Source: Bryobacterales bacterium (lineage in GTDB: Bacteria > Acidobacteriota > Terriglobia > Bryobacterales > UBA6623). From it: a DNA stretch of 64,000 nucleotides. The stretch lies in contig JAJDTX010000105.1 of NCBI GenBank assembly GCA_022826925.1, positions 62,001-126,000 on the forward strand. The letters run 5' to 3'. Shown here piece by piece: positions 1 to 64,000 of this stretch. The position numbers and the translations under genes were made by a program. Position 1 is the first letter of the stretch; each line of letters opens with the position of its first letter. Below the pieces are notes generated by a model. That model ran no database searches, had not been told where the DNA came from, and was given only the letters and a program-made list of their open reading frames with translations.

Positions 1-289
1 CCCGGTCGAACGGGTCACTGTGATACGGAGGAAGGCGGGCATCGTGCGCCGCGCAGGCCTCGTCGAACGCGAGCGGTTCGATGCCGAGCCACTTCCGGCG
101 GCTAACGACGTAGACATGGGTCGGCACGGGCAGGCGCAGCCGCCCGAGCCGATGCTTCATTGCGATCTCCTAAGCAGACAGCGCGCTGAGATAGACCGTG
201 TTGGCCGAGTCGGCGCAGTTCTCTCTCGCCGCGTTCGACAGTCTGGCGTCATCCGTCGCCAGCCAAAGGAAGGTGCAGGTGTCGAGCAA
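1..289 (-). pseudogene. VapC-like PIN-domain toxin, broken by an in-frame TAG and cut by the window edge
   Basis: Read from a TTG start at 289, which has a GGAGG ribosome site 7 nt upstream, the frame gives LLLDTCTFLWLATDDARLS and runs on to YLSALSA, where a TAG (172-170) interrupts it. The same frame continues past the stop with EIAMKHRLGRLRLP and later LGIEPLAFDEAC and HSDPFDR, up to base 1. These are typical VapC (PIN ribonuclease) motifs. The family normally reads SA-W-EIA at this point, so TGG to TAG is the simplest change. The gene follows the Phd-type antitoxin at 335-550, as toxin follows antitoxin in vapBC operons. A sequencing error cannot be excluded. The 3' end lies outside the window. 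Confidence 0.75.
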
Positions 290-334
290 TAGTCTCCCTC
301 CGTCGCGGCCCCACCCTCGAAAGCCTCAATCAGT

Positions 335-550
335 TCAACGTTCAACCGGCAGTGGTTCGAAGAAGCTGTCGGGAATCTTCATTCCACGATCAATTCCGGT
401 CCGACGCGGGGCCTTCCGTTCCAAGGGAAGAGGCCGCAGTTCGGCGACTGGAATGTTGCGCCTGCAGATAACAACTGCCTCGCCGCTCTGCGCTTGGTCC
501 AGTAGAGACGAGAGGCGGGCCTTCGCCTCTGCAATGTTGACCTTGGTCAT
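335..550 (-). CDS. Phd/YefM-family antitoxin
   Basis: A 71-residue protein starting MTKVNIAEAKARLSSLLDQA, the usual N-terminus of Phd/YefM antitoxins: a short DNA-binding fold that recognises the operon promoter, then a C-terminal tail that wraps the toxin. The middle (GEAVVICRRNIPVAELRPL) is also typical. The ATG at 550 is preferred over longer forms because family members begin here and GGAG lies just upstream. The tail ends in FFEPLPVER, so the toxin-binding part seems kept even though the downstream VapC is interrupted. Family knowledge predicts autorepression; no operator was identified. Confidence 0.8.
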   Translation of the reverse strand: MTKVNIAEAKARLSSLLDQAQSGEAVVICRRNIPVAELRPLPLERKAPRRTGIDRGMKIPDSFFEPLPVER

Positions 551-837
551 ACTCCAATAATTGATCATGTACCTGAACATGGCCAAGTCTAATACCACGA
601 ATCCGTGAGCGCGGCCACCGCACCGACCCTCTTGAATCAGAACACTGGTCCTCTTCAATCAGAGCGCTGATTCTGTTCGCTCAGAATAAGCAGCAGGACT
701 GAAGCCGGCGATTCCCCTCCTTGGCATCGCAACGCTTCGCGAACGTGCACTCCGGCGCCGACCTACAAGTGGTATACCGCCTCGCGGACTGGCTGGAGGG
801 GGCTCTACAAGGATTTCTTCCGTGCTGAAATGAGGAT
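551..837. other. Intergenic stretch between two divergent antitoxin modules
   Basis: No convincing coding frame or RNA gene. It must hold the promoters of the antitoxin genes on either side (leftward at 550, rightward at 838). I could not pick out a confident -35/-10 pair for either. Confidence 0.4.
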
Positions 838-1125
838 ATGGCGAAGGTCACGAGCAAGCTGCAGGTGACGATCCCACAATCGCTCGCCCTTCAATACTCC
901 ATTCGGCCTGGGGATTCGATCTTGTTTCGAGCGGCTGGCGAGGTCATCCAACTGCTGCCTCCCGGTGCGGCCACTCGTCCCCAACTTGACCGACGCGAGC
1001 GACTAGCATTGTTCGATGCGGGAACGGAGCGGCAGCGAGCCCGCGAGTCCAGCGCCAAGCGCCCGGGAGCCAAGAGGCGAGGATGGACACGCGAGGCACT
1101 CTACCAGCGCGGCACCGCTGATTGA
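838..1125 (+). CDS. AbrB/SpoVT-fold (MazE/VapB-like) antitoxin
   Basis: The 95-residue product starts MAKVTSKLQVTIPQSLAL and continues with IRPGDSILF, the swapped-hairpin AbrB/SpoVT DNA-binding fold of VapB- and MazE-type antitoxins. The basic, Arg-rich C-terminal half (about residues 50-95) would contact the toxin. GAGG lies very close to the ATG. The TGA stop overlaps the start region of a PIN-type toxin frame at 1118, a usual vapBC layout, but that toxin is broken. Predicted role is transcriptional autorepression and toxin neutralisation, the latter perhaps now unused. Confidence 0.75.
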   Translation: MAKVTSKLQVTIPQSLALQYSIRPGDSILFRAAGEVIQLLPPGAATRPQLDRRERLALFDAGTERQRARESSAKRPGAKRRGWTREALYQRGTAD

Positions 1126-1393
1126 TGGATGCGTATTCGGGTACCGCTAAGACGCTCGCTTCCGCCGGAAGCAAGCGATCGCCAACGGTATTTTCCGCTC
1201 GGCAATTGATGCAGCGGACGCTAGGGTCTGGCATCAGGTGGTCGCCGAGTTCATGGCGGCGACGACACGGGGCAAACCCGGCCCCCAACTGCTCAGCGCT
1301 CCAGGAGCCCTGCGCGAGGCGGATGAAATCTGGGCTCAGTTTCCGATCATCCATCCGAACGAGGTCGACGGAGCGGACGAGACTGCGGGCTAG
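1118..1393 (+). pseudogene. VapC-like PIN-domain toxin, broken by an in-frame TAA
   Basis: In one frame the sequence reads LIDGCVFGYR, stop (TAA, 1148-1150), then DARFRRKQAIANGI, VWHQVVAEFMAATTR, LREADEIWAQFPIIHPNEV and a TAG at 1391-1393. PIN toxins next to AbrB-type antitoxins typically read LIDANVLVYRYDARFPRKQ, so the TAA sits where a Tyr codon (TAT/TAC) is expected. The conserved Asn of LIDAN is also Cys here, and the C-terminal part after PNEV, which should hold a further acidic active-site residue, is missing or frameshifted. It therefore looks decayed at more than one place. No clear start codon is visible (CTG at 1118 is possible). Confidence 0.75.
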
Positions 1394-1462
1394 GGAGTCG
1401 CTCCTTCGGCAAGGGATTTCTATACTTGACGGTACGCGGCGAGGCTCCGTCGCGAATGCGCC

Positions 1463-3319
1463 ATGCCTCTCCCGCCACATTGGGATGAACTCAAGGCGGC
1501 AGCTTGGGAGTTGCCTGCCGCGCCCGGGATCTACCAGTTCATCGGGCGGGACCGCAAAGTCTTGTACATCGGCAAGGCCAAGAGCCTGCGCGACCGGGTC
1601 CGCAACTATTTCTCGAACGAAGCCCTAGCCGATGCCAAGCGCGGCGGCCTGCTGTCCGAATCCCGCTCCATCGGCAACATTCTCGTCAGTAACGAGAAAG
1701 AGGCGCTTGCTCTTGAGAACAACCTGATCAAGCAGCACAAGCCGAAGTACAACATCCTGCTGCGCGACGACAAGACCTATCCCTACATCAAGCTGACCAA
1801 GGAGAAGTATCCGCGAGTGTACGTCACGCGGCGGCTCAAGAAGGACGGCTCGACCTATTTCGGGCCGTACTTCCCCGGTAATCTCGCCCACCGCTTGGTG
1901 CGCTTCATCCACCGGCATTTCAAGCTGCCGTCGTGCAGCATCGACCTGACGCGAGCCCACCCGCGGCCCTGCCTCGAGTACCACATTCACCGCTGCTGGG
2001 GGCCGTGCGTGAAAGGCTTGGTCTCGGACGACACATACCAGCGAGCCGCCGAGGATGTAAGGGCATTCCTAGGTGGGCGGCGGCACCAGTTGGTGCGCGA
2101 CCTGCGAGAAAGGATGCTTCGGGCGTCCGAAGACCTGGAGTTCGAGAAGGCTGCCAGCCTGCGCAACCTGATCACGACCGTGGAAGAGATCACCGAGCGC
2201 CAGCGCATGGCGGCCGCCGAAGGGCGAGACATCGACATATTCGGCGTCCACGCGGAGCCCCCGCTGGTCGCCGCCAACATCTTCCATGTCCGCAACGGCC
2301 GGGTAGTCGATCGCCGCGAGTTCTATTGGGAGGACGCGGCCGACTACGACGAGGCCGAGTTCCTCGCGAGCCTGCTCCCGCAGGTCTATCTCGGCCAGAG
2401 GCACGTTCCCGCCTTGGTACGGGTGCAGCGGGAATTCGAGGGGATGGCGGCCTTGGCGGAGCTTCTGGCAGAGAACCGCGGGGCCAAGGTGGAGATCGCC
2501 GTGCCGCTGCGGGGCTCGAACCGCGCACTGTTGGACCTTGTCGTCACGAATGCCCGCAGTTGTTTCGAGCAACGCTTCAGGGTGCGCAAGCCGACCGCGG
2601 TCCAGATGGCCGAGGCATGGCGCGACGCCCTCAACCTCCCGCCTGCCGAGGAGGGCGAGAAGTCCAACAACCGCATCGAGTGCTTCGACATCTCGCACAC
2701 GCAAGGCACCGAAGTTGTCGCCTCGATGGTTGTGTGGGAAAACGGCCGCATGAAGAAGAGCGCCTATCGAAAGTTCATCGTCAGCAGGCAAGCCAACGAT
2801 GACTTCGCCGCCATGAGGGAAGTCGTCCGGCGGCGCTACTCCCGCCTGCAGGTGGAAAGGAAAGGACTTCCACTGTTCGTGCTGGTGGATGGCGGCATCG
2901 GCCAGTTACACGCGGCGGCCGAGGCGCTCGAAGAACTCGGTGCCGCCGCGCTGCCGCTCGCCGCGATCGCCAAGCGGGAGGAAGTTCTCTATGTATTCGG
3001 GCAGGAAGACGAGCCACTCATCCTCGACCGCTTCAGCCCGATACTGCACGCCGTCCAGCAGATCCGCGACGAAGCCCATCGCTTTGCGATCACGTTCCAT
3101 CGGCAGCGCCGCTCCAAGCGGGCGCTGCACTCGGAGCTTCTGGACATTCCCGGAGTTGGCGAAACCACCGCGCGGAAGTTGCTGACGCAGTTCGGTAGTG
3201 TCGCCGGAATCCGCGAGAGCGGCTTCGAAGATCTGTCGGCTGCCGTCGGCCGTCAGCGCGCCGCCGCTATCCGCGCCCACTTCGCCGGGGTGACTGACGG
3301 TCAAGCCCAGCAGTTGTAG
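1463..3319 (+). CDS. uvrC: UvrABC excinuclease subunit C
   Basis: A 618-residue UvrC, normal for the family. It makes both incisions during nucleotide excision repair after UvrB has opened the DNA at a lesion. The GIY-YIG nuclease domain lies at about residues 15-95 (GIYQFIG and VLYIGKAKSLRDR), the UvrB-binding UVR motif at about 205-240 (DLEFEKAASLRNLI), the RNase H-like 5' nuclease domain at about 360-540 (ECFDISHTQGT, LVDGGIGQL), and a helix-hairpin-helix pair at the end (LLDIPGVGETTARKLL). A TATACT hexamer at 1421-1426 may be its -10 box. Its 3' end overlaps the convergent ABC ATPase gene by 19 bp. Confidence 0.97.
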   Translation: MPLPPHWDELKAAAWELPAAPGIYQFIGRDRKVLYIGKAKSLRDRVRNYFSNEALADAKRGGLLSESRSIGNILVSNEKEALALENNLIKQHKPKYNILLRDDKTYPYIKLTKEKYPRVYVTRRLKKDGSTYFGPYFPGNLAHRLVRFIHRHFKLPSCSIDLTRAHPRPCLEYHIHRCWGPCVKGLVSDDTYQRAAEDVRAFLGGRRHQLVRDLRERMLRASEDLEFEKAASLRNLITTVEEITERQRMAAAEGRDIDIFGVHAEPPLVAANIFHVRNGRVVDRREFYWEDAADYDEAEFLASLLPQVYLGQRHVPALVRVQREFEGMAALAELLAENRGAKVEIAVPLRGSNRALLDLVVTNARSCFEQRFRVRKPTAVQMAEAWRDALNLPPAEEGEKSNNRIECFDISHTQGTEVVASMVVWENGRMKKSAYRKFIVSRQANDDFAAMREVVRRRYSRLQVERKGLPLFVLVDGGIGQLHAAAEALEELGAAALPLAAIAKREEVLYVFGQEDEPLILDRFSPILHAVQQIRDEAHRFAITFHRQRRSKRALHSELLDIPGVGETTARKLLTQFGSVAGIRESGFEDLSAAVGRQRAAAIRAHFAGVTDGQAQQL

Positions 3320-4098
3320 TAGCCGTCCTTGGTCTCGACCTCGATCGCAGTGCCGTAGACGTCTGAGAGAACATCGTTGGCCAGCAATCGCTCCTTCGGG
3401 CCGTCCGCGTGGAGACGCCCGTTCTTCAACAGAATGACTCGCGACACCTCGGGAATGATGTCGGGAAGGTGGTGGGTCACATAGATCAGGCTGGTGCCCA
3501 ACGCTGCAACGCGGCGCAACGTATCGCGCAGCTCGATGGCGGCGCGGAGGTCCAGTCCGTTGGAAGGTTCGTCGAGCAGCAGGGCGCGCGGCTCGTTGAC
3601 GAGCGCGCGGCCGATCACCACGCGCTTGGCTTCGCCCGTGGACATGGCGTTGACCGGCTTGTCTCTCAGATGCTCGGCATGCATCAGCCGCAGCACTTCC
3701 TCTCCGCGGGCTTCCATGGCGTCGGTGACGGGGTGCTGGGGCCATAGCTCGAAGCTGGAGTAGTAACCGGACAAGACCACGCTGCGGCCGGTGGCACTCT
3801 TGGAACACGCTTGGACCATTTCGTTGGAGACGACCGCGATCAGCTTGCGCATGTCGTGGACGTGCCAGTCGGAGCGGCCGAACACCTTCATTACCGGGCC
3901 GTAGCGGCGGACCGGATGGTCGTAACGCATCATCGTGCGGATCAGCGTAGACTTGCCCGAGCCGTTCGGGCCAATGATGGCCAAGTGCTGGGCACAAGGA
4001 ATAGTGAGCGACAGGCCGTCTAGGGCCAAGGTCTCGCCGCGATAGACGGTGATGTTGCGGAACTCGAGGAGCGGCGGATCTGGCGCTGCTTCAATCAT
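3301..4098 (-). CDS. ABC transporter-type ATP-binding protein (ModF-like, no permease nearby)
   Basis: One ABC nucleotide-binding domain, about 265 residues from the ATG at 4098; longer forms rely on a TTG at 4131. It shows Walker A GPNGSGKS, a divergent signature MSTGEAKR in place of LSGGQ, Walker B ALLLDEP with the following SNGLD D-loop region, and the switch histidine in YVTHH. The ModF-like ATPases it resembles (from memory) often stand alone. No permease or binding protein lies beside it, so its partner and substrate are unknown. It converges on uvrC with a 19-bp tail-to-tail overlap. Confidence 0.8.
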   Translation of the reverse strand: MIEAAPDPPLLEFRNITVYRGETLALDGLSLTIPCAQHLAIIGPNGSGKSTLIRTMMRYDHPVRRYGPVMKVFGRSDWHVHDMRKLIAVVSNEMVQACSKSATGRSVVLSGYYSSFELWPQHPVTDAMEARGEEVLRLMHAEHLRDKPVNAMSTGEAKRVVIGRALVNEPRALLLDEPSNGLDLRAAIELRDTLRRVAALGTSLIYVTHHLPDIIPEVSRVILLKNGRLHADGPKERLLANDVLSDVYGTAIEVETKDGYYNCWA

Positions 4099-4332
4099 CT
4101 GGGTTTCTGTCGGATGGCGCCTTGGGTGCAACCGGCCTATGTGAGCTTGCAGACCCCACGCAGTCGCGCAGAAGCGTTGGTCGTTGCGCCACGCGATGCC
4201 GTGCAGGCTGGCGCTGCCTCGCGATTGATCCAGTGGGTGCTCCTGTCTGACACCGTCGCCATTAGACGCCCATTATGGGCAGACGGCCGCCGACTCGCGC
4301 CATGACGTTGCGGAGTCACACCCCTCGAACGA

Positions 4333-6975
4333 TTATTCACTCTCGCTTGCTGGCACGACTACGAATGTGACCGGGATCGACGCAAGGGTGTCATGAGTCC
4401 GATCATTCGTCGTGGAGTGTAGGATCTTCAGGTGGCCATTGTGGGTGTCAGGGTCCATGCCAGCACTGCGCGGGCTAACCCGGATCTCGGCAGCGGCTCC
4501 GCTCGCAATGCTGCTCTGCGGCGGATTCGTGAAGAGCCAGACCCTGTCCCCAAGGAAAGTGAACACTGCAGTGGCGTTCCCGCTATTGGTGATTCGAACG
4601 ATTTGGGCTGCGGGGTCCGAACCGAGCGGCGCCACGAACGTGAGTGCCTGCGGTCTTGGGGTGACTAGCAACCGGGCCGACGCCTCGGTCTCGACTTCTG
4701 CGGTCAGTGTGCCTCGGATCCTGGTCCGAGGCGAATAGCCGACAAGGCTGACGAAATAGGTGCTGGACGAGTTGAGGGGTGGATTCGAGTCGCGGCTGAT
4801 GACGACCGTCTCGGTACTGCCCGGCCGATTCGATTGGAATTCGGCATCGAACGCAGGAGTCTGCCCGTCTGCGCCGTACTCCCAGCGAACACGGTCCCGG
4901 TCTGCATGGACCAGTAGGTCGACTTCCACCCCGCGAGTAGCGGGTTCGAAGCTGAACCGAACTTCACTGGCGTCGGACGGAGGCTCGAAGCGAAACGACG
5001 CCTCCTCGTCATGGACAAAGAGCCTGTAATTGTTTTCGGCGAGGTCTACGGCGATAGGTTCCCCAGCCTGAATTCGCTGGGCTTGCGAGAAGAGTGCCTC
5101 GACATATGTCGGCCGCTCCATCGCGATCGTAAGGTCTGATTCCCGGCTCTCGATGTCACCCGACCAGCGCACAAACTCCCAATCCGGCTGTGGAACCGCC
5201 GTCACGCGGACGGTCGCCCCGTCGCTGTAGTACCCGTCGCCTGATGAAGGCTGAACGTTTATCGAACCGCTTTCTGATCTCGCGACCCACGTTGACAGCG
5301 GATGCTCATAGACGAAATTGGCTGTGATCCCACCGCCTTCTCGTGGGAGGGCTAGGCTTTGAGTGCGTGCCCCGCCATTGCTCCAGCTCTCGAAACGGTA
5401 GCGACGCCGCCCGCCGTGTGGAACGGAGCGGACTTCATCTGTGGCTAGTCTGATCAGGGTGTCCTCGACATCGGTCAGGACCGCCGCCGGGCCATAGGTC
5501 CAGTACTCGGGCTGCGAGTCATAGTAGCCATGGATGCTAACGAAGAACGGCTCAACGTTTGCATCGATACGGAAGATCGGACGATTCGTGAAGTAGGCCG
5601 CGAAAACCTTCCCCGTCCGGTCAACGGTCCATGATGCTGGATTCGACGCCTGTCCGTGCTGACCCCACAGCACGCCCTGCCAATGCAAGAACTGATAGGT
5701 GGGATCCGTTCCGGGAAAAGCCTGGGCTTGGACCTCCGAGCGCTCTGTGTAGTAGCCATCCGGTGAATGAGGTCGCAGTTCGACACTGCCTCGATTGGCT
5801 GGATAGACCGCCGTCCCGACCCGATGCTGCACGATGAAGTTCGCCTCCAGCCATGTCCGGTCGGCCGTAGCGGTCACGTCGCGCGAGCGGGCACTCCCGT
5901 CGCTCCAGCGGCCGAACAAGTAACGGCTATCTCCGTTTGTCTGGGACACCGGTGCCTCGACAGAATGGTTGCTTCCGTTCATCCAGTCGAAGCGCGCCGG
6001 TGTAGCTACTTGCACACCGTCAACGACAATTTCCAGGCCGGGTGGGTTCGTCGAGATCACTGTCGTGGTCGGCAGTGTCCCGTACAGTCGTGCTACGCCA
6101 TCGATGTCCCCCGGGGAGAGTCCTGCCGAGGGAATGTTCATCCCGGGTGGCACGGTCTCAAGCACGCGACCGCCGTTCGAAGAGTAGCCTCCAATTCGGT
6201 AGTGCATCACGGAGGAGTAGTTGTATGGGCCCGACGCCGGATGCACCGCCGGATACGCGGCTTGGCCGCTCTTGTCGAGATTCTCATAGAGCACCGTCAC
6301 GTACGCGTCACGGTCCTCGCGTTGGTGCTCGTGCCACAATCCCACCGCATGGCCAATCTCATGTGCAACGGCATCGGCGTCGCATCCGTACGGCGGTAAA
6401 GAAATCTGCTGTTCCCCGCCGACCATCCCAACCGTTGACCGGCAATTGCCTGACGAAACGTTCACGAACCGTACATAGTTCTCTTCCGTCGTACGCGCAA
6501 TCAAGGAAACCTCAGTCTTGTCGTTCCACTCTCCAATCGCCGCAAGGACGTTCTGGCGCTGCTCGCCGGACACTAGGTCGTCGATCACATACGGGACGAC
6601 ACCTCCGGGCCAAAGGTATGTCGAGCTTCGTGCGGAGAGATCCCGCCGACGAAGACCCGGCAGCTGACGGCTCTTATCCGATCTCGGGGCGGGTGCTCTC
6701 GGCCCCAACTCGTCAACTCTGCCAAGAACAATGTCACCAGCATGGACGGCGACACCGTCGATCACGGTATAGGGAAGCGCCATTCCGCGAAAATTCGCGA
6801 TTCCGGACCCTTCCGGCGGCGCGCCCTGCGGGGCAGGAAAGGGAACCGCCTGCAGGGGGTCCGCCTGGGGTGGCCTATTTGCGCCTCCCCGCGGTTGTGC
6901 GCCCGCAACCAAGCACGAGACCGCGATCAGGAAGACAGATCGGATGGATGCACCGCTATGGCAAGCCCAGGCCAA
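4333..6975 (-). CDS. Secreted astacin-like (M12A) metalloprotease with InlB-type repeats
   Basis: A large (about 880 residues) exported protein. A hydrophobic signal segment (SVFLIAVSCLVAGA) is followed by a proline-rich stretch and a zinc protease domain with AHEIGHAVGLWHEHQRED, matching the astacin signature HExxHxxGxxHExxRxD, and the Met-turn-like SVMHYRIGGY. Next come repeats of the divergent InlB B type (GYYTERSEVQAQAFPG, GYYSDGATVRVTAVPQ, each ending in a W-containing strand) and a C-terminal Ig-like ASH/BACON-type segment. Likely an outer-surface or secreted protease that holds its substrate through the repeats. The start is uncertain: TTG at 6975 is the first usable codon and no ATG precedes the signal peptide. 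Confidence 0.85.
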   Translation of the reverse strand: MAWACHSGASIRSVFLIAVSCLVAGAQPRGGANRPPQADPLQAVPFPAPQGAPPEGSGIANFRGMALPYTVIDGVAVHAGDIVLGRVDELGPRAPAPRSDKSRQLPGLRRRDLSARSSTYLWPGGVVPYVIDDLVSGEQRQNVLAAIGEWNDKTEVSLIARTTEENYVRFVNVSSGNCRSTVGMVGGEQQISLPPYGCDADAVAHEIGHAVGLWHEHQREDRDAYVTVLYENLDKSGQAAYPAVHPASGPYNYSSVMHYRIGGYSSNGGRVLETVPPGMNIPSAGLSPGDIDGVARLYGTLPTTTVISTNPPGLEIVVDGVQVATPARFDWMNGSNHSVEAPVSQTNGDSRYLFGRWSDGSARSRDVTATADRTWLEANFIVQHRVGTAVYPANRGSVELRPHSPDGYYTERSEVQAQAFPGTDPTYQFLHWQGVLWGQHGQASNPASWTVDRTGKVFAAYFTNRPIFRIDANVEPFFVSIHGYYDSQPEYWTYGPAAVLTDVEDTLIRLATDEVRSVPHGGRRRYRFESWSNGGARTQSLALPREGGGITANFVYEHPLSTWVARSESGSINVQPSSGDGYYSDGATVRVTAVPQPDWEFVRWSGDIESRESDLTIAMERPTYVEALFSQAQRIQAGEPIAVDLAENNYRLFVHDEEASFRFEPPSDASEVRFSFEPATRGVEVDLLVHADRDRVRWEYGADGQTPAFDAEFQSNRPGSTETVVISRDSNPPLNSSSTYFVSLVGYSPRTRIRGTLTAEVETEASARLLVTPRPQALTFVAPLGSDPAAQIVRITNSGNATAVFTFLGDRVWLFTNPPQSSIASGAAAEIRVSPRSAGMDPDTHNGHLKILHSTTNDRTHDTLASIPVTFVVVPASESE

Positions 6976-7022
6976 GGCTCATGATATGGGAAGCCGTCGG
7001 CCCACTTGTGGCCCTCGACGGT

Positions 7023-8351
7023 TCAGTCGGAGTCCGATTTTGCTGATTCGGCCGCTGATCGCACGGCCCGCCGACCTCGATATAGACGGGCGCCTGCCAC
7101 CCCAGCCGCGACCAATGCAGCCCACGCCAGCACCGCGGGCAGCCACTCCGCCCAGCCGACATCGTACTGCCCCAGGACGTCTCCTCTCTCCATCGTCCAG
7201 TGCCATGCTTCGTGCACCGCGAATGCTGAAAGGATGATCGTGCCCAGCCTCTCGGCGACCACGTAACGGAAGAGCAGCGCTAGCGCCGGCACCAGCAGCG
7301 CCAGCGCGAACAACTGCCCCAGTTCGACCCCGACGTTGAAGGCGACCAGAGACGTGATCAAATGCCCTCCGGCGAACTGCAGGGTCTCTCGCAGAGCGAA
7401 GGAGAAGCCGAAACCGTGGATCAGGCCGAACCCGAGCGCGACCAGCCAGCGGTGTCGCGCGGTGCCGACGATGTTCTCCAATGCCATGTAGACAATCGAG
7501 ACGGCGATCAGGGCCTCGACCAGAGGCGGGAACCACAGCGCATCGGGCGCGAAGTCCAGGGCGCTGCCGATCAGAGTGATCGAGTGCGCGACGGTGAAGG
7601 CAGTCACGATCAGAACCAAGGGCTTGAAGCGGCGCAGCGGAATGACCAAGCAGAACAGGAACAGCAGGTGATCCGGGCCATCGAGGATGTGGACAAAACC
7701 CAGCTGGACGAAATGCCAGGCGGCTTGGAACCAACTCGGATCCAGGATCACCAGTCCGGGGTCTTCCGAAAACTGATAGGCCCGGGTCGTGCCATCGGCC
7801 AGATAGAACTGCAGGGTGAGCGAGACCCGCTCCGCGAGGTGGCCCAGTCCGGCCCGGAGCGAGAATTCCGACTCCGCTGATGCGATGGGGAAGTCCAGAT
7901 GCACGTCGAACATCACCTGATCCCAGACGAGCCTTTCGGCATTGGCGGGATTGGCTTCGGCAATGTGCGCGATCGCGCGGTCGATGTCCGTGAAGGACTT
8001 ATCGGACGGAAGCGAAATCTGGGTTCCCGAAACGACTGGCGGTGGCAGACGCCCGCCGTTTTCGTAGACTTCCACGAACGGCACGATCCACTGTGCGGCC
8101 AGATCGGCCAAGCGCGGCTCCAGCGCAGCGACATCTAGGTAGCCAGGCCCGAACTCCGGAACTTCGACGTCCCGCATCGAGTTCAGCGGCAAGCGCATCA
8201 CGAGTTGGAAGCTGTCGCCATCCGCCCTGACCAGAGTGCGCGCAACCACTTCGCTGGGGATTTCGTGGGCCGCAGCGGAACTGGCGAGCACCAGGCCAAG
8301 GCCGCAAAGCACAGATTTCGCGCGAATCATACAGAGCTGCTTGCCTACCAT
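7023..8351 (-). CDS. HupE/UreJ-like membrane protein with periplasmic N-terminal domain
   Basis: A 442-residue protein: signal peptide ending in SSAAAHE, a periplasmic domain of about 180 residues, then a HupE/UreJ_2-type membrane domain. The latter shows HILDGPDHLLFL, TAFTVAHSITL, LIHGFGFSFAL and FNVGVELGQ, the His-rich motifs of this family. Relatives are proposed nickel or cobalt permeases, but the large exported N-terminal form is of unproven function. ATG 8351 is preferred to ATG 8330 because a CATACT -10 hexamer ends 10 nt upstream of it, leaving almost no leader. It is divergent from the lipoprotein gene at 8401. Confidence 0.8.
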   Translation of the reverse strand: MVGKQLCMIRAKSVLCGLGLVLASSAAAHEIPSEVVARTLVRADGDSFQLVMRLPLNSMRDVEVPEFGPGYLDVAALEPRLADLAAQWIVPFVEVYENGGRLPPPVVSGTQISLPSDKSFTDIDRAIAHIAEANPANAERLVWDQVMFDVHLDFPIASAESEFSLRAGLGHLAERVSLTLQFYLADGTTRAYQFSEDPGLVILDPSWFQAAWHFVQLGFVHILDGPDHLLFLFCLVIPLRRFKPLVLIVTAFTVAHSITLIGSALDFAPDALWFPPLVEALIAVSIVYMALENIVGTARHRWLVALGFGLIHGFGFSFALRETLQFAGGHLITSLVAFNVGVELGQLFALALLVPALALLFRYVVAERLGTIILSAFAVHEAWHWTMERGDVLGQYDVGWAEWLPAVLAWAALVAAGVAGARLYRGRRAVRSAAESAKSDSD

Positions 8352-8361
8352 TACTTAAGCA

Positions 8362-8369
8362 AGTATGAT
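8362..8369. promoter_or_regulatory. Overlapping divergent -10 hexamers
   Basis: CATACT on the minus strand (8367-8362, for the gene at 8351) and TATGAT on the plus strand (8364-8369, for the gene at 8401) overlap by four bases. RNA polymerase could not occupy both at once, so the two genes may be reciprocally expressed. The leftward transcript would start within a few bases of its ATG. Confidence 0.5.
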
Positions 8370-8400
8370 GGCCTAGGCCCAAACGGGCCGGACAAGACCA

Positions 8401-9633
8401 ATGACAACTGCACTTCGCTCGACACTTGCCGCAGTGGCCCTGCTGGCCCTGCTCGCAACCTGCACCACTCCATCCGAAGAGCCGATGGCCGCTGCGGACG
8501 GCCCAATGGCTCCCGTCTTCGAGGTCGATCCTCTGTGGCCCAAGCCGCTTCCCAACCATTGGTTGCTCGGAACGGTCATCGGGGTGGACGTCGACGACCA
8601 AGACAATGTCTGGATCGTCCATCGCGGCAGTTCGCTGGAACGCAAGGAACTCTACGCGACTTGGGATCCGCCGGCGTCCTATTGCTGCTTCGCCGCACCG
8701 CCGGTCCTCGCTTTCAACCAGGAGGGCGATCTGATCGAGCACTGGGGCGGCCCTGGCGATGGCTATGACTGGCCGACCTCCAATCACGGCGTTGATGTCG
8801 ACCACAAAGGCAACGTCTGGATCGGTGGCAACGGCCGCGGCCCATCCAAGGAGGCCGCGGCGCTGCCGCACCACGAAGACGCGATGGGCAAGGGACGCGT
8901 CCACGACAGCATGGTGCTGAAATTCACGCGCACCGGCGAGTTTCTGATGCAGATCGGCAAGCCGTTCGCGGGCGAGGGCAGCCACGACCTGAAGAACTTC
9001 AAACTGCCTGCCAAGACACTGGTCGACCCGAACACGAACGAGCTGTACATTGCCGATGGCTACGGCAACCGGCGGGTGATCGTGCTCGACGCGGACACCG
9101 GCGAGTACAAGCGGCACTGGGGGGCCTATGGCAATGAGCCGGACGACACGCAGCTGCCTGCCTACACGCCCGGCGACAAGCCGGATCAGTTCCGCACGCC
9201 CGTGCATGGGATCGCGCTCGCGGACGACGGCATGGTCTATGTGTGCGACCGCACCAACGACCGCATCCAAGCGTTTACAGCGGACGGAAAGTTCGTGAAA
9301 GAGACGTGGGTCGAACCTGACACGCTCGGCGACGGATCGACCTTCGATGTCGCACTCTCGCGGGATCCAGAGCAGAAGTACCTGTACGTCGCAGACGGAG
9401 CGAACCAGCGCATCCACATCCTCGACCGCGAGTCGCTGGAGACGCTGACAAGCTTCGGCGACGGCGGCCGGCAGCCCGGCCAGTTCTACGCGGTCCACAG
9501 CGTGGCGACCGACTCGATGGGCAACCTCTACACCACCGAGACCTACCGCGGCCAACGCGTTCAGCGGTTCTTGTACAAAGGGCTGGCCCCGGTCACGGAG
9601 GAGCAGCAGGGTGTAGTCTGGCCGACCGACTGA
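8401..9633 (+). CDS. Exported lipoprotein with NHL/six-bladed beta-propeller repeats
   Basis: A 410-residue protein with a lipoprotein signal peptide (hydrophobic LAAVALLALLATC, lipobox Cys at about residue 21). Blade-like repeats follow: GVDVDDQDNVWIVHRG, GVDVDHKGNVWIGGNG, ELYIADGYGNRRVIVLD, GIALADDGMVYVCDRTNDR and YLYVADGANQRIHILD, typical of NHL/6-bladed propellers as in peptidyl-alpha-hydroxyglycine lyase and SMP-30-like proteins. Such proteins bind ligands or have lyase or lactonase activity; nothing visible fixes the substrate. Probably anchored in the outer or inner membrane facing the periplasm. Confidence 0.85.
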   Translation: MTTALRSTLAAVALLALLATCTTPSEEPMAAADGPMAPVFEVDPLWPKPLPNHWLLGTVIGVDVDDQDNVWIVHRGSSLERKELYATWDPPASYCCFAAPPVLAFNQEGDLIEHWGGPGDGYDWPTSNHGVDVDHKGNVWIGGNGRGPSKEAAALPHHEDAMGKGRVHDSMVLKFTRTGEFLMQIGKPFAGEGSHDLKNFKLPAKTLVDPNTNELYIADGYGNRRVIVLDADTGEYKRHWGAYGNEPDDTQLPAYTPGDKPDQFRTPVHGIALADDGMVYVCDRTNDRIQAFTADGKFVKETWVEPDTLGDGSTFDVALSRDPEQKYLYVADGANQRIHILDRESLETLTSFGDGGRQPGQFYAVHSVATDSMGNLYTTETYRGQRVQRFLYKGLAPVTEEQQGVVWPTD

Positions 9634-10070
9634 CTCGCGACTGTCTGTTCATGGGCCGACTGCCGCAGCGTGCTGCGCGGACGGCTACGGGTCCTCTCCG
9701 GCTGCGTGGCCCCTTGCTATCGGCCGGCCGGGTGCTGGTTCAATGGCGGGTCCTGCCGAGCAGGCCTGCAGCAGGGCTTGCCTCGATTGCGCGAGCTCCT
9801 GCGGTTGAGCTGGTGAACTCGTCTAGGCAACGGTCGAGTCGACGGGTGCCGATCGCACCCCGGCGGTTTCCCGCGCGTCAGCGCCGGAACAGCGATGCTG
9901 TCCGACGGACATGTGGCAGCAACTGCCCGGCCAACTTGGGATTCCCCATTCCGGCCGCCTCGCACGGGCAGTGCAGTCCCACCCTTTGAACCCTTTACAC
10001 TTAGGCAGGCGTAAACGACTACAGGGAGGGCGGCCGCTCGGTCGGCTACATCTCTTCGCCTGCTGCACGG
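9634..10070. other. Long intergenic region before an ECF sigma gene
   Basis: No coding frame with family character and no tRNA-like fold was seen. The part nearest the sigma gene (about 9985-10025) is locally less G+C-rich and contains TTGAAC and TTTACACTTAGG, possible promoter parts, but no well-spaced pair. Most likely upstream regulatory DNA for the sigma/anti-sigma operon. Confidence 0.4.
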
Positions 10071-10625
10071 ATGGACATCGCCCCGCGCAAATTGCTCGAT
10101 GCTGCGCTCGCTGATTCGGAGGCGTTCGCGCGTATCGTCGACCACACGCAGGGGATGGTGTACGGGGTGGCCTTCGGGTTCTTCTCCAACCGTGCCATCG
10201 CGGAAGATTTGGCGCAAGAAGCGTACTTGGAGCTATTCCGCAACCTCGGCAGGCTTCAATCGGACATGCACCTCGTAAACTGGCTGCGGCAGACCACGGT
10301 GCGCAAGTGCATCGACTACTCTCGGCGCAAGAAGCATGCTCCACACGCGAGTCTGGATTCCATACCGGAGCGCTCAGTCGACCCGGTCGAGCCTGACCCC
10401 CGCCTGTCCGCCGAGCTTGGTCGCAAGGTCGCTGACCTTCCTACGAAGATGCGCATGGTGATCGTGCTGCGCTTTCAAGAGGACCTGAAGCTCCACGAGA
10501 TCGCCGAGGCGTTGGACATCCCGGTTAACACCGTCAAGACCCTGCTGCGACGAGCGCTCATCAGGCTCAGGCCCAAGGTCGCCCACCTACGACAGGAGGT
10601 TTCCTATGTCCCTGTGGGACGATAG
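10071..10625 (+). CDS. ECF-type RNA polymerase sigma factor
   Basis: A 184-residue sigma-70 family protein with region 2 (AFGFFSNRAIAEDLAQEAYLELFRNL, then VNWLRQTTVRKCIDYSRR) and region 4 (LPTKMRMVIVLRFQEDL, then HEIAEALDIPVNTVKTLLRRA). This is the two-domain ECF pattern, without region 1.1 or 3. It overlaps the next gene by 20 bp; that gene encodes a short membrane protein, probably its anti-sigma factor. The third gene is a DUF4252 protein. Expected to direct transcription after an envelope or extracytoplasmic signal; the target promoters are unknown. Confidence 0.92.
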   Translation: MDIAPRKLLDAALADSEAFARIVDHTQGMVYGVAFGFFSNRAIAEDLAQEAYLELFRNLGRLQSDMHLVNWLRQTTVRKCIDYSRRKKHAPHASLDSIPERSVDPVEPDPRLSAELGRKVADLPTKMRMVIVLRFQEDLKLHEIAEALDIPVNTVKTLLRRALIRLRPKVAHLRQEVSYVPVGR

Positions 10626-10989
10626 CCGCCATCTCGAGCAAGAGCTTCGCCGCGTGATGGCGCGGCCGCAAGCGCCGTCCGGGCTTGGCCTCCGCGTCAT
10701 GGCGCGGATTCGCGACGAGGCTCGTCGGCCGGCGGAGGATTCGCTACGGGCGGCCTCGTCCGGCAAGATCTGGTTCCGTGGCGGGTGGGCGCTCGCCGCA
10801 TGCGCATGCGTCGCCTTGCTAGTGACGATCTTCGCTTGGCCTAGAGAAGAAGAGGGGTTGCAAGCCAACGCGGCGGACATGGCCGAGGTCGAACGAGAAC
10901 TCGCCGAGGTCCTGCAACTGGCGGGTAGCCAGTGGAACCGCGCGCAGGAGCTGGCATTCCCAATCGGACAGGACAAAGAACATGACTAA
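10606..10989 (+). CDS. Probable membrane anti-sigma factor
   Basis: A 127-residue protein: an Arg/Glu-rich cytoplasmic N-terminal half (residues 1-65), one membrane helix (WALAACACVALLVTIFAW, about 64-81), and a short helical C-terminal part outside. It has no clear HxxxCxxC zinc motif. It is called anti-sigma from topology and from its 20-bp overlap with the ECF sigma gene, a layout that couples synthesis of the pair. An 8-bp overlap links it to the DUF4252 gene, so the three genes form one operon. Confidence 0.65.
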   Translation: MSLWDDSRHLEQELRRVMARPQAPSGLGLRVMARIRDEARRPAEDSLRAASSGKIWFRGGWALAACACVALLVTIFAWPREEEGLQANAADMAEVERELAEVLQLAGSQWNRAQELAFPIGQDKEHD

Positions 10990-11575
10990 GACTTACCCAC
11001 TCCACGTCGTTGTCGGCATCGTCGCTACGCTGCTGGTGCTCGGTGCCCCAGCCTCGTTGCGGGCGCAGAGCCAGTCCGCTGACGCCGCCTTGGAATTCTC
11101 CGCCTTGGAGGCGAAGGCTGACGAAGTCGTGAAGGTGAATCTTTGGGGACGCCCGCTCGAGCAGGCCAAGAAGCTGCTCGGATTGCGCAAGAACGTCACC
11201 GCATCGGTGCGCAGTTTCATGAGCGGCCTGACTGCGGTATACCGGCGAACCTACCGCTTTCGCAAGGGCCGAGCCAGCGAGGACGATGTCAGGCCCGTGC
11301 ACGAGCAACTAGCCGAAGATGGCTGGGTGCCCTTGATCGAGGCCGCTGACCGCGACAAGCCGCAATCGCTGTCCGTCTACTCGTACTACGACAACGAACA
11401 AGTCGCGGGTATGACTGTGGTCTCAACGGATTCCGACGAGGTGACGGTTCTGAAAATCATCGGACCGGTAGACTTCGAGGCCCTCTCGGAGATCGGCAGC
11501 GGCCTTGGCCTGCCCGTGATGAACGTGGCCACCTCTGAAATCCGAAAGCTGTCGGGCCAGACTACCGGCAGGTGA
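10982..11575 (+). CDS. DUF4252 family exported protein
   Basis: A 197-residue protein with a signal peptide (VVVGIVATLLVLGAPASLRA). The mature part carries DUF4252 hallmarks: FSALEAKADEVVKVNLWG near the start, GLTAVYRRTYRFRKG, YSYYDNEQVAGMTVVSTDS and VLKIIGPVDFEALSEIG. The family's function is unknown, but members are often encoded with ECF sigma and anti-sigma genes, as here. It may be a periplasmic target or sensor of the sigma system. The stop lies 3 bp before the end of the convergent M16 peptidase gene. Confidence 0.75.
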   Translation: MTKTYPLHVVVGIVATLLVLGAPASLRAQSQSADAALEFSALEAKADEVVKVNLWGRPLEQAKKLLGLRKNVTASVRSFMSGLTAVYRRTYRFRKGRASEDDVRPVHEQLAEDGWVPLIEAADRDKPQSLSVYSYYDNEQVAGMTVVSTDSDEVTVLKIIGPVDFEALSEIGSGLGLPVMNVATSEIRKLSGQTTGR

Positions 11576-11578
11576 GTC

Positions 11579-14332
11579 TCAATCCAGCAGCGTCCCTTCT
11601 GGGCTGAGCCTGCGGATGTCGGCGAAGCCCAGCTCCCGCACGCCGGCTTCGATCTCGGCCAGGTCCCCGACCACTACCCAGACAACGCTATCCGGTTGCA
11701 CGATCTGCTTGGCCGCGGCCTCGACATCGTCCAAGCTCACCGCGCGCACGCGATCGGCATACGTCTCGAAGTAGTCTTCGGGCAGGCCGTGCTTGAGGAT
11801 CTTGACTAGCGCGCCCAACACTGCGCGCTTCGTCTCGTACTGTCCAGGCAGCCGCAGGGTCCGGTTCCTCTGCGCTTTCTCCAGCTCCTCGGCGTCGGGA
11901 GGACGCGGCCCCAAGATGTCCCGCAGCTCCCGGTCCATTTCGATCATCGATTCCTTGGTCTTGTCGGTCTGAACCGGAGCGTACGCCATGAACAACCTCG
12001 GTCCAACCGCATCGATCAGGGTGCTCCTGGCGCCGTAGGCCCAGTGCTTGTCCTCGCGGAGGTTCATATTGATCCGGGAGGTAAAGCTCCCGCCGAGGAT
12101 CGAATTCATCGTCTCGATGGAGATCTCGTCAGGATTGTTGGTCGGCGGCGCGGGCAGGCCAGCCAGGATCACCGACTGCAGCGCGCCCGGCTTGTCGACC
12201 AAGTAAACGCTTCGCCCATCGGCAGCCGCTACCTTCCCGATGTCGAGCTTCGGCAGCTCTCCGTCGCCCTTCCAGCTGCCGAAGCGTCCCTCCAGCATCG
12301 GCTGGAGCGTCGCCAGCGGAACATCGCCGACTACGACGACAGTGGCGTTGCTGGGGCGATACCACGTGCGGTGAAACGACACCACGTCGTCGCGGGTCAA
12401 GGAGGTCACGGACTCGACAGTGCCGCTTCCAGTCATGGGAGCCGCGTAGGCATGATCGTCGCCGAAGATCAGGCCGGGCAAGAGACGCAGGCCGACTGTG
12501 AACGGCTGCGCGAGTTCTTGCTGGATGCCCGCCACACGCAGGCGCTTGAGTCGATCGAGCTCTTGCTGCGGAAATGACGGGCGCAGCACAACCTCGGCCA
12601 ACAGATCGAGCGATTCCTGCAAGCGCTCCGACAGCGCGGAGAGGGAAACGCTCGCCGTGTCCAATGAGGCGGAGGAGGAAATCCGCGCGCCGATGCGGGT
12701 CGCCTCATCGCTGATCTGCAGTGATGACAGGCCCTCCGTGCCCTCATCCAGCATCTCCGCAGTCATCTTGGCGAGGCCCAGCTTTCCGAGCCGGTCCGCC
12801 GCGAAACCGGCGTCGAAGATGAGCGCCATCTCGACGGTGGGGATCGAGCGCACGCGGGCGTGCACTACCTTCAATCCGTTCGAAAGCTCGGTCTCGCTTG
12901 TGGCGGGAAACGTGAATTCCGGAAAGCCGGAGGCCGACGGCAGCTGGGAACGATCCACTTTGCTCTCGGAAACGCGACGTTCGGGGGCCGGGTGAATCTC
13001 GAGCACGTAGACCCCGTCGGAGAGATACTCCGCAGCGGTCGAGCGAATGTCCTCGGCGGCGGCATCTTCGGCCCACGCCAGCATCTTCTTGTAGTGGGAG
13101 GGATCGCCCACGTACACCTCGTTGCGTGCGAGGATGTCGGACTTGCCGCCGAATCCGCCGATCCGCTCGGCGCCGCGAATGAAGCGAGCCTTGTGGTCCA
13201 TCTTGGCCCGTGCCAGCTCGTCGTCGGTAGGCCCCGACTGCAGGAACTCGCGGAGTTCCTCGTCCAGGGTGGCCTCGACCTCGGCAAGCTTCCCGTCACG
13301 ATGAGCGGTGGCTTGGACGACGACCTGCCCGGCGATCTCTTGGGCTTGGATATAGGCCGTGGCGCTGGTGGCGATCTGGTCCTCGTAGACCAAGCGCTTG
13401 TACAGCCGGGAACTCTTGCCGGCGGCGAGCACATCCGTTGCCAGATCGAGCAGCACGGCTTCGCGCGTGCCCCACTCGGGCACGTTCCAGACCTTCATGA
13501 CACGCGCCTGCGGCACCCGGTCTTCGACCTTCTGCCTGTGCTCGCCGGTGCGGCGGGCGATCCAAGACTGCTGCCGGGCGACGGGCGGTCCGCTGGGGAT
13601 GCTGCCGAAGTAGCGCTCCACCAATTCGCGCGCCTCTTCCGGAGCGATGTCACCGGCGATCGAGATCACTGCGTTGGCCGCGCCGTAGTAGGTGCGAAAC
13701 CACTCGTGGACATCCTCCAGCGAAGCGGCATCGAGGTCTTCCATCTCTCCGATCACGGTCCACGAGTACGGATGGCCCTGCGGGAACGTGTTCTTGGTGA
13801 TCAGTTCGTAGGAGACAGCGTAGGGCTGGTTCTCGCCTTGGCGCTTCTCGTTCTGGACCACGCCGCGCTGTTCGTCCAGCTTGGCCTGGTCCACCGCGCC
13901 CAGCATGTGCCCCATGCGGTCGGATTCCATCCACAGGGCCACGTCCAGCGCCGGCCGCGGCACGTCTTGGAAGTAGTTGGTGCGGTCTTCGTTGGTCGTG
14001 CCGTTGAGATTGGTCGCGCCGACGCGCTCCATGGCTTGGAAGTAGTCGTCGTTGAAGTTCTCCGAACCGTTGAACATCAGGTGCTCGAACAGGTGGGCGA
14101 AGCCAGTCTTGCCGGGCTTCTCGTTCTTCGATCCCACGTGGTACCAGACGTTGACCGAGACGATCGGCGCCTTGCGGTCCTCATGAACCAGCAGCGTCAG
14201 TCCGTTGTCCAAGACGTACTTCGTATAGGGGATGTCGATGTCCGCCTTGAGCGGCATGGCCAGCGCGCCGGCCATGCAGGCGAGCCCTAGGATCTGGAGC
14301 ATCGGGAGCTTGCATTGAAGTGCGAATTCCAT
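11579..14332 (-). CDS. Exported M16-family zinc peptidase (two-domain, pitrilysin-like)
   Basis: A 917-residue protein with a signal peptide (LQILGLACMAGALAMPLKA) and two M16 halves. The first half holds the inverted zinc motif HLFEH (His80, Glu83, His84). The second half (from about residue 480) has the fold-like sequence but no HxxEH, as in the inactive C-terminal halves of this family. M16 peptidases close around peptides and short unfolded proteins; this one should act in the periplasm. GAGG lies 8 nt before the ATG. Monocistronic and convergent with the sigma operon. Confidence 0.92.
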   Translation of the reverse strand: MEFALQCKLPMLQILGLACMAGALAMPLKADIDIPYTKYVLDNGLTLLVHEDRKAPIVSVNVWYHVGSKNEKPGKTGFAHLFEHLMFNGSENFNDDYFQAMERVGATNLNGTTNEDRTNYFQDVPRPALDVALWMESDRMGHMLGAVDQAKLDEQRGVVQNEKRQGENQPYAVSYELITKNTFPQGHPYSWTVIGEMEDLDAASLEDVHEWFRTYYGAANAVISIAGDIAPEEARELVERYFGSIPSGPPVARQQSWIARRTGEHRQKVEDRVPQARVMKVWNVPEWGTREAVLLDLATDVLAAGKSSRLYKRLVYEDQIATSATAYIQAQEIAGQVVVQATAHRDGKLAEVEATLDEELREFLQSGPTDDELARAKMDHKARFIRGAERIGGFGGKSDILARNEVYVGDPSHYKKMLAWAEDAAAEDIRSTAAEYLSDGVYVLEIHPAPERRVSESKVDRSQLPSASGFPEFTFPATSETELSNGLKVVHARVRSIPTVEMALIFDAGFAADRLGKLGLAKMTAEMLDEGTEGLSSLQISDEATRIGARISSSASLDTASVSLSALSERLQESLDLLAEVVLRPSFPQQELDRLKRLRVAGIQQELAQPFTVGLRLLPGLIFGDDHAYAAPMTGSGTVESVTSLTRDDVVSFHRTWYRPSNATVVVVGDVPLATLQPMLEGRFGSWKGDGELPKLDIGKVAAADGRSVYLVDKPGALQSVILAGLPAPPTNNPDEISIETMNSILGGSFTSRINMNLREDKHWAYGARSTLIDAVGPRLFMAYAPVQTDKTKESMIEMDRELRDILGPRPPDAEELEKAQRNRTLRLPGQYETKRAVLGALVKILKHGLPEDYFETYADRVRAVSLDDVEAAAKQIVQPDSVVWVVVGDLAEIEAGVRELGFADIRRLSPEGTLLD

Positions 14333-14561
14333 TGCGGTACCTCGGATTGTCCTTAGTTCAACATAGCTTCCGGAGAAGCGTCCGTGCAGAGCCCGCCCGG
14401 AGCTGGGCTAGGCGGCGGGTGGGCGCGGAGACGCTCGCTGTGCCCGGCGAGAGGCGTCAAGGGGACCGTTGCGTTTCGCGCGCGGATGCGTATCGACGAA
14501 GCATTTGCAGCCAACGCCGTCAAGGTCTGGCGGGTCCTGGGCGGACAGGCCGGGGCCAGCG

Positions 14562-18631
<4,070 letters not shown>

Positions 18632-19120
18632 TCGGCTCTCCCGCCATCCCGCGCGCCGTTCGCACCGACCTCCTCCGCCCCATCCTGAACGTGGTCGGGA
18701 CGCTCTCGACCGGGCGGATATCGCCGGACTTCCTTCATGGTAGGGCGGGAGCGCAAATCAGCCAAGAGATGGATATCACGCAAGGGCGTCCGCTGGCCGC
18801 CGTTCTGCGGGTTCGCGCCCCGGCGATGGGCGATTCCGGGCACTCCACGGCGTCGTTCCGGGCCGGGCTCTGGCTGTTTTCCCGAAACTTCCGGGGCTGA
18901 GCTCCTCAGCTGTTGGACGAATCGGTCAAGGCGTGCTAGCTTGAAGTTACGGCTAAGCTTTGATCCCGGCAATCAGTTGGGTTCTGCGCAGCTGTTGGAC
19001 AACCGCATTTCAATCCGCAGCGTGTCCGGCAGAAGCCTTCCGTGATCGGCAAGCGTATTCCGCGTAGTCACGCTCTTCGTGATGCGGTTCTGATAGGATT
19101 TTCTATCCAAGGGAAGGTTC
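18632..19120. other. Intergenic region between copA and aroF
   Basis: About 490 bp with no supported gene. CAGCTGTTGGAC occurs twice (18907 and 18989), perhaps by chance. Near the right end, TAGGAT and AAGGGAAGG precede aroF and probably belong to its promoter and ribosome site. Confidence 0.4.
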
Positions 19121-20164
19121 ATGATCATTTCGATGAAGCCGGGCGCGACGCGCGAACAGGTTGACCGCGTCTGTAACCGAATCCAAGAGATGGACTTTGC
19201 GGTCCGCTCCATCCAAGGTGACGAACGCGTCGTGATCGCGGCGGTGGGCTTAGGGGACGTGACCCACGCGATCGAGGTGCTGCGATCCGTCGAAGGTGTC
19301 GAAAACGGTGTGCCGATCAGCGCGCCTTACAAACTCGTGAGCAAACAGGTCAAGAGCGACCGCACCGTGGTGCAAGCCGGCGATGCTTCGATCGGCGGCG
19401 ACGAGTTCGCCATCATCGCCGGTCCGTGCTCGGTCGAGACTGAAGGGCAGATCATGGCTTGCGCAGAAGCCGTCGCCACGGCCGGAGGCCGCTTCCTGCG
19501 AGGCGGCGCGTACAAGCCCCGCACCAGCCCGTACAGCTTCCAAGGCTTGGAGGAGGAGGGCCTGCGCCTGCTGCGCAAGGCCGGTGACAGTCACGGGCTG
19601 AAGGTGGTCACCGAAGTCATGACCGTGACCAACGTCCAGCTCGTAGCCGACTATGCCGACGTGCTCCAGATCGGTGCTCGCAACGTGCAGAACTTCCCTC
19701 TTCTCAAAGAAGTTGGCGCGTTGACCAGCTGTCCGGTCATGCTCAAGCGCGGGCAAAGCGCAACCATCGAGGAATTCCTGCTCTCGGCCGAGTACATTGT
19801 CACGAACGGCAACCCGAATGTCTTTCTCTGCGAGCGCGGCATTCGCACCTTCGAGTCGGCCACCCGCAACACCCTCGACATCAACGCGGTGCCGGTCCTT
19901 AACCAGCTGACGCACCTGCCTGTGATCCTCGATCCGGCGCACGCAACAGGCAAGCGCGCTCTGATTCCGCCACTGATGCGGGCCGCCGTCGCAGTCGGCG
20001 CCGATGGTGCCATGGTTGAGATCCATCCTGATCCAGAGCGGGCGTGGAGCGACGGGGCGCAGTCGATGACGTTCAGCTCGTTCGGCGAGATGATGCGGGA
20101 AATCGCGCCGTACGTCGAGCTTTGGAAAGCTACGCGGCTGCAGGCGGCTTGCGTGCCTGCGTGA
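19121..20164 (+). CDS. aroF: 3-deoxy-7-phosphoheptulonate synthase (type I-beta, with N-terminal ferredoxin-like domain)
   Basis: A 347-residue DAHP synthase, which joins PEP and erythrose-4-phosphate in the first step of the shikimate pathway. An N-terminal ferredoxin-like domain (residues 1-70) is followed by the barrel with [49 protein letters not shown] and [15 protein letters not shown]. The extra N-terminal domain is the type found in Thermotoga-like enzymes, where it carries tyrosine/phenylalanine feedback control. Start ATG 19121 has AAGGGAAGG upstream. Two nucleotide-sugar genes follow closely, an unexpected pairing. Confidence 0.95.
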
Positions 20165-20177
20165 GGGCGCAGGTTTC

Positions 20178-20750
20178 GTGCCGGGCGAGAGCGGCCGAAC
20201 CGTCGGCGAGGTCGGCTCAATCAAGCTGACGCTGCCACGGTGCCAGCCCGGGCTGGGCGATTTGATCGTAAGCCCGGATGCGCCTGAGTTGATCGATGGC
20301 GTCCAGGTCGCGGACTTCTCGCTCTGGCCGGACGACCGGGGGTATTTCCTCGAGGTCGCACGGTTGGGGCAGGGGCTTCCCGCTGGGTTTCCCGGCGCTA
20401 CCACGCAGGTGTCGGCGGCGCTCAGCTATCCGGGCACGGTCAAGGCGTTTCACTATCACACCCGGCAGAGCGACCTGTGGGTTCCGTGCCTCGGCATGCT
20501 GCAGGTCGCCCTCTGTGACTTGCGCCAAGGCTCTCCGACACATGGGACGCGCAACACGCTCTATATCGGGCAATTCCGTCCGTGGCAGCTGCTGATTCCC
20601 CCGGGAGTTGCGCACGGCTACAAGGTGATCGGCGATTCGGAGGCGCTGCTGGTGTACCTCACCGACCGGCATTACGACCCGTCCGACGAGGGCCGCCTGC
20701 CCCATGACAGCCCAGAGATCGCCTACGACTGGGAGACTCAGCGCAAGTGA
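20178..20750 (+). CDS. rfbC: dTDP-4-dehydrorhamnose 3,5-epimerase family protein
   Basis: A 190-residue cupin of the RmlC type. The catalytic His region reads [18 protein letters not shown], followed by [16 protein letters not shown] and the end motif DPSDEGRL with IAYDW. The KAFHxHxxQ form rather than RGLHYQ marks a divergent branch, so the exact reaction may differ from classical rhamnose synthesis. GTG start, 13 bp after aroF. Its TGA overlaps the GTG start of rfbB by 4 bp, indicating translational coupling. No rfbA or rfbD is in the window. Confidence 0.85.
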
Positions 20751-21775
20751 GGTTGCTGGTCACCGGCGGAGCCGGCTTCATAGGCTCGAACTTTGTCCGC
20801 CAGGCCTTGCGACGCAGTCGGCAGGTGGAGATTCTCGTCTTGGATCTCCTCACCTATGCTGGCAACCTGGAGAATCTGGCACCGGTCGCTGATCTTCCGA
20901 CCTTTCGCTTCAGCCGGGTGGACATTCGCGATGCGGCTGCGGTGCGCGACGCATTCAGGAGCTTCCGTCCCGAGGCAGTCGTGCATTTCGCGGCCGAGTC
21001 GCACGTGGATCGCAGCATCCACTCGCCGGCGGAGTTTGTCTCGACGAACGTAACGGGCACCGGCGTGCTCCTCGAGGCAGCGCGCGAGTGGCCGGTAGGG
21101 CGATTCCTTCACGTGTCCACGGATGAAGTCTACGGGAGCGTTCCAGCGCCGCATGCCGCCGATGAAGAACGGCCGCTGAGTCCGTCGAATCCCTATTCCG
21201 CGTCCAAGGCCGGTGCCGACCTCTTGGTGTCGGCATACGCGAAGACCCATTCGCTTCCAGTGCTCATCACGCGAGCATCCAACAACTACGGGCCGTATCA
21301 GTTTCCCGAAAAGCTCATACCGCTGATGATCACCAATGCCCTCGCGGACAAGCCGTTGCCCGTTTATGGCGATGGGCTTCAGGTGAGGGACTGGTTGCAC
21401 GTCAACGACCACTGCCGAGCGATCGAAGCGGTTCTCGCCGCAGGCCGTGCCGGTGAGACGTACAACATCGGCGGCGGGTGCTCGATGCAGAACATCGAGG
21501 TGGTTCGGCGCGTGCTGGACTGCTGCCGCAAGCCAGAGTCCCTGATCGAATACGTTCCGGATCGCCCCGGCCACGACCGTCGTTACGCGCTCGACTCGAA
21601 GAAGGTCAAGAGCGACACGGGCTGGGAGCCTAGTACAAGCTTCGATTCCGGATTGTGGGAGACGGTGCGATGGTTCCGCGACAACCCGGAATGGTCTGCG
21701 CGAGTGCACTCGGGAGAGTCCCGGACGTTCCATGACCTGAACTACTCCCAACGCGGCGAGTTCCCATCCGTCTGA
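20747..21775 (+). CDS. rfbB: dTDP-glucose 4,6-dehydratase
   Basis: A 342-residue extended SDR enzyme. The NAD-binding motif is VTGGAGFIGSNFV at the N-terminus. The catalytic pair is in YSASKAGAD (Tyr/Lys), after HVSTDEVYGS (the dehydratase Asp-Glu pair), and substrate contacts appear in RASNNYGPYQFPEKLIP. This is the RmlB signature: it removes water from dTDP-glucose to give the 4-keto-6-deoxy sugar. GTG start at 20747, overlapping rfbC by 4 bp. Likely role in a deoxy-sugar of a surface polysaccharide, together with rfbC. Confidence 0.93.
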   Translation: MRLLVTGGAGFIGSNFVRQALRRSRQVEILVLDLLTYAGNLENLAPVADLPTFRFSRVDIRDAAAVRDAFRSFRPEAVVHFAAESHVDRSIHSPAEFVSTNVTGTGVLLEAAREWPVGRFLHVSTDEVYGSVPAPHAADEERPLSPSNPYSASKAGADLLVSAYAKTHSLPVLITRASNNYGPYQFPEKLIPLMITNALADKPLPVYGDGLQVRDWLHVNDHCRAIEAVLAAGRAGETYNIGGGCSMQNIEVVRRVLDCCRKPESLIEYVPDRPGHDRRYALDSKKVKSDTGWEPSTSFDSGLWETVRWFRDNPEWSARVHSGESRTFHDLNYSQRGEFPSV

Positions 21776-22214
21776 CCTCGCGGCCGCTAGCGTTCTTAGC
21801 CTAAGCGCTCGGAGCTCTGAGGCAAGGTGACAGAAGAATCGAATTCTGTCGACGTCACGCTCCACGTCGAGTGCGGTCGCGATTCTCTCGGATGGGTCCG
21901 CAGGGCGCGGTCAATGCACGAGAAGCGAGGCCGGGGGCCGCAGCGGACACTTGCGGATTCAGTGAAAGTGTTGCAAGACCACCGGGGATCTGCCCAGTTT
22001 GTCCAAGTGCCCTTGCAACGCTCGCTGTGCGGGCCGACTGCGGGATTCCATTGGTGGTGTCTCGGAGGCTCTGCGATCTAGAACGTCACCCTGAATCCCA
22101 GCAAGCCCGAGATCCATCAGGTCGCCGAGACTGGTTCCGCAGCGTGCATCTGTCTGGCCTGCGGAACAGGCAGCGAGACTACCGAGTAGATGAATATGTA
22201 GTTCATAATTATGT
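21776..22214. other. Intergenic region, G+C-rich then A+T-rich
   Basis: No supported gene; a 115-codon frame at 21871-22218 has no family character. ACAGAA and TTCTGT 8 nt apart (21830-21849) could form a weak stem after rfbB. From about 22185 the base composition changes sharply to A+T-rich, unlike the rest of the window. Confidence 0.4.
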
Positions 22215-22242
22215 TTGATACGATAATGATTAGTTCTATAAT
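22215..22242 (+). promoter_or_regulatory. Strong sigma-70-type promoter of the DUF234 ATPase gene
   Basis: TTGATA (22215-22220), a 16-nt spacer and TATAAT (22237-22242) make the best match to the sigma-70 consensus seen in the window, within an A+T-rich patch. Six nt separate TATAAT from the ATG at 22249, so the transcript should begin at the start codon. Confidence 0.75.
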
Positions 22243-22248
22243 GAGGGC

Positions 22249-23640
22249 ATGGAGTTCATTGACCGCGACAGCGAGATTCGCCGGCTAGACCGCGGGCTGG
22301 CCCGAACGGGCTCGTTTTCTGTGATCTGGGGGCGGCGTCGGGTCGGAAAGTCGCGTCTCCTAATTGAGTGGTGTGGGCGATGCAACGGACTCTACACAGT
22401 CGCGGAGAATTCCGCGCCTGAGGTTCAGCGCCGCTACTTGGCGTCCGCGATAGCCGAGCGGTTTCCCGGCTTCGCGGATGTCGAGTATCCCACTTGGCGG
22501 GCGCTCTTCGCGCGACTCGCGGCCGAGGCTGATCAGATCGGCTGGCCGGGGCCATTCGTCCTGGACGAGCTTCCGTACCTGATCGCAGCGGATCGGGGCT
22601 TTCCCAGCGAGTTCCAAAACTGGCTGGACGAACCTGGCAGGCGACTGCGAGTCGTAGCCAGCGGATCGAGTCAGAGCATGATGCATCGCGCTGTCCTAGA
22701 CGCAAGTGCGCCGCTTTTCGGAAGAGCAGTTGAATCGTTTGCGTTGCGTCCCCTGAGCGCCGGCTTCCTTGCGGACGCGTTCGAGTTCAGCCGGCTCAGC
22801 GACTTGGTGGAGACTCACGCTATCTGGGGCGGGATGCCGCGCTATTGGGAACTGGCCTCCCCATACGGCACGAATCTCGATGAAGCGGTCGATTCCCTCG
22901 TTCTCGATCCGTCCGGTCCGCTCCATCACGAGCCGGAGCGACTGCTCCGGGAAGAGATTCCCCCGGCGACCTCCCTGCGTCCACTTCTCGACGTAGTCGG
23001 TTCAGGCGCGCACCGCCTGAGTGATATCGGCGGCAGACTCGGCCGCCCGGCGACAAGCCTCGCCGCGCCGATTGCCACGCTCATGGAGATGGGATTTGTT
23101 CGTCGGGAACTCCCGTTCGGCAGCGATCCGCGCTCGGGCAAGCGCAGTCTGTACCGCATTGACGATCCGTTCTTGCGCATGTGGTTTCGCGTGGTAGCCC
23201 CACACCGCGCCGCACTTACCGCCTCCCCGCCCGAATCACGCCTCCGCTACTGGCATCGTTACAAGCACGACTTGGAAGCCAGAGCTTGGGAGGAGCTGTG
23301 TAGCGCTGCCGTGCCGATGCTGCATCGGTCCGACCATCCTTTCGCCGGACTCGGCCCTTTCGAGCCCGCGCAACGATTCTGGCACGGAAGCATGCCCGAG
23401 CGGGACATGGTCGCGCGTTCCGTCGACGGAAGGCACGTGCTAGTGGGCGAAGCAAAGCGTTCACCGGACTCCAAGAATGTCGGAAGATTGCTCGCGGCGC
23501 TTGCCCACGCCGACCTGCCGGGCGTGAGCGATTGCGACATCGTTCCCGTGCTCTTCGTCCCCGAGGCGGAAGATGTACCCCGTCAGCATGAACTCGGATT
23601 CGTGGTGGATGCCGAGTCCGTGTTCACTGCTCTGCGGTGA
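22249..23640 (+). CDS. AAA-type ATPase with DUF234 (archaeal-type ATPase family)
   Basis: A 463-residue protein. The P-loop is in FSVIWGRRRVGKSRLLIEW (about residues 24-42). A Walker B-like segment is PFVLDELPYL, with sensor-like RVVASGSSQSMM, and FALRPLSAGFLADAF is typical of this family. The C-terminal third (FLRMWFRVVAPHR, EARAWEEL, HVLVGEAKRS) matches DUF234, which resembles restriction-nuclease folds. These ATPases are frequent in archaea and patchy in bacteria; their job is unknown, with links to mobile DNA suggested. Promoter and ATG are adjacent with no ribosome site, so it should be translated from a leaderless mRNA. Confidence 0.85.
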   Translation: MEFIDRDSEIRRLDRGLARTGSFSVIWGRRRVGKSRLLIEWCGRCNGLYTVAENSAPEVQRRYLASAIAERFPGFADVEYPTWRALFARLAAEADQIGWPGPFVLDELPYLIAADRGFPSEFQNWLDEPGRRLRVVASGSSQSMMHRAVLDASAPLFGRAVESFALRPLSAGFLADAFEFSRLSDLVETHAIWGGMPRYWELASPYGTNLDEAVDSLVLDPSGPLHHEPERLLREEIPPATSLRPLLDVVGSGAHRLSDIGGRLGRPATSLAAPIATLMEMGFVRRELPFGSDPRSGKRSLYRIDDPFLRMWFRVVAPHRAALTASPPESRLRYWHRYKHDLEARAWEELCSAAVPMLHRSDHPFAGLGPFEPAQRFWHGSMPERDMVARSVDGRHVLVGEAKRSPDSKNVGRLLAALAHADLPGVSDCDIVPVLFVPEAEDVPRQHELGFVVDAESVFTALR

Positions 23641-23708
23641 CTTGCCGGGCTGTGCACCGAGAGACAGCGCTTGGGGCGCTAGCCTCGGACGGCGATCGGC
23701 GCGGACCG

Positions 23709-24710
23709 TCAGAACCACCGCTGCTTGTCAACCACGTTGCGCAAGGGCTCTCCCCGGACAAACCTGCCCGCGTTGTCTAGCAAGACTTCGAGGTGTCTCT
23801 CGGCGATGGCTGGGGAGTGCCCCGCGATATGCGGCGTGAGGATGACGTTCTCGTGGTTCCAGAGGGGATGCTCTGCCGGAAGCGGCTCAACCTCGTATAC
23901 GTCCAGCGCCGCACCCCCGATCTCGCCCTCGTCCAAGGCGCTGCACAGATCGTCAAGGTTCACGATCACGCCGCGCCCGATGTTGATCAGCACGCCGCTG
24001 GACTTCATCAGGGCAAACTTGTCGCTGCGAAACAAACCCGCGGTGTCCGGGGTATGCGGGGCGGCGATCACGACATAGTCGCTCTCGGCCAGGAGGTCGT
24101 CCAACCGGTCTGTGTTCCAAGGACCGGTGACGCCCGCAGGCGCATGGCGGGGGTCGGAATCGACCGCTACAACTCGCATCCCGAAGCACACGCCCCTGCG
24201 AGCGATCTCGCTCCCGATCGATCCCAGTCCGACCACGCCCAGCGTAGACCCGGCCAGCGTCGTGTGGGAGAGATCGATGCCGGTTGTCACCGCCGGGCCG
24301 CTGCGGAACGACTGGCCCTCCTTGCGCCCGCCATAGGGCTTCCATTGCCTTTGCTGCTGTTGGCGGATGTAGATGTGCAGGTTGCGCGCGAAGCACAGCA
24401 TGCAACCGAACACGTGGTCTGCGATGTTGTCGTGGAACAGGCCGCGCATGTTGGTCAGTTGCAGGGGATGCTCGGCCAGCGCCGGAAATATGTAGTGTTC
24501 GAGACTGGCGGTCGGCGATTGCACCCACCGCAGCTGCCGCGCCGCCGCTAGCATCGACGGGGTGAGCTTGCCGAAGAATCCGTCGGCGTCCGCAATCTCG
24601 GCCTCGGCCTCGGCCTCGCTCGCGCAGTTCACGACTCGCATGGGTGCGCTGGCCGCCGCGAGCCGCGCGAGCCGCGTAGCCTCGACTTCGGGGTGGAGCA
24701 CGAGCTTCAT
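23709..24710 (-). CDS. D-2-hydroxyacid dehydrogenase family protein
   Basis: A 333-residue NAD(P)-dependent dehydrogenase. The Rossmann motif is LGVVGLGSIGSEIARR (about residues 155-170). The catalytic residues are visible: Arg in INIGRGVIVN, Glu in DVYEVEPLP, and His in TPHIAGHSP. It is the last gene of a leftward operon; its ATG overlaps the stop of the amidohydrolase-like gene by 4 bp (ATGA). Family members reduce 2-keto acids such as glyoxylate, hydroxypyruvate or phenylpyruvate; nothing fixes the substrate here. Confidence 0.88.
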   Translation of the reverse strand: MKLVLHPEVEATRLARLAAASAPMRVVNCASEAEAEAEIADADGFFGKLTPSMLAAARQLRWVQSPTASLEHYIFPALAEHPLQLTNMRGLFHDNIADHVFGCMLCFARNLHIYIRQQQQRQWKPYGGRKEGQSFRSGPAVTTGIDLSHTTLAGSTLGVVGLGSIGSEIARRGVCFGMRVVAVDSDPRHAPAGVTGPWNTDRLDDLLAESDYVVIAAPHTPDTAGLFRSDKFALMKSSGVLINIGRGVIVNLDDLCSALDEGEIGGAALDVYEVEPLPAEHPLWNHENVILTPHIAGHSPAIAERHLEVLLDNAGRFVRGEPLRNVVDKQRWF

Positions 24711-25924
24711 CGAACCTCCTCGCTCACGACTTCACCTTCGATGATGACAGCCACGCAATGGGTCGAATACTCGAACGGATCTCCGTCGTACAGGGCGATG
24801 TCCCCGTCCTTGCCGACTTCGATGGACCCAATCCGATCGTCCACCCCGAGCACGCGCGCGGCGTTGATCGTGATACTGCGCAGCGCATCGTCGAATCCGA
24901 GCCCGTGGGCGGCTGCCACGCCGGCCTCGAACAGAACCAAGCGGCTCTTCGGCACGTACGCCTCGTAGCCGCCTTGTAGCGCCACCGGGATCCCCGCGTC
25001 ACGCAGCCTTGCGGCGGTCTCGAAACTCAGGTTCTCCGTCTCGCCCTGGGCCCGCATCATGGTGGGATGCACGATGACCGATACGCCGGAGTCACGGATT
25101 TGGTCCAGGACATCGTACGCTTCGGCGACCCCGTCCAGCACGACTGGAATGTCGAACTCCTCGCGAATGCGCAGCACGGTCAGGATGTCTTGGGTTCGTT
25201 GCGCGGTGACGAGCAAAGGAACGTTGCCCTCTAGGACCTCGCCGAGCGCATCGAGCCGCAGGTCGCGATCCGGGCGTCTGTCCTCGTCTTCCGCCGAGCG
25301 CCGGTCAACGTACTCCCGCGTTTTGATCAGCTCCGCGCGCAGCATGGCGGCCATCTTCGCCCGAGTCCCCGGCGCCTTGTTTCCACGCTCGCGCGCTCCG
25401 TCGCCGACGGTCGCCGCGATCATGGCCAAGGGCTTGACCACAGCCTCTTCCACGGTCGCGCCGCGCGTCTTCATGACTGCTGTCTGGCCGCTCACAAGTG
25501 AGCGCGGGGCATGGCCCGTGTGGACAGTCGTCACGCCGTACCCGCGCACCCACTCCACCAGCGCTTCGCGGGGATTGTAGGCGTCGATGGCGCGCAGTTC
25601 GGGCTGCATCGGAGCGGAAGCCTCGACCTGCTCTTGATCGTGCTCTTGGTTCAAGTACCCGCTAAGGCCGATCGTCGAGCGGGCATCGATCAGCCCCGGC
25701 GTAACCACGGCTGCGGCCATGGTGCGAAAACCGTCTGGGATCTCGATCTCGCTGGCCGGCCCCACTTGGCTGATCTTGCCGTCCTCGATGACCACCACGG
25801 CGTTCGTGAGCGGCTCGCCCGCGGCCGTGTGAACGGTCGCGCCGGTGACGGCGATCTGGCCGAATGCGGCCCCCGACGAGGCGATGCCCGCGACCAGTGC
25901 CGCGAGTCGCTGCCGGCGGGTCAT
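24707..25924 (-). CDS. Exported amidohydrolase-like protein lacking metal ligands
   Basis: About 405 residues with a signal peptide (LAALVAGIASSGAAFG). The amidohydrolase fold is recognisable: VTPGLIDARSTIG near residue 80 and the end RVLGVDDRIGSIEVGKDGDIALYDGDP. But the HxH after GLID is Arg82-Ser-Thr84. The later His sites (FHTH, LQHVSDG and FHTDDP in the upstream paralogue) are VTAQRT, LDGVAEA and LQGGYEA here. It should not bind the usual two metals and is probably not a hydrolase by itself. It starts in a 4-bp ATGA overlap with the intact paralogue, so a partner or regulatory role is plausible. Confidence 0.85.
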   Translation of the reverse strand: MTRRQRLAALVAGIASSGAAFGQIAVTGATVHTAAGEPLTNAVVVIEDGKISQVGPASEIEIPDGFRTMAAAVVTPGLIDARSTIGLSGYLNQEHDQEQVEASAPMQPELRAIDAYNPREALVEWVRGYGVTTVHTGHAPRSLVSGQTAVMKTRGATVEEAVVKPLAMIAATVGDGARERGNKAPGTRAKMAAMLRAELIKTREYVDRRSAEDEDRRPDRDLRLDALGEVLEGNVPLLVTAQRTQDILTVLRIREEFDIPVVLDGVAEAYDVLDQIRDSGVSVIVHPTMMRAQGETENLSFETAARLRDAGIPVALQGGYEAYVPKSRLVLFEAGVAAAHGLGFDDALRSITINAARVLGVDDRIGSIEVGKDGDIALYDGDPFEYSTHCVAVIIEGEVVSEEVR

Positions 25925-27225
25925 TCGTGCTCTCCCTGGGCGATTCCGTGAATGTGGTGGCCTTGGTCGTGGCTTGCCCCGAAACCGCCTTCTGCGTAGA
26001 GACGGTCTTGAGGATCGCCGCGGTCGAACACTTTCGCGCCATCCACCCATGTCTGCAGCACCTGCGTGTACACGCTGAGCGGGTCCCCGGAAAGCACCAC
26101 GAGGTCTGCATCCTTGCCCACTTCCAAGGAACCGACGCGGTCTTCCAGGCCGAGCATCCGGGCCCCGGCCATTGTGAGGCCGTACAGCGCGCCCTCCCGC
26201 GACATTCCGGCCCGCACGGCCAGTGCGGCCATCCTGTTGAACAGTCTTGAATCCGTGATCGGATCGTCGGTGTGGAATCCCGTCACCACGCCGGCCTGCT
26301 CCAAGATCGACCCGGTAGCTAGTTGGTTGTCCTTGGCTTCGAGCTTTCCGCCGGGACTGTCGATCAGAATGAGCGAGGCGCCCAGCACTTGCTCGGATGC
26401 GGCGATCTCGTCCGCCACCGCCCAGCCGTCGCTCACGTGCTGCAGGACGACCTTGAACCCAAACTCGTCGGCCAGGCGGAGGACGGTCAGGATGTCATCG
26501 TGCCTGTGGGTATGGAAATGCACCACGCGCTCGCCCGCTAGGATTTCTCCCAATGTCTCCAGGCCTAGGTCCCGCGGCGGCAGCTTGTCCGCGTCGCCGG
26601 CCGCCTGCGCCACCCTGTCGCGGTACTCGATGGCCTCTTGGAACCTCTCTCGCACAAGCGCGGCAGACTTAGCTCGCGAGCCGGGAAACGGTGGATCCTT
26701 GCGCGAGTTGGTTCCGTTGGCCATCTTGATTCCGTACGCAAGCGACCCGTCTGGCCGGCGGATCAGCAGATCGTCGATCACCTTGCTGTCGCGGTGCTTC
26801 ACATAGAGCGTCTGTCCGCTTAGCAGGTGTCCCGAGCCCGGCATGATGTTGGCCGTGGTGATGCCCCCGGCTTGGGCCTTCTGGATCCGTGCGTCACGCA
26901 CGTTGACCGAGTCGAGGGCGCGTGCATCGGGGTGCATGGGGCCGCTGCCGTCTCCGCCTTCCACGCTGCCAGCGTGGCTGTGCGTATCCACGAAGCCCGG
27001 CAAGACCACCGAGCCGCTAACGTCGTGCTGCACGGCACCTGCTGGAATCTGCACTGCGGATACTGGGCCCAAGGCGACGATCTTTCCGTCATGGATGACG
27101 AGGGTGCCGCTTTCGATAGAAGGCCCGGAGATCGGGTACAGGGACGCGCCAACGAACGCCTGGGGCGTCTCTTGGGCACCCGCCGCCGCCACAAGCAGCG
27201 CGCTGAGAAGCAAGCTTCGGAGCAT
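25921..27225 (-). CDS. Exported amidohydrolase (imidazolonepropionase-like)
   Basis: A 434-residue amidohydrolase superfamily protein with a signal peptide (SLLLSALLVAAAGA). Metal-binding motifs are intact: GFVDTHSHAG (His82, His84), VVHFHTHRHDD, LQHVSDG and GFHTDDP (Asp). The C-terminal end reads RVGSLEVGKDADLVVLSGDP, typical of imidazolonepropionase-like and prolidase-like members. It probably hydrolyses a cyclic amide or dipeptide in the periplasm. First gene of a three-gene operon with a dead paralogue and a dehydrogenase. TAGAAT (27237-27232) ends 6 nt before its ATG: leaderless. Confidence 0.9.
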   Translation of the reverse strand: MLRSLLLSALLVAAAGAQETPQAFVGASLYPISGPSIESGTLVIHDGKIVALGPVSAVQIPAGAVQHDVSGSVVLPGFVDTHSHAGSVEGGDGSGPMHPDARALDSVNVRDARIQKAQAGGITTANIMPGSGHLLSGQTLYVKHRDSKVIDDLLIRRPDGSLAYGIKMANGTNSRKDPPFPGSRAKSAALVRERFQEAIEYRDRVAQAAGDADKLPPRDLGLETLGEILAGERVVHFHTHRHDDILTVLRLADEFGFKVVLQHVSDGWAVADEIAASEQVLGASLILIDSPGGKLEAKDNQLATGSILEQAGVVTGFHTDDPITDSRLFNRMAALAVRAGMSREGALYGLTMAGARMLGLEDRVGSLEVGKDADLVVLSGDPLSVYTQVLQTWVDGAKVFDRGDPQDRLYAEGGFGASHDQGHHIHGIAQGEHE

Positions 27226-27231
27226 ATCAAG

Positions 27232-27237
27232 ATTCTA
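27232..27237 (-). promoter_or_regulatory. -10 hexamer TAGAAT abutting the amidohydrolase operon start
   Basis: TAGAAT on the minus strand ends 6 nt before the ATG at 27225, as expected for a leaderless transcript. No clear -35 box. The heptosyltransferase gene starts in the opposite direction about 100 bp away. Confidence 0.6.
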
Positions 27238-27323
27238 AGGTCTCGCTAGCAACCGCTCGCGTGCTCGCCCGGGCCGCTGAACCGGGACGCGCTCTTTATC
27301 ACTACGCTAAGAAGGGGTCGGGC

Positions 27324-28370
27324 ATGCAACGTCTGCTTGTACGCGCCACGAACTGGATCGGCGATGCCATCATGTCGATCCCCGCCCTGAGAGCGATCCG
27401 GCGAGCGCACGCGGGCTGGCAGATCACGATCCTGGCTCTGCCGTGGGTGGCGGGCCTTTACGAGGGAGAGGGGTTCTGCGACGAGGTCTTGGCCTATGAC
27501 AGGGACGGCGACCATCGCGGGCTTCGGGGCAGGGCAAGGCTTGCGGAAGAGCTGCGATCCCGCCGCTTTGACCGCGCCATTCTCCTGCAGAACGCATTCG
27601 ACGCGGCCTGGCTGGCCTGGCGGGCGCGAGTGCCCGAGCGAATCGGATACGACAGGGACGGTCGCGGGCTGTTGCTAACCGACAGGGTTCCAGTTCCCTC
27701 TCTCGGGGAAATACCCGAGCACCAGCGGTACTACTACTTGGAATTGCTGCGCAGGGCGCGCCTGATCGAGCGCGTGCCGGCGGACACCGCTGCACGCTTC
27801 GACAGGATCGATGAGCTTCGCCGCAACGGTGCGGAACGGTGGGAAGGCCGGGGCCTGTCTTCAGGGCCGTGGATCGGAGTCAGCCCGGGAGCGGCGTTTG
27901 GCTCCGCCAAGCGCTGGCCCTCCGAGCGCTTCGCTAGCGCCGCCGCGGATCTGGCAGAGGAGCTTGGCACAGGCGTTGCCGTGTTCGGATCCGAAGCTGA
28001 GCTGCCTTTGGCCGCCGAAGTTGCCGCCAAGGCCGGGAAGCGATCCGTCTGCTTGGCCGGCCAGACAAGCCTGGCGGAGTTCTTGGAACTTGCCTCGACC
28101 TGTCGGCTCTTCCTAACCAACGATTCGGGTGCGATGCACGTGGCTGCCGCGCTAGGCGTGCCGACAGTGGCCGTTTTTGGCGCCACCAACGCTGATGCCA
28201 CTGGTCCCGCCGCGCCGTGGGCGCGGATTGTCCGGCACCCTGTCGACTGTGCCCCGTGCCTGCTGCGGGAGTGCCCTATCGAGGGGCATCCATGCATGGC
28301 CGGAGTCGAGCCCAAGATGGTCGTCTCCGAGGCTCGGTCCTTGCTGGCCGGCTTGGGCGACGCTGCGTAG
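27324..28370 (+). CDS. waaF: Glycosyltransferase family 9 (lipopolysaccharide heptosyltransferase II-like)
   Basis: A 348-residue GT9 enzyme starting MQRLLVRATNWIGDAIMSIPAL, the typical N-terminus of WaaF, which adds the second heptose to inner-core LPS. The donor-binding C-terminal domain shows GVSPGAAFGSAKRWP, SVCLAGQTSLAEFLELA, FLTNDSGAMHVAAALGVPTVAVFG and CAPCLLRECP. ATG 27324 is chosen because AAGAAGGGG lies about 8 nt upstream and the family begins here. Acts at the inner face of the inner membrane. No other LPS core gene is adjacent. Confidence 0.88.
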   Translation: MQRLLVRATNWIGDAIMSIPALRAIRRAHAGWQITILALPWVAGLYEGEGFCDEVLAYDRDGDHRGLRGRARLAEELRSRRFDRAILLQNAFDAAWLAWRARVPERIGYDRDGRGLLLTDRVPVPSLGEIPEHQRYYYLELLRRARLIERVPADTAARFDRIDELRRNGAERWEGRGLSSGPWIGVSPGAAFGSAKRWPSERFASAAADLAEELGTGVAVFGSEAELPLAAEVAAKAGKRSVCLAGQTSLAEFLELASTCRLFLTNDSGAMHVAAALGVPTVAVFGATNADATGPAAPWARIVRHPVDCAPCLLRECPIEGHPCMAGVEPKMVVSEARSLLAGLGDAA

Positions 28371-28445
28371 CGGGTTCGCGTCGTGGAGCTTTCCCGCCCG
28401 TCGCCGAGTCCGGTTCCGGCATGACCACCGATTCCGGGCCGTCTC

Positions 28446-28451
28446 TAGAAT
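28446..28451 (+). promoter_or_regulatory. -10 hexamer TAGAAT abutting the truB start
   Basis: TAGAAT ends 7 nt before the truB ATG, so transcription should start at about the ATG. ATGACC 19 nt upstream is a poor -35 candidate. Confidence 0.55.
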
Positions 28452-28458
28452 GGGCTAG

Positions 28459-29340
28459 ATGGATGGCGCCATCGTATTGGACAAGCCTGCGGGGATGACC
28501 TCCTTTGCGGCCGTGCGCACGGTCCGCCGCCTCGTCGGCGGGGCGAAGGTCGGCCACCTAGGCACGTTGGATCCTGCGGCCACCGGCGTGTTGCCCGTCG
28601 TGGTGGGCCGCGCGACCCGGCTGGCGCGCTTCTATCTGGACCACCGTCGCGAGTACGTGGCCCGCATCCGGTTTGGCTGGTCGACGTCCACATACGACGC
28701 CGAAGGCAGGCAGGTGGGCGAAGCCACGCAGGTCGAGTTGGACGAGCCGGCTTTGGAGGCCGCGCTCGAGGCGTTTCGCGGCCGCATCAGCCAGATGCCG
28801 CCTCCGGTCTCCGCCAAGAAGGTCGACGGAGTCCGGGCGTACAAGCTGGCACGCAATGACGAGCCTGTCGAACTAGAACCGGCAGAGATCGAAATCCACG
28901 CACTCGAGTTGTTGGAGGTGGATGGGCCTTTCGCCACGGTTCGCTGCCTGTGTTCTGCGGGGACGTACATTCGGTCCCTGGCCCACGATTTGGGAACTGC
29001 CTTGGGCTGCGGGGCGCACGTGTGCGGATTGAACCGCACGAAGGTGGGGGAATTCGAGCTAGGCGATGCGCATCCCCTTGAACATCTGGAAGAGTTGCAC
29101 GCCGAGGATCGGCTCGAAGATGCCGTCCGGCCTCCTGCGTCTTTAGTGCCGAGCCTCCCGGTCGAGCGCGTGGATGCCGCGACCGCGGCCCGGATCAGGC
29201 ATGGCCAAGACTTTAGCGTGAGCGCGTTTGGCGAATGCGCAACGGCGCCGCTGGTGAAGGCCGTCGATCCACAGGGCCACCTTCTCTGCATAGGCGAGGC
29301 GATCGCACCTAGGTGTTTCCACCCAGTGGTGGTTTTGTAG
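28459..29340 (+). CDS. truB: tRNA pseudouridine(55) synthase
   Basis: A 293-residue TruB. It converts U55 in the T-loop of tRNAs to pseudouridine. The N-terminus GAIVLDKPAGMTSFAAV and the catalytic motif GHLGTLDPAATGVLPV (nucleophile Asp) are diagnostic, followed by KVDGVRAYKLAR and CSAGTYIRSLAHDLG. A PUA-like tail ends the protein. Elsewhere truB often sits with rbfA and infB; here it stands alone after a heptosyltransferase gene, with a -10 hexamer abutting the ATG. Confidence 0.96.
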   Translation: MDGAIVLDKPAGMTSFAAVRTVRRLVGGAKVGHLGTLDPAATGVLPVVVGRATRLARFYLDHRREYVARIRFGWSTSTYDAEGRQVGEATQVELDEPALEAALEAFRGRISQMPPPVSAKKVDGVRAYKLARNDEPVELEPAEIEIHALELLEVDGPFATVRCLCSAGTYIRSLAHDLGTALGCGAHVCGLNRTKVGEFELGDAHPLEHLEELHAEDRLEDAVRPPASLVPSLPVERVDAATAARIRHGQDFSVSAFGECATAPLVKAVDPQGHLLCIGEAIAPRCFHPVVVL

Positions 29341-29402
29341 GCAGCCGCTCAAGAGATCTTGGATCTGGCGTCCCTTTCAATCTTGCAGTAACCTCACTAC
29401 AG

Positions 29403-29675
29403 ATGTCCCTGAAGCCACCCGCGGCCACTACAACGCTAACGAGCCGCCAACTCAACCAAGACATCGCGCGCGTAAAGAGGGCCGCGAAGTCGGGACCCGT
29501 GTTCATTACCCACCGCGGCGCGCCCGCGTACGTGCTCCTCAGCATCGAGGCCTACCGGCGGCTGGTGGGAGAGCGCCGTAGTCTGGCGCAGGCGCTGTCC
29601 ATGGCAGGTTTGGCAGATATCGACTTCCAGCCGCAGCGCATCCGCGTCGCAGCCATTCCGCCCGATCTCCGCTGA
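29403..29675 (+). CDS. Phd/YefM-family antitoxin
   Basis: A 90-residue antitoxin from the ATG at 29403. The DNA-binding half contains LTSRQLNQDIARVKRAAKSG and PVFITHRGAPAYVLLSIEAYRRL, classic Phd/YefM motifs. The tail ADIDFQPQRIR is the toxin-contacting type found before PIN toxins of the LLDTNV class. Its TGA overlaps an ATG (TGATG, 29673-29677), the usual coupling signal to a toxin gene, but that toxin frame is broken at its second codon. Confidence 0.82.
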   Translation: MSLKPPAATTTLTSRQLNQDIARVKRAAKSGPVFITHRGAPAYVLLSIEAYRRLVGERRSLAQALSMAGLADIDFQPQRIRVAAIPPDLR

Positions 29676-29815
29676 TGTAGTTGCTTGATACGAACGTGAT
29701 CTTGGCAACTGCATCTAGTGTCCTAGCCTCGCTGGAAGCCAAGCGCGATCGATCTCGGACTTGGAGCAGAAGGCGTGGCTGTGGCGGGACGCAGCTCCCT
29801 CCCTCAGGCGCTTGA
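29675..29815 (+). pseudogene. VapC-like toxin remnant (start codon followed by TAG)
   Basis: ATG (29675-29677), overlapping the antitoxin stop, is followed by TAG and then TTG CTT GAT ACG AAC GTG, i.e. M-stop-LLDTNVIL. PIN toxins of this group begin MYLLDTNV, so a Tyr codon seems to have become TAG. Beyond LLDTNVIL the frame loses PIN character and ends at TGA 29813-29815, inside the end of the convergent permease gene, so most of the toxin is gone. Translation could only start at TTG 29681. Confidence 0.6.
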
Positions 29816-30655
29816 ACCAGCCGCTAACGGCGGGAACCATAGGGTGCCCAGGACCAGCAAAGCGATCGCGAACAGGTACACCGAGAATCGCTTGCGAATC
29901 GTCTCTGGCTTGGAGCGCAGCGCGATCCTCGGCCCGATCTGGGAGCCTACTAGCACGAACGCCCCGAGCAGCAACGGATGGTGCCACTGCACAGCTCCCG
30001 TCGCCACGTGGCCGAGCAGCCCGCCCGAAGCTGTCAGGCTCACCATGAATGCCGACGAGCCAAAGGCAACCTTGATCGGAACGCCGAACAGCCGCACGAG
30101 CATGGGGATCTTCAGGAAGCCGCCGGCTGCCCCGGTAAGGCCCGACATGATGCCGATCAGAAACGACAGGGGCAATCCCTTGCCGAGATGAATGCGATAC
30201 GCCTGCCCGGCGCGATGCCTGACCCACTCGAGGCGCGAGCGTCGGCCGGAGCTGGTTGTCTGCGGGCTCAGGTCCGCCAGCATGACGATTCCTGACGCGA
30301 TCAGCAGAATGGCAAGCCCTATGGACAGCGTTGTCGGAGAGAACAGCCGCGCGAAGTATCCGCTGCCGAATGCTCCGACAAAACTGGAAGACTCCAGCAC
30401 GACCGACAGCTTCCAGTCGACCTGCTGCTCCTTGCGGAACAGCAGCACCGCCGACAGCGCGGTGAGGATCGTCAGCCACAGACTCTGTACGGCCGCTACA
30501 TGGAACGGGACTCCGAACAGGAGCTGGAGCGGCGTGTAGAGCACGCCGCCGCCCTGGCCGTGCATGGAGAACCCCACGGCTCCAACGCCTACGATCGAGG
30601 CCAGGATGAGCGAGCGGGGATTCACAGGACGACCGGGATAGGCGGCTGATGCCAC
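29804..30655 (-). CDS. TSUP (TauE/SafE/YfcA) family permease
   Basis: A 283-residue membrane protein with about eight hydrophobic segments and the two TSUP repeats: GVGAVGFSMHGQGGGVLYTPLQLLFG near the N-terminus and LIGIMSGLTGAAGGFLKIP with AFGSSAFMVSLTASGG in the second half. TSUP proteins move sulfite, sulfoacetate or related organosulfur anions across the inner membrane. GTG start at 30655; a later GTG (30625) is possible. Its 3' end overlaps the toxin remnant, which suggests a deletion brought the two together. Confidence 0.88.
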   Translation of the reverse strand: MASAAYPGRPVNPRSLILASIVGVGAVGFSMHGQGGGVLYTPLQLLFGVPFHVAAVQSLWLTILTALSAVLLFRKEQQVDWKLSVVLESSSFVGAFGSGYFARLFSPTTLSIGLAILLIASGIVMLADLSPQTTSSGRRSRLEWVRHRAGQAYRIHLGKGLPLSFLIGIMSGLTGAAGGFLKIPMLVRLFGVPIKVAFGSSAFMVSLTASGGLLGHVATGAVQWHHPLLLGAFVLVGSQIGPRIALRSKPETIRKRFSVYLFAIALLVLGTLWFPPLAAGSSA

Positions 30656-30758
30656 GCGACTGCGGTCGCGCTTAATCGCCGCTGTGGCCGCCCAGTATCA
30701 AGGGGTGCGCGGGAGTGCCGGGCTGACGACCTAGCTGTCACTCTCGCCCGACCCCGGA

Positions 30759-31898
30759 TCAGATCTCGGCCCGGAAGCAACCGCGCGCCAGCGCCTCCGC
30801 AGGCACGTCTCGGTAGGCTGTTTCACCGGCCGGCGGGCCGACGTCCTCGGGATATTCGCCGCTGAGGGCCTCCATGAATGCGATCAGGTCGGCGCGTTCC
30901 TGGGCGCTGAGATGGTCCAGTTCGTGGATCTCCTCGTCGCGAAAGTCGTTCGAGTTGCCCGCGCCCACGTAGAAGTCCACCACCTCCTTCAGCGTCCTCA
31001 GGTGCCCGTCGTGCATGTACGGCGCGCTGTCGGCGATGTTGCGCAGGTGCGGTGTCTTGAATGCGCCCTTGTCAGTGTCGACTTGGCTGACTTCAAAGCG
31101 CCCGATATCTGCCATCGAACCGTCGAGTTCGGCGCCGACGCCGAGATTGTGGAACTTGTTGTCCGTGAACAGGGCATAGCCCTCCTCTTCGTTGATCTCG
31201 TGGCAGACTTCGCAATTGCCCTTCTCCGGGTCCGTGAATACATCGAGTCCGCGGATGGCGTCTTCGCTCATGGCCTCCTTGTCGCCGCCGAACATGTAGC
31301 GGTCGAACGGGGAATTGCCAACCAGCACGGTGCGCTCGAAGCTGGCGATGGACTTGGCCACCATTTCGAAGGCGATCGGGCCTTCGCCCCACGCTTCCTC
31401 GAATAGTTCCGTGTACACCGGGTCTTCGGACAGGCGCTCGACGACGCCCTCGTGCGTGAAGGCCATTTCAATGGGGTTCTCGACCGGTCCGCCAGCCTGC
31501 TCTTCGAGGCTCGCCGCCCGGCCGTCCCAAAACTGGGTGGTGAAGTATGCGGCGTTCATGACCGGCGGCGCCTGCCGCCCGCCGAACTTGCCGCCGACAC
31601 CCTCCGAGAACTGGTTCGGGTCTGCGAATCCGGCCTCCGGGTCGTGGCAGCTCGCGCACGCGATCGAGTTGTCCACCGAGAGCGCCTTGTCGTAGTACAG
31701 CTTACGTCCGAGCGCGACGGTTTGGGCGGTCGCCGGGTTGTCCGCCGGGGCCACCACGGCCGGCAACCCCAGCGGCGGCTCGATCGCGAGGCTCTCGCCC
31801 ACCGGCATGACCGGTCCGCTTGGTGGTTCCGGCCCGCTACAGCCGACCGCGGCCAAGACCGCGATCAGCGGCAGTGCCTGACGACACAGATTTCTCAT
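30759..31898 (-). CDS. Di-haem cytochrome c peroxidase (CcpA/MauG family), lipoprotein
   Basis: About 379 residues from ATG 31898, which follows an AAGGAG site. The lipoprotein signal peptide has its lipobox Cys in LIAVLAAVGCSG. Two c-type haem sites are CASCH (N-terminal domain) and CEVCH (C-terminal domain). Family motifs GRKLYYDKALS, FWDGRAASLEEQA, FKTPHLRNIA and YMHDGHLRTL are present. It should reduce hydrogen peroxide or oxidise a partner in the periplasm using electrons from small cytochromes. It is divergent from the M2 peptidase gene. Confidence 0.92.
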   Translation of the reverse strand: MRNLCRQALPLIAVLAAVGCSGPEPPSGPVMPVGESLAIEPPLGLPAVVAPADNPATAQTVALGRKLYYDKALSVDNSIACASCHDPEAGFADPNQFSEGVGGKFGGRQAPPVMNAAYFTTQFWDGRAASLEEQAGGPVENPIEMAFTHEGVVERLSEDPVYTELFEEAWGEGPIAFEMVAKSIASFERTVLVGNSPFDRYMFGGDKEAMSEDAIRGLDVFTDPEKGNCEVCHEINEEEGYALFTDNKFHNLGVGAELDGSMADIGRFEVSQVDTDKGAFKTPHLRNIADSAPYMHDGHLRTLKEVVDFYVGAGNSNDFRDEEIHELDHLSAQERADLIAFMEALSGEYPEDVGPPAGETAYRDVPAEALARGCFRAEI

Positions 31899-32206
31899 GT
31901 TCCTGGATGCTCCTTGGATTCGTCGCGGCGCGAACGCAGCCGAGGCTGGAATGACCACGGTTGCTTCGCAGCGATCGGGGGCCTCGCAGGCCATCCGGAC
32001 ACGCCTGCTGAGCGACAGCCTCCCTCTTTCAGGATAAGAAACCGAGGCGGCTAGCCGCAACGGATTCCCGCCCCGGTGCCGATCCGGAGCATGTTCACTA
32101 GCTCGGCGGCGCGACGGGCAGCGACTGTCGGCAAACCCCTTCTGATCCGCTCGAGCCGGCGGAGTGCCGGGCCGTTGGCGAGCGCAGCTGGCGCTTAGAA
32201 TGGCAA
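31899..32206. other. Divergent intergenic region (peroxidase/M2 peptidase)
   Basis: About 310 bp without a supported gene. The left end carries the peroxidase ribosome site; the right end carries TAGAAT (32196-32201) for the peptidase gene. Nothing else was recognised. Confidence 0.4.
32196..32201 (+). promoter_or_regulatory. -10 hexamer TAGAAT abutting the M2 peptidase start
   Basis: TAGAAT ends 5 nt before GTG 32207 and 8 nt before ATG 32210. Either codon would be at or within a few bases of the transcript's 5' end. TTGGCG about 15 nt upstream is a possible weak -35. Confidence 0.55.
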
Positions 32207-32209
32207 GTG

Positions 32210-34015
32210 ATGACCTCACATTCTCGAACAGCGCTGCAAGCTTGCGTAGGTGCCGTCGCCCTTGTGCTTGTCGGCGGCTGCTCCCCGAGTCCGCAATCCG
32301 AAGCCGACAGGTTCCTGGCGACCTACGAGCAGCTCCTGGGAGGGCTGTACCCCATCGTGGCCGAGTCGTTTTGGAAGTCGTCCACCGACGTGACGGACCT
32401 TCACGTGGGCGAGCGCATCGGCGCGGAGCAGGTCATGGCCTCCGTCACCGGCAATCCTTGGGTGATCGAGACGGTCAAGCAGTTGCTCGAGCGCGAGGAG
32501 CAGCTCGATGACGCGACCAAGCGTCAGCTGCGCAAGGTGCTGATGGCCGCCGCCGAATATCCTGGCACGATCCCGGAGGTCGTCGCTGCGCGCGTGTCAG
32601 CGGAAGCGGAGCAGAGCGCGATCCTGGACTCGTTCGAGTTCTGCGCCGAGCGCTCTGGCGAGCGCTGCGTCGAGGTCGTGACGCCCAACCAGATCGACCA
32701 AGTGCTGGTCACATCCGAGGACGAACCTGAGCGGCGCAAGATATGGGAGGTTGCGAAACAGACAGGGCCGGCGTTGAAACAAGGCATCGGAGAGCTGCGC
32801 GACCTGCGCAACCAGGTCGCCCAGGAGATGGGCTACGACTCGTTCTTCGCGCTGCAAGTTGACGACTACGGCATGACCGTGAACGAAATGATGGCCATGA
32901 TGGAGCGCTTCAACGAAGACCTCAGGCCGCTCTACGAGCAGCTCCACACTTGGACCAAGCACGAGCTGGCAGAACGCTACGGCCAGCCGGTCCCGGAAAA
33001 GATTCCCGCCCATTGGATCGGCAATCGCTGGGCGCAAGCCTGGCCGGGGCTCGCCAGCGGCATTGACCTCGACGAGCTGGTCAAGGCGCAGGAACCGGAG
33101 TGGATTGTCCGCCAGTCCGAGATGTTCTATACGTCTCTGGGAATGCCCTCGCTGCCGCAGTCGTTCTACGAACGGTCAGACCTCTACCCCTTGCCGCCCG
33201 GCGCCGAGCGCAAGAAGAACACCCACGCATCGGCTTGGCACATGGACCTAGAGACCGACGTGCGCTCGCTGATGAGCGTCGAGAATAACTGGCGCTGGTT
33301 CGAGACATCGCACCACGAGTTGGGACACGTTTACTACTACATGGCGTATAGCAGCGGCGACGTGCCGTTGACGCTGCGGGAAGGTGCCAACCGGGCCTTT
33401 CACGAAGCGGTCGGGGACCTGATCGGGATCGCCGCTCGCCAGCCTGCGTACCTGAAGGAGATCGGGCTGCTTGAGCAAGATGCGGAAATCGACGAGATTG
33501 CCTGGCTGCTGGACGAGGCCTTGGACCAGGCTGTGGTGTTCATTCCCTTCGCTGCCGGGACGATGTCGTTCTTCGAGCACGACCTGTATGAGGAGGATCT
33601 GCCGGTCGGGGAGTTCAACCAGCGCTGGTGGGAGCACGCCGGGCGGTTCCAAGGGATCCAGCCACCGGACCCGCGGGGCGAGGAGTATTGCGACGCTTGC
33701 ACCAAGACCCACATCACCGACGACCCGGCGCAGTACTACGACTACGCGATGGCGTTCGTGATCAAGTACCAGCTGCACACCTACATCGCCAACAACATCC
33801 TCAAGCAGGATCCGCGAAACTGCAACTACTACGGCAACGAGCAGGTCGGTGACTTCCTCTGGGATCTGCTCAGTCTGGGCGCAACGCGTGATTGGCGCGA
33901 AGTGATGCTGGAAAAGACTGGCAGCGAGGTCTCCACCAAGGCGATGCTGGATTATTTCTCCCCGCTCGTGGACTATCTGGAGCGGGCCAACGAGGGCAGG
34001 CAGATCGGCTGGTAG
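32210..34015 (+). CDS. M2-family peptidyl-dipeptidase (ACE-like), lipoprotein
   Basis: About 601 residues with a lipoprotein signal ([14 protein letters not shown]). The zinc site is HHELGH (His369, Glu370, His373), with the third ligand Glu399 in [13 protein letters not shown], as in angiotensin-converting enzyme but with two extra residues between the motifs. It should release dipeptides from the C-termini of oligopeptides, outside the cytoplasm. GTG 32207 would add one Met. The motif [15 protein letters not shown] and the C-terminal [16 protein letters not shown] fit M2 proteins. Probably nutritional peptide breakdown; no transporter is next to it. Confidence 0.93.
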
Positions 34016-34052
34016 GGCCCGGTTCCCGGCGCGAAGCGCTACGCTGAGAGCA

Positions 34053-35165
34053 GTGCCGGACTCTCTCGTGGCGGTGGCTATGAGCGGCGGAGTGGATTCC
34101 TCCGCCGTTGCCGCGTTGTTGCACAGCCGGCGTCAGCCCATCGTGGGCATGACCATGCAGCTGTGGGACCAGCAGCGCATGCCGCAACTGGTTCCCGAGG
34201 ATGGCACCTCCGGCAGGTGCTGCTCCTTGGACGATGTGTACGACGCCCGCTGGGTGGCGCAACGGCTGGGGATTCCCTACTACGTCGTCAATTTCGAGGA
34301 GAGTTTCGAGCGGCAGGTCGTCCAGCCGTTCGTGGCGGACTACCTAGCCGGGCGGACGCCGATCCCATGCACGCTGTGCAACAACTTCCTGAAGTTCGAC
34401 CGCTTCTTGGAGACCGCCAGCCAAGTCGGGGCAGACACGGTGGCCACGGGACACTACGCGCGGATCGAGTACGACCGAGAATCCGGAAGGCACCTCCTGC
34501 TCGCCGGCGTTGACGAGTCGCGCGACCAGTCCTATTTCCTCTTCGGCCTGACGCAACAGCAGCTTGCGCGCACCATGTTTCCGCTTGGATCCATGGGCAA
34601 GGCCGAGGTGCGCGAGCTGGCCCGGGACCTCGGCCTCGACGTCGCCGGCAAGGCGGAGAGCCGCGAGATCTGCTTCGTGCCCAACGGCGACTACGCCAGT
34701 TTCGTCGAAGCGTACCGCGAGCAGGACGCCGAGCTGGGCGAGGCCGAGCCGGGCGAGGTGGTATCCGAGGACGGCGCGGTGCTGGGGGAGCACGGGGGCG
34801 TCCACAACTTCACGGTGGGCCAGCGCCGGGGACTGGGCATCGCCGTCGGCCGGCCGGTCTATGTGACCGAAATCCAAGCCGCCGATCGCAAGGTAGTGGT
34901 TGGGCCCAAGGAGTCCCTGCTGCGCGAGGCCTGCCGGATTCGCGACCCCAATTGGATCCGTTTCGATGCGCTGCGAGAGCCGGTGCGGGCGCAGGCCAAG
35001 ATCCGCTATCGCGCACCCCTGGCCTGGGCCGAGGTCCGGCCGGTAGTTGGCGCGCCAGACCAGGCCGAAGTCGTCTTTGACGAGCCGCAATGCGCAGTCA
35101 CTCCAGGCCAGGCCGCGGTCTTCTATGCCGATGACTACGTGCTGGGAGGCGGCTGGATCGTATGA
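34053..35165 (+). CDS. mnmA: tRNA-specific 2-thiouridylase
   Basis: A 370-residue MnmA, which makes 2-thiouridine at wobble U34 of Lys, Glu and Gln tRNAs. The ATP-binding PP-loop is [15 protein letters not shown]. The catalytic cysteines are in [12 protein letters not shown] and [15 protein letters not shown], and [11 protein letters not shown] is the family motif. GTG 34053 is taken as start because the PP-loop is then about nine residues from the N-terminus, as usual. TACGCT ending 7 nt upstream may be a weak -10 for a leaderless transcript. Confidence 0.95.
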
Positions 35166-35218
35166 CACGGAGTGTCGACCGACTCGGCTAACGATTCGGC
35201 CGTTCGGTGCGTCCAACC

Positions 35219-35869
35219 ATGAGGAAGGACAGTGCAAAAGTGCAGGCAGCCAAGGCGGAGAGTCTACACTTCGGATTGAGCCCGGCCCGCGACGACCTCA
35301 CCGAGCGGCGGCTGGTGGAGGCCGCCCAAGACGGAGACCAAGGGGCGTTTAGCGAGTTGGTGCGGCGCTACGACCGCAGCGTGCTGCGGATCGCCCTGCG
35401 GCTACTGCCATCGAGGGAGGACGCCCAGGACGCCTATCAGGACGCATTCATCAAGGCCTATCGCAGGCTGGACACGTTCCGCTTCCAGTGCCGCTTCCAT
35501 ACCTGGCTCTATCGCATCGCAACCAACGTGTGCTTGGACCACTTGCGGCGGCGCAAGGCGCGTCCCGAATTCGGCGTTTTCGAGGCCGACCACGAGACGG
35601 GCCGTTCCCCACTGCAGCTCGCCGCTGATCCGCGCCCTTCCAGCTCCCCGGAGCAGATGCTGGGGAGCGACGAGATTTCCCGCCGCATCAAGCTCGCGCT
35701 CGACACGCTCTCGGATCGAGAGCGCTTGGTATTCACGCTGCGCCACCACGAGGGCATGCGACTGCGCCAGATAGGCGAGACTTGCTCGATGAGCGAGGAG
35801 TCTGCCAAGCAGTGCTTGTTCCGCGCCACCAAGAAACTGCGCAAGGAGTTGCAGGATGTCCGCGCCTGA
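35219..35869 (+). CDS. ECF-type RNA polymerase sigma factor
   Basis: About 216 residues. Region 2 is ELVRRYDRSVLRIALRLL with EDAQDAYQDAFIKAYRRLD and FHTWLYRIATNVCLDHLRRR. Region 4 is LDTLSDRERLVFTLRHHEG with LRQIGETCSMSEESAKQCLF. GTG 35207 would add four residues. The gene overlaps the next by 14 bp; that gene encodes a one-helix membrane protein likely to be its anti-sigma factor. DUF4097 and PDZ protein genes follow, forming a probable envelope-stress operon. Confidence 0.93.
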   Translation: MRKDSAKVQAAKAESLHFGLSPARDDLTERRLVEAAQDGDQGAFSELVRRYDRSVLRIALRLLPSREDAQDAYQDAFIKAYRRLDTFRFQCRFHTWLYRIATNVCLDHLRRRKARPEFGVFEADHETGRSPLQLAADPRPSSSPEQMLGSDEISRRIKLALDTLSDRERLVFTLRHHEGMRLRQIGETCSMSEESAKQCLFRATKKLRKELQDVRA

Positions 35870-36845
35870 CGATCGCGCCGCCCTCGAGAGCGAGCTGTTG
35901 CGGCAGCGCATCCGCTTGTACCTCTACGGCGAGCTGGGCTTGGCCGAGCGCAAGGAGGTCGAGCGATTCCGCGACGAGATGCCCGAGTTCCGGGCCTTGT
36001 TCGAGGAGGAACAGGCGTTCTTGCTCTCGCTCAGCGATTCCGATGTCGACGCCGAGGCGGAATCTCTATTGGACGATTGCCGCCACGATCTAGCGCTGGC
36101 AGTTGCCGCCGAAGGAAGCTTGGGCCGGACCTCTTCGCTCTGGCGCGGCCTGGGTCGGCGCTTGCGCAGCCTGGGCTCGGCGCTCGCTGCCCGCCCGTTG
36201 GTCTGGCAGCCCGCCGCGGCGGCTGTCCTGGTGTTTGTTGGGTTCGTGGCCGGCCGCGATGTCCGGTCGGTCAGATTTCTCGCTCCGGAGCCTGTGGACG
36301 GAGCCAGCCTGATCGAGTCATTCTCCCTTGATGCCAACCGCACCCTGACAGGGATCGAGACCGTCCAGCTCGACCCTGTCGGGGGCCAAGTCCGGATAGT
36401 CCTGGAAGAGCGCAGGGTCGTCAGCGGCGAGTCGTCGGATCCGCTGATCCGCGGAATGCTCATGGACACGGTGCGGGAATCGCACGCGGGGGCGCGCCTG
36501 TCGTCGCTCGAAGCCCTGCAGGGGCACGCGTCCGACCGCGAAGTGCGCAGCATCTTGCTGCGCTCCATGCTGGAGGACCAGAACCCCGGCATCAGACTCC
36601 AGGCGCTAGAAGCGGTCAGAGGGCAGATTGACGAGCCGGACGTGCGGGCTGCGCTTGTCGAGACGTTGCGCTCGGACCCGCTCGATGGCATGCGGATCCA
36701 TGCGATCCAGCTCCTCGGCCAGCGTCCAGGCCGGGAATTGGTGGGCGCGCTGCAGGAATTGGTGGAGCGCGAACAAAACCCATTCGTGCTGCACGAGAGC
36801 GAGCGCATCTTGGACGTGCTCGACGCGTCAATGGAGCGTTTCTGA
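35856..36845 (+). CDS. Probable anti-sigma factor with periplasmic HEAT-like repeats
   Basis: A 329-residue protein. The N-terminal cytoplasmic part (about 1-105) has the anti-sigma-like helix IRLYLYGELGLAERKEVERF but no zinc-binding Cys. One membrane helix follows (VWQPAAAAVLVFVGFVAG, about 115-132). Outside, the last 120 residues form HEAT-like helical pairs: [40 protein letters not shown] and MRIHAIQLLGQRPGRELVG. The repeats could read a periplasmic protein signal. It overlaps the sigma gene by 14 bp; the DUF4097 gene begins 4 bp after its stop. Confidence 0.7.
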   Translation: MSAPDDRAALESELLRQRIRLYLYGELGLAERKEVERFRDEMPEFRALFEEEQAFLLSLSDSDVDAEAESLLDDCRHDLALAVAAEGSLGRTSSLWRGLGRRLRSLGSALAARPLVWQPAAAAVLVFVGFVAGRDVRSVRFLAPEPVDGASLIESFSLDANRTLTGIETVQLDPVGGQVRIVLEERRVVSGESSDPLIRGMLMDTVRESHAGARLSSLEALQGHASDREVRSILLRSMLEDQNPGIRLQALEAVRGQIDEPDVRAALVETLRSDPLDGMRIHAIQLLGQRPGRELVGALQELVEREQNPFVLHESERILDVLDASMERF

Positions 36846-36849
36846 AGCC

Positions 36850-37992
36850 ATGCCGATTCGGAGGTGCAGGCCTGCCTTCAGCGCGGTTGGCGCGGGCCTG
36901 GCTCTGGTCGCCGCCCTGGCGGCGCAGCCGCAGCGGGACGGGCGGTATTGGACGCAGGAGTGGACCGGCGAGGAGCCCGCGGCAGAGCGGATTGAAGTTC
37001 GCGCCAGCGGCCCCGTGGTGGTGCGCGGCACGGATCGCGACAACGTGCGCTATACCCTGACCAGCCGCGGCAGGGCCGAGCGCAGCGGCACGTGGGTGCC
37101 GGTTGTGTTTCAGGAGTCCGGGGTAGTTTCCGAGCGCCTGGGAGACCGCACCCTGGCCATCAATCTCCGGGACCCGGTCTGCGGCAATTGCAGGGTTGGC
37201 TTCCGGCTCGATGTCGAAGTCCCCAGGGCGACTGCCGAGATCGACTTGGTGACGCGAGCGGGCGGCATTGTCGTCCAAGGCATCGCCGGCTCGGTCACCG
37301 CCCACACCGTTGGCGGCTCGATCGCGGTCGACCAGGTGCAGGGTGGCGTGACCGCGACCACCGAGGGCGGCAGCGTGCGGTTGGGCAGCATTGGAGGCCC
37401 GGTGAACTGCGAGACCGCCGGGGGCAGCATTGTGCTGGCCCGCGCCGGCGGGCAAGCCCGCCTCGTCACTCGTGGCGGCATGATCGAAGCGGCCTCGGTG
37501 GCGGGTGATCTCCGAGCGGAGACGGGCGCCGGCAGCATCGAGATCGGGCGCGTGGATGGGACCGTGCAGGCCAGGACGGGCGGCGGAGTGATCCGTGCGG
37601 CTGACGTGCGAAAGGGCATGCAGGCCGAGGCGGGAGCCGGCGACATCCGCATCGGCAAGGTGCGCGGGACGCTCGTATTGACCAGCGGAGCGGGAGACAT
37701 TGTGGCCGCGCTGCACGAGGGTGCGAGTTTGAGCCACTCCGAGATCACCACGTCCGTGGGCACGATCGTGCTGTCGCTGCCGGAATCGCTGGCACTGACG
37801 CTGGAGGCGAGCATTGAGCTGGCCCGGGGCCGGCACGGGATCGTCAGCGAGTTCCCCTCCATTCAAGTCCAGCGCTCGTCGCGCCTGTTCGGACCCGTGA
37901 GCGAGCAGGCCGCCGGCGAGATCAACGGCGGGGGATCGGTGGTGAGGATCCGCAACGGCTTGGGACGGATCGAAATCAGGAAGAACCGCTAG
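36850..37992 (+). CDS. Exported DUF4097-type beta-helix-like protein
   Basis: 380 residues from ATG 36850, 4 bp after the anti-sigma stop. The N-terminus has a signal segment (FSAVGAGLALVAALAAQP). Most of the rest is made of short Gly-rich turns repeating every 18-20 residues (GGIVVQGIAG, GGSIAVDQVQG, GGSVRLGSIGG, GGSIVLARAGG, GGMIEAASVAG, GAGSIEIGRVDG), the DUF4097/putative adhesin pattern that builds a beta solenoid. Function unknown; such genes often sit with ECF sigma systems and may be their periplasmic effectors. Confidence 0.8.
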   Translation: MPIRRCRPAFSAVGAGLALVAALAAQPQRDGRYWTQEWTGEEPAAERIEVRASGPVVVRGTDRDNVRYTLTSRGRAERSGTWVPVVFQESGVVSERLGDRTLAINLRDPVCGNCRVGFRLDVEVPRATAEIDLVTRAGGIVVQGIAGSVTAHTVGGSIAVDQVQGGVTATTEGGSVRLGSIGGPVNCETAGGSIVLARAGGQARLVTRGGMIEAASVAGDLRAETGAGSIEIGRVDGTVQARTGGGVIRAADVRKGMQAEAGAGDIRIGKVRGTLVLTSGAGDIVAALHEGASLSHSEITTSVGTIVLSLPESLALTLEASIELARGRHGIVSEFPSIQVQRSSRLFGPVSEQAAGEINGGGSVVRIRNGLGRIEIRKNR

Positions 37993-38020
37993 AGGCCATT
38001 GTGTGACAGGAGGAATGATC

Positions 38021-38902
38021 GTGCATACGCAAATTCGGAAGACCCTGATCGTTTGCGCCGCCCTCGCGTGCGCAGCGCCTGCCGGAGCGGCGCCCAGCGT
38101 TCACGGCCACTTCGCTTTCGCTCCGGCCAGCTACGTCGGCATTGGAGTGATGGATATCAACGACGAAACCGCGCGCGAGATCGGCCTGGTCGAGGCACAC
38201 GGGATCGAGATCAGCAGCGTCGCTGCTGACAGTCCCGCCGAGCGCGCCGGCCTGCGCGAGGGCGACTTCGTCGTGACCTACCGCGGCGAGCGCGTGCACG
38301 GCTACCAGCACTTCGCCCGGCTAGTCCGCGAGACTCCGGTCGGCCGCACCGTCGAACTCGGTGTCGTGCGGGACGGTGAACGCACGACGCTGGCAGTGGA
38401 GATCGGAGAGCGGGAGGGGCTGGGCGCGACGAAGGAGACGATCGAGGCGGTCAAGCAACAGTTGGAGTCGGTCAAGGACAAGCTCGGCTCTGCCCGTCTG
38501 CGTCTTGAGGCAGACGGACCTCCGTGGCGGTCGGAGTTCACGTGGGACTTCGATGTCCCGCAGGTACACATGATCGCCAAGAACCGGCGTTTGGGCACGG
38601 AACTGGAGGGCTTGGACGGCCAGCTTGCGGAGTTCTTCGGCGTTGAGCGAGGCGTGCTCGTGCGCCACGTGCAGTCCGGTTCCACCGCAGAGATGGCCGA
38701 CCTGCGGGCCGGTGACGTGATCGTCTCGGTTGATGGGGAGCCGGTAAATCGCCCGGCGGAAGTAGGCAAGCTGGCGGCGGCTTCCGAGGACCGCTTGGTA
38801 GACGTGGAGATCATCCGCGACCGGAATCGAAAGACGCTTCGCTTCGATGTCGCTTCAGAAGCGGCGCCGCATCCCGCCAATGCGGTTTCGGACCCGAATT
38901 AG
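38021..38902 (+). CDS. Exported protein with two PDZ domains
   Basis: About 293 residues. GTG 38021 is preferred because AGGAGG lies 7 nt upstream; ATG 38015 would be only 1 nt from it. Signal peptide LIVCAALACAAPAGA. The first PDZ is at about residues 38-125 (YVGIGVMDI, AGLREGDFVVTYRGERV) and the second at about 205-285 (GVLVRHVQSGSTAEM, DLRAGDVIVSVDGEPV). A coiled, charged linker (KETIEAVKQQLESVKDKL) separates them. There is no protease domain, so this is a peptide-binding or scaffold protein in the periplasm, last in the sigma operon. It overlaps recO tail to tail by 4 bp. Confidence 0.85.
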   Translation: MHTQIRKTLIVCAALACAAPAGAAPSVHGHFAFAPASYVGIGVMDINDETAREIGLVEAHGIEISSVAADSPAERAGLREGDFVVTYRGERVHGYQHFARLVRETPVGRTVELGVVRDGERTTLAVEIGEREGLGATKETIEAVKQQLESVKDKLGSARLRLEADGPPWRSEFTWDFDVPQVHMIAKNRRLGTELEGLDGQLAEFFGVERGVLVRHVQSGSTAEMADLRAGDVIVSVDGEPVNRPAEVGKLAAASEDRLVDVEIIRDRNRKTLRFDVASEAAPHPANAVSDPN

Positions 38903-39705
38903 CCCTGGCCGCCGTGCGCGTCGCGCCAGAGTTCGCGCAGGGCTTGGACTCCGCGAAGCTGCAGCTCGACTTGGGCTTGGGTGCGCTGTAGCAGGAACCG
39001 CTGGAGCGCGAAGCCCGACGGCTCTTGCCACAGGGAGGCATCCAACCTGTCCAGCCGTTGCTTGAGCATGGCCGCGGCCAGCGCGCGCGCTTCGTGCGGG
39101 AGCGCCCAGGAGTTGGAATCCTTGAATTCGGCGCGAAACAGCCCTTCCCGATCGGCCCCGAAATAGGCGGGTTCATCTTCCGCGAAGGCCTGGTTCGATT
39201 CAATGCACTGTCCCAGGGGCGGAAGCCAGCCGCCCAGGCGCGCCGACCAAAGCAGGTAGTACGCCAAGGCGCGGTGCGCCCAGGGCTGCACCCTGTCGCT
39301 GGAGTCGCCCTCCTCGATACCCCGCCGGAATTCCTCGACTACCAGCCGCAGCAAGCGGAATTGGGCGTCGTTGGGCTCTTGCTCTGGTAGCAGCAGGTCC
39401 GAGGTCTCGGCAATCACGTCCAACACGATGCTCGTCGGGTACGTCGCTTTCCACAGGTTCGACGGGCCGGCCAGCTCGGCTTTCTGGACCGTGACCAGAT
39501 CTCGGTTTTCCTTCTGCAAGTAGTAGACATGGGAGAAGGCCAAGCGTTCCAACCCAACGCCGAACTTGTTGTTCTTGGGGCGGCGCACTCCGCTCGCCAC
39601 GCCGCGGAGCTTGCCTCGCTCGCGGGTGAAGAAGCTGACGATGAGATCGGCGTCGCGGTACGGGTAATTGCGCAGTATCAATGCCTCGCTCTCTCTGGAT
39701 GGCAT
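38899..39705 (-). CDS. recO: DNA repair protein RecO
   Basis: A 268-residue RecO, which with RecR loads RecA on SSB-coated DNA. The N-terminal OB fold reads EALILRNYPYRDADLIVSFFTRERGKLRGVA, starting right after the initiator, with KNNKFGVGLERLAF. The C-terminal helical domain follows. The usual zinc finger (two CxxC pairs) is reduced to a single Cys in LPPLGQCIES. Convergent with the PDZ gene and divergent from the sulfatase gene. Confidence 0.88.
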   Translation of the reverse strand: MPSRESEALILRNYPYRDADLIVSFFTRERGKLRGVASGVRRPKNNKFGVGLERLAFSHVYYLQKENRDLVTVQKAELAGPSNLWKATYPTSIVLDVIAETSDLLLPEQEPNDAQFRLLRLVVEEFRRGIEEGDSSDRVQPWAHRALAYYLLWSARLGGWLPPLGQCIESNQAFAEDEPAYFGADREGLFRAEFKDSNSWALPHEARALAAAMLKQRLDRLDASLWQEPSGFALQRFLLQRTQAQVELQLRGVQALRELWRDAHGGQG

Positions 39706-39780
39706 GAACTACGAGATCTGCTGCCGAGGCACGAGCGAACGCGTCGGTGCCGCCCGGAGTCGCGTGGCCGGGGGCGCTGC

Positions 39781-39786
39781 TAGAAT
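39781..39786 (+). promoter_or_regulatory. -10 hexamer TAGAAT close to the sulfatase start
   Basis: TAGAAT ends 9 nt before the ATG at 39796, leaving an expected leader of about two bases. No -35 box recognised. Confidence 0.5.
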
Positions 39787-39795
39787 ACCAGCGTC

Positions 39796-41193
39796 ATGAT
39801 AGCGCAACCCTCTCGCAGAGACGTGCTCCGGGCCTTGACCGTGGCGGGGGCTTCCTCGGCCGCCGCGCAACAGCCGCGCAAGCCCAATGTGCTGTTCATA
39901 TTCAGCGACCAGCACCGGGCCTGCACCATGCCGGGCGAGCCCTACAACGATGCCGAGACTCCCGCTCTGGCCCGTCTCGCATCGCAGGGCACGACGTTTT
40001 CACATTGCGTGTCGAACTATCCTGTCTGCTCGCCCTACAGGGGCATACTCATGACCGGCCGCTGGCCGTACCAGACCGGCGTCATCGACAACGCGTATCC
40101 GCTGCGGAGGTCCGAATACAGCCTCGGCGAGGCCTTCCGCGACGCCGGCTACCACACCGGCTATGTCGGGAAGTGGCACTTGGATGCGCGCGGGGCGGAA
40201 GGGCACGCGCTCAAGCCAGAGGGCGAGGCGCGCCACGGGTTTGCGGAGTGGCGGGCATGGTACAACACCAACCCGCACTTCGACCGCTCCCACACGTATG
40301 ACCAGACCACGGGCCGGCAGCAGGTGCCCGCCGGGTATAACGCGACTGGGATGACGGACGACGCCATCAGCTTTATCGAGCGCAACAAGGAGCGCCCGTG
40401 GATGCTGGTGCTGTCGCTGAATCCCCCGCATCCGCCCTTCGACGACGCTCCGCCCGAGCTGATGCGAAAATACCGCGGCGGGGATCTGCGTTTGCGCCCG
40501 AACACAGTAGAGGCCGTGACCCGCGGCGTTGGGGGACGCGGGCGCGACGTACAAACGGACACTGCGGGCTATTGCGCCCACGTCGAAGGCGTGGACATCG
40601 AAATCGGACGGCTGATGGAATGCTTGGACCGCACCGGCCTGACCGACAATTCGATCGTGGTCTACACCTCGGACCACGGCGAGATGCTCGGCGCTCACAA
40701 CCGCACAGGCAAGCGGCTGCCGCACGAGGAGTCGTGCCGCGTGCCGTTCGTGGTGCGCGGCCCGGGGGTGTTGGAGGGCCATCGTAGCAGCGCGCTGCTC
40801 GGAGCGATCGACCTGTATCCGACGCTGTGCGGCATGGCGGGGATTGCGGCGCCCGACGCTTGCGTCGGACGGGACCTGTCAGCCCTGTCGCGCGGCGGGG
40901 CCGTGGACGGACCCGAGCACCAGTTCCTGATGCACATCTCCAAGTCGCATGCCAGCAGCGGAGTGAACCACACGTCCCCGATCTTTCGCGGGATCCGCAC
41001 CGATCGCTACACCTACGCCTGCGGCGAGATCGGACGCTGGTGCCTCTATGACAATCAAGAAGACCCGTACCAGTTGCACAATCTGGCCGATGACGCCGCG
41101 AGGGCGGCGCTGATGAGCGAGCTCGACGGCGAGATATTGGACTACCTCCGACGGGCGGAAGACCGGTTTCCGTATCGGGTGGAGCGCGGCTAG
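39796..41193 (+). CDS. Sulfatase (type I, Cys-dependent), probable Tat substrate
   Basis: A 465-residue arylsulfatase-family protein. The N-terminus PSRRDVLRALTVAGASSAAA has a twin-Arg pattern, so export is probably folded through Tat. Metal and active-site motifs are NVLFIFSDQHR, CSPYRGILMTGR (Cys78, to be oxidised to formylglycine; form CxPxR), VYTSDHGEMLGAH and KRLPHEESCRVPFV. It should hydrolyse sulfate esters, perhaps of polysaccharides. No maturase (FGE or anSME) is in the window. The expected transcript start is almost at the ATG. Confidence 0.92.
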   Translation: MIAQPSRRDVLRALTVAGASSAAAQQPRKPNVLFIFSDQHRACTMPGEPYNDAETPALARLASQGTTFSHCVSNYPVCSPYRGILMTGRWPYQTGVIDNAYPLRRSEYSLGEAFRDAGYHTGYVGKWHLDARGAEGHALKPEGEARHGFAEWRAWYNTNPHFDRSHTYDQTTGRQQVPAGYNATGMTDDAISFIERNKERPWMLVLSLNPPHPPFDDAPPELMRKYRGGDLRLRPNTVEAVTRGVGGRGRDVQTDTAGYCAHVEGVDIEIGRLMECLDRTGLTDNSIVVYTSDHGEMLGAHNRTGKRLPHEESCRVPFVVRGPGVLEGHRSSALLGAIDLYPTLCGMAGIAAPDACVGRDLSALSRGGAVDGPEHQFLMHISKSHASSGVNHTSPIFRGIRTDRYTYACGEIGRWCLYDNQEDPYQLHNLADDAARAALMSELDGEILDYLRRAEDRFPYRVERG

Positions 41194-41293
41194 CCGGCCG
41201 CATGGAGCGTCGCGCCCGCGACGTGCCCGAAGCGGCTCACGTCGGCGATCGATCGTCAGTTTTTCGCAACTGACTGCTCTGGCCGATGTGCTG

Positions 41294-42073
41294 CTACACC
41301 CTCGTGAGGTAGTCTTGGCGGCCGCCATCGGCCATCATGAATTGTCCGGTGATGAACCCGCTCGCCGGGGAGCACAGAAAGCCCGTCAGGTGCGCAATGT
41401 CCTCGGGTTCTCCGGTCCGTCCGACCAGCGAACGCTCGGCGACGTTCTCAAGCAGCCGGTCGAGCTCGTCTTGGGTCTTGCCCGACATAACCATGTCGGT
41501 CTTCGTGAATCCCGGCAGCACGGCGTTCACCGTGATGCCTTTCGGAGACAGCTCGAAGGCCATGCGCTTCGTGAGCGTGAGCACCGCTCCCTTGGTCACC
41601 GCGTACAGCGTGGTGCCTGCCATCGCCGTCCCGATGGCCGCGTTGGAAGCCAGGTTCACGATCCGGCCCCAGCCCCGCCGGATCATCTCGGGCGCCACTG
41701 CCTCCGAGCAGTATAGGACTCCCTTGACGTTGGTCCGCCACATGCTGTCGAACTCGTCCTCGCTGTAGGCCAGCAACTCTCCGCTGTGCAGCAGTCCGGC
41801 GTTATTGACCAAGATGTCGGGCGCGCCCAGATCAGCCTCCACCTGTTTCGCCATCGCGATGACTTCCGAGCGCCTTGAGACATCAGCCTGGATCGTTGTG
41901 GCGGACATCCCGAGGTCGCGCACCGCGGCTGCTGTTGCTTCCGCCTCCGTCGCGCGGCTTCGGTAATTCACCGCCACGCGGGCTCCGCGATGGGCCAGTT
42001 CCAGGCAGACCGCGCGGCCAATACCGCGCGACCCGCCGGTAACCAGAGCCGTCTTGCCCTCCAGATCTTGCAT
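41294..42073 (-). CDS. Short-chain dehydrogenase/reductase (FabG-like)
   Basis: A 259-residue classical SDR. Cofactor motif ALVTGGSRGIGRAV, structural NNAG (ILVNNAGLL), catalytic Ser in VNLASNAAIG and YAVTKGA with the YxxxK pair. The C-terminal end FITGQFMMADGGRQ is typical. NADPH preference is suggested by Arg after the second strand (VNYRSR). It resembles 3-oxoacyl-ACP reductases but stands alone, so the substrate is open. It is read in the same direction as the RG-tail gene at 42138, 64 bp downstream of that gene's stop. Confidence 0.88.
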   Translation of the reverse strand: MQDLEGKTALVTGGSRGIGRAVCLELAHRGARVAVNYRSRATEAEATAAAVRDLGMSATTIQADVSRRSEVIAMAKQVEADLGAPDILVNNAGLLHSGELLAYSEDEFDSMWRTNVKGVLYCSEAVAPEMIRRGWGRIVNLASNAAIGTAMAGTTLYAVTKGAVLTLTKRMAFELSPKGITVNAVLPGFTKTDMVMSGKTQDELDRLLENVAERSLVGRTGEPEDIAHLTGFLCSPASGFITGQFMMADGGRQDYLTRV

Positions 42074-42137
42074 GCGTATCGGCCCGACCCGAGCGAGTGG
42101 CGGCTTTCGAATTCCCAGCGGCCCAGCCTACGGTTCC

Positions 42138-42464
42138 CTATTCTCCGTAGCTACTGTCGTCATCGTCGTCGCCGTACTGTGAGTATCTCGGCCTGGGGCG
42201 ATCCCGTTCGAAGCCGCGGTCCCGGTCGCGGTCGTACGGCCCGCGACCGCGGTTGCCGAACGCCGGGCGGCCCCTGTCCTCGAACGAACGGCCGCGCCCT
42301 TCGAACGGTCGTGACCCTCGATCCTCGTATTGCCGAGGTGCCCGGTCGAACTGCGGCCGGCCCCGGTCTCCATAGGGCGGGCGCGAGCCTCGGTCGAACT
42401 GCGGCCGGCCCCGATCCTCGTAGGATGGCCGGGGGCCGCGGTCGAATGTCGGCCGCGGACGCAT
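42138..42464 (-). repeat. Region coding the RG-rich tail, with imperfect tandem repeats
   Basis: The DNA for the tail contains repeated units; for example a 23-bp stretch, beginning CGGTCGAACTGCGGCC on the plus strand, occurs twice about 46 bp apart (near 42346 and 42392). The repeats keep the reading frame, so the tail may change length by slippage or recombination. Confidence 0.65.
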
Positions 42465-43583
42465 CTGCGTCTTGCGCAGCTTCGCCTCCGACTCGCGCAT
42501 GCGCCCCTCGATGGAGTGGTTCTCCTCGGTGAGGGATTGCTGGATCTCTAGGGCGAGCTTGAGCTCGTCGCGAAGCATCGCCACATGCCGGCTCGAAGCG
42601 GCCAGCTGATCGGCTGCGCTAGCATCGTTCTCGGCCAGGGTCGCGCTCTCAAGTTCAATGCAGGGAAGCATCGCCGACACGAAGGGGATCACGTCGTGGC
42701 CCAGCCGCCAGCCCCGCAGGCTTTCGCGTGCTGCCATCCAGCGCAGCAGAGAGCCCAGCTTGGCCGCGGTCTCGGGCGTATCCATTCGATGCGGCATGAA
42801 CAAGTCGTGGCCGCCTTCCGGATCGGCCCTGTCGTTGAAGCCAGACAAGTACACTCGCATGGCTCCGCGATAGACCGACAGACGCTTCCCGAAGCGGTTG
42901 GTGAGCTTCCACGTGTACTCGGCAGGCAGCACGATCACCTTTGCGATGCCCAGCGTGTCCGCCGTGAGCGGCATTGGGTCCAGCAACGGGCGTACGGGAT
43001 CCTCCGCTTCTTCCGGCACCGTCAGCACGAAGGCCGGCGTGCGCCGGTCGGGATCGACCAAGAACTCGGCCAGGTTCGCCGCGTCGTACTCGGACTCGAC
43101 GACCCACGGCTCCTTCTCGATCTTGGCGGCACCCTGTTCCATGGTGCATTCCTTAACCACATGCTCGAGGAATCCTGGCACCCTCGGTTGCACCCGCATC
43201 TTCGTTTCGGTGGATTTCGCCAGCGTGCGCAGGCAGAACTCGGCATCCTCCCCGGGCCGCTCGCGGATTGCGACCTCGGTGGTCCACTCTCTCTCGATGT
43301 CACCCTCTTCGGGCTCTACGAAGCGCAGAGCCCACGTATCCGAGCCGTCCTCTTTCGCGTGGACGGCCGCAAATGTCCGCCTGTCGGCTTCGTGGTGGAA
43401 GGCATCGCCGGACCACGCCTCGTCCGGCAGCTCGGTCTTGGAAGCGCTCTCCAGCCACTCCAAGGTGATCTCGCGGGCGGTGTCGGTCTTGTCCAGATGA
43501 GCCGCGATGCGCAGGATCTCGCGTGTCCGAGGGGCTACTCTTGTCCGGCTCTGGTCGTAGGTTGGTTTATCGTGGTGAAGCAT
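42138..43583 (-). CDS. Unrecognised protein with coiled-coil segment and RG-rich low-complexity tail
   Basis: About 481 residues from ATG 43583 (a longer frame from 43718 is less likely). I do not recognise the family. Residues 1-330 look like a mixed alpha/beta protein; the best-shaped motif is GKRLSVYRGAMRVYLSGF after VIVLPAEYTWKLTNR. A helical, probably coiled-coil segment (ELKLALEIQQSLTEENHSIE) follows at about 335-370. The last 108 residues (374-481) are repeats of the type RPxFDRG, YEDRGRPQFDRG and RGRSFEDRG, ending in an acidic DDDDD stretch. Such arginine/aromatic tails are common in RNA-binding or condensate-forming proteins. It may bind RNA, DNA or chaperone a complex; that is inference only. 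Confidence 0.7.
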   Translation of the reverse strand: MLHHDKPTYDQSRTRVAPRTREILRIAAHLDKTDTAREITLEWLESASKTELPDEAWSGDAFHHEADRRTFAAVHAKEDGSDTWALRFVEPEEGDIEREWTTEVAIRERPGEDAEFCLRTLAKSTETKMRVQPRVPGFLEHVVKECTMEQGAAKIEKEPWVVESEYDAANLAEFLVDPDRRTPAFVLTVPEEAEDPVRPLLDPMPLTADTLGIAKVIVLPAEYTWKLTNRFGKRLSVYRGAMRVYLSGFNDRADPEGGHDLFMPHRMDTPETAAKLGSLLRWMAARESLRGWRLGHDVIPFVSAMLPCIELESATLAENDASAADQLAASSRHVAMLRDELKLALEIQQSLTEENHSIEGRMRESEAKLRKTQMRPRPTFDRGPRPSYEDRGRPQFDRGSRPPYGDRGRPQFDRAPRQYEDRGSRPFEGRGRSFEDRGRPAFGNRGRGPYDRDRDRGFERDRPRPRYSQYGDDDDDSSYGE

Positions 43584-44092
43584 AGCGTTCTCTTGATTCC
43601 AGTACTGCTCTTTGCGCCCGCCCCAGGCGGGCGTTCCCGGGATACCGTTCTCGCCGCCACGTCCAAGCGCACCCGGCTGCGCCCGAAGCGACGCTCGTCC
43701 GCCACTGGCCCTAATCACCTGCCTTGGCGACTTGCGGGGACTGTGCGCCGGCTCACTTCCGAAACTTCCGCATTTCTAGAAGAATAGCTGCGAAAAATAT
43801 ACCAGATTAGCGTAGCACCTAGCGGGATTTCGTGCTCAGCCGCCGAATCTAGGCGGTCTCGGGCGGAAGCCTGCGGTCGCCCTGAGCTGTGGAAGCCGGG
43901 GGAGCTTTGGCCATGGCGGAGGGCAGGCAGGCGCCCGCGCGTTGCCTTCCTTGCCGCGGCGATTTCTTCGCTGCCGCACCGAGGCCGGGCCGATTCTGCT
44001 ACCCTTCGGTGCAGCCCCGCCGCTGACGAGCAGCCGCGGGCTTGATGACGATATCAGGAACGGCGGGAAGCGGGCCGCCGAAAGGAAATGAG
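43584..44092. other. Divergent intergenic region, A+T-rich island at 43760-43820
   Basis: About 500 bp with no gene. The A+T-rich island has a TATATT -10-like box on the minus strand (43801-43796) and a CTTCCG-AAA-CTTCCG direct repeat (43757-43771). If used, that promoter would give the RG-tail gene a leader of about 200 nt. The right end carries the transporter's AAAGGA ribosome site. Confidence 0.4.
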
Positions 44093-45361
44093 ATGAGCGA
44101 AACCATCCCAGGGGCCAAGTGGCACCAGCAGCTGCATTGGCGCATCGCCATTGCAATGGTGCTCGGCGTGATCGCGGGCTTGATCGGAGGCGAACCGTTT
44201 GCCGACGCAGTCGGCTGGCTCGGGACGCTGTTCATCAAGCTGCTCAAGATGATCATCGTGCCCTTGGTGGTGACCTCGATCGTCACGGGCGTTGCATCGG
44301 TGGGCGCGGGAGCTGGGCTGGGGCGTCTGTTTGGCAAGACGATGGGTTACTACATGCTCACTAGCGCCTTCGCGTGCATCGTGGGGCTGCTGATGGTCAA
44401 CATGATCCAGCCCGGCGTCGGCGCGGACCTCGGCGCGGCCGAAACCGAGGATATGCCGAACCTGACCGTGATTCAGTCACCGGTGGATCTGATTCTCGAC
44501 ATTGTGCCGGAGAACGTCTTCGCGGCGGCCGCTGAGGCGAAGATGCTGGCGATCATCTTCTTCTCCATCGTTCTGGGCATCACCATCAGCACGTTGCAGC
44601 GGACGCATCGCGAGCCGCTGCTGGGCTTCTTCGAAGCGGCTTTCGAGACGATGATGCGCCTGACCGGCGGCATCATCCGCCTGGTCGCGCCGATCGGGGT
44701 GTTCGCCCTGATCGCCAAGCTGATGGGAACGACGGGCCTGGCGGCCTTCAAGGCGCTGGGCTTGTACGCCCTGATGCTGGTCGCGGGCCTGACTGTTCAC
44801 CTGCTAGTGACGCTGCCGCTGATCTTGCGCTTCTTGGGCGGCATCAACCCGATCAGGCACTTCCGCAACATGGTGCAGCCGATCGTCATGGCCTTCTCCA
44901 CGAGTTCTTCCGGCGCGACCCTGCCTGTCACGATCGATGCGGTCGAGAACAAGGTCGGCGCTTCCAACCGCGTCACTTCTTTCGTGCTGCCGATGGGGGC
45001 GACCGTCAACATGGACGGAACGGCTCTCTACGAGTGTGCCGGGGTGATGTTCATCGCACAGGTGCTCGGCGTCCAACTTGGCATCGAGCAGCAGCTATTG
45101 GTGGTATTCACCGCCTTGCTGGCATCCATCGGCGCCGCGGCCGTTCCGTCAGCAGGACTGGTTGTGATCTTTATCGTGCTCGAGGCGGTGAACCTGACCG
45201 GGCCACAGGTGGAGCTGATCGTCGGAGCGATGCTAGCGGTCGATCGCCCGCTGGACATGTATCGCACGGTCATCAATGTCTTCAGCGACTCTTGCGGCGC
45301 GGCGATCATCGCCAAGTCAGAGGGCGAGGAAGGCATTGACGAGGATGTACAGGCGGCATAG
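44093..45361 (+). CDS. Dicarboxylate/amino acid:cation symporter (DAACS/GltT family)
   Basis: About 422 residues from ATG 44093, which follows AAAGGAAATGAG. Eight membrane segments plus two re-entrant loops. The key motifs are the Ser-rich HP1 loop STSSSGATLPVTIDA, the unwound TM7 motif MGATVNMDGTALYE (NMDGT) and HP2 near AAVPSAGLVV. These bind Na+ and acidic substrate in the GltPh family. It should import glutamate, aspartate or C4-dicarboxylates using Na+ or H+. It is followed 21 bp later by a second Na+-coupled carrier on the same strand. Confidence 0.92.
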   Translation: MSETIPGAKWHQQLHWRIAIAMVLGVIAGLIGGEPFADAVGWLGTLFIKLLKMIIVPLVVTSIVTGVASVGAGAGLGRLFGKTMGYYMLTSAFACIVGLLMVNMIQPGVGADLGAAETEDMPNLTVIQSPVDLILDIVPENVFAAAAEAKMLAIIFFSIVLGITISTLQRTHREPLLGFFEAAFETMMRLTGGIIRLVAPIGVFALIAKLMGTTGLAAFKALGLYALMLVAGLTVHLLVTLPLILRFLGGINPIRHFRNMVQPIVMAFSTSSSGATLPVTIDAVENKVGASNRVTSFVLPMGATVNMDGTALYECAGVMFIAQVLGVQLGIEQQLLVVFTALLASIGAAAVPSAGLVVIFIVLEAVNLTGPQVELIVGAMLAVDRPLDMYRTVINVFSDSCGAAIIAKSEGEEGIDEDVQAA

Positions 45362-45382
45362 CCTGGCGACCGTTCGGATACC

Positions 45383-46741
45383 ATGCACGACATGCCGGAT
45401 CATTCCAATTCACCCAGGGCCCAGTGGAACTCAAGGACCGGGTTCATTCTCGCCGCCGCCGGCTCCGCCGTGGGGCTAGGCAACATATGGAAGTTCCCGT
45501 ACATCACCGGCGAAAACGGCGGCGGGGCGTTCGTGTTGGTCTACCTGGCTTGCATTCTGGCAGTCGGCGTGCCCGTGATGATGGCCGAGGTCATGCTTGG
45601 ACGAGCCTCGCGGTCATCGTCCGTCACTGCCTACCGCACGCTGTCGGATCCGAAGTCCAAGTGGGTGGTTTTCGGGATTCTGGCCGTCGTGGCCGCCTTC
45701 CTGCTGCTGTCGTACTATTCCACGGTTGCGGGCTGGGCCTTGCACTACACCTACCTCTCGCTGACCAATGCCATCGCCGGAATTGACGCCGGTCAGGCCG
45801 AGGGGCTATTCGGCCAATTGACAGGCTCTCCGCTAATCGGCCTCGGCTGGCAGTTCGCCTTCTTGGTCTTCACGATGTGTGTCGTGGCGGCGGGAGTGTC
45901 GCATGGCATCGAGCGCTGGGCGCGGATCATGATGCCCGGGCTGTTCGTGATGATCCTGATCCTGCTGGGCAAGGCAATGACGATGTCGGGCTGGGGCGAG
46001 GCGATGGACTTCCTGTTCGGCATGAACTGGGACAAGCTGACCGCTGCCGGCGTGCTGGAGGCTCTTGGCCATTCGTTCTTCACCCTCAGCCTGGGCATGG
46101 GCAGCATGATCGCCTACGGCAGCTACCTGCGGTCGCAGGATGACCTCGCTTCTGCCTCGCTCGCCACCGCGGGCGCTGACACGCTGGTCGCCCTGGCCGC
46201 GTCCCTGGTGATCTTCCCCATCGTCTTCACGTTCGGCATGGAGCCGGGAGCGGGGCCAGGATTGCTCTTCGTGACCCTGCCCACCGCGCTCGCCCAGATG
46301 ACAGGCGGGGCGTTCTTGTCCGTGGTCTTCTTCGTGATGCTCGTTTTCGCCGCTCTGACAAGCGCGATCGCGATTCTCGAAGTCATTGCGGCGTATCTGC
46401 TGGACAACCACGGAATCTCCCGGGTCAAGGCATGCGTTTCCGGCACGGTCGTGGTGGCACTGTTCGGCGTTCCGGCCACGACAAGCGGCGGTTGGTTCAA
46501 CGCCGTGGATCACTTCGTGTCGAACTGGGCATTGCCGCTGGGCGGCCTCGGCATCGCCTTGTTCGTTGCCTGGCGCATGGACGGCGCCCTGAGGCGCAAA
46601 GAGTTCGAGTCCGGCAGTGCTTTGGCCAGATTCTACGGCTCGTGGCTGTGGATTCTGAAGTATCCCGTGCCGGTCTGCATCCTGATTGTCTTCTTGCACG
46701 CCATAGGCGCGCTCTCCTGGATCGGCGGGCTCTTGGCCTAG
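45383..46741 (+). CDS. Sodium-dependent transporter, NSS/SNF family
   Basis: A 452-residue membrane protein with about 11 helices. The N-terminal helix WNSRTGFILAAAGSAVGLGN and KFPYITGENGGGAFVLVYL give the TM1 Na+ and substrate site of neurotransmitter:sodium symporters (LeuT, TnaT, MhsT). Bacterial members import hydrophobic amino acids such as Trp, Tyr or Leu. The 21-bp gap to the upstream GltT-type gene implies cotranscription, so two sodium-driven amino acid importers would be made together. A marine or sodium-rich habitat would fit but is not proven. Confidence 0.92.
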   Translation: MHDMPDHSNSPRAQWNSRTGFILAAAGSAVGLGNIWKFPYITGENGGGAFVLVYLACILAVGVPVMMAEVMLGRASRSSSVTAYRTLSDPKSKWVVFGILAVVAAFLLLSYYSTVAGWALHYTYLSLTNAIAGIDAGQAEGLFGQLTGSPLIGLGWQFAFLVFTMCVVAAGVSHGIERWARIMMPGLFVMILILLGKAMTMSGWGEAMDFLFGMNWDKLTAAGVLEALGHSFFTLSLGMGSMIAYGSYLRSQDDLASASLATAGADTLVALAASLVIFPIVFTFGMEPGAGPGLLFVTLPTALAQMTGGAFLSVVFFVMLVFAALTSAIAILEVIAAYLLDNHGISRVKACVSGTVVVALFGVPATTSGGWFNAVDHFVSNWALPLGGLGIALFVAWRMDGALRRKEFESGSALARFYGSWLWILKYPVPVCILIVFLHAIGALSWIGGLLA

Positions 46742-46756
46742 AAGCGGACGGGCGCG

Positions 46757-47197
46757 CTACAGGTCGACGATCTTCGACCCGGGAGGTGCCGCGACCGGGC
46801 TCTCTTCGTCCTCGCGCCTGGCTCGCATCGGCATGCGGGCCCTGACCGGTATCAGCGCGTTGGAAATCGGGTCTTCGCTGTCTTCTGCAAGGTCCATGGA
46901 ACTGTTGACGTAGCTGACGAACTCGCGCATCTGCCGCTGCATGGCGTCCATCTTGCTGCGCATGTTCAAGATGATCTCCACACCCGCGAGATTGACGCCC
47001 AGATCGCGCGTCAGCGACAGGATCACATCGAGTCGGTCGATATCCTCGTCGGTGTAGAGCCGCGTGTTGCCGTCGGTCCGGGATGGCTGCAGGAGGCCCT
47101 CCCGCTCGTACATGCGGAGGGTCTGCGGGTGCACGTCGAAACGTTCCGCCACCACCGAGATGGTGTAGCTGCCCTTGGTCTTTCGCTGCCTCGCCAT
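46757..47197 (-). CDS. hspR: MerR-family heat-shock repressor HspR
   Basis: A 146-residue MerR-type protein. The winged helix reads TISVVAERFDVHPQTLRMYEREGLLQPSR, followed by NTRLYTDEDIDRLDVILSLTRDLGVNLAGVEIIL, very close to HspR of Actinobacteria. A helical segment and a charged tail follow. HspR represses dnaK operons, needing DnaK as co-repressor, through HAIR sites. It lies 2 bp after dnaJ and downstream of dnaK, the same layout as dnaK-(grpE)-dnaJ-hspR. A HAIR-like palindrome is found before dnaK. Confidence 0.88.
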   Translation of the reverse strand: MARQRKTKGSYTISVVAERFDVHPQTLRMYEREGLLQPSRTDGNTRLYTDEDIDRLDVILSLTRDLGVNLAGVEIILNMRSKMDAMQRQMREFVSYVNSSMDLAEDSEDPISNALIPVRARMPMRARREDEESPVAAPPGSKIVDL

Positions 47198-47199
47198 GG

Positions 47200-48339
47200 T
47201 CAGACGCCGCCGAGCGAGTCGCGCGGGTTCTCGGGATTGCGCTCCGCGTAGCGCCGCATCAGGTCCTTGGTGGACTCGTCCGGAACCTTGGGCACGACAA
47301 TCGAGATTCTAACGAACTGATCCCCGCGCTTGTCGCTGCGCGGGTCGATGACGCCCCGCCCGCGCATGCGGAAAGTCTTTCCCGAGTTCGTCGCCGGCGG
47401 AATCCGCATCAAGGCCGTGCCGTCGATCGTTGGCACTTCGATCTTGGCACCGAGCACTGCCTCGGCCGGCGTGATCGGCACCTCGATGCGAATGTCGAAG
47501 TTGTCGCGCTCGAAGAACGGGTGCTTGCCAACGTGCACGAGGATGTACAAGTCGCCGGCCGGACCGCCGAGGATCCCGGCGTTGCCCTTGCCTTGCAGCC
47601 GGAGCCTTGCGTTCTCCCGCGTGCCCGGAGGAATCCGCACATCGATGGTGTTGGTGGCCAGCATCCGCCCCTCGCCGGCACATGGCGGGCACGGCGTGCG
47701 GACCTGCCCGGTCTGCCCGCATTCCGAGCAGGGAACGCTGAAGCGCATGTTGCCGGCCATGCGCTGCAACTGGCCGCTGCCGCCGCAGGACTTGCAGACG
47801 CTTGGCGGCTCTCCCTTTGCGTTTCCCGATCCGGAGCACGGGGCGCACCGGGCCTGGCGGCTGATCTTGAGGCGTTCGGTCGTGCCGCGAATCGCTTCGT
47901 CGAAGCCGATCTCCATCTCGTACTCGAGATCCTCGCCCTGCCTGCGCGTGGCCTGGCCTCGACCGCGGCCCCGGCCGCCGAACATTCCCTCGAACAGGTC
48001 GCCGAAATTCGTCCCGGCGGCTTGGCGCCCTAGGTCGCTGAAGTCAAAGCCATCGAATCCGAAACCGTGGCCCTGGCCGGAAGCGGCCTGCTGGCGGGCT
48101 TGCTCGGAGTAGAAACCGTAGCGGTCGTAGATGCCCCGCTTCTCCTCGTCGCTGAGGATGTCGTAAGCCTCTTGGACATCCTTGAAGCGCTCTTCCGCGG
48201 CCTTGTCACCGGGATTGACGTCGGGATGCAGCTTGCGCGCCAAGTGCCGATAGGCTGTGCGGATCGCATCCCCCTTAGCGTTGCGGGGCACTCCCAGCGT
48301 CGCGTAGTAGTCTTTGCTGCGGTTGGCCGCCATGCCCAT
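47200..48339 (-). CDS. dnaJ: Chaperone protein DnaJ
   Basis: About 379 residues. J domain with DYYATLGVPRNAKGDAIRTAY and KLHPDVNPG (the HPD motif). A shortened Gly/Phe linker (GFGFDGFDFSDL) follows, then a zinc finger with four CxxCxGxG-like units (CAPCSGSG, CKSCGGSG, CSECGQTG, CPPCAGEG), then two beta-sandwich domains. Stimulates DnaK ATPase and delivers clients. ATG 48333 could also be used. It lies about 50 bp after dnaK. No grpE gene is adjacent, so nucleotide exchange must be coded elsewhere. Confidence 0.96.
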   Translation of the reverse strand: MGMAANRSKDYYATLGVPRNAKGDAIRTAYRHLARKLHPDVNPGDKAAEERFKDVQEAYDILSDEEKRGIYDRYGFYSEQARQQAASGQGHGFGFDGFDFSDLGRQAAGTNFGDLFEGMFGGRGRGRGQATRRQGEDLEYEMEIGFDEAIRGTTERLKISRQARCAPCSGSGNAKGEPPSVCKSCGGSGQLQRMAGNMRFSVPCSECGQTGQVRTPCPPCAGEGRMLATNTIDVRIPPGTRENARLRLQGKGNAGILGGPAGDLYILVHVGKHPFFERDNFDIRIEVPITPAEAVLGAKIEVPTIDGTALMRIPPATNSGKTFRMRGRGVIDPRSDKRGDQFVRISIVVPKVPDESTKDLMRRYAERNPENPRDSLGGV

Positions 48340-48387
48340 CTAGCCTAGACGGTGGCGCGGCGCTGCCGCCCGTGCGGCACTGCCGCC

Positions 48388-50301
<1,914 letters not shown>

Positions 50302-50389
50302 CTGTGCCCCTCCAAATCTCAGGATGCTCTGCAGCGGATCCTGCCACCCGCAGCGCGCTTGCTGACGCGCGGCGACTGCATGAACTCTT

Positions 50390-50419
50390 AGTATACTATC
50401 ATGACTTTACTTTAGTCAG
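50390..50419 (-). promoter_or_regulatory. Promoter of the dnaK operon
   Basis: On the minus strand, CTGACT (50419-50414) and TATACT (50395-50390) are 18 nt apart. The transcript would have a leader of roughly 80 nt before dnaK. A TTGACA further upstream (28 nt from TATACT) is too far away to pair with this -10. Confidence 0.55.
50402..50418. promoter_or_regulatory. HAIR-like HspR operator
   Basis: TGACT-TTACTTT-AGTCA is a perfect 5-bp inverted repeat with a 7-nt spacer. The known HspR site (HAIR) is CTTGAGT-N7-ACTCAAG: same spacer, and TGACT differs from TGAGT by one symmetrical base. The repeat overlaps the -35 hexamer and spacer of the dnaK promoter, so a bound repressor would block RNA polymerase. 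hspR is the last gene of this operon. Confidence 0.65.
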
Positions 50420-50464
50420 CCACTGTCAACATTGCGGAGCCGGCCGTGCGACGTGGAACGGGCA

Positions 50465-51055
50465 ATGAGGCGCTATTACATCACCGATCGCAGAACCTGC
50501 CCTGGCGGCTTGCTTGACTGCATCGAGGTGAACGCCAGGCGCGGCTGCTCTTGGATCCAGCTCCGCGAGAAGGACCTGGCCCCCCGGGATCTGCTCGAAC
50601 TGGCGCGCGCCGCCTTGGCCCGCGTCCGTCCCCACGGGACCGCGATCCTCGTCAACAGCCGCTTGGACGTCGCGCTCGCCGCAGGCGCGCACGGAGTCCA
50701 CCTGCCGGCTGGCTCGCCCGCTCCTTGCGATCTCAGGCCTGTCGTGCCATCCGGCTTCCTGATCGCGGTGTCCGCGCATACCGTCGACGAAGTCCGCCGG
50801 GCGGAACGGGAGGGGGCCGATCTTGCGGTCTTTGGCCCGGTGTTTCCGACGCGGTCCAAACCGGGCCGGAGCGAGATCCCCGGCCTCGGAGGGCTGCGCG
50901 AGGCGTGCGCGGCGACCTCGTTGCCGGTGGCCGCTCTGGGAGGCATCACAGCGGAACGAATCGCCGCCTGCACGGACGCCGGCGCGGCGGGCATCGCCGG
51001 AATCAGCATGTTCCAGTCCCTCTGCGGCCCTGCCGGCACTCATGGGGAGGGCTGA
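50465..51055 (+). CDS. thiE: Thiamine phosphate synthase
   Basis: About 196 residues. The TIM-barrel motifs are RYYITDRRTC at the start, WIQLREKDLAPRDLLELA, ILVNSRLDVALAAGAHGVHLP, FGPVFPTRSKPG and LPVAALGGITAERIAAC. It couples hydroxymethylpyrimidine diphosphate with thiazole phosphate. ATG 50465 puts RYYITD at the N-terminus as in the family; TTG 50432 is also open. It is divergent from dnaK and shares its upstream region. No other thiamine gene is nearby. The 3' end overlaps the convergent YdeI-like gene by 16 bp. Confidence 0.88.
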   Translation: MRRYYITDRRTCPGGLLDCIEVNARRGCSWIQLREKDLAPRDLLELARAALARVRPHGTAILVNSRLDVALAAGAHGVHLPAGSPAPCDLRPVVPSGFLIAVSAHTVDEVRRAEREGADLAVFGPVFPTRSKPGRSEIPGLGGLREACAATSLPVAALGGITAERIAACTDAGAAGIAGISMFQSLCGPAGTHGEG

Positions 51056-51669
51056 CCGGGCCCGCGCCGCGCCGTTCGGCGTTTCGGCCGCAGCTTTACC
51101 GCCCAGCGCAGCGGCGGTATCGGCTCGCCGCGCAAGCTGCACTCAATCAGGGTCTCGAGCCTCTTCTGGCGGGTCTGTTCTCGTTTCGCGCTGACGATCC
51201 AGTGTGCGCAATGCTTGCGGTAGGATGGCGTCGCGCCGGCGAAGCACTCCCACGCCTCCAGTACCGCCTTGATCTTGCGCTCGTATTCCTCGGGCAAGGC
51301 CGCAGCCGCGGGCTCCCGTGCAGCTGGCGCCCGGCGCAGGCTGCCTGCTGATTCGAACGTCGCCCGCGCGGCCTCTTCGACCAGCCCGGCCTTGATCAGA
51401 GCCCGCATGCGCTCGATGTTCCTGGCGCTCCAGCTGCTGCCGGGACGACGGGGGGTAAAGCGCACCCGGTAGCTGCGCTCGTCGATCCTCTGGCGAAGCC
51501 CGTCAATCCAGCCGAAGCACAGCGCCACGTCGACCGATTGCGGCCAAGTCACGCTAGGCTCGCCGGTGGCAACCTTGTAGTAGCCGATCCATTGCTCGTC
51601 AGCCGTCTCGTGGTTGTCGCGAAACCACTTCCTGAGCTCGTCTGCGTCGGAGAAGAACAGTACCGGCAT
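51040..51669 (-). CDS. YdeI/OmpD-associated family protein
   Basis: A 209-residue cytoplasmic protein. The N-terminal domain (FSDADELRKWFRDNH, DEQWIGYYKVATGEPSVTW, ALCFGWIDGLRQRIDERSY) and the phrase FTPRRPGSSWSARNIERMRALI are diagnostic of the YdeI/OmpD-associated family. The C-terminal part (EAWECFAGATPSYRKHCAHWI, AKREQTRQKRLETLIE) is the second conserved block. Biochemical function is not established. Monocistronic, convergent with thiE. Confidence 0.85.
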   Translation of the reverse strand: MPVLFFSDADELRKWFRDNHETADEQWIGYYKVATGEPSVTWPQSVDVALCFGWIDGLRQRIDERSYRVRFTPRRPGSSWSARNIERMRALIKAGLVEEAARATFESAGSLRRAPAAREPAAAALPEEYERKIKAVLEAWECFAGATPSYRKHCAHWIVSAKREQTRQKRLETLIECSLRGEPIPPLRWAVKLRPKRRTARRGPGQPSP

Positions 51670-51861
51670 GCTGCTGCGGCTCCCCTCGGACTCGCGCCGG
51701 CGCGGGCAGCGATCCGGCCGACCGCCACTATAGCGCGCGTCGGGATTGCCATCCCGGGGGCGCGACCGGGCCGACGCTTGGACGGCCCGCCGCGCGCGGC
51801 CAGAATCCCCAGTTCATTGACAGAGAATAGGGCGATTGCTAGCATCAAGAGCAGCAGGGGC

Positions 51862-53322
51862 ATGGCTAAGATTCTCATCCCAACACCTCTCCGGCAGTTC
51901 GTCGACGGCCATGACACCGTTGATGTGAATTCCGGTACCGTGGGCGGTGCGTTGCGCGAGCTGGTGGCCGTGCATCCGCAGGTCGAGCGCAACCTTTTCA
52001 ACGACCAGGGCAAGCTGCGCAGCTTTGTCAACGTCTACGTTGATGACGAGGACATCCGCTACTTGGATCGCGAAGACACCGCTCTCAGCGATGCCAGCAC
52101 CATCAGCATCGTGCCCTCGATTGCCGGCGGCGCGACACTGGCCCCGGTGATTGACGTAGCCGAGCCTGAGCTGCCGGAGCTGTCCAACGAGGAGATCCTG
52201 CGCTACAGCCGCCACCTGATCCTGCCGGAGGTCGGACTGGAAGGGCAGCGCAGGCTCAAGGGTGCCAGCGTGCTGATGATCGGAACCGGCGGCCTCGGCG
52301 CGCCGCTGGGCCTGTACCTGGCTGCCGCGGGCATTGGCAGGATCGGCATCGTGGACTTCGATGTCGTCGACGAGACCAACTTGCAGCGCCAGGTGATTCA
52401 CGGCTCGAAAGACGTCGGCCGCCCCAAGATCGACTCGGCCGCCGAGACGATGCAGGACATCAATCCCCGCCTGGCGGTCGACAAGCACTCGACTGCGTTG
52501 ACCAGCGACAACGCGCTCGAGATCCTGGCTGACTACGATGTGGTCGTCGACGGCACCGATAACTTTCCCACGCGCTACTTGGTCAACGATGCCTGCGTGC
52601 TGTTGGGCAAGCCAAATGCCTATGGCTCGATCTTCCGCTTCGAGGGCCAGGCCACGGTATTCAACCACCGGGGCGGCCCGTGCTACCGCTGCCTGTACCC
52701 GGAGCCGCCGCCGCCAGGGCTGGTTCCCAGCTGCGCCGAGGGAGGCGTGCTGGGCATTCTGCCCGCTGTGGTTGGCAGCATCCAGGCCACAGAGGTCGTC
52801 AAGATCATCCTCGGCAAGGGCGATACCCTCAGCGGCAGGCTGCTCCTCTACGATGCCCTGAACATGCGCTTCCGGGAACTGCGGCTGCGGCGGAATCCCG
52901 ATTGCCCGGTCTGCGGTGACAAGCCCACCGTCCGGGAGTTGATCGACTACCAGCAGTTCTGCGGGATCCCGCAGCAGGCTGCCGAGGCCGCGGCGCAGGA
53001 GAGGCTGCCCGAGATTTCGCCGTCAGACCTGAAGTTCCGGCTGGACAGGGGGGACGACGTCTTCGTATTGGACGTCCGCGAGCCCCACGAGTTCGAGATC
53101 GCTAAGATTCCCGGGACCACGTTGATCCCCTTGGGCACGCTGCCGAAGCATATTCACGAACTCGATTCCACGGCCGACATCGTGGTCCACTGCAAGAGCG
53201 GAGTGCGCAGCGGCAAGGCCCAGCGGCTGCTCAAAGAGATGGGATTCAGCCGCGTCACCAACCTGGCCGGCGGCATACTCCGCTGGAGCGACGAAGTCGA
53301 TCCCAGCATCCCCAAGTACTGA
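51862..53322 (+). CDS. Fusion of a CysO/MoaD-type ubiquitin-like domain, MoeB-type E1 enzyme and rhodanese
   Basis: A 486-residue protein with three parts. Residues 1-90 are a ubiquitin-like sulfur carrier close to mycobacterial CysO (RQFVDGHDTVDV, KLRSFVNVYVDDEDIRYL), ending in IAGG at 87-90. Residues 108-360 are a MoeB/ThiF-type adenylating enzyme: GTGGLGAP (141-148), zinc cysteines CYRC (274) and CPVC (348), and catalytic Cys291 in PSCAEGG. Residues 385-486 are a rhodanese with Cys444 in CKSGVRS. MoeB plus rhodanese equals MoeZ. The carrier's GG is normally a free C-terminus, but here it is followed by ATLAPV, so cleavage or a changed mechanism is needed. Role: sulfur transfer for cysteine, molybdopterin or tRNA thiolation. 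AGGGG lies just before ATG 51862. Confidence 0.9.
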   Translation: MAKILIPTPLRQFVDGHDTVDVNSGTVGGALRELVAVHPQVERNLFNDQGKLRSFVNVYVDDEDIRYLDREDTALSDASTISIVPSIAGGATLAPVIDVAEPELPELSNEEILRYSRHLILPEVGLEGQRRLKGASVLMIGTGGLGAPLGLYLAAAGIGRIGIVDFDVVDETNLQRQVIHGSKDVGRPKIDSAAETMQDINPRLAVDKHSTALTSDNALEILADYDVVVDGTDNFPTRYLVNDACVLLGKPNAYGSIFRFEGQATVFNHRGGPCYRCLYPEPPPPGLVPSCAEGGVLGILPAVVGSIQATEVVKIILGKGDTLSGRLLLYDALNMRFRELRLRRNPDCPVCGDKPTVRELIDYQQFCGIPQQAAEAAAQERLPEISPSDLKFRLDRGDDVFVLDVREPHEFEIAKIPGTTLIPLGTLPKHIHELDSTADIVVHCKSGVRSGKAQRLLKEMGFSRVTNLAGGILRWSDEVDPSIPKY

Positions 53323-53351
53323 AGGCAGGCCGCAACTGCGAACCCGGCCGG

Positions 53352-55352
53352 TCAGTAGGTGCGCTCTTTGGCACGCGTTCGCCGGTAGGGGCTGGCAAGG
53401 TACTTGCTGGCCTCGTTCTGGGCGTTTTGGGTGTCGTCCCGCGTCCTGACGGCCAGCTGGTACTCGTTGACGGCGCGCTCGCGCTGCCCGGTGATGTCGA
53501 AGATCTTGCCGAGGTTGATGTGCGACCAGACCTCGACCCAAGCGGGGTCGCGGTCGCCGTTGAGGGCCTCGCGAAACTCATTGGCTGCCGACTGGAAGTT
53601 GCTCTGCAGGAAGAACACCTCGCCCGTGCGATAGTGCGCCAGCGAGCTGAAGCGATTGATGTCCAAGGCCTGCTGGTACTCGAGCAGGGCTTCTTGGTAA
53701 TACCCCAGTTCGACCAGCTGCTCGCCGCGCCGGATCGCGACGCGCACGCGCGTGTCGTCATCCAGCCTCAAGATGCGGTGGTTGGGGTCCAAGATGACCT
53801 CCCTGGGCTTTCCGAAGGTCTCCAGCCTGTAGTCCGAGGCCTCGCCCGCCACTTCGACCACGAAGAACTCGGGCTCGCCCTCGGTCTCGATCTTGAGTTC
53901 GACCGGCATGCTGAAGGTGTCCATGTCTTGGTTGATCTTGCCGATCACGCGAAACCCCTCGTTGCCGCCCAGCCTGTAGATGGTGTACTCCTGCTGGAAC
54001 TCCGGCGTGATGTTGGATTCGGTCCACTGCAGGAAGAACCCATCGAGGTCCTTGCCGGTCGCGTCTTCGAACATCACGCGGAAATCGTCGGTCGTGAGGG
54101 TTCCCCAAGTGTGCCCGCTGATCAGTTCTTGCAGGATCTCGAAGAACGGCTCGTCGCCCACGCGCCAGCGGAGCATGTGCAGCACCATCGCCCCGCGAGC
54201 TGACGTGAGCGCCTTCATCTGTGGTGAGAAGTCGCCCACGCGGCCGGACTCTCGCAGGGGCACCTCGTCGAACGTGAGAGCTTCGATGCGGGTGTTCTTG
54301 AGCGCTTCCGTGAAGGCTTCCTCGCCCTCGGACTCCTCGATCTCCAACAGCGCGGAGTAGTGCGCCGTGCCGTCGACCAGCCAGAGGTGGTTGCTGTTGC
54401 CAGCGCCCACGATAGCGCCCCACCACTGGTTGGCGACCAGTTTGCCGAGCAATTGGCGGTTAAGCGCCTCCCGCCGGGCGTAGGGGCTCAGCAGCACCAT
54501 GCCCGGCGCCCAGTAGCCGTCAGGGGCGTATTCGCCCATCTCGACGATGGAAAGCGACTTCGAGTAGGGCGCGCCGAAAGTGTCGGAGTAGAACTCGACC
54601 ATCTCGGCGGCAGCCTCGCCGTATTCCGATGCGAGATTCTCCGACGCTCCGGGCATGTACACGGAACTCGAGGCGGAGCCGCTGGAGGCTCTCACGGGCT
54701 CTTCGGCAACCACCGCGATAGTGCCCGGGAAGGACGGGTAGTTGAATTCGAAGACGTGCTCGACACCCTCCAACGCCTCGGTGCGGGTGCGGGTGCCGCT
54801 GCCCAGCACCTCGAGTCCGTCCGGCACCGTGATGCGAATCTCGGACGTGAAGCGGTCCGCCCCGTAGCCGTTGACCGGAAACCAGCGCCCGGCATATAGC
54901 AGGATGGCGCGGTCGGGCATGATCTCGGCCAGACTGTAGCCTTCGGCGGGGGATTCCTCGTAGCTGATCAGGCGCCCGCCATAGCGGAACCTGATCACTT
55001 GGGGCTGGTCGACCGGAAGCGTCTCTGGAAAGCTGACATGCACGGTCGAGTCGGCGCGATAGCGGATAGGGTCCAAGTTCGTGCCGTCCTCCATCTCGGC
55101 GAAGTCGACATTGAGCGCGTTGTGCAATTCGAAGAATGCATTGCCGGCCGGGTCGCGCGGAGTGAAGTGCACCTCCGCGGTGGCCTCGAGCAATTGCGCG
55201 TCCATGTTCAACCTGGCGTCGATCTTGTAATGCTGCACGTCTAGCAGGGGACCGACGGCCGCGTCCTGTGCGCGGAGCTGGGTGTTTGGCCCGACCGCCG
55301 CAATCATGGCGATCAGAGTCGCGGTGGCTAGCTGATGGAGAATCGTTCGCAT
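53352..55352 (-). CDS. Exported M1 aminopeptidase-like protein without zinc ligands, fused to TPRs
   Basis: About 666 residues from ATG 55352. Signal peptide (ATLIAMIAAVGPNTQLRA), then an M1-type beta-saddle domain and a peptidase-like domain. At the place of HExxHQWW the sequence is KLVANQWW (Lys304, Leu305, Asn308), and the third ligand, 19 residues later, is Asp327 in WLVDGTAHY instead of Glu. The gap length is exactly that of true M1 enzymes. The last 130 residues carry TPR-like helices (YYQEALLEYQQALDIN, NFQSAANEFREALNGD, RERAVNEYQLAVRT). It is thus probably a non-catalytic binding protein. It overlaps lpxB by 25 bp. Confidence 0.85.
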   Translation of the reverse strand: MRTILHQLATATLIAMIAAVGPNTQLRAQDAAVGPLLDVQHYKIDARLNMDAQLLEATAEVHFTPRDPAGNAFFELHNALNVDFAEMEDGTNLDPIRYRADSTVHVSFPETLPVDQPQVIRFRYGGRLISYEESPAEGYSLAEIMPDRAILLYAGRWFPVNGYGADRFTSEIRITVPDGLEVLGSGTRTRTEALEGVEHVFEFNYPSFPGTIAVVAEEPVRASSGSASSSVYMPGASENLASEYGEAAAEMVEFYSDTFGAPYSKSLSIVEMGEYAPDGYWAPGMVLLSPYARREALNRQLLGKLVANQWWGAIVGAGNSNHLWLVDGTAHYSALLEIEESEGEEAFTEALKNTRIEALTFDEVPLRESGRVGDFSPQMKALTSARGAMVLHMLRWRVGDEPFFEILQELISGHTWGTLTTDDFRVMFEDATGKDLDGFFLQWTESNITPEFQQEYTIYRLGGNEGFRVIGKINQDMDTFSMPVELKIETEGEPEFFVVEVAGEASDYRLETFGKPREVILDPNHRILRLDDDTRVRVAIRRGEQLVELGYYQEALLEYQQALDINRFSSLAHYRTGEVFFLQSNFQSAANEFREALNGDRDPAWVEVWSHINLGKIFDITGQRERAVNEYQLAVRTRDDTQNAQNEASKYLASPYRRTRAKERTY

Positions 55353-56455
55353 ATCGCTGCTGCGGCCCTCGATGCCGCTGGCGTACTGGATTGGAGTCTG
55401 CTGCGAAGGCTCGAGAACTCCGCGATCATGCGGCAGCGCTCGCCTTCCTGTTGTAGGAGACGAATGGCCTCGCTCGCTAGTTTCGCACCGGTGCATTCGT
55501 GCTGAATGCACTCGACAATGACCTGCTTGCCCGCAAGCAGGTTAACCATCGTGTAGTATTGCACGTCAACCAAGAGCCGGGCCAGGTAGTAGCTCGACCA
55601 CGACAGCCTGTAGAAACTTACCATCGGCGTTCCGAGCAGCGCCGTTTCCACGGTCGCGCTGCCACTTGCCACCAAGGCCACGTCCGCGTGTCCTATGCAG
55701 TCTTGGGAGCGGTTCTCCACGATTCGAATCTCAGGCCCCCGCCAGCGCTCGGCGAAGAACTGCTTGCCGGTTGTCGCCGAAGCCGGCATCAGGAACTGTC
55801 GAACTCCGGACTCGGTGAGCCGGCGCGCGGCGTCCTCCAAGGCGGGCAGGTGCCTCAGCGATTCGCCCTTGCGGCTGCCGGGCAGCAGGGCGACGAGAGG
55901 CTCGGACGGGTCCAACGAGTGCCGCGAGAGAAAGTCGGCCCGATTCGCGCTGACCTCCGCCAGGTCGCATAGCGGGTGCCCCACGAAGCGGGCGTCCACG
56001 CCGCGCTCGCGGAAGTAGCTTTCCTCGAATGGGAAGATCACGAGCAGCAGGTCGACCAATTCTCGAATTCGGCGAATGCGCCGCTTGCGCCAGGCCCACA
56101 CCTGGGGGGCGACATAGTACACGACCGGGATGCCTGCCCTCCGAAGCCGCGCCGCGAGCCGAAGATTGAAGTCCGGGGCGTCCGTTAGGATCGCAAGATC
56201 TGGCGCCAATGCCGCGGCGGAGCGATCAAGCTTCCGGTACAGGCCGTAGATCCGGGGGATATGGCGGGCCACCTCAAACAGGCCGACAACCGCGAGGTCC
56301 TCCGTGCGCACGATGGCTTCGACGCCGCGGGCCCGCATGTTCGGCCCGGCACAGCCGAAGAAACGCGCATCGGGCAGGCGAGCCGAAAGCGCTTCTACCA
56401 GGCCTGCCGCATAGCGGTCGCCGGACGTTTCCCCGGCCGAGACAAGAATTCGCAT
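55328..56455 (-). CDS. lpxB: Lipid-A-disaccharide synthase
   Basis: A 375-residue GT19 enzyme. It joins UDP-2,3-diacylglucosamine and lipid X to form the lipid A disaccharide at the inner membrane. Diagnostic motifs: ILVSAGETSGDRYAAGL, FFGCAGPNMRARG, APQVWAWRKRRIRRIRELVD, FPFEESYFRERGVDARFVGHPL, LLPGSRKGE and the substrate-binding ASGSATVETALLGTPMV. Its presence shows the organism has lipid A and an outer membrane. A TAGACT hexamer about 80 nt upstream may be its -10. The M1-like gene follows with a 25-bp overlap. Confidence 0.95.
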   Translation of the reverse strand: MRILVSAGETSGDRYAAGLVEALSARLPDARFFGCAGPNMRARGVEAIVRTEDLAVVGLFEVARHIPRIYGLYRKLDRSAAALAPDLAILTDAPDFNLRLAARLRRAGIPVVYYVAPQVWAWRKRRIRRIRELVDLLLVIFPFEESYFRERGVDARFVGHPLCDLAEVSANRADFLSRHSLDPSEPLVALLPGSRKGESLRHLPALEDAARRLTESGVRQFLMPASATTGKQFFAERWRGPEIRIVENRSQDCIGHADVALVASGSATVETALLGTPMVSFYRLSWSSYYLARLLVDVQYYTMVNLLAGKQVIVECIQHECTGAKLASEAIRLLQQEGERCRMIAEFSSLRSRLQSSTPAASRAAAAICERFSIS

Positions 56456-56870
56456 CGGTGCTGCCGGCCCAGCCCTGTGCCGAGCGCGTCGAGGAGCGCC
56501 GTAAGCAGCGAAACGGGACGCCTCCGCGCGTGCCTTAGTCTAGCGCGGGCAGTCAGTTGGGCCCTCTGCAAGGGCTCGGCGAGCCACCCCTTGCCAGCCG
56601 CGGGCATCCTTGGCCGAGCAGCTTGCGAGCTCCGGCGGGCCGGCGGCGAGAAGCTCGCGGAGAGGCTGCTGCCCGTGCAACCCCCCGCGGGACGGCTCGG
56701 CTCCGCCCGCGAGGTGTCTTCGCCCGGCTCGCTGGGGCGGACACATCGATGCCGGGCGGCGATACAGCTTTTCCCGGTTACGGCTTGTTGCGGACAAGTC
56801 GGAGCGGTTCCGTTTGCTGGCGCTATAATGTGCAGTGTCGGCAGCCCCAGCTGCCTGCCGGATTCCTCCC
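56456..56870. other. Intergenic region between lpxB and an SDR gene
   Basis: About 415 bp, no gene supported. GCGAGCT and AGCTCGC flank a G+C-rich loop near 56625-56660, a possible stem-loop. TATAAT at 56824-56829 is a good -10 for the rightward SDR gene, with a leader of about 35 nt. No matching -35 was seen. Confidence 0.4.
56824..56829 (+). promoter_or_regulatory. -10 hexamer TATAAT of the SDR/glycosyltransferase unit
   Basis: A perfect TATAAT 41 nt before the SDR ATG. The -35 region is G+C-rich and not canonical. This gene differs from the leaderless ones in having room for a leader. Confidence 0.45.
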
Positions 56871-57680
56871 ATGCAGACTCGATTTCTCGGCAAAACTGTG
56901 CTCGTCACCGGCGCCTCGGCGGGCATCGGAGAGGCGATCGCTGTCCGCTTCGCTCAAGAGGGCGGTAGCGTCGTGGTCAACTACAGCCGCAACGACGCGG
57001 GCGCGGCCGATACTGCCGAGCAGGTGCGTCAGGCGCACCAAGCCGGCGGCTTCCGAGACGCCAAGGTGCTGGTGCACAAGGCGGACGTTGCAGACGAGGC
57101 GGCGGTCTCTGCGATGTTCGACATCGTGGTGCGCGAGTGGGGCCGCTTGGACGTGATGATCAACAACGCCGGCATCCAGAAGCCCGCGCCGAGCCACGAG
57201 AGCGCGGCCGAGGACTTCGACAGGATTCTCGGCGTCAACCTGCGCGGTTGCTATCTCTGCTGCCGGGCGGCGATCAAGCATTTCTTGTCCCGCGAGGGCG
57301 GGGGAGTGATCGTCAACAATTCCAGCGTCCACGAGATTATCCCGAAGCCCGAGTATCTGCCCTACTCGGTCTCCAAGGGCGGGATGGAAAACCTCACCAA
57401 GACGCTGGCGCTGGAATACGCCGACCGGGGCATCCGGGTCAATGCGGTCGGGCCGGGCGCGATTGTCACTCCGATCAACATGAACTGGATCAACGATCCT
57501 GTGGCCAAGGGCGTTGTCGAGTCCCACATTCCCATGGGCCGGGCGGGTGAATCGGCCGAGATCGCGGCGGTATTCGCGTTCCTGGCATCGGACGAAGCGT
57601 CCTACATCACGGGGCAGACGCTGTTCGCGTGCGGCGGCTTGACGTTGTTCCCGGAGTTCCGGACCACGTGGTCCTCGTAA
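56871..57680 (+). CDS. SDR family oxidoreductase, glucose 1-dehydrogenase-like
   Basis: A 269-residue classical SDR. Cofactor motif VLVTGASAGIGEAIAV, NNAG in VMINNAGIQKPAPSHE, catalytic Ser in NNSSVHEIIP and YSVSKGG, then GIRVNAVGPGAIVTPIN and an end of TLFACGGLTLFPEF. These phrases follow Bacillus glucose 1-dehydrogenase closely (SSVHE, GPGAIxTPIN, GGxTLxP), so oxidation of glucose or a related aldose with NAD(P) is a reasonable guess. The glycosyltransferase gene follows after 31 bp on the same strand. Confidence 0.88.
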   Translation: MQTRFLGKTVLVTGASAGIGEAIAVRFAQEGGSVVVNYSRNDAGAADTAEQVRQAHQAGGFRDAKVLVHKADVADEAAVSAMFDIVVREWGRLDVMINNAGIQKPAPSHESAAEDFDRILGVNLRGCYLCCRAAIKHFLSREGGGVIVNNSSVHEIIPKPEYLPYSVSKGGMENLTKTLALEYADRGIRVNAVGPGAIVTPINMNWINDPVAKGVVESHIPMGRAGESAEIAAVFAFLASDEASYITGQTLFACGGLTLFPEFRTTWSS

Positions 57681-57711
57681 CGGTTCGCCTCCCCAACAGA
57701 CCTGTCCCGGC

Positions 57712-59460
57712 ATGAGGCGCATCCCTGCCATAGCGGCGCTCGCGCTTTGTGTGGCGGCCATCTTCTGGCGGCTGGACGGCGTTCCCCTGTGGCGCGACGA
57801 AGCGACCACGGCCGTTTGGGGGCGCTTGATGGCGCAGAGCGGCGATTGGCTGCCCTACGCCTTTGATCGCGAACTCGGCCAGCTGCTGGTCCAAGACGAC
57901 GACGGGCATGACATCAATTCGCACCTGTTGCCGGCGATGCAGAGCTACCTGCAGTTCTATGTCTCGGCCGCAGGGCACTGGCTGCTCGGCAGCGGAACGC
58001 TGCCAGCGAGGCTGCCGTTCGCACTGTTCGGGCTAGGATGCCTGGCGCTTCTGTGGTCGCTCGGCCGACGGCTCGGAGGGCCCCGCTGGCTGCCTCTGGC
58101 GCTGCCGGTCATTGCAAGCGGTTCCATCTACTTCCTGCACGCGGCCCGGCAGGGCCGCTACTACGTCTTGGTGGTCTTTGCCACCTTGCTGCTGTTGGTG
58201 CAAGTGGCGCGCTACCTGCGCGATCCTGCCTTGGGCAGAAAGTGGTCGTTTCACTGCCAGCTTTGCTTGGCTGGATGCTTGCTCTACGCGGGAAACTACG
58301 TTAGCTTCGCGGCGACGTGGCTAGCGCTGGGGGTGTTCCTGCTCCTGACGGACCGGCCGGCCTTGGTCCGGCTGTGCGGGGCTTCGGCCGTGCTCGCGGT
58401 TGTCCTCGGCGCCGAGTTTTGGCTCCTGCACGCGGAATACCTCACGGAGTGGCGGCCTGGTAGCGAGAACTCCTTCTGGGAGAACTTCCGCTACGTGGTC
58501 TCGCGGCGCGGCGCCGACTATTGGCGCTGGGTGCCATTCGTGGTGTTGGCGCCCGCGATGGCCCTGATCGGCCGCTGGTCCAAGATTGATATTCCGCGGG
58601 CCGGCTGGGTGTTGGCTGCTGCCGGCGCGGCGGTCCCGCTGCTTGGATTCGTGATCGAAGAGCCATGGCTGCGGCGCACGCCAGACTTGACGTTCGTGCT
58701 GTTCGGGCTGGTCTTTCTTTGCGTGCCTGCGGCGGGAATCTACCTCTGGAGCAGGGTCGAGAAGCCGGGCGTGCATGCCAAGATGGCCCTGCTGGCCGGA
58801 CTCATCGTGACGGTCTGCCCGCTGTTCACGATCGCGCTGGCAGGTCGGGCTACGCTGCCGCGCTATTACTATCAGGCATGCCCCGCGGCCATTGTGTTGG
58901 TCGGCTTGGCCGCCGCGGGCCTCGATCGGGCCGGCCGCCGCCGGGCAGCCCTGGCCTGCTTGGTCGGGGCCAGCCTCTGGCCGAACCTCGAGCTGGCCGG
59001 CGGCGGGACGGAGCAAGTCGTCCTGCGTCAGTTTCTGCGCTACGACGATCACAACGGCCCGCTGCTGGAGTTCTTGGGATCCAACACCAGACCCGGGCAG
59101 ACCATTGCCTACTTGCGAAACGTCAAGGGAATGGTGGGCAACTACTATCTGCCCGACCGGCGCTGGGTGAACCTGCTCGACTCAGAGATTGCGTACAACC
59201 AGCGCTTCCGAGACTTGCTCCCGGCGGATCAATTCGACGACTCGCCCGATCCCGACTGGATCGTGGTTTGGGATGCCAAGGGCAAACAACCAAAGGCCTT
59301 GGACAGCCGGTATGACCTTGTGTGGGAGCGTTCCTATCGCGAGCTACGCAGCTACTGGGATCTCGATAGCGAGCCGCGCGAGCGCGGGTACGCCATCCAT
59401 CGGCTCAACCGCGGCACTTCAAGTGCGCGTGGCGATGCCGAGTCTGGATTGCAGCCGTGA
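57712..59460 (+). CDS. Membrane glycosyltransferase, ArnT/PMT-like (GT-C fold)
   Basis: A 582-residue integral membrane protein with about 11 hydrophobic helices, then a soluble C-terminal domain of about 130 residues. The first periplasmic loop starts with PLWRDEATTAVWGRL; the acidic DE pair is where GT-C enzymes of the GT39/GT83 type hold the catalytic Asp. HAARQGRYYVLVVFATLLLL is typical of the PMT_2 family. It should move a sugar from a polyprenyl-phosphate donor to a lipid or protein outside the inner membrane. The 3' end overlaps pheT by 42 bp, tail to tail. Confidence 0.82.
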   Translation: MRRIPAIAALALCVAAIFWRLDGVPLWRDEATTAVWGRLMAQSGDWLPYAFDRELGQLLVQDDDGHDINSHLLPAMQSYLQFYVSAAGHWLLGSGTLPARLPFALFGLGCLALLWSLGRRLGGPRWLPLALPVIASGSIYFLHAARQGRYYVLVVFATLLLLVQVARYLRDPALGRKWSFHCQLCLAGCLLYAGNYVSFAATWLALGVFLLLTDRPALVRLCGASAVLAVVLGAEFWLLHAEYLTEWRPGSENSFWENFRYVVSRRGADYWRWVPFVVLAPAMALIGRWSKIDIPRAGWVLAAAGAAVPLLGFVIEEPWLRRTPDLTFVLFGLVFLCVPAAGIYLWSRVEKPGVHAKMALLAGLIVTVCPLFTIALAGRATLPRYYYQACPAAIVLVGLAAAGLDRAGRRRAALACLVGASLWPNLELAGGGTEQVVLRQFLRYDDHNGPLLEFLGSNTRPGQTIAYLRNVKGMVGNYYLPDRRWVNLLDSEIAYNQRFRDLLPADQFDDSPDPDWIVVWDAKGKQPKALDSRYDLVWERSYRELRSYWDLDSEPRERGYAIHRLNRGTSSARGDAESGLQP

Positions 59461-61452
59461 GCGGACCTCGGCGGCGAATTCGTTGACTTCCTCATCGGTC
59501 AGGCTCTCGTCCAAGCGTTGCCACCACGCTCGCAAGAGCAGGCTATAGCTGCCTTCGGGCACGTTCTTGCCCCGGAACACCTCCACGGGCTCCACGCCGT
59601 CCAGGTCAGGCATCTCGCCGACCGCCTCGGTGATGCTTGCGAAGTCTACGGCGTCCGGCACGAGCAATGAGAAGTCGCGGCTCACGGCCGGAACCCTGGC
59701 CAGCTTCCGATGGGTGGGTCGGCGCAAGCCCCTGCCGTACACCTTGTCGAGAAAGATCTCGGCCACCCAGACCGGTTGGCGAATCTTGCGCTCGCGGGCA
59801 AGTTCAGGGTCGAGTTCGCCGAACCAAGCCAACACGTCGCCTTCGGACGTCAGTCCGGCAGCATGCTTCTTGCGGTAGTAAGACGGCACGCCCTTGGTCA
59901 CGATGCTGGGGGCATCCGGCACGAACGGTGCCAGCAGGGCCGCGACATCTGCCTTGACGTCGTAAAAGCCGACCTCGCGAGCGGGCTCGGCCCAGGATGC
60001 TTGGCGGGCCGTGCCGCTCGCACCCAGGGTCAGCACGCTGGGCTCTTCGTAGCTGGCCTCCGACCGCCGGTAGACGCGGCCGAACTCGGCCAGCCGCACG
60101 AAGGGCTGATTGCGGCGCAGGTTCCATTCCAGGGCCCGCACCATCGTCGGAACCGCGCTGTTGCGCATGACGTCCCAGAGCTGCGAGAGCGGGTTGCGGA
60201 GGCTGACCGGATCGCCCGACCCGAAGCGTTCGGCTTCGTCCGAGGAGATGAACGCGAAGCCGATCGTCTCGTCGTAGCCGAGTCCCCGCACCGCCGCGCG
60301 CATGCGGGCGTCCTCTGCCGCTAGCGGAGTTAGCTCGGGTGCCGCCCCCAGCGACGGCAATGTGGCCGGGATGTTGGCGAAGCCGTGGATCCGCGCCACT
60401 TCTTCGACTAGATCGATCCCGCGCTCCACGTCCAGGCGATGGCTCACGGCCGGGACGGACCATCCCGAGCTGTCTGAGGACGGCTCGAACCCCAGCGCTG
60501 ACAAGATCCCTTCCACTTCCGCATCGTCCAGTTGGATTCCGAGGTGCCTGCGAATGTCGGCGCGCTCGAGCCTGATCGGGCTCAGTCCCGGCTGCTGCGG
60601 AAAGCAGTCGACCTGTCCGGGCAAGACCTGCCCGGGCCCTGTCCGGGCCAGCAGGGCCGCTATGCGATCGGCGGCCTGCGGCGCCGCGTTCCAATCGGCG
60701 CCGCGTTCGAAGCGATGGGACGCCTCGGTGAACAGCTTGAAGCGGCGCGCGGCGTTCCGGATCACGCTGGGCCGGAACCAGGCCGCTTCCAGCAGCACGT
60801 TGCGCGTCTCGGCCGTGATCTCGGTCGCCTGTCCGCCCATTACCCCGGCCAGCGCGACCGGCCTTTCCGCGTCGCAGATCGCCAGGTGCCCGCCTGTCAG
60901 ATCTCGGTCCTCGCCGTCTAGGGTTACGAGCTTCTCCCCGTTGCGAGCACGGCGGACGACGATGGCCGCGCCTGCGAGCCTGTCCAGGTCGAAGGCGTGC
61001 GTGGGCTGGCCGATTTCCAGCAGGACGTAGTTGGTCAGGTCCGCCAGATTGTTGATCGAGCGGATTCCGCACAGCTCGAGCCGGCGGCGCATCCAGTCGG
61101 GCGATGGACGCACCTCCACCTCGGTGAACACCCGCCCCACGTAGCGGACGCACGCGTCGGGAGCTTGGATCTCCACGCTTGCCTTGGAGGCTGCGGGCGG
61201 GCCGGATTCGGCGCAGGCCGTGGAAGGCGCTCGCAGGGGGCGGCGGTAGATCGCAGCCACCTCGCGCGCCATGCCGAGGTGGTTCATCGCGTCCGGGCGG
61301 TTGCTGGTGATGTCGAACTCGAAGACGGTCTCGCCGGCCTCGCTCTCGACGGCGTCGACGGCCATGCCCGCCATCGTGAGCGCGTCGGCGAGTTCGCGCG
61401 GAGACTCCTTGATCTCCACGAAGTCTTCCAGCCAGCTGAGCAGGATGCGCAT
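59419..61452 (-). CDS. pheT: Phenylalanine--tRNA ligase beta subunit, lacking the N-terminal tRNA-binding (EMAP) domain
   Basis: A 677-residue PheT, against about 790 in most bacteria. After LTMAGMAVDAVESEAG the sequence goes straight to ETVFEFDITSNRPDAMNHLGMAREV; other PheT proteins have about 110 residues of EMAP-II-like OB fold between these blocks. The rest is complete: the B3/B4 editing domain (RSINNLADLTNYVLLEIGQPTHAFDLD, LAGVMGGQ), B5, the catalytic-like core and the C-terminal anticodon-binding FDX-ACB domain (ARVPAVSRDFSLLV). Its ATG directly follows the pheS stop. Charging and editing of tRNA-Phe should remain. Confidence 0.93.
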   Translation of the reverse strand: MRILLSWLEDFVEIKESPRELADALTMAGMAVDAVESEAGETVFEFDITSNRPDAMNHLGMAREVAAIYRRPLRAPSTACAESGPPAASKASVEIQAPDACVRYVGRVFTEVEVRPSPDWMRRRLELCGIRSINNLADLTNYVLLEIGQPTHAFDLDRLAGAAIVVRRARNGEKLVTLDGEDRDLTGGHLAICDAERPVALAGVMGGQATEITAETRNVLLEAAWFRPSVIRNAARRFKLFTEASHRFERGADWNAAPQAADRIAALLARTGPGQVLPGQVDCFPQQPGLSPIRLERADIRRHLGIQLDDAEVEGILSALGFEPSSDSSGWSVPAVSHRLDVERGIDLVEEVARIHGFANIPATLPSLGAAPELTPLAAEDARMRAAVRGLGYDETIGFAFISSDEAERFGSGDPVSLRNPLSQLWDVMRNSAVPTMVRALEWNLRRNQPFVRLAEFGRVYRRSEASYEEPSVLTLGASGTARQASWAEPAREVGFYDVKADVAALLAPFVPDAPSIVTKGVPSYYRKKHAAGLTSEGDVLAWFGELDPELARERKIRQPVWVAEIFLDKVYGRGLRRPTHRKLARVPAVSRDFSLLVPDAVDFASITEAVGEMPDLDGVEPVEVFRGKNVPEGSYSLLLRAWWQRLDESLTDEEVNEFAAEVRSRLQSRLGIATRT

Positions 61453-62532
61453 CTATCGAAACTGCCTCAGGAAGCGGGCATCGCCCTGGTACATCAGCAG
61501 GATGTCGTCGATGCTGTACTTCAGCATCGCGAAGCGGTCCAGGCCGAAACCCGCCGCGAATCCTTGGTAGCGCTGTGGATCGAGTCCGGCATTGCGCAGC
61601 ACGTTCGGGTCGATCATCCCGCAGCCCAAGACCTCGATGAAGCCGGTCTGCTTGCAAATGCGGCACTTGCCGTCCGAGCAGAACGGGCAGGTGATGTCGA
61701 CCTCCGCGCTGGGCTCGGTAAACGGAAAGAAGCTCGGCCGGAAGCGGGCCTGTGTCCGAGGGCCGAAGAAGCAGCGCACGAAGTGCTCCAAGGTGCCCTT
61801 GAGGTCGCCGAACGTAATGCCCTCGTCCACGGCGAACATTTCCAGCTGGTGGAACATCGGGCTGTGGGTGGCGTCCGGCGTGTCGTTGCGGTAGACCTTG
61901 CCGTGCACCACGTACCGCAATGGCGGGCTCTTGGACTCCATGATGCGGATCTGGCACGGCGACGTGTGCGTCCTCAGCAGGGCTCCGTCCTTGAGAAAGA
62001 GGGTGTCCATCTCGTCCACCGCTGGGTGGTCCGGCGGGAAGTTGAGCGCCTCGAAGTTGTAGAAGAACGTCTCGATCTCCGGTCCCTCCGCCACGGTGTA
62101 GCCAAGCGGGCGGAAGATATCCAAGACCTCCTCCAAAGCCAGGCGAACGGGGTGGACGGCGCCGCGGGCGCGTTCCGGCCCCGGCAGGGTCGCGTCCAAG
62201 TCCGGCTCGGCCTGGGCCTGCTCTTGGACCGCGGCTTCGGCGACCGCCTTGACAGCGGCCTCGAGGTCGCGGCGCAGCAGGTTCTGGAGCTTGCCCACTA
62301 CCGGCTTGAGCTCGCGCGGGGCGGCCTTGAGCCAGTGATCGTTGGTGGCCGAGAGCAGGCCGCTGCGGCGTCCCAGCCAGCGGTCCCGCAGGGCCTGCCC
62401 CTGTTGCGGGGTCGACGCCTTGCTGCGTTCCTGCTCGAAGGCGGCGCGCAGCTCTTCGTAGAGTAGCTCGGGGTCCTCGCCCTCGCGGATCAACTCGTCG
62501 ATCGGCCGACCCGTCTTGTGTTCGATCGACAC
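61453..62532 (-). CDS. pheS: Phenylalanine--tRNA ligase alpha subunit
   Basis: About 359 residues from GTG 62532, 34 nt after rplT. N-terminal coiled-coil arm (LYEELRAAFEQERSKA), then class II motifs: motif 1 near HPVRLALEEVLDIFRPLGY, motif 2 in RTHTSPCQIRIM with KVYRNDTPDATHSPMFHQLE, and motif 3 in AAGFGLDRFAMLKYSIDDI. A CPFCSDGKCRIC pair of CxxC units may bind zinc. No strong ribosome site precedes the GTG, so it may rely on coupling to rplT. pheT follows immediately. Confidence 0.94.
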   Translation of the reverse strand: MSIEHKTGRPIDELIREGEDPELLYEELRAAFEQERSKASTPQQGQALRDRWLGRRSGLLSATNDHWLKAAPRELKPVVGKLQNLLRRDLEAAVKAVAEAAVQEQAQAEPDLDATLPGPERARGAVHPVRLALEEVLDIFRPLGYTVAEGPEIETFFYNFEALNFPPDHPAVDEMDTLFLKDGALLRTHTSPCQIRIMESKSPPLRYVVHGKVYRNDTPDATHSPMFHQLEMFAVDEGITFGDLKGTLEHFVRCFFGPRTQARFRPSFFPFTEPSAEVDITCPFCSDGKCRICKQTGFIEVLGCGMIDPNVLRNAGLDPQRYQGFAAGFGLDRFAMLKYSIDDILLMYQGDARFLRQFR

Positions 62533-62566
62533 GGTAGCTTGCGCTGGCGGGATCCGCGTGTCGACG

Positions 62567-62944
62567 CTAGGCGCTCGCAGTCGGCTGCTCGGCGAGGGCC
62601 GCCTTGGCCTTGGCGACGAGCTGCCCGAAGCCCTCGGGGTCGCGCACGGCGATGTCGGCCAGCATCTTGCGGTTGAGGTCGATACCGGCGTCCTTGAGAC
62701 CGCGGATGAACGTACTGTAGTTGATATCGTTGGCACGGGCGGCCGCGCTGATCCGCGTGATCCACAGCGCACGGAAGTCGCGCTTCTTCAGCCTGCGGCC
62801 GATGTACGCGAACTGGTCGGCACGGTTGACCGCTTCGCGGGCGTAGCGGTGAAGCTTGCTCTTGCCGAGGAAATAGCCCTTGGCCTTTGCCAGTACGCGC
62901 TTGCGCTTCTGGGCACGGCGGGTGCCTCGCTTGACTCTTGCCAC
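62567..62944 (-). CDS. rplT: 50S ribosomal protein L20
   Basis: A 125-residue L20. The sequence [34 protein letters not shown] with [18 protein letters not shown] and [14 protein letters not shown] is unmistakable; the C-terminal tail is a few residues longer than usual. L20 binds 23S rRNA early in assembly and in many bacteria represses the infC-rpmI-rplT mRNA. It starts 71 bp after rpmI. Confidence 0.97.
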
Positions 62945-63015
62945 GATTTCCTCCTGAGGGCCGCCGCGAGGACGGTCCCGATACGTTGCTCTGACCTAGC
63001 TGGCGCTCGCAATAC

Positions 63016-63210
63016 CTACGTGGAGATCATTCTGCGCACGGACTTCTCAAAGGCCGAGCTGACCATGGTGCCCTTGCGGAGGCGGCGCTTCCGCTTGCGG
63101 GTCTTCTTGGTCAGGATGTGATTCATGCTGGCATGCCTGCGCCTGACCTTGCCCGTGCCGGTCAGTTTGAAGCGTTTCGCTGCACCGCGATGTGTCTTGA
63201 GTTTGGGCAC
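63016..63210 (-). CDS. rpmI: 50S ribosomal protein L35
   Basis: A 64-residue L35 beginning [26 protein letters not shown] and containing [17 protein letters not shown]. First gene of rpmI-rplT-pheS-pheT. infC, which usually comes before rpmI, is absent; the upstream gene on this strand is a DUF885 protein. Confidence 0.95.
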
Positions 63211-63293
63211 GGTTAGTCTCCCCGGAGGCGCTGCCTGCTACCGCGGCCTTGCTCTTCGAGGTCGGCTGCCCGGCGTGGCCGCGCGGTCTAGGC

Positions 63294-63314
63294 GTGAGGG
63301 CCTGACGCCCTCAC
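63294..63314 (-). promoter_or_regulatory. Perfect 8-bp hairpin in the rpmI leader
   Basis: GTGAGGGC-CTGAC-GCCCTCAC on the plus strand is a perfect stem of 8 bp with a 5-nt loop. It lies about 85 nt before the rpmI start and just downstream of a possible -10 (CATAAT, minus strand, 63326-63321), so it would be at the 5' end of the ribosomal mRNA. It could stabilise the transcript or take part in L20 feedback. Confidence 0.5.
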
Positions 63315-63335
63315 CTTCCTATTATGCACGAAAGT

Positions 63336-63363
63336 GACGGCGCGACAGGGCGCGCGCGCCGTC
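63336..63363 (-). terminator. Stem-loop after the DUF885 gene
   Basis: GACGGCGCG and CGCGCCGTC form a 9-bp stem around a 10-nt loop, starting about 10 bp after the stop codon of the DUF885 gene. On the minus strand it is followed by ACTTTC only, so the U-run is weak. A terminator or mRNA end-protecting structure is likely. Confidence 0.55.
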
Positions 63364-63373
63364 GCTTCGCGCC

Positions 63374-64000
63374 CTATTCCTCCTCGCCATCGAGCGACAG
63401 CCTGCCCTTGGCCTCGCTGACGGCGTAAGAGAACTCCACCAGCGGCATCGAGCCGGCCCTGAGGGCCTTGCCGTGAAAGGAGGTCAGGCTGAAGTCCTGG
63501 GTGGTCTCCTGGTAGTGGGCTCGCAGCAACTGCCAGTTCTTCCAGCCAAAGTAGGCGGTTGCAGCCTGCGCCGGGTTCACTTCCAGCGAACGGAGCAGCG
63601 CACGGGCGGCGCTGCTTTCCATGTAGGATCGCCGCGTGAGGAACTCCTGCGCGTCGTCCATGGTCAGGTCCTTGGCGTGCAATTGGATGTCGACCAGGGC
63701 CGCGGCGATGGTCTGCAGCTTGTACTTGCGCCAGATGAAGTCGACGTCGCCGGTGTAGTGGGTCCCGACCGTGGTCTCGGTGATGTAGATCGGCCAGCCG
63801 TGGATGAATCCCGGCAGGGGCTCCACCATGTGTGTCAGCTTGTCCTGGTCGCTTTCCATGTCCGAGGCGAGCGAGCCGATCAAGGCGTAGCCGGGGATCC
63901 CGTAGCGCATGGCCAGCAGCTTGAGCTGGTAGATGTTGTTGGTAGTCAGGCGCGAGCGCAGCTCGGCCCGGGACGCGTCGGCCGGCGCGGGGGTGAGCCA
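63374..64000 (-). CDS. DUF885 family protein, C-terminal part (5' end outside the window)
   Basis: The frame is open to the window edge; about 208 residues are visible. The C-terminal blocks fit DUF885 (YKLQTIAAALVDIQLHAKDLTMDDAQEFL, LEVNPAQAATAYFGWKNWQLLR). In typical members, HEAxPGHxLQ and EGWAxYAEE carry the presumed metal-binding residues. The corresponding segments here are MRYGIPGYALIGS and HGWPIYITE, so the His-Glu and second His are lost. It may be a non-catalytic relative. The N-terminal half, including any signal peptide, is not seen. Confidence 0.75.
   Translation of the reverse strand, partial: WLTPAPADASRAELRSRLTTNNIYQLKLLAMRYGIPGYALIGSLASDMESDQDKLTHMVEPLPGFIHGWPIYITETTVGTHYTGDVDFIWRKYKLQTIAAALVDIQLHAKDLTMDDAQEFLTRRSYMESSAARALLRSLEVNPAQAATAYFGWKNWQLLRAHYQETTQDFSLTSFHGKALRAGSMPLVEFSYAVSEAKGRLSLDGEEE

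Follow-up and report, generated by a model that had tools for sequence, protein, structure and literature searches.

A gene in a Bryobacterales genome (Acidobacteriota), within a 64,000-nucleotide stretch of DNA (hereinafter the window), raises the question of what kind of bacterial protein carries a long disordered tail rich in arginine, glycine and aromatic residues, and what that tail might do. The original prediction had placed this gene correctly at 42138-43583 and was silent on its strand. The plus strand of this interval contains stops, whereas the minus strand is a single ORF of 481 aa starting at 43583 and ending at 42138, which places the gene on that strand. Its ATG is further supported by the relative at locus L002, in which a stop precedes the same ATG by 13 codons. 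The A+T-rich divergent region said to separate the gene from the transporters is present, albeit modest and only local (GC 0.49-0.55 at 43700-43849 as against ~0.65). The features of the locus are collected in Table 1.

Table 1. Features of the RG-tailed gene and its immediate surroundings, in window positions
Feature	Position	Strand	Evidence
Whole gene, 481 aa, ATG start 43583	42138..43583	-	Single ORF; start backed by upstream stop in L002
Residues 1-300, HEC-07 N-terminal domain including VYRGAMRVYLSGF at 237-249	42684..43583	-	PADLOC PDLC04161 match; family-wide conserved positions retained
Residues 301-373, helical and coiled-coil linker	42465..42683	-	AlphaFold2 helices 299-318 and 323-372; PADLOC match to 375
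Residues 374-481, disordered RG/F-D-R-G tail with aromatic period of 8 residues, in place of the HEC-07 C-terminal domain	42141..42464	-	pLDDT, composition, spacing, dN/dS; C-domain absence
48-bp imperfect tandem repeat, 2.4 copies, two octads encoded per unit	42343..42455	-	DNA repeat
Short-chain dehydrogenase (SDR) gene, co-directional, 64 bp downstream	41294..42073	-	Pfam PF13561; synteny
Divergent intergenic region toward the SDF transporter gene, with a modest A+T-rich patch	43584..44041	.	Composition; SDF gene from 44042, PF00375

The front part of the protein, whose family had been left unnamed, belongs to HEC-07. In a profile search the PADLOC-DB model PDLC04161 matched residues 11-375 with E=1.2e-87, and three more models of this family (represented in PADLOC-DB by PDLC04158-04161) matched at 1e-9 to 1e-20. 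The motif VYRGAMRVYLSGF that had been pointed out is indeed present, and is a conserved segment of the HEC-07 family itself (G-A-x-R-x-Y, within a wider (V)Y.GA.R.Y.PGF segment); the family-wide conserved positions P136, L175, R180, G212, G232 and R243 are likewise retained. To our knowledge HEC-07 is a candidate anti-phage family with no known mechanism, and our literature search recovered no paper naming it. Membership of the N-terminal part in a well-described family of known function had been held to speak against the original prediction; as HEC-07 is a family whose function is not known, our match counters that prediction only by half. More generally, HECs are Hma-embedded candidates, a set of candidate defence genes of which some are reported to be antiviral (PMC12988326, citing the preprint doi 10.1101/2024.01.29.577857).

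Searches of Pfam, NCBIfam and PHROGs were of no help with either the N-domain or the C-domain of the family; the best Pfam matches, GBP_C (E=0.02-0.04) and Pantoate_ligase (E ~0.1), fall below the cut-off and are probably coiled-coil artefacts. An AlphaFold2 model of the window protein, built from a 14-sequence alignment, is moderately confident (mean pLDDT 57). Foldseek searches with its N-domain gave no match in the PDB at E<=0.001: a START/Bet v 1-like fold was rejected (E>=0.01, TM <0.2 by query), as was one match among viral models at 5e-4 (TM 0.14). Profile searches of PDB sequences returned only chance matches, mostly on the coiled coil, and no known RNA-binding or RNA-processing folded domain was found with Pfam, NCBIfam or among PDB folds at E<=0.001.

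Canonical HEC-07 proteins of the same class and phylum are ~520-700 aa long and consist of the N-domain, a coiled coil and a C-terminal domain that ends in '..H.KgG..RDP.RCLRIYfFWD..qqVVvg.mPxHr.t'. In the window protein the match to the model stops at position 387 of 553, where this C-domain (model positions ~388-553) begins. Its closest canonical counterparts from the same class (G109/L028 and G254/L027), which share 35-37% identity over the N-domain and the same succession of N-domain and coiled coil, instead match the model through to position 553 and possess the full C-domain (..CLRIYYFWD..QVVV..MPxHRRTDAS). The C-domain is present in nearly all sampled N-domain proteins outside the genus, the exceptions being L116, the pair L038/L105, which ends differently, and the fragment L042. 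It is found in none of the proteins of the RG clade, nor did we find a protein containing it anywhere in the window's own genome, and a gap of only 64 bp separates the RG gene from the next one. In the window genus, then, the HEC-07 C-domain has been exchanged for the RG tail, and the RG-tailed protein is a new form within a family that is known, though without a characterised mechanism. The AlphaFold2 model of a full-length HEC-07 protein (L048; mean pLDDT 45.6) was too poor for the C-domain to be read.

The different C-terminus of L038 (G202) and L105 (G013), 'HYKLTFQDDDRYTFTLPKSGSDHRGGLNAASDI', follows HEC-07-like N-domains and is named by no Pfam model; a HicA-like identity that we considered for it was without Pfam support. 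Its presence suggests that the C-terminal part of HEC-07 has been exchanged more than once. The HEC-07 C-domain, in turn, occurs in shorter plasmid proteins (L059:8560-9462 and L060:8443-9408), each followed directly by a gene for a 358-364-aa hypothetical protein, with which it might form a separate two-gene module; a HipA-family toxin gene lies within ~4 kb in both cases.

The RG-tailed form is present in 11 of the 11 genomes of the genus, although two of the copies are truncated where their contigs stop; in other genera of the family this version is absent. In the phylogenetic tree these proteins form a monophyletic clade (91/95). As far as the contigs reach, and with the exception of L010, the order of the flanking genes is constant: sulfatase, SDR, RG gene, SDF and SNF transporters, a MerR regulator (probably hspR), dnaJ and dnaK, with the SDR after the RG gene in every locus of this gene order that extends so far. 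Throughout the genus the RG-tailed form thus occupies a single, fixed chromosomal position. In the sister genus (G014) the SDR and the SDF and SNF transporters are found in the same arrangement, and the slot between them is occupied by an unrelated 3-keto-disaccharide hydrolase (PF06439; L089:5407-6627), which indicates that the slot between the SDR and the SDF transporter changes its occupant between genera. The most parsimonious account is that the gene entered this slot, by gain or by a swap, close to the root of the genus, where it has been kept since. The copy in L010 is RG-tailed and stands on a contig binned as Chloroflexi with none of the flanking genes of the window; it may have been mis-binned or have moved. 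As a separate observation, the ORF upstream of dnaK (50426-51142, minus strand) is conserved in position throughout the genus at 37-85% identity and has no Pfam match at 1e-5; a grpE label would rest on its position.

Canonical HEC-07 shows a very different pattern of occurrence. A match of any kind, the RG clade included, was obtained in only 15-18 genomes per ~300-400 sampled, and the full-length canonical relatives are long-branched in the tree. Several of them occur sporadically beside defence genes or mobile elements: AbiEi/AbiEii (L053), a type II methyltransferase and restriction enzyme (L052), a DruE-like protein (L065) and, in a genome of the window's own genus (G005), a phosphorothioation/Dnd-associated methyltransferase (TIGR04096) on one side and a phage integrase on the other (L061:3584-5290). 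A second genome of this genus (G006) also carries a canonical full-length copy (L062:9239-11251). Not every canonical copy is embedded in such an island, as the two closest canonical relatives in the class are single accessory genes, one of which adjoins a class II ribonucleotide reductase while the other has genes for ribosomal proteins and RNA polymerase in its vicinity.

These neighbourhoods speak for the view that the window gene is still an anti-phage gene, albeit one of the core genome: its N-domain would detect infection, with the RG tail replacing the C-domain as an effector that binds or sequesters RNA. The retention of the conserved N-domain residues agrees with it, as does the definition of the HEC families as defence candidates, some of them reported active (PMC12988326, citing the 2024 preprint). 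Nevertheless, we consider it a somewhat unlikely explanation: the window gene lies outside any defence island, surrounded in constant order by genes for metabolism, transport and chaperones; it is inherited vertically and evolves slowly, unlike the long-branched, sporadic canonical members; and a search of a phage collection recovered no homologue that would hint at an arms race.

The tail itself (27 R, no K, 10 RG and 7 DRG in 108 residues) consists of 25% arginine, 14% glycine, 20% aspartate and glutamate, 13% aromatic residues and 13% proline. No other ORF in any of the six frames of the window has a 100-residue stretch as rich in R+G+D+F+Y (69, with 53 for the next). Successive aromatic residues are spaced by 8,8,8,8,7,8,7,8,8,8,9,3 and 9 positions, an evenness matched by 0 of 5000 shuffles, and the tail can accordingly be described as a quasi-octad repeat of roughly the form [F/Y]-x-D-R-G-x-R-P. 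AlphaFold2 assigns pLDDT <40 to residues 380-481 and <50 from 374 onwards, predicting disorder. The low-complexity tail of the original prediction is thereby borne out, save that DDDDD stands near its end and is followed by SSYGE. The likeness that had been drawn to eukaryotic RGG/RG proteins holds for composition and goes no further: the tail is predicted disordered and alternates arginine with glycine and aromatics as theirs do, but it lacks RGG (0-1 in the tails of relatives), has many DRG/RP units and a fifth of acidic residues, and shares no domain with them. No second copy of the tail was found in the window's own genome, the two weak matches (E=0.44 and 0.65) falling in ordinary ORFs.

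The RG-tailed gene is under purifying selection, with dN/dS among close relatives of 0.02-0.10 for the N-domain and 0.10-0.17 for the tail. Substitutions in the tail at codon positions 1/2/3 number 6/3/20 and 8/2/21 in comparisons of close relatives; their concentration at third positions implies that the tail frame is translated and selected, and rules out a frame artefact as the origin of the tail. Every relative in the genus with a sequenced C-terminus has a tail, and all tails examined, distant ones included, are devoid of lysine and contain 22-33% arginine. In diverged relatives this composition is preserved while sequence and length are not: lengths range from 39 aa (L012) to 109 aa across the subclades of the genus. 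Of six tails, three (those of the window, L007 and L009) have non-randomly spaced aromatics; L008 and L012 do not show this, and aromatics are scarce in L010. Regular spacing of such stickers is evidently not needed throughout the genus, given the short tail of L012 and the weak or absent period in L008, L010 and L012. The suggestion that DNA repeats could alter tail length finds some support in the 48-bp repeat and in the differences across the genus, but the length is constant at 108-109 aa in the window protein and its four closest relatives, leaving no sign of fast length switching.

The same data bear on the idea that the tail is an inert leftover, a functionless extension that slipping repeats in GC-rich DNA produced once the C-domain had been lost, with only the N-domain mattering. 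The strong divergence of the tails between subclades, the slippage displayed by the 48-bp repeat and the GC-rich codons of arginine, glycine and proline are as this idea would have it. The low dN/dS of the tail with its mostly third-position substitutions, the uniform lack of lysine and the 22-33% arginine even in distant tails, and the non-random aromatic spacing in half of those analysed are hard to accommodate, and we deem it unlikely. Quite improbable is a housekeeping role of the N-domain together with the SDR in lipid or ketone metabolism, the tail tethering the pair to nucleic acid or membrane: the SDR is co-directional and separated by a short gap in every syntenic locus of the genus that reaches it, but the sister genus keeps SDR and transporters with another gene in the slot, and the N-domain has no metabolic-enzyme match in Pfam, NCBIfam or PDB folds.

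The explanation that we favour, though tentatively, is that the protein is a domesticated HEC-07 member that now acts as a resident scaffold, with a role in stress or RNA physiology. The swap of the terminal domain for a tail and the retention of the gene throughout the genus suggest a passage from mobile immune gene to stable resident protein. As the family-wide conserved residues are intact, the N-domain would still recognise a ligand or partner, while the coiled coil may dimerise. The tail, with one aromatic per 8 residues between arginine-rich spacers, has a composition from which binding to RNA or another nucleic acid might be expected, and it could associate weakly with itself through multivalent aromatic and arginine contacts. 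Such a protein, rather than acting as a sporadic mobile immune gene, would gather nucleic acid or partner proteins; judging from its sequence, the resident protein probably binds RNA or itself. A bacterial condensate scaffold with an arginine-rich disordered tail is known in RNase E of BR-bodies (PMC10412687), which resembles the window protein in the way it might work, a folded part being followed by such a tail; the two are not homologous, and no catalytic RNase domain was detected in the window protein. In its most specific form, which we regard as doubtful, the proposal would have a mobile immune protein give up its effector domain, receive an RNA-binding RG/aromatic disordered tail in exchange and so become, by domestication, a condensate scaffold of the core genome; if true, this would constitute a bacterial conversion from immunity to housekeeping by way of a disordered region.

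That the N-domain stays under strong selection in proteins without the C-domain points to a selectable function which the N-domain and coiled coil possess by themselves, and this natural variant separates the parts of HEC-07 for experiment. The tails of 39-109 aa likewise provide a natural series on what such a disordered region needs. Should the tail condense with RNA, this would be a case of a defence-derived protein that gained a disordered region and became fixed in an uncultured lineage of Acidobacteriota.
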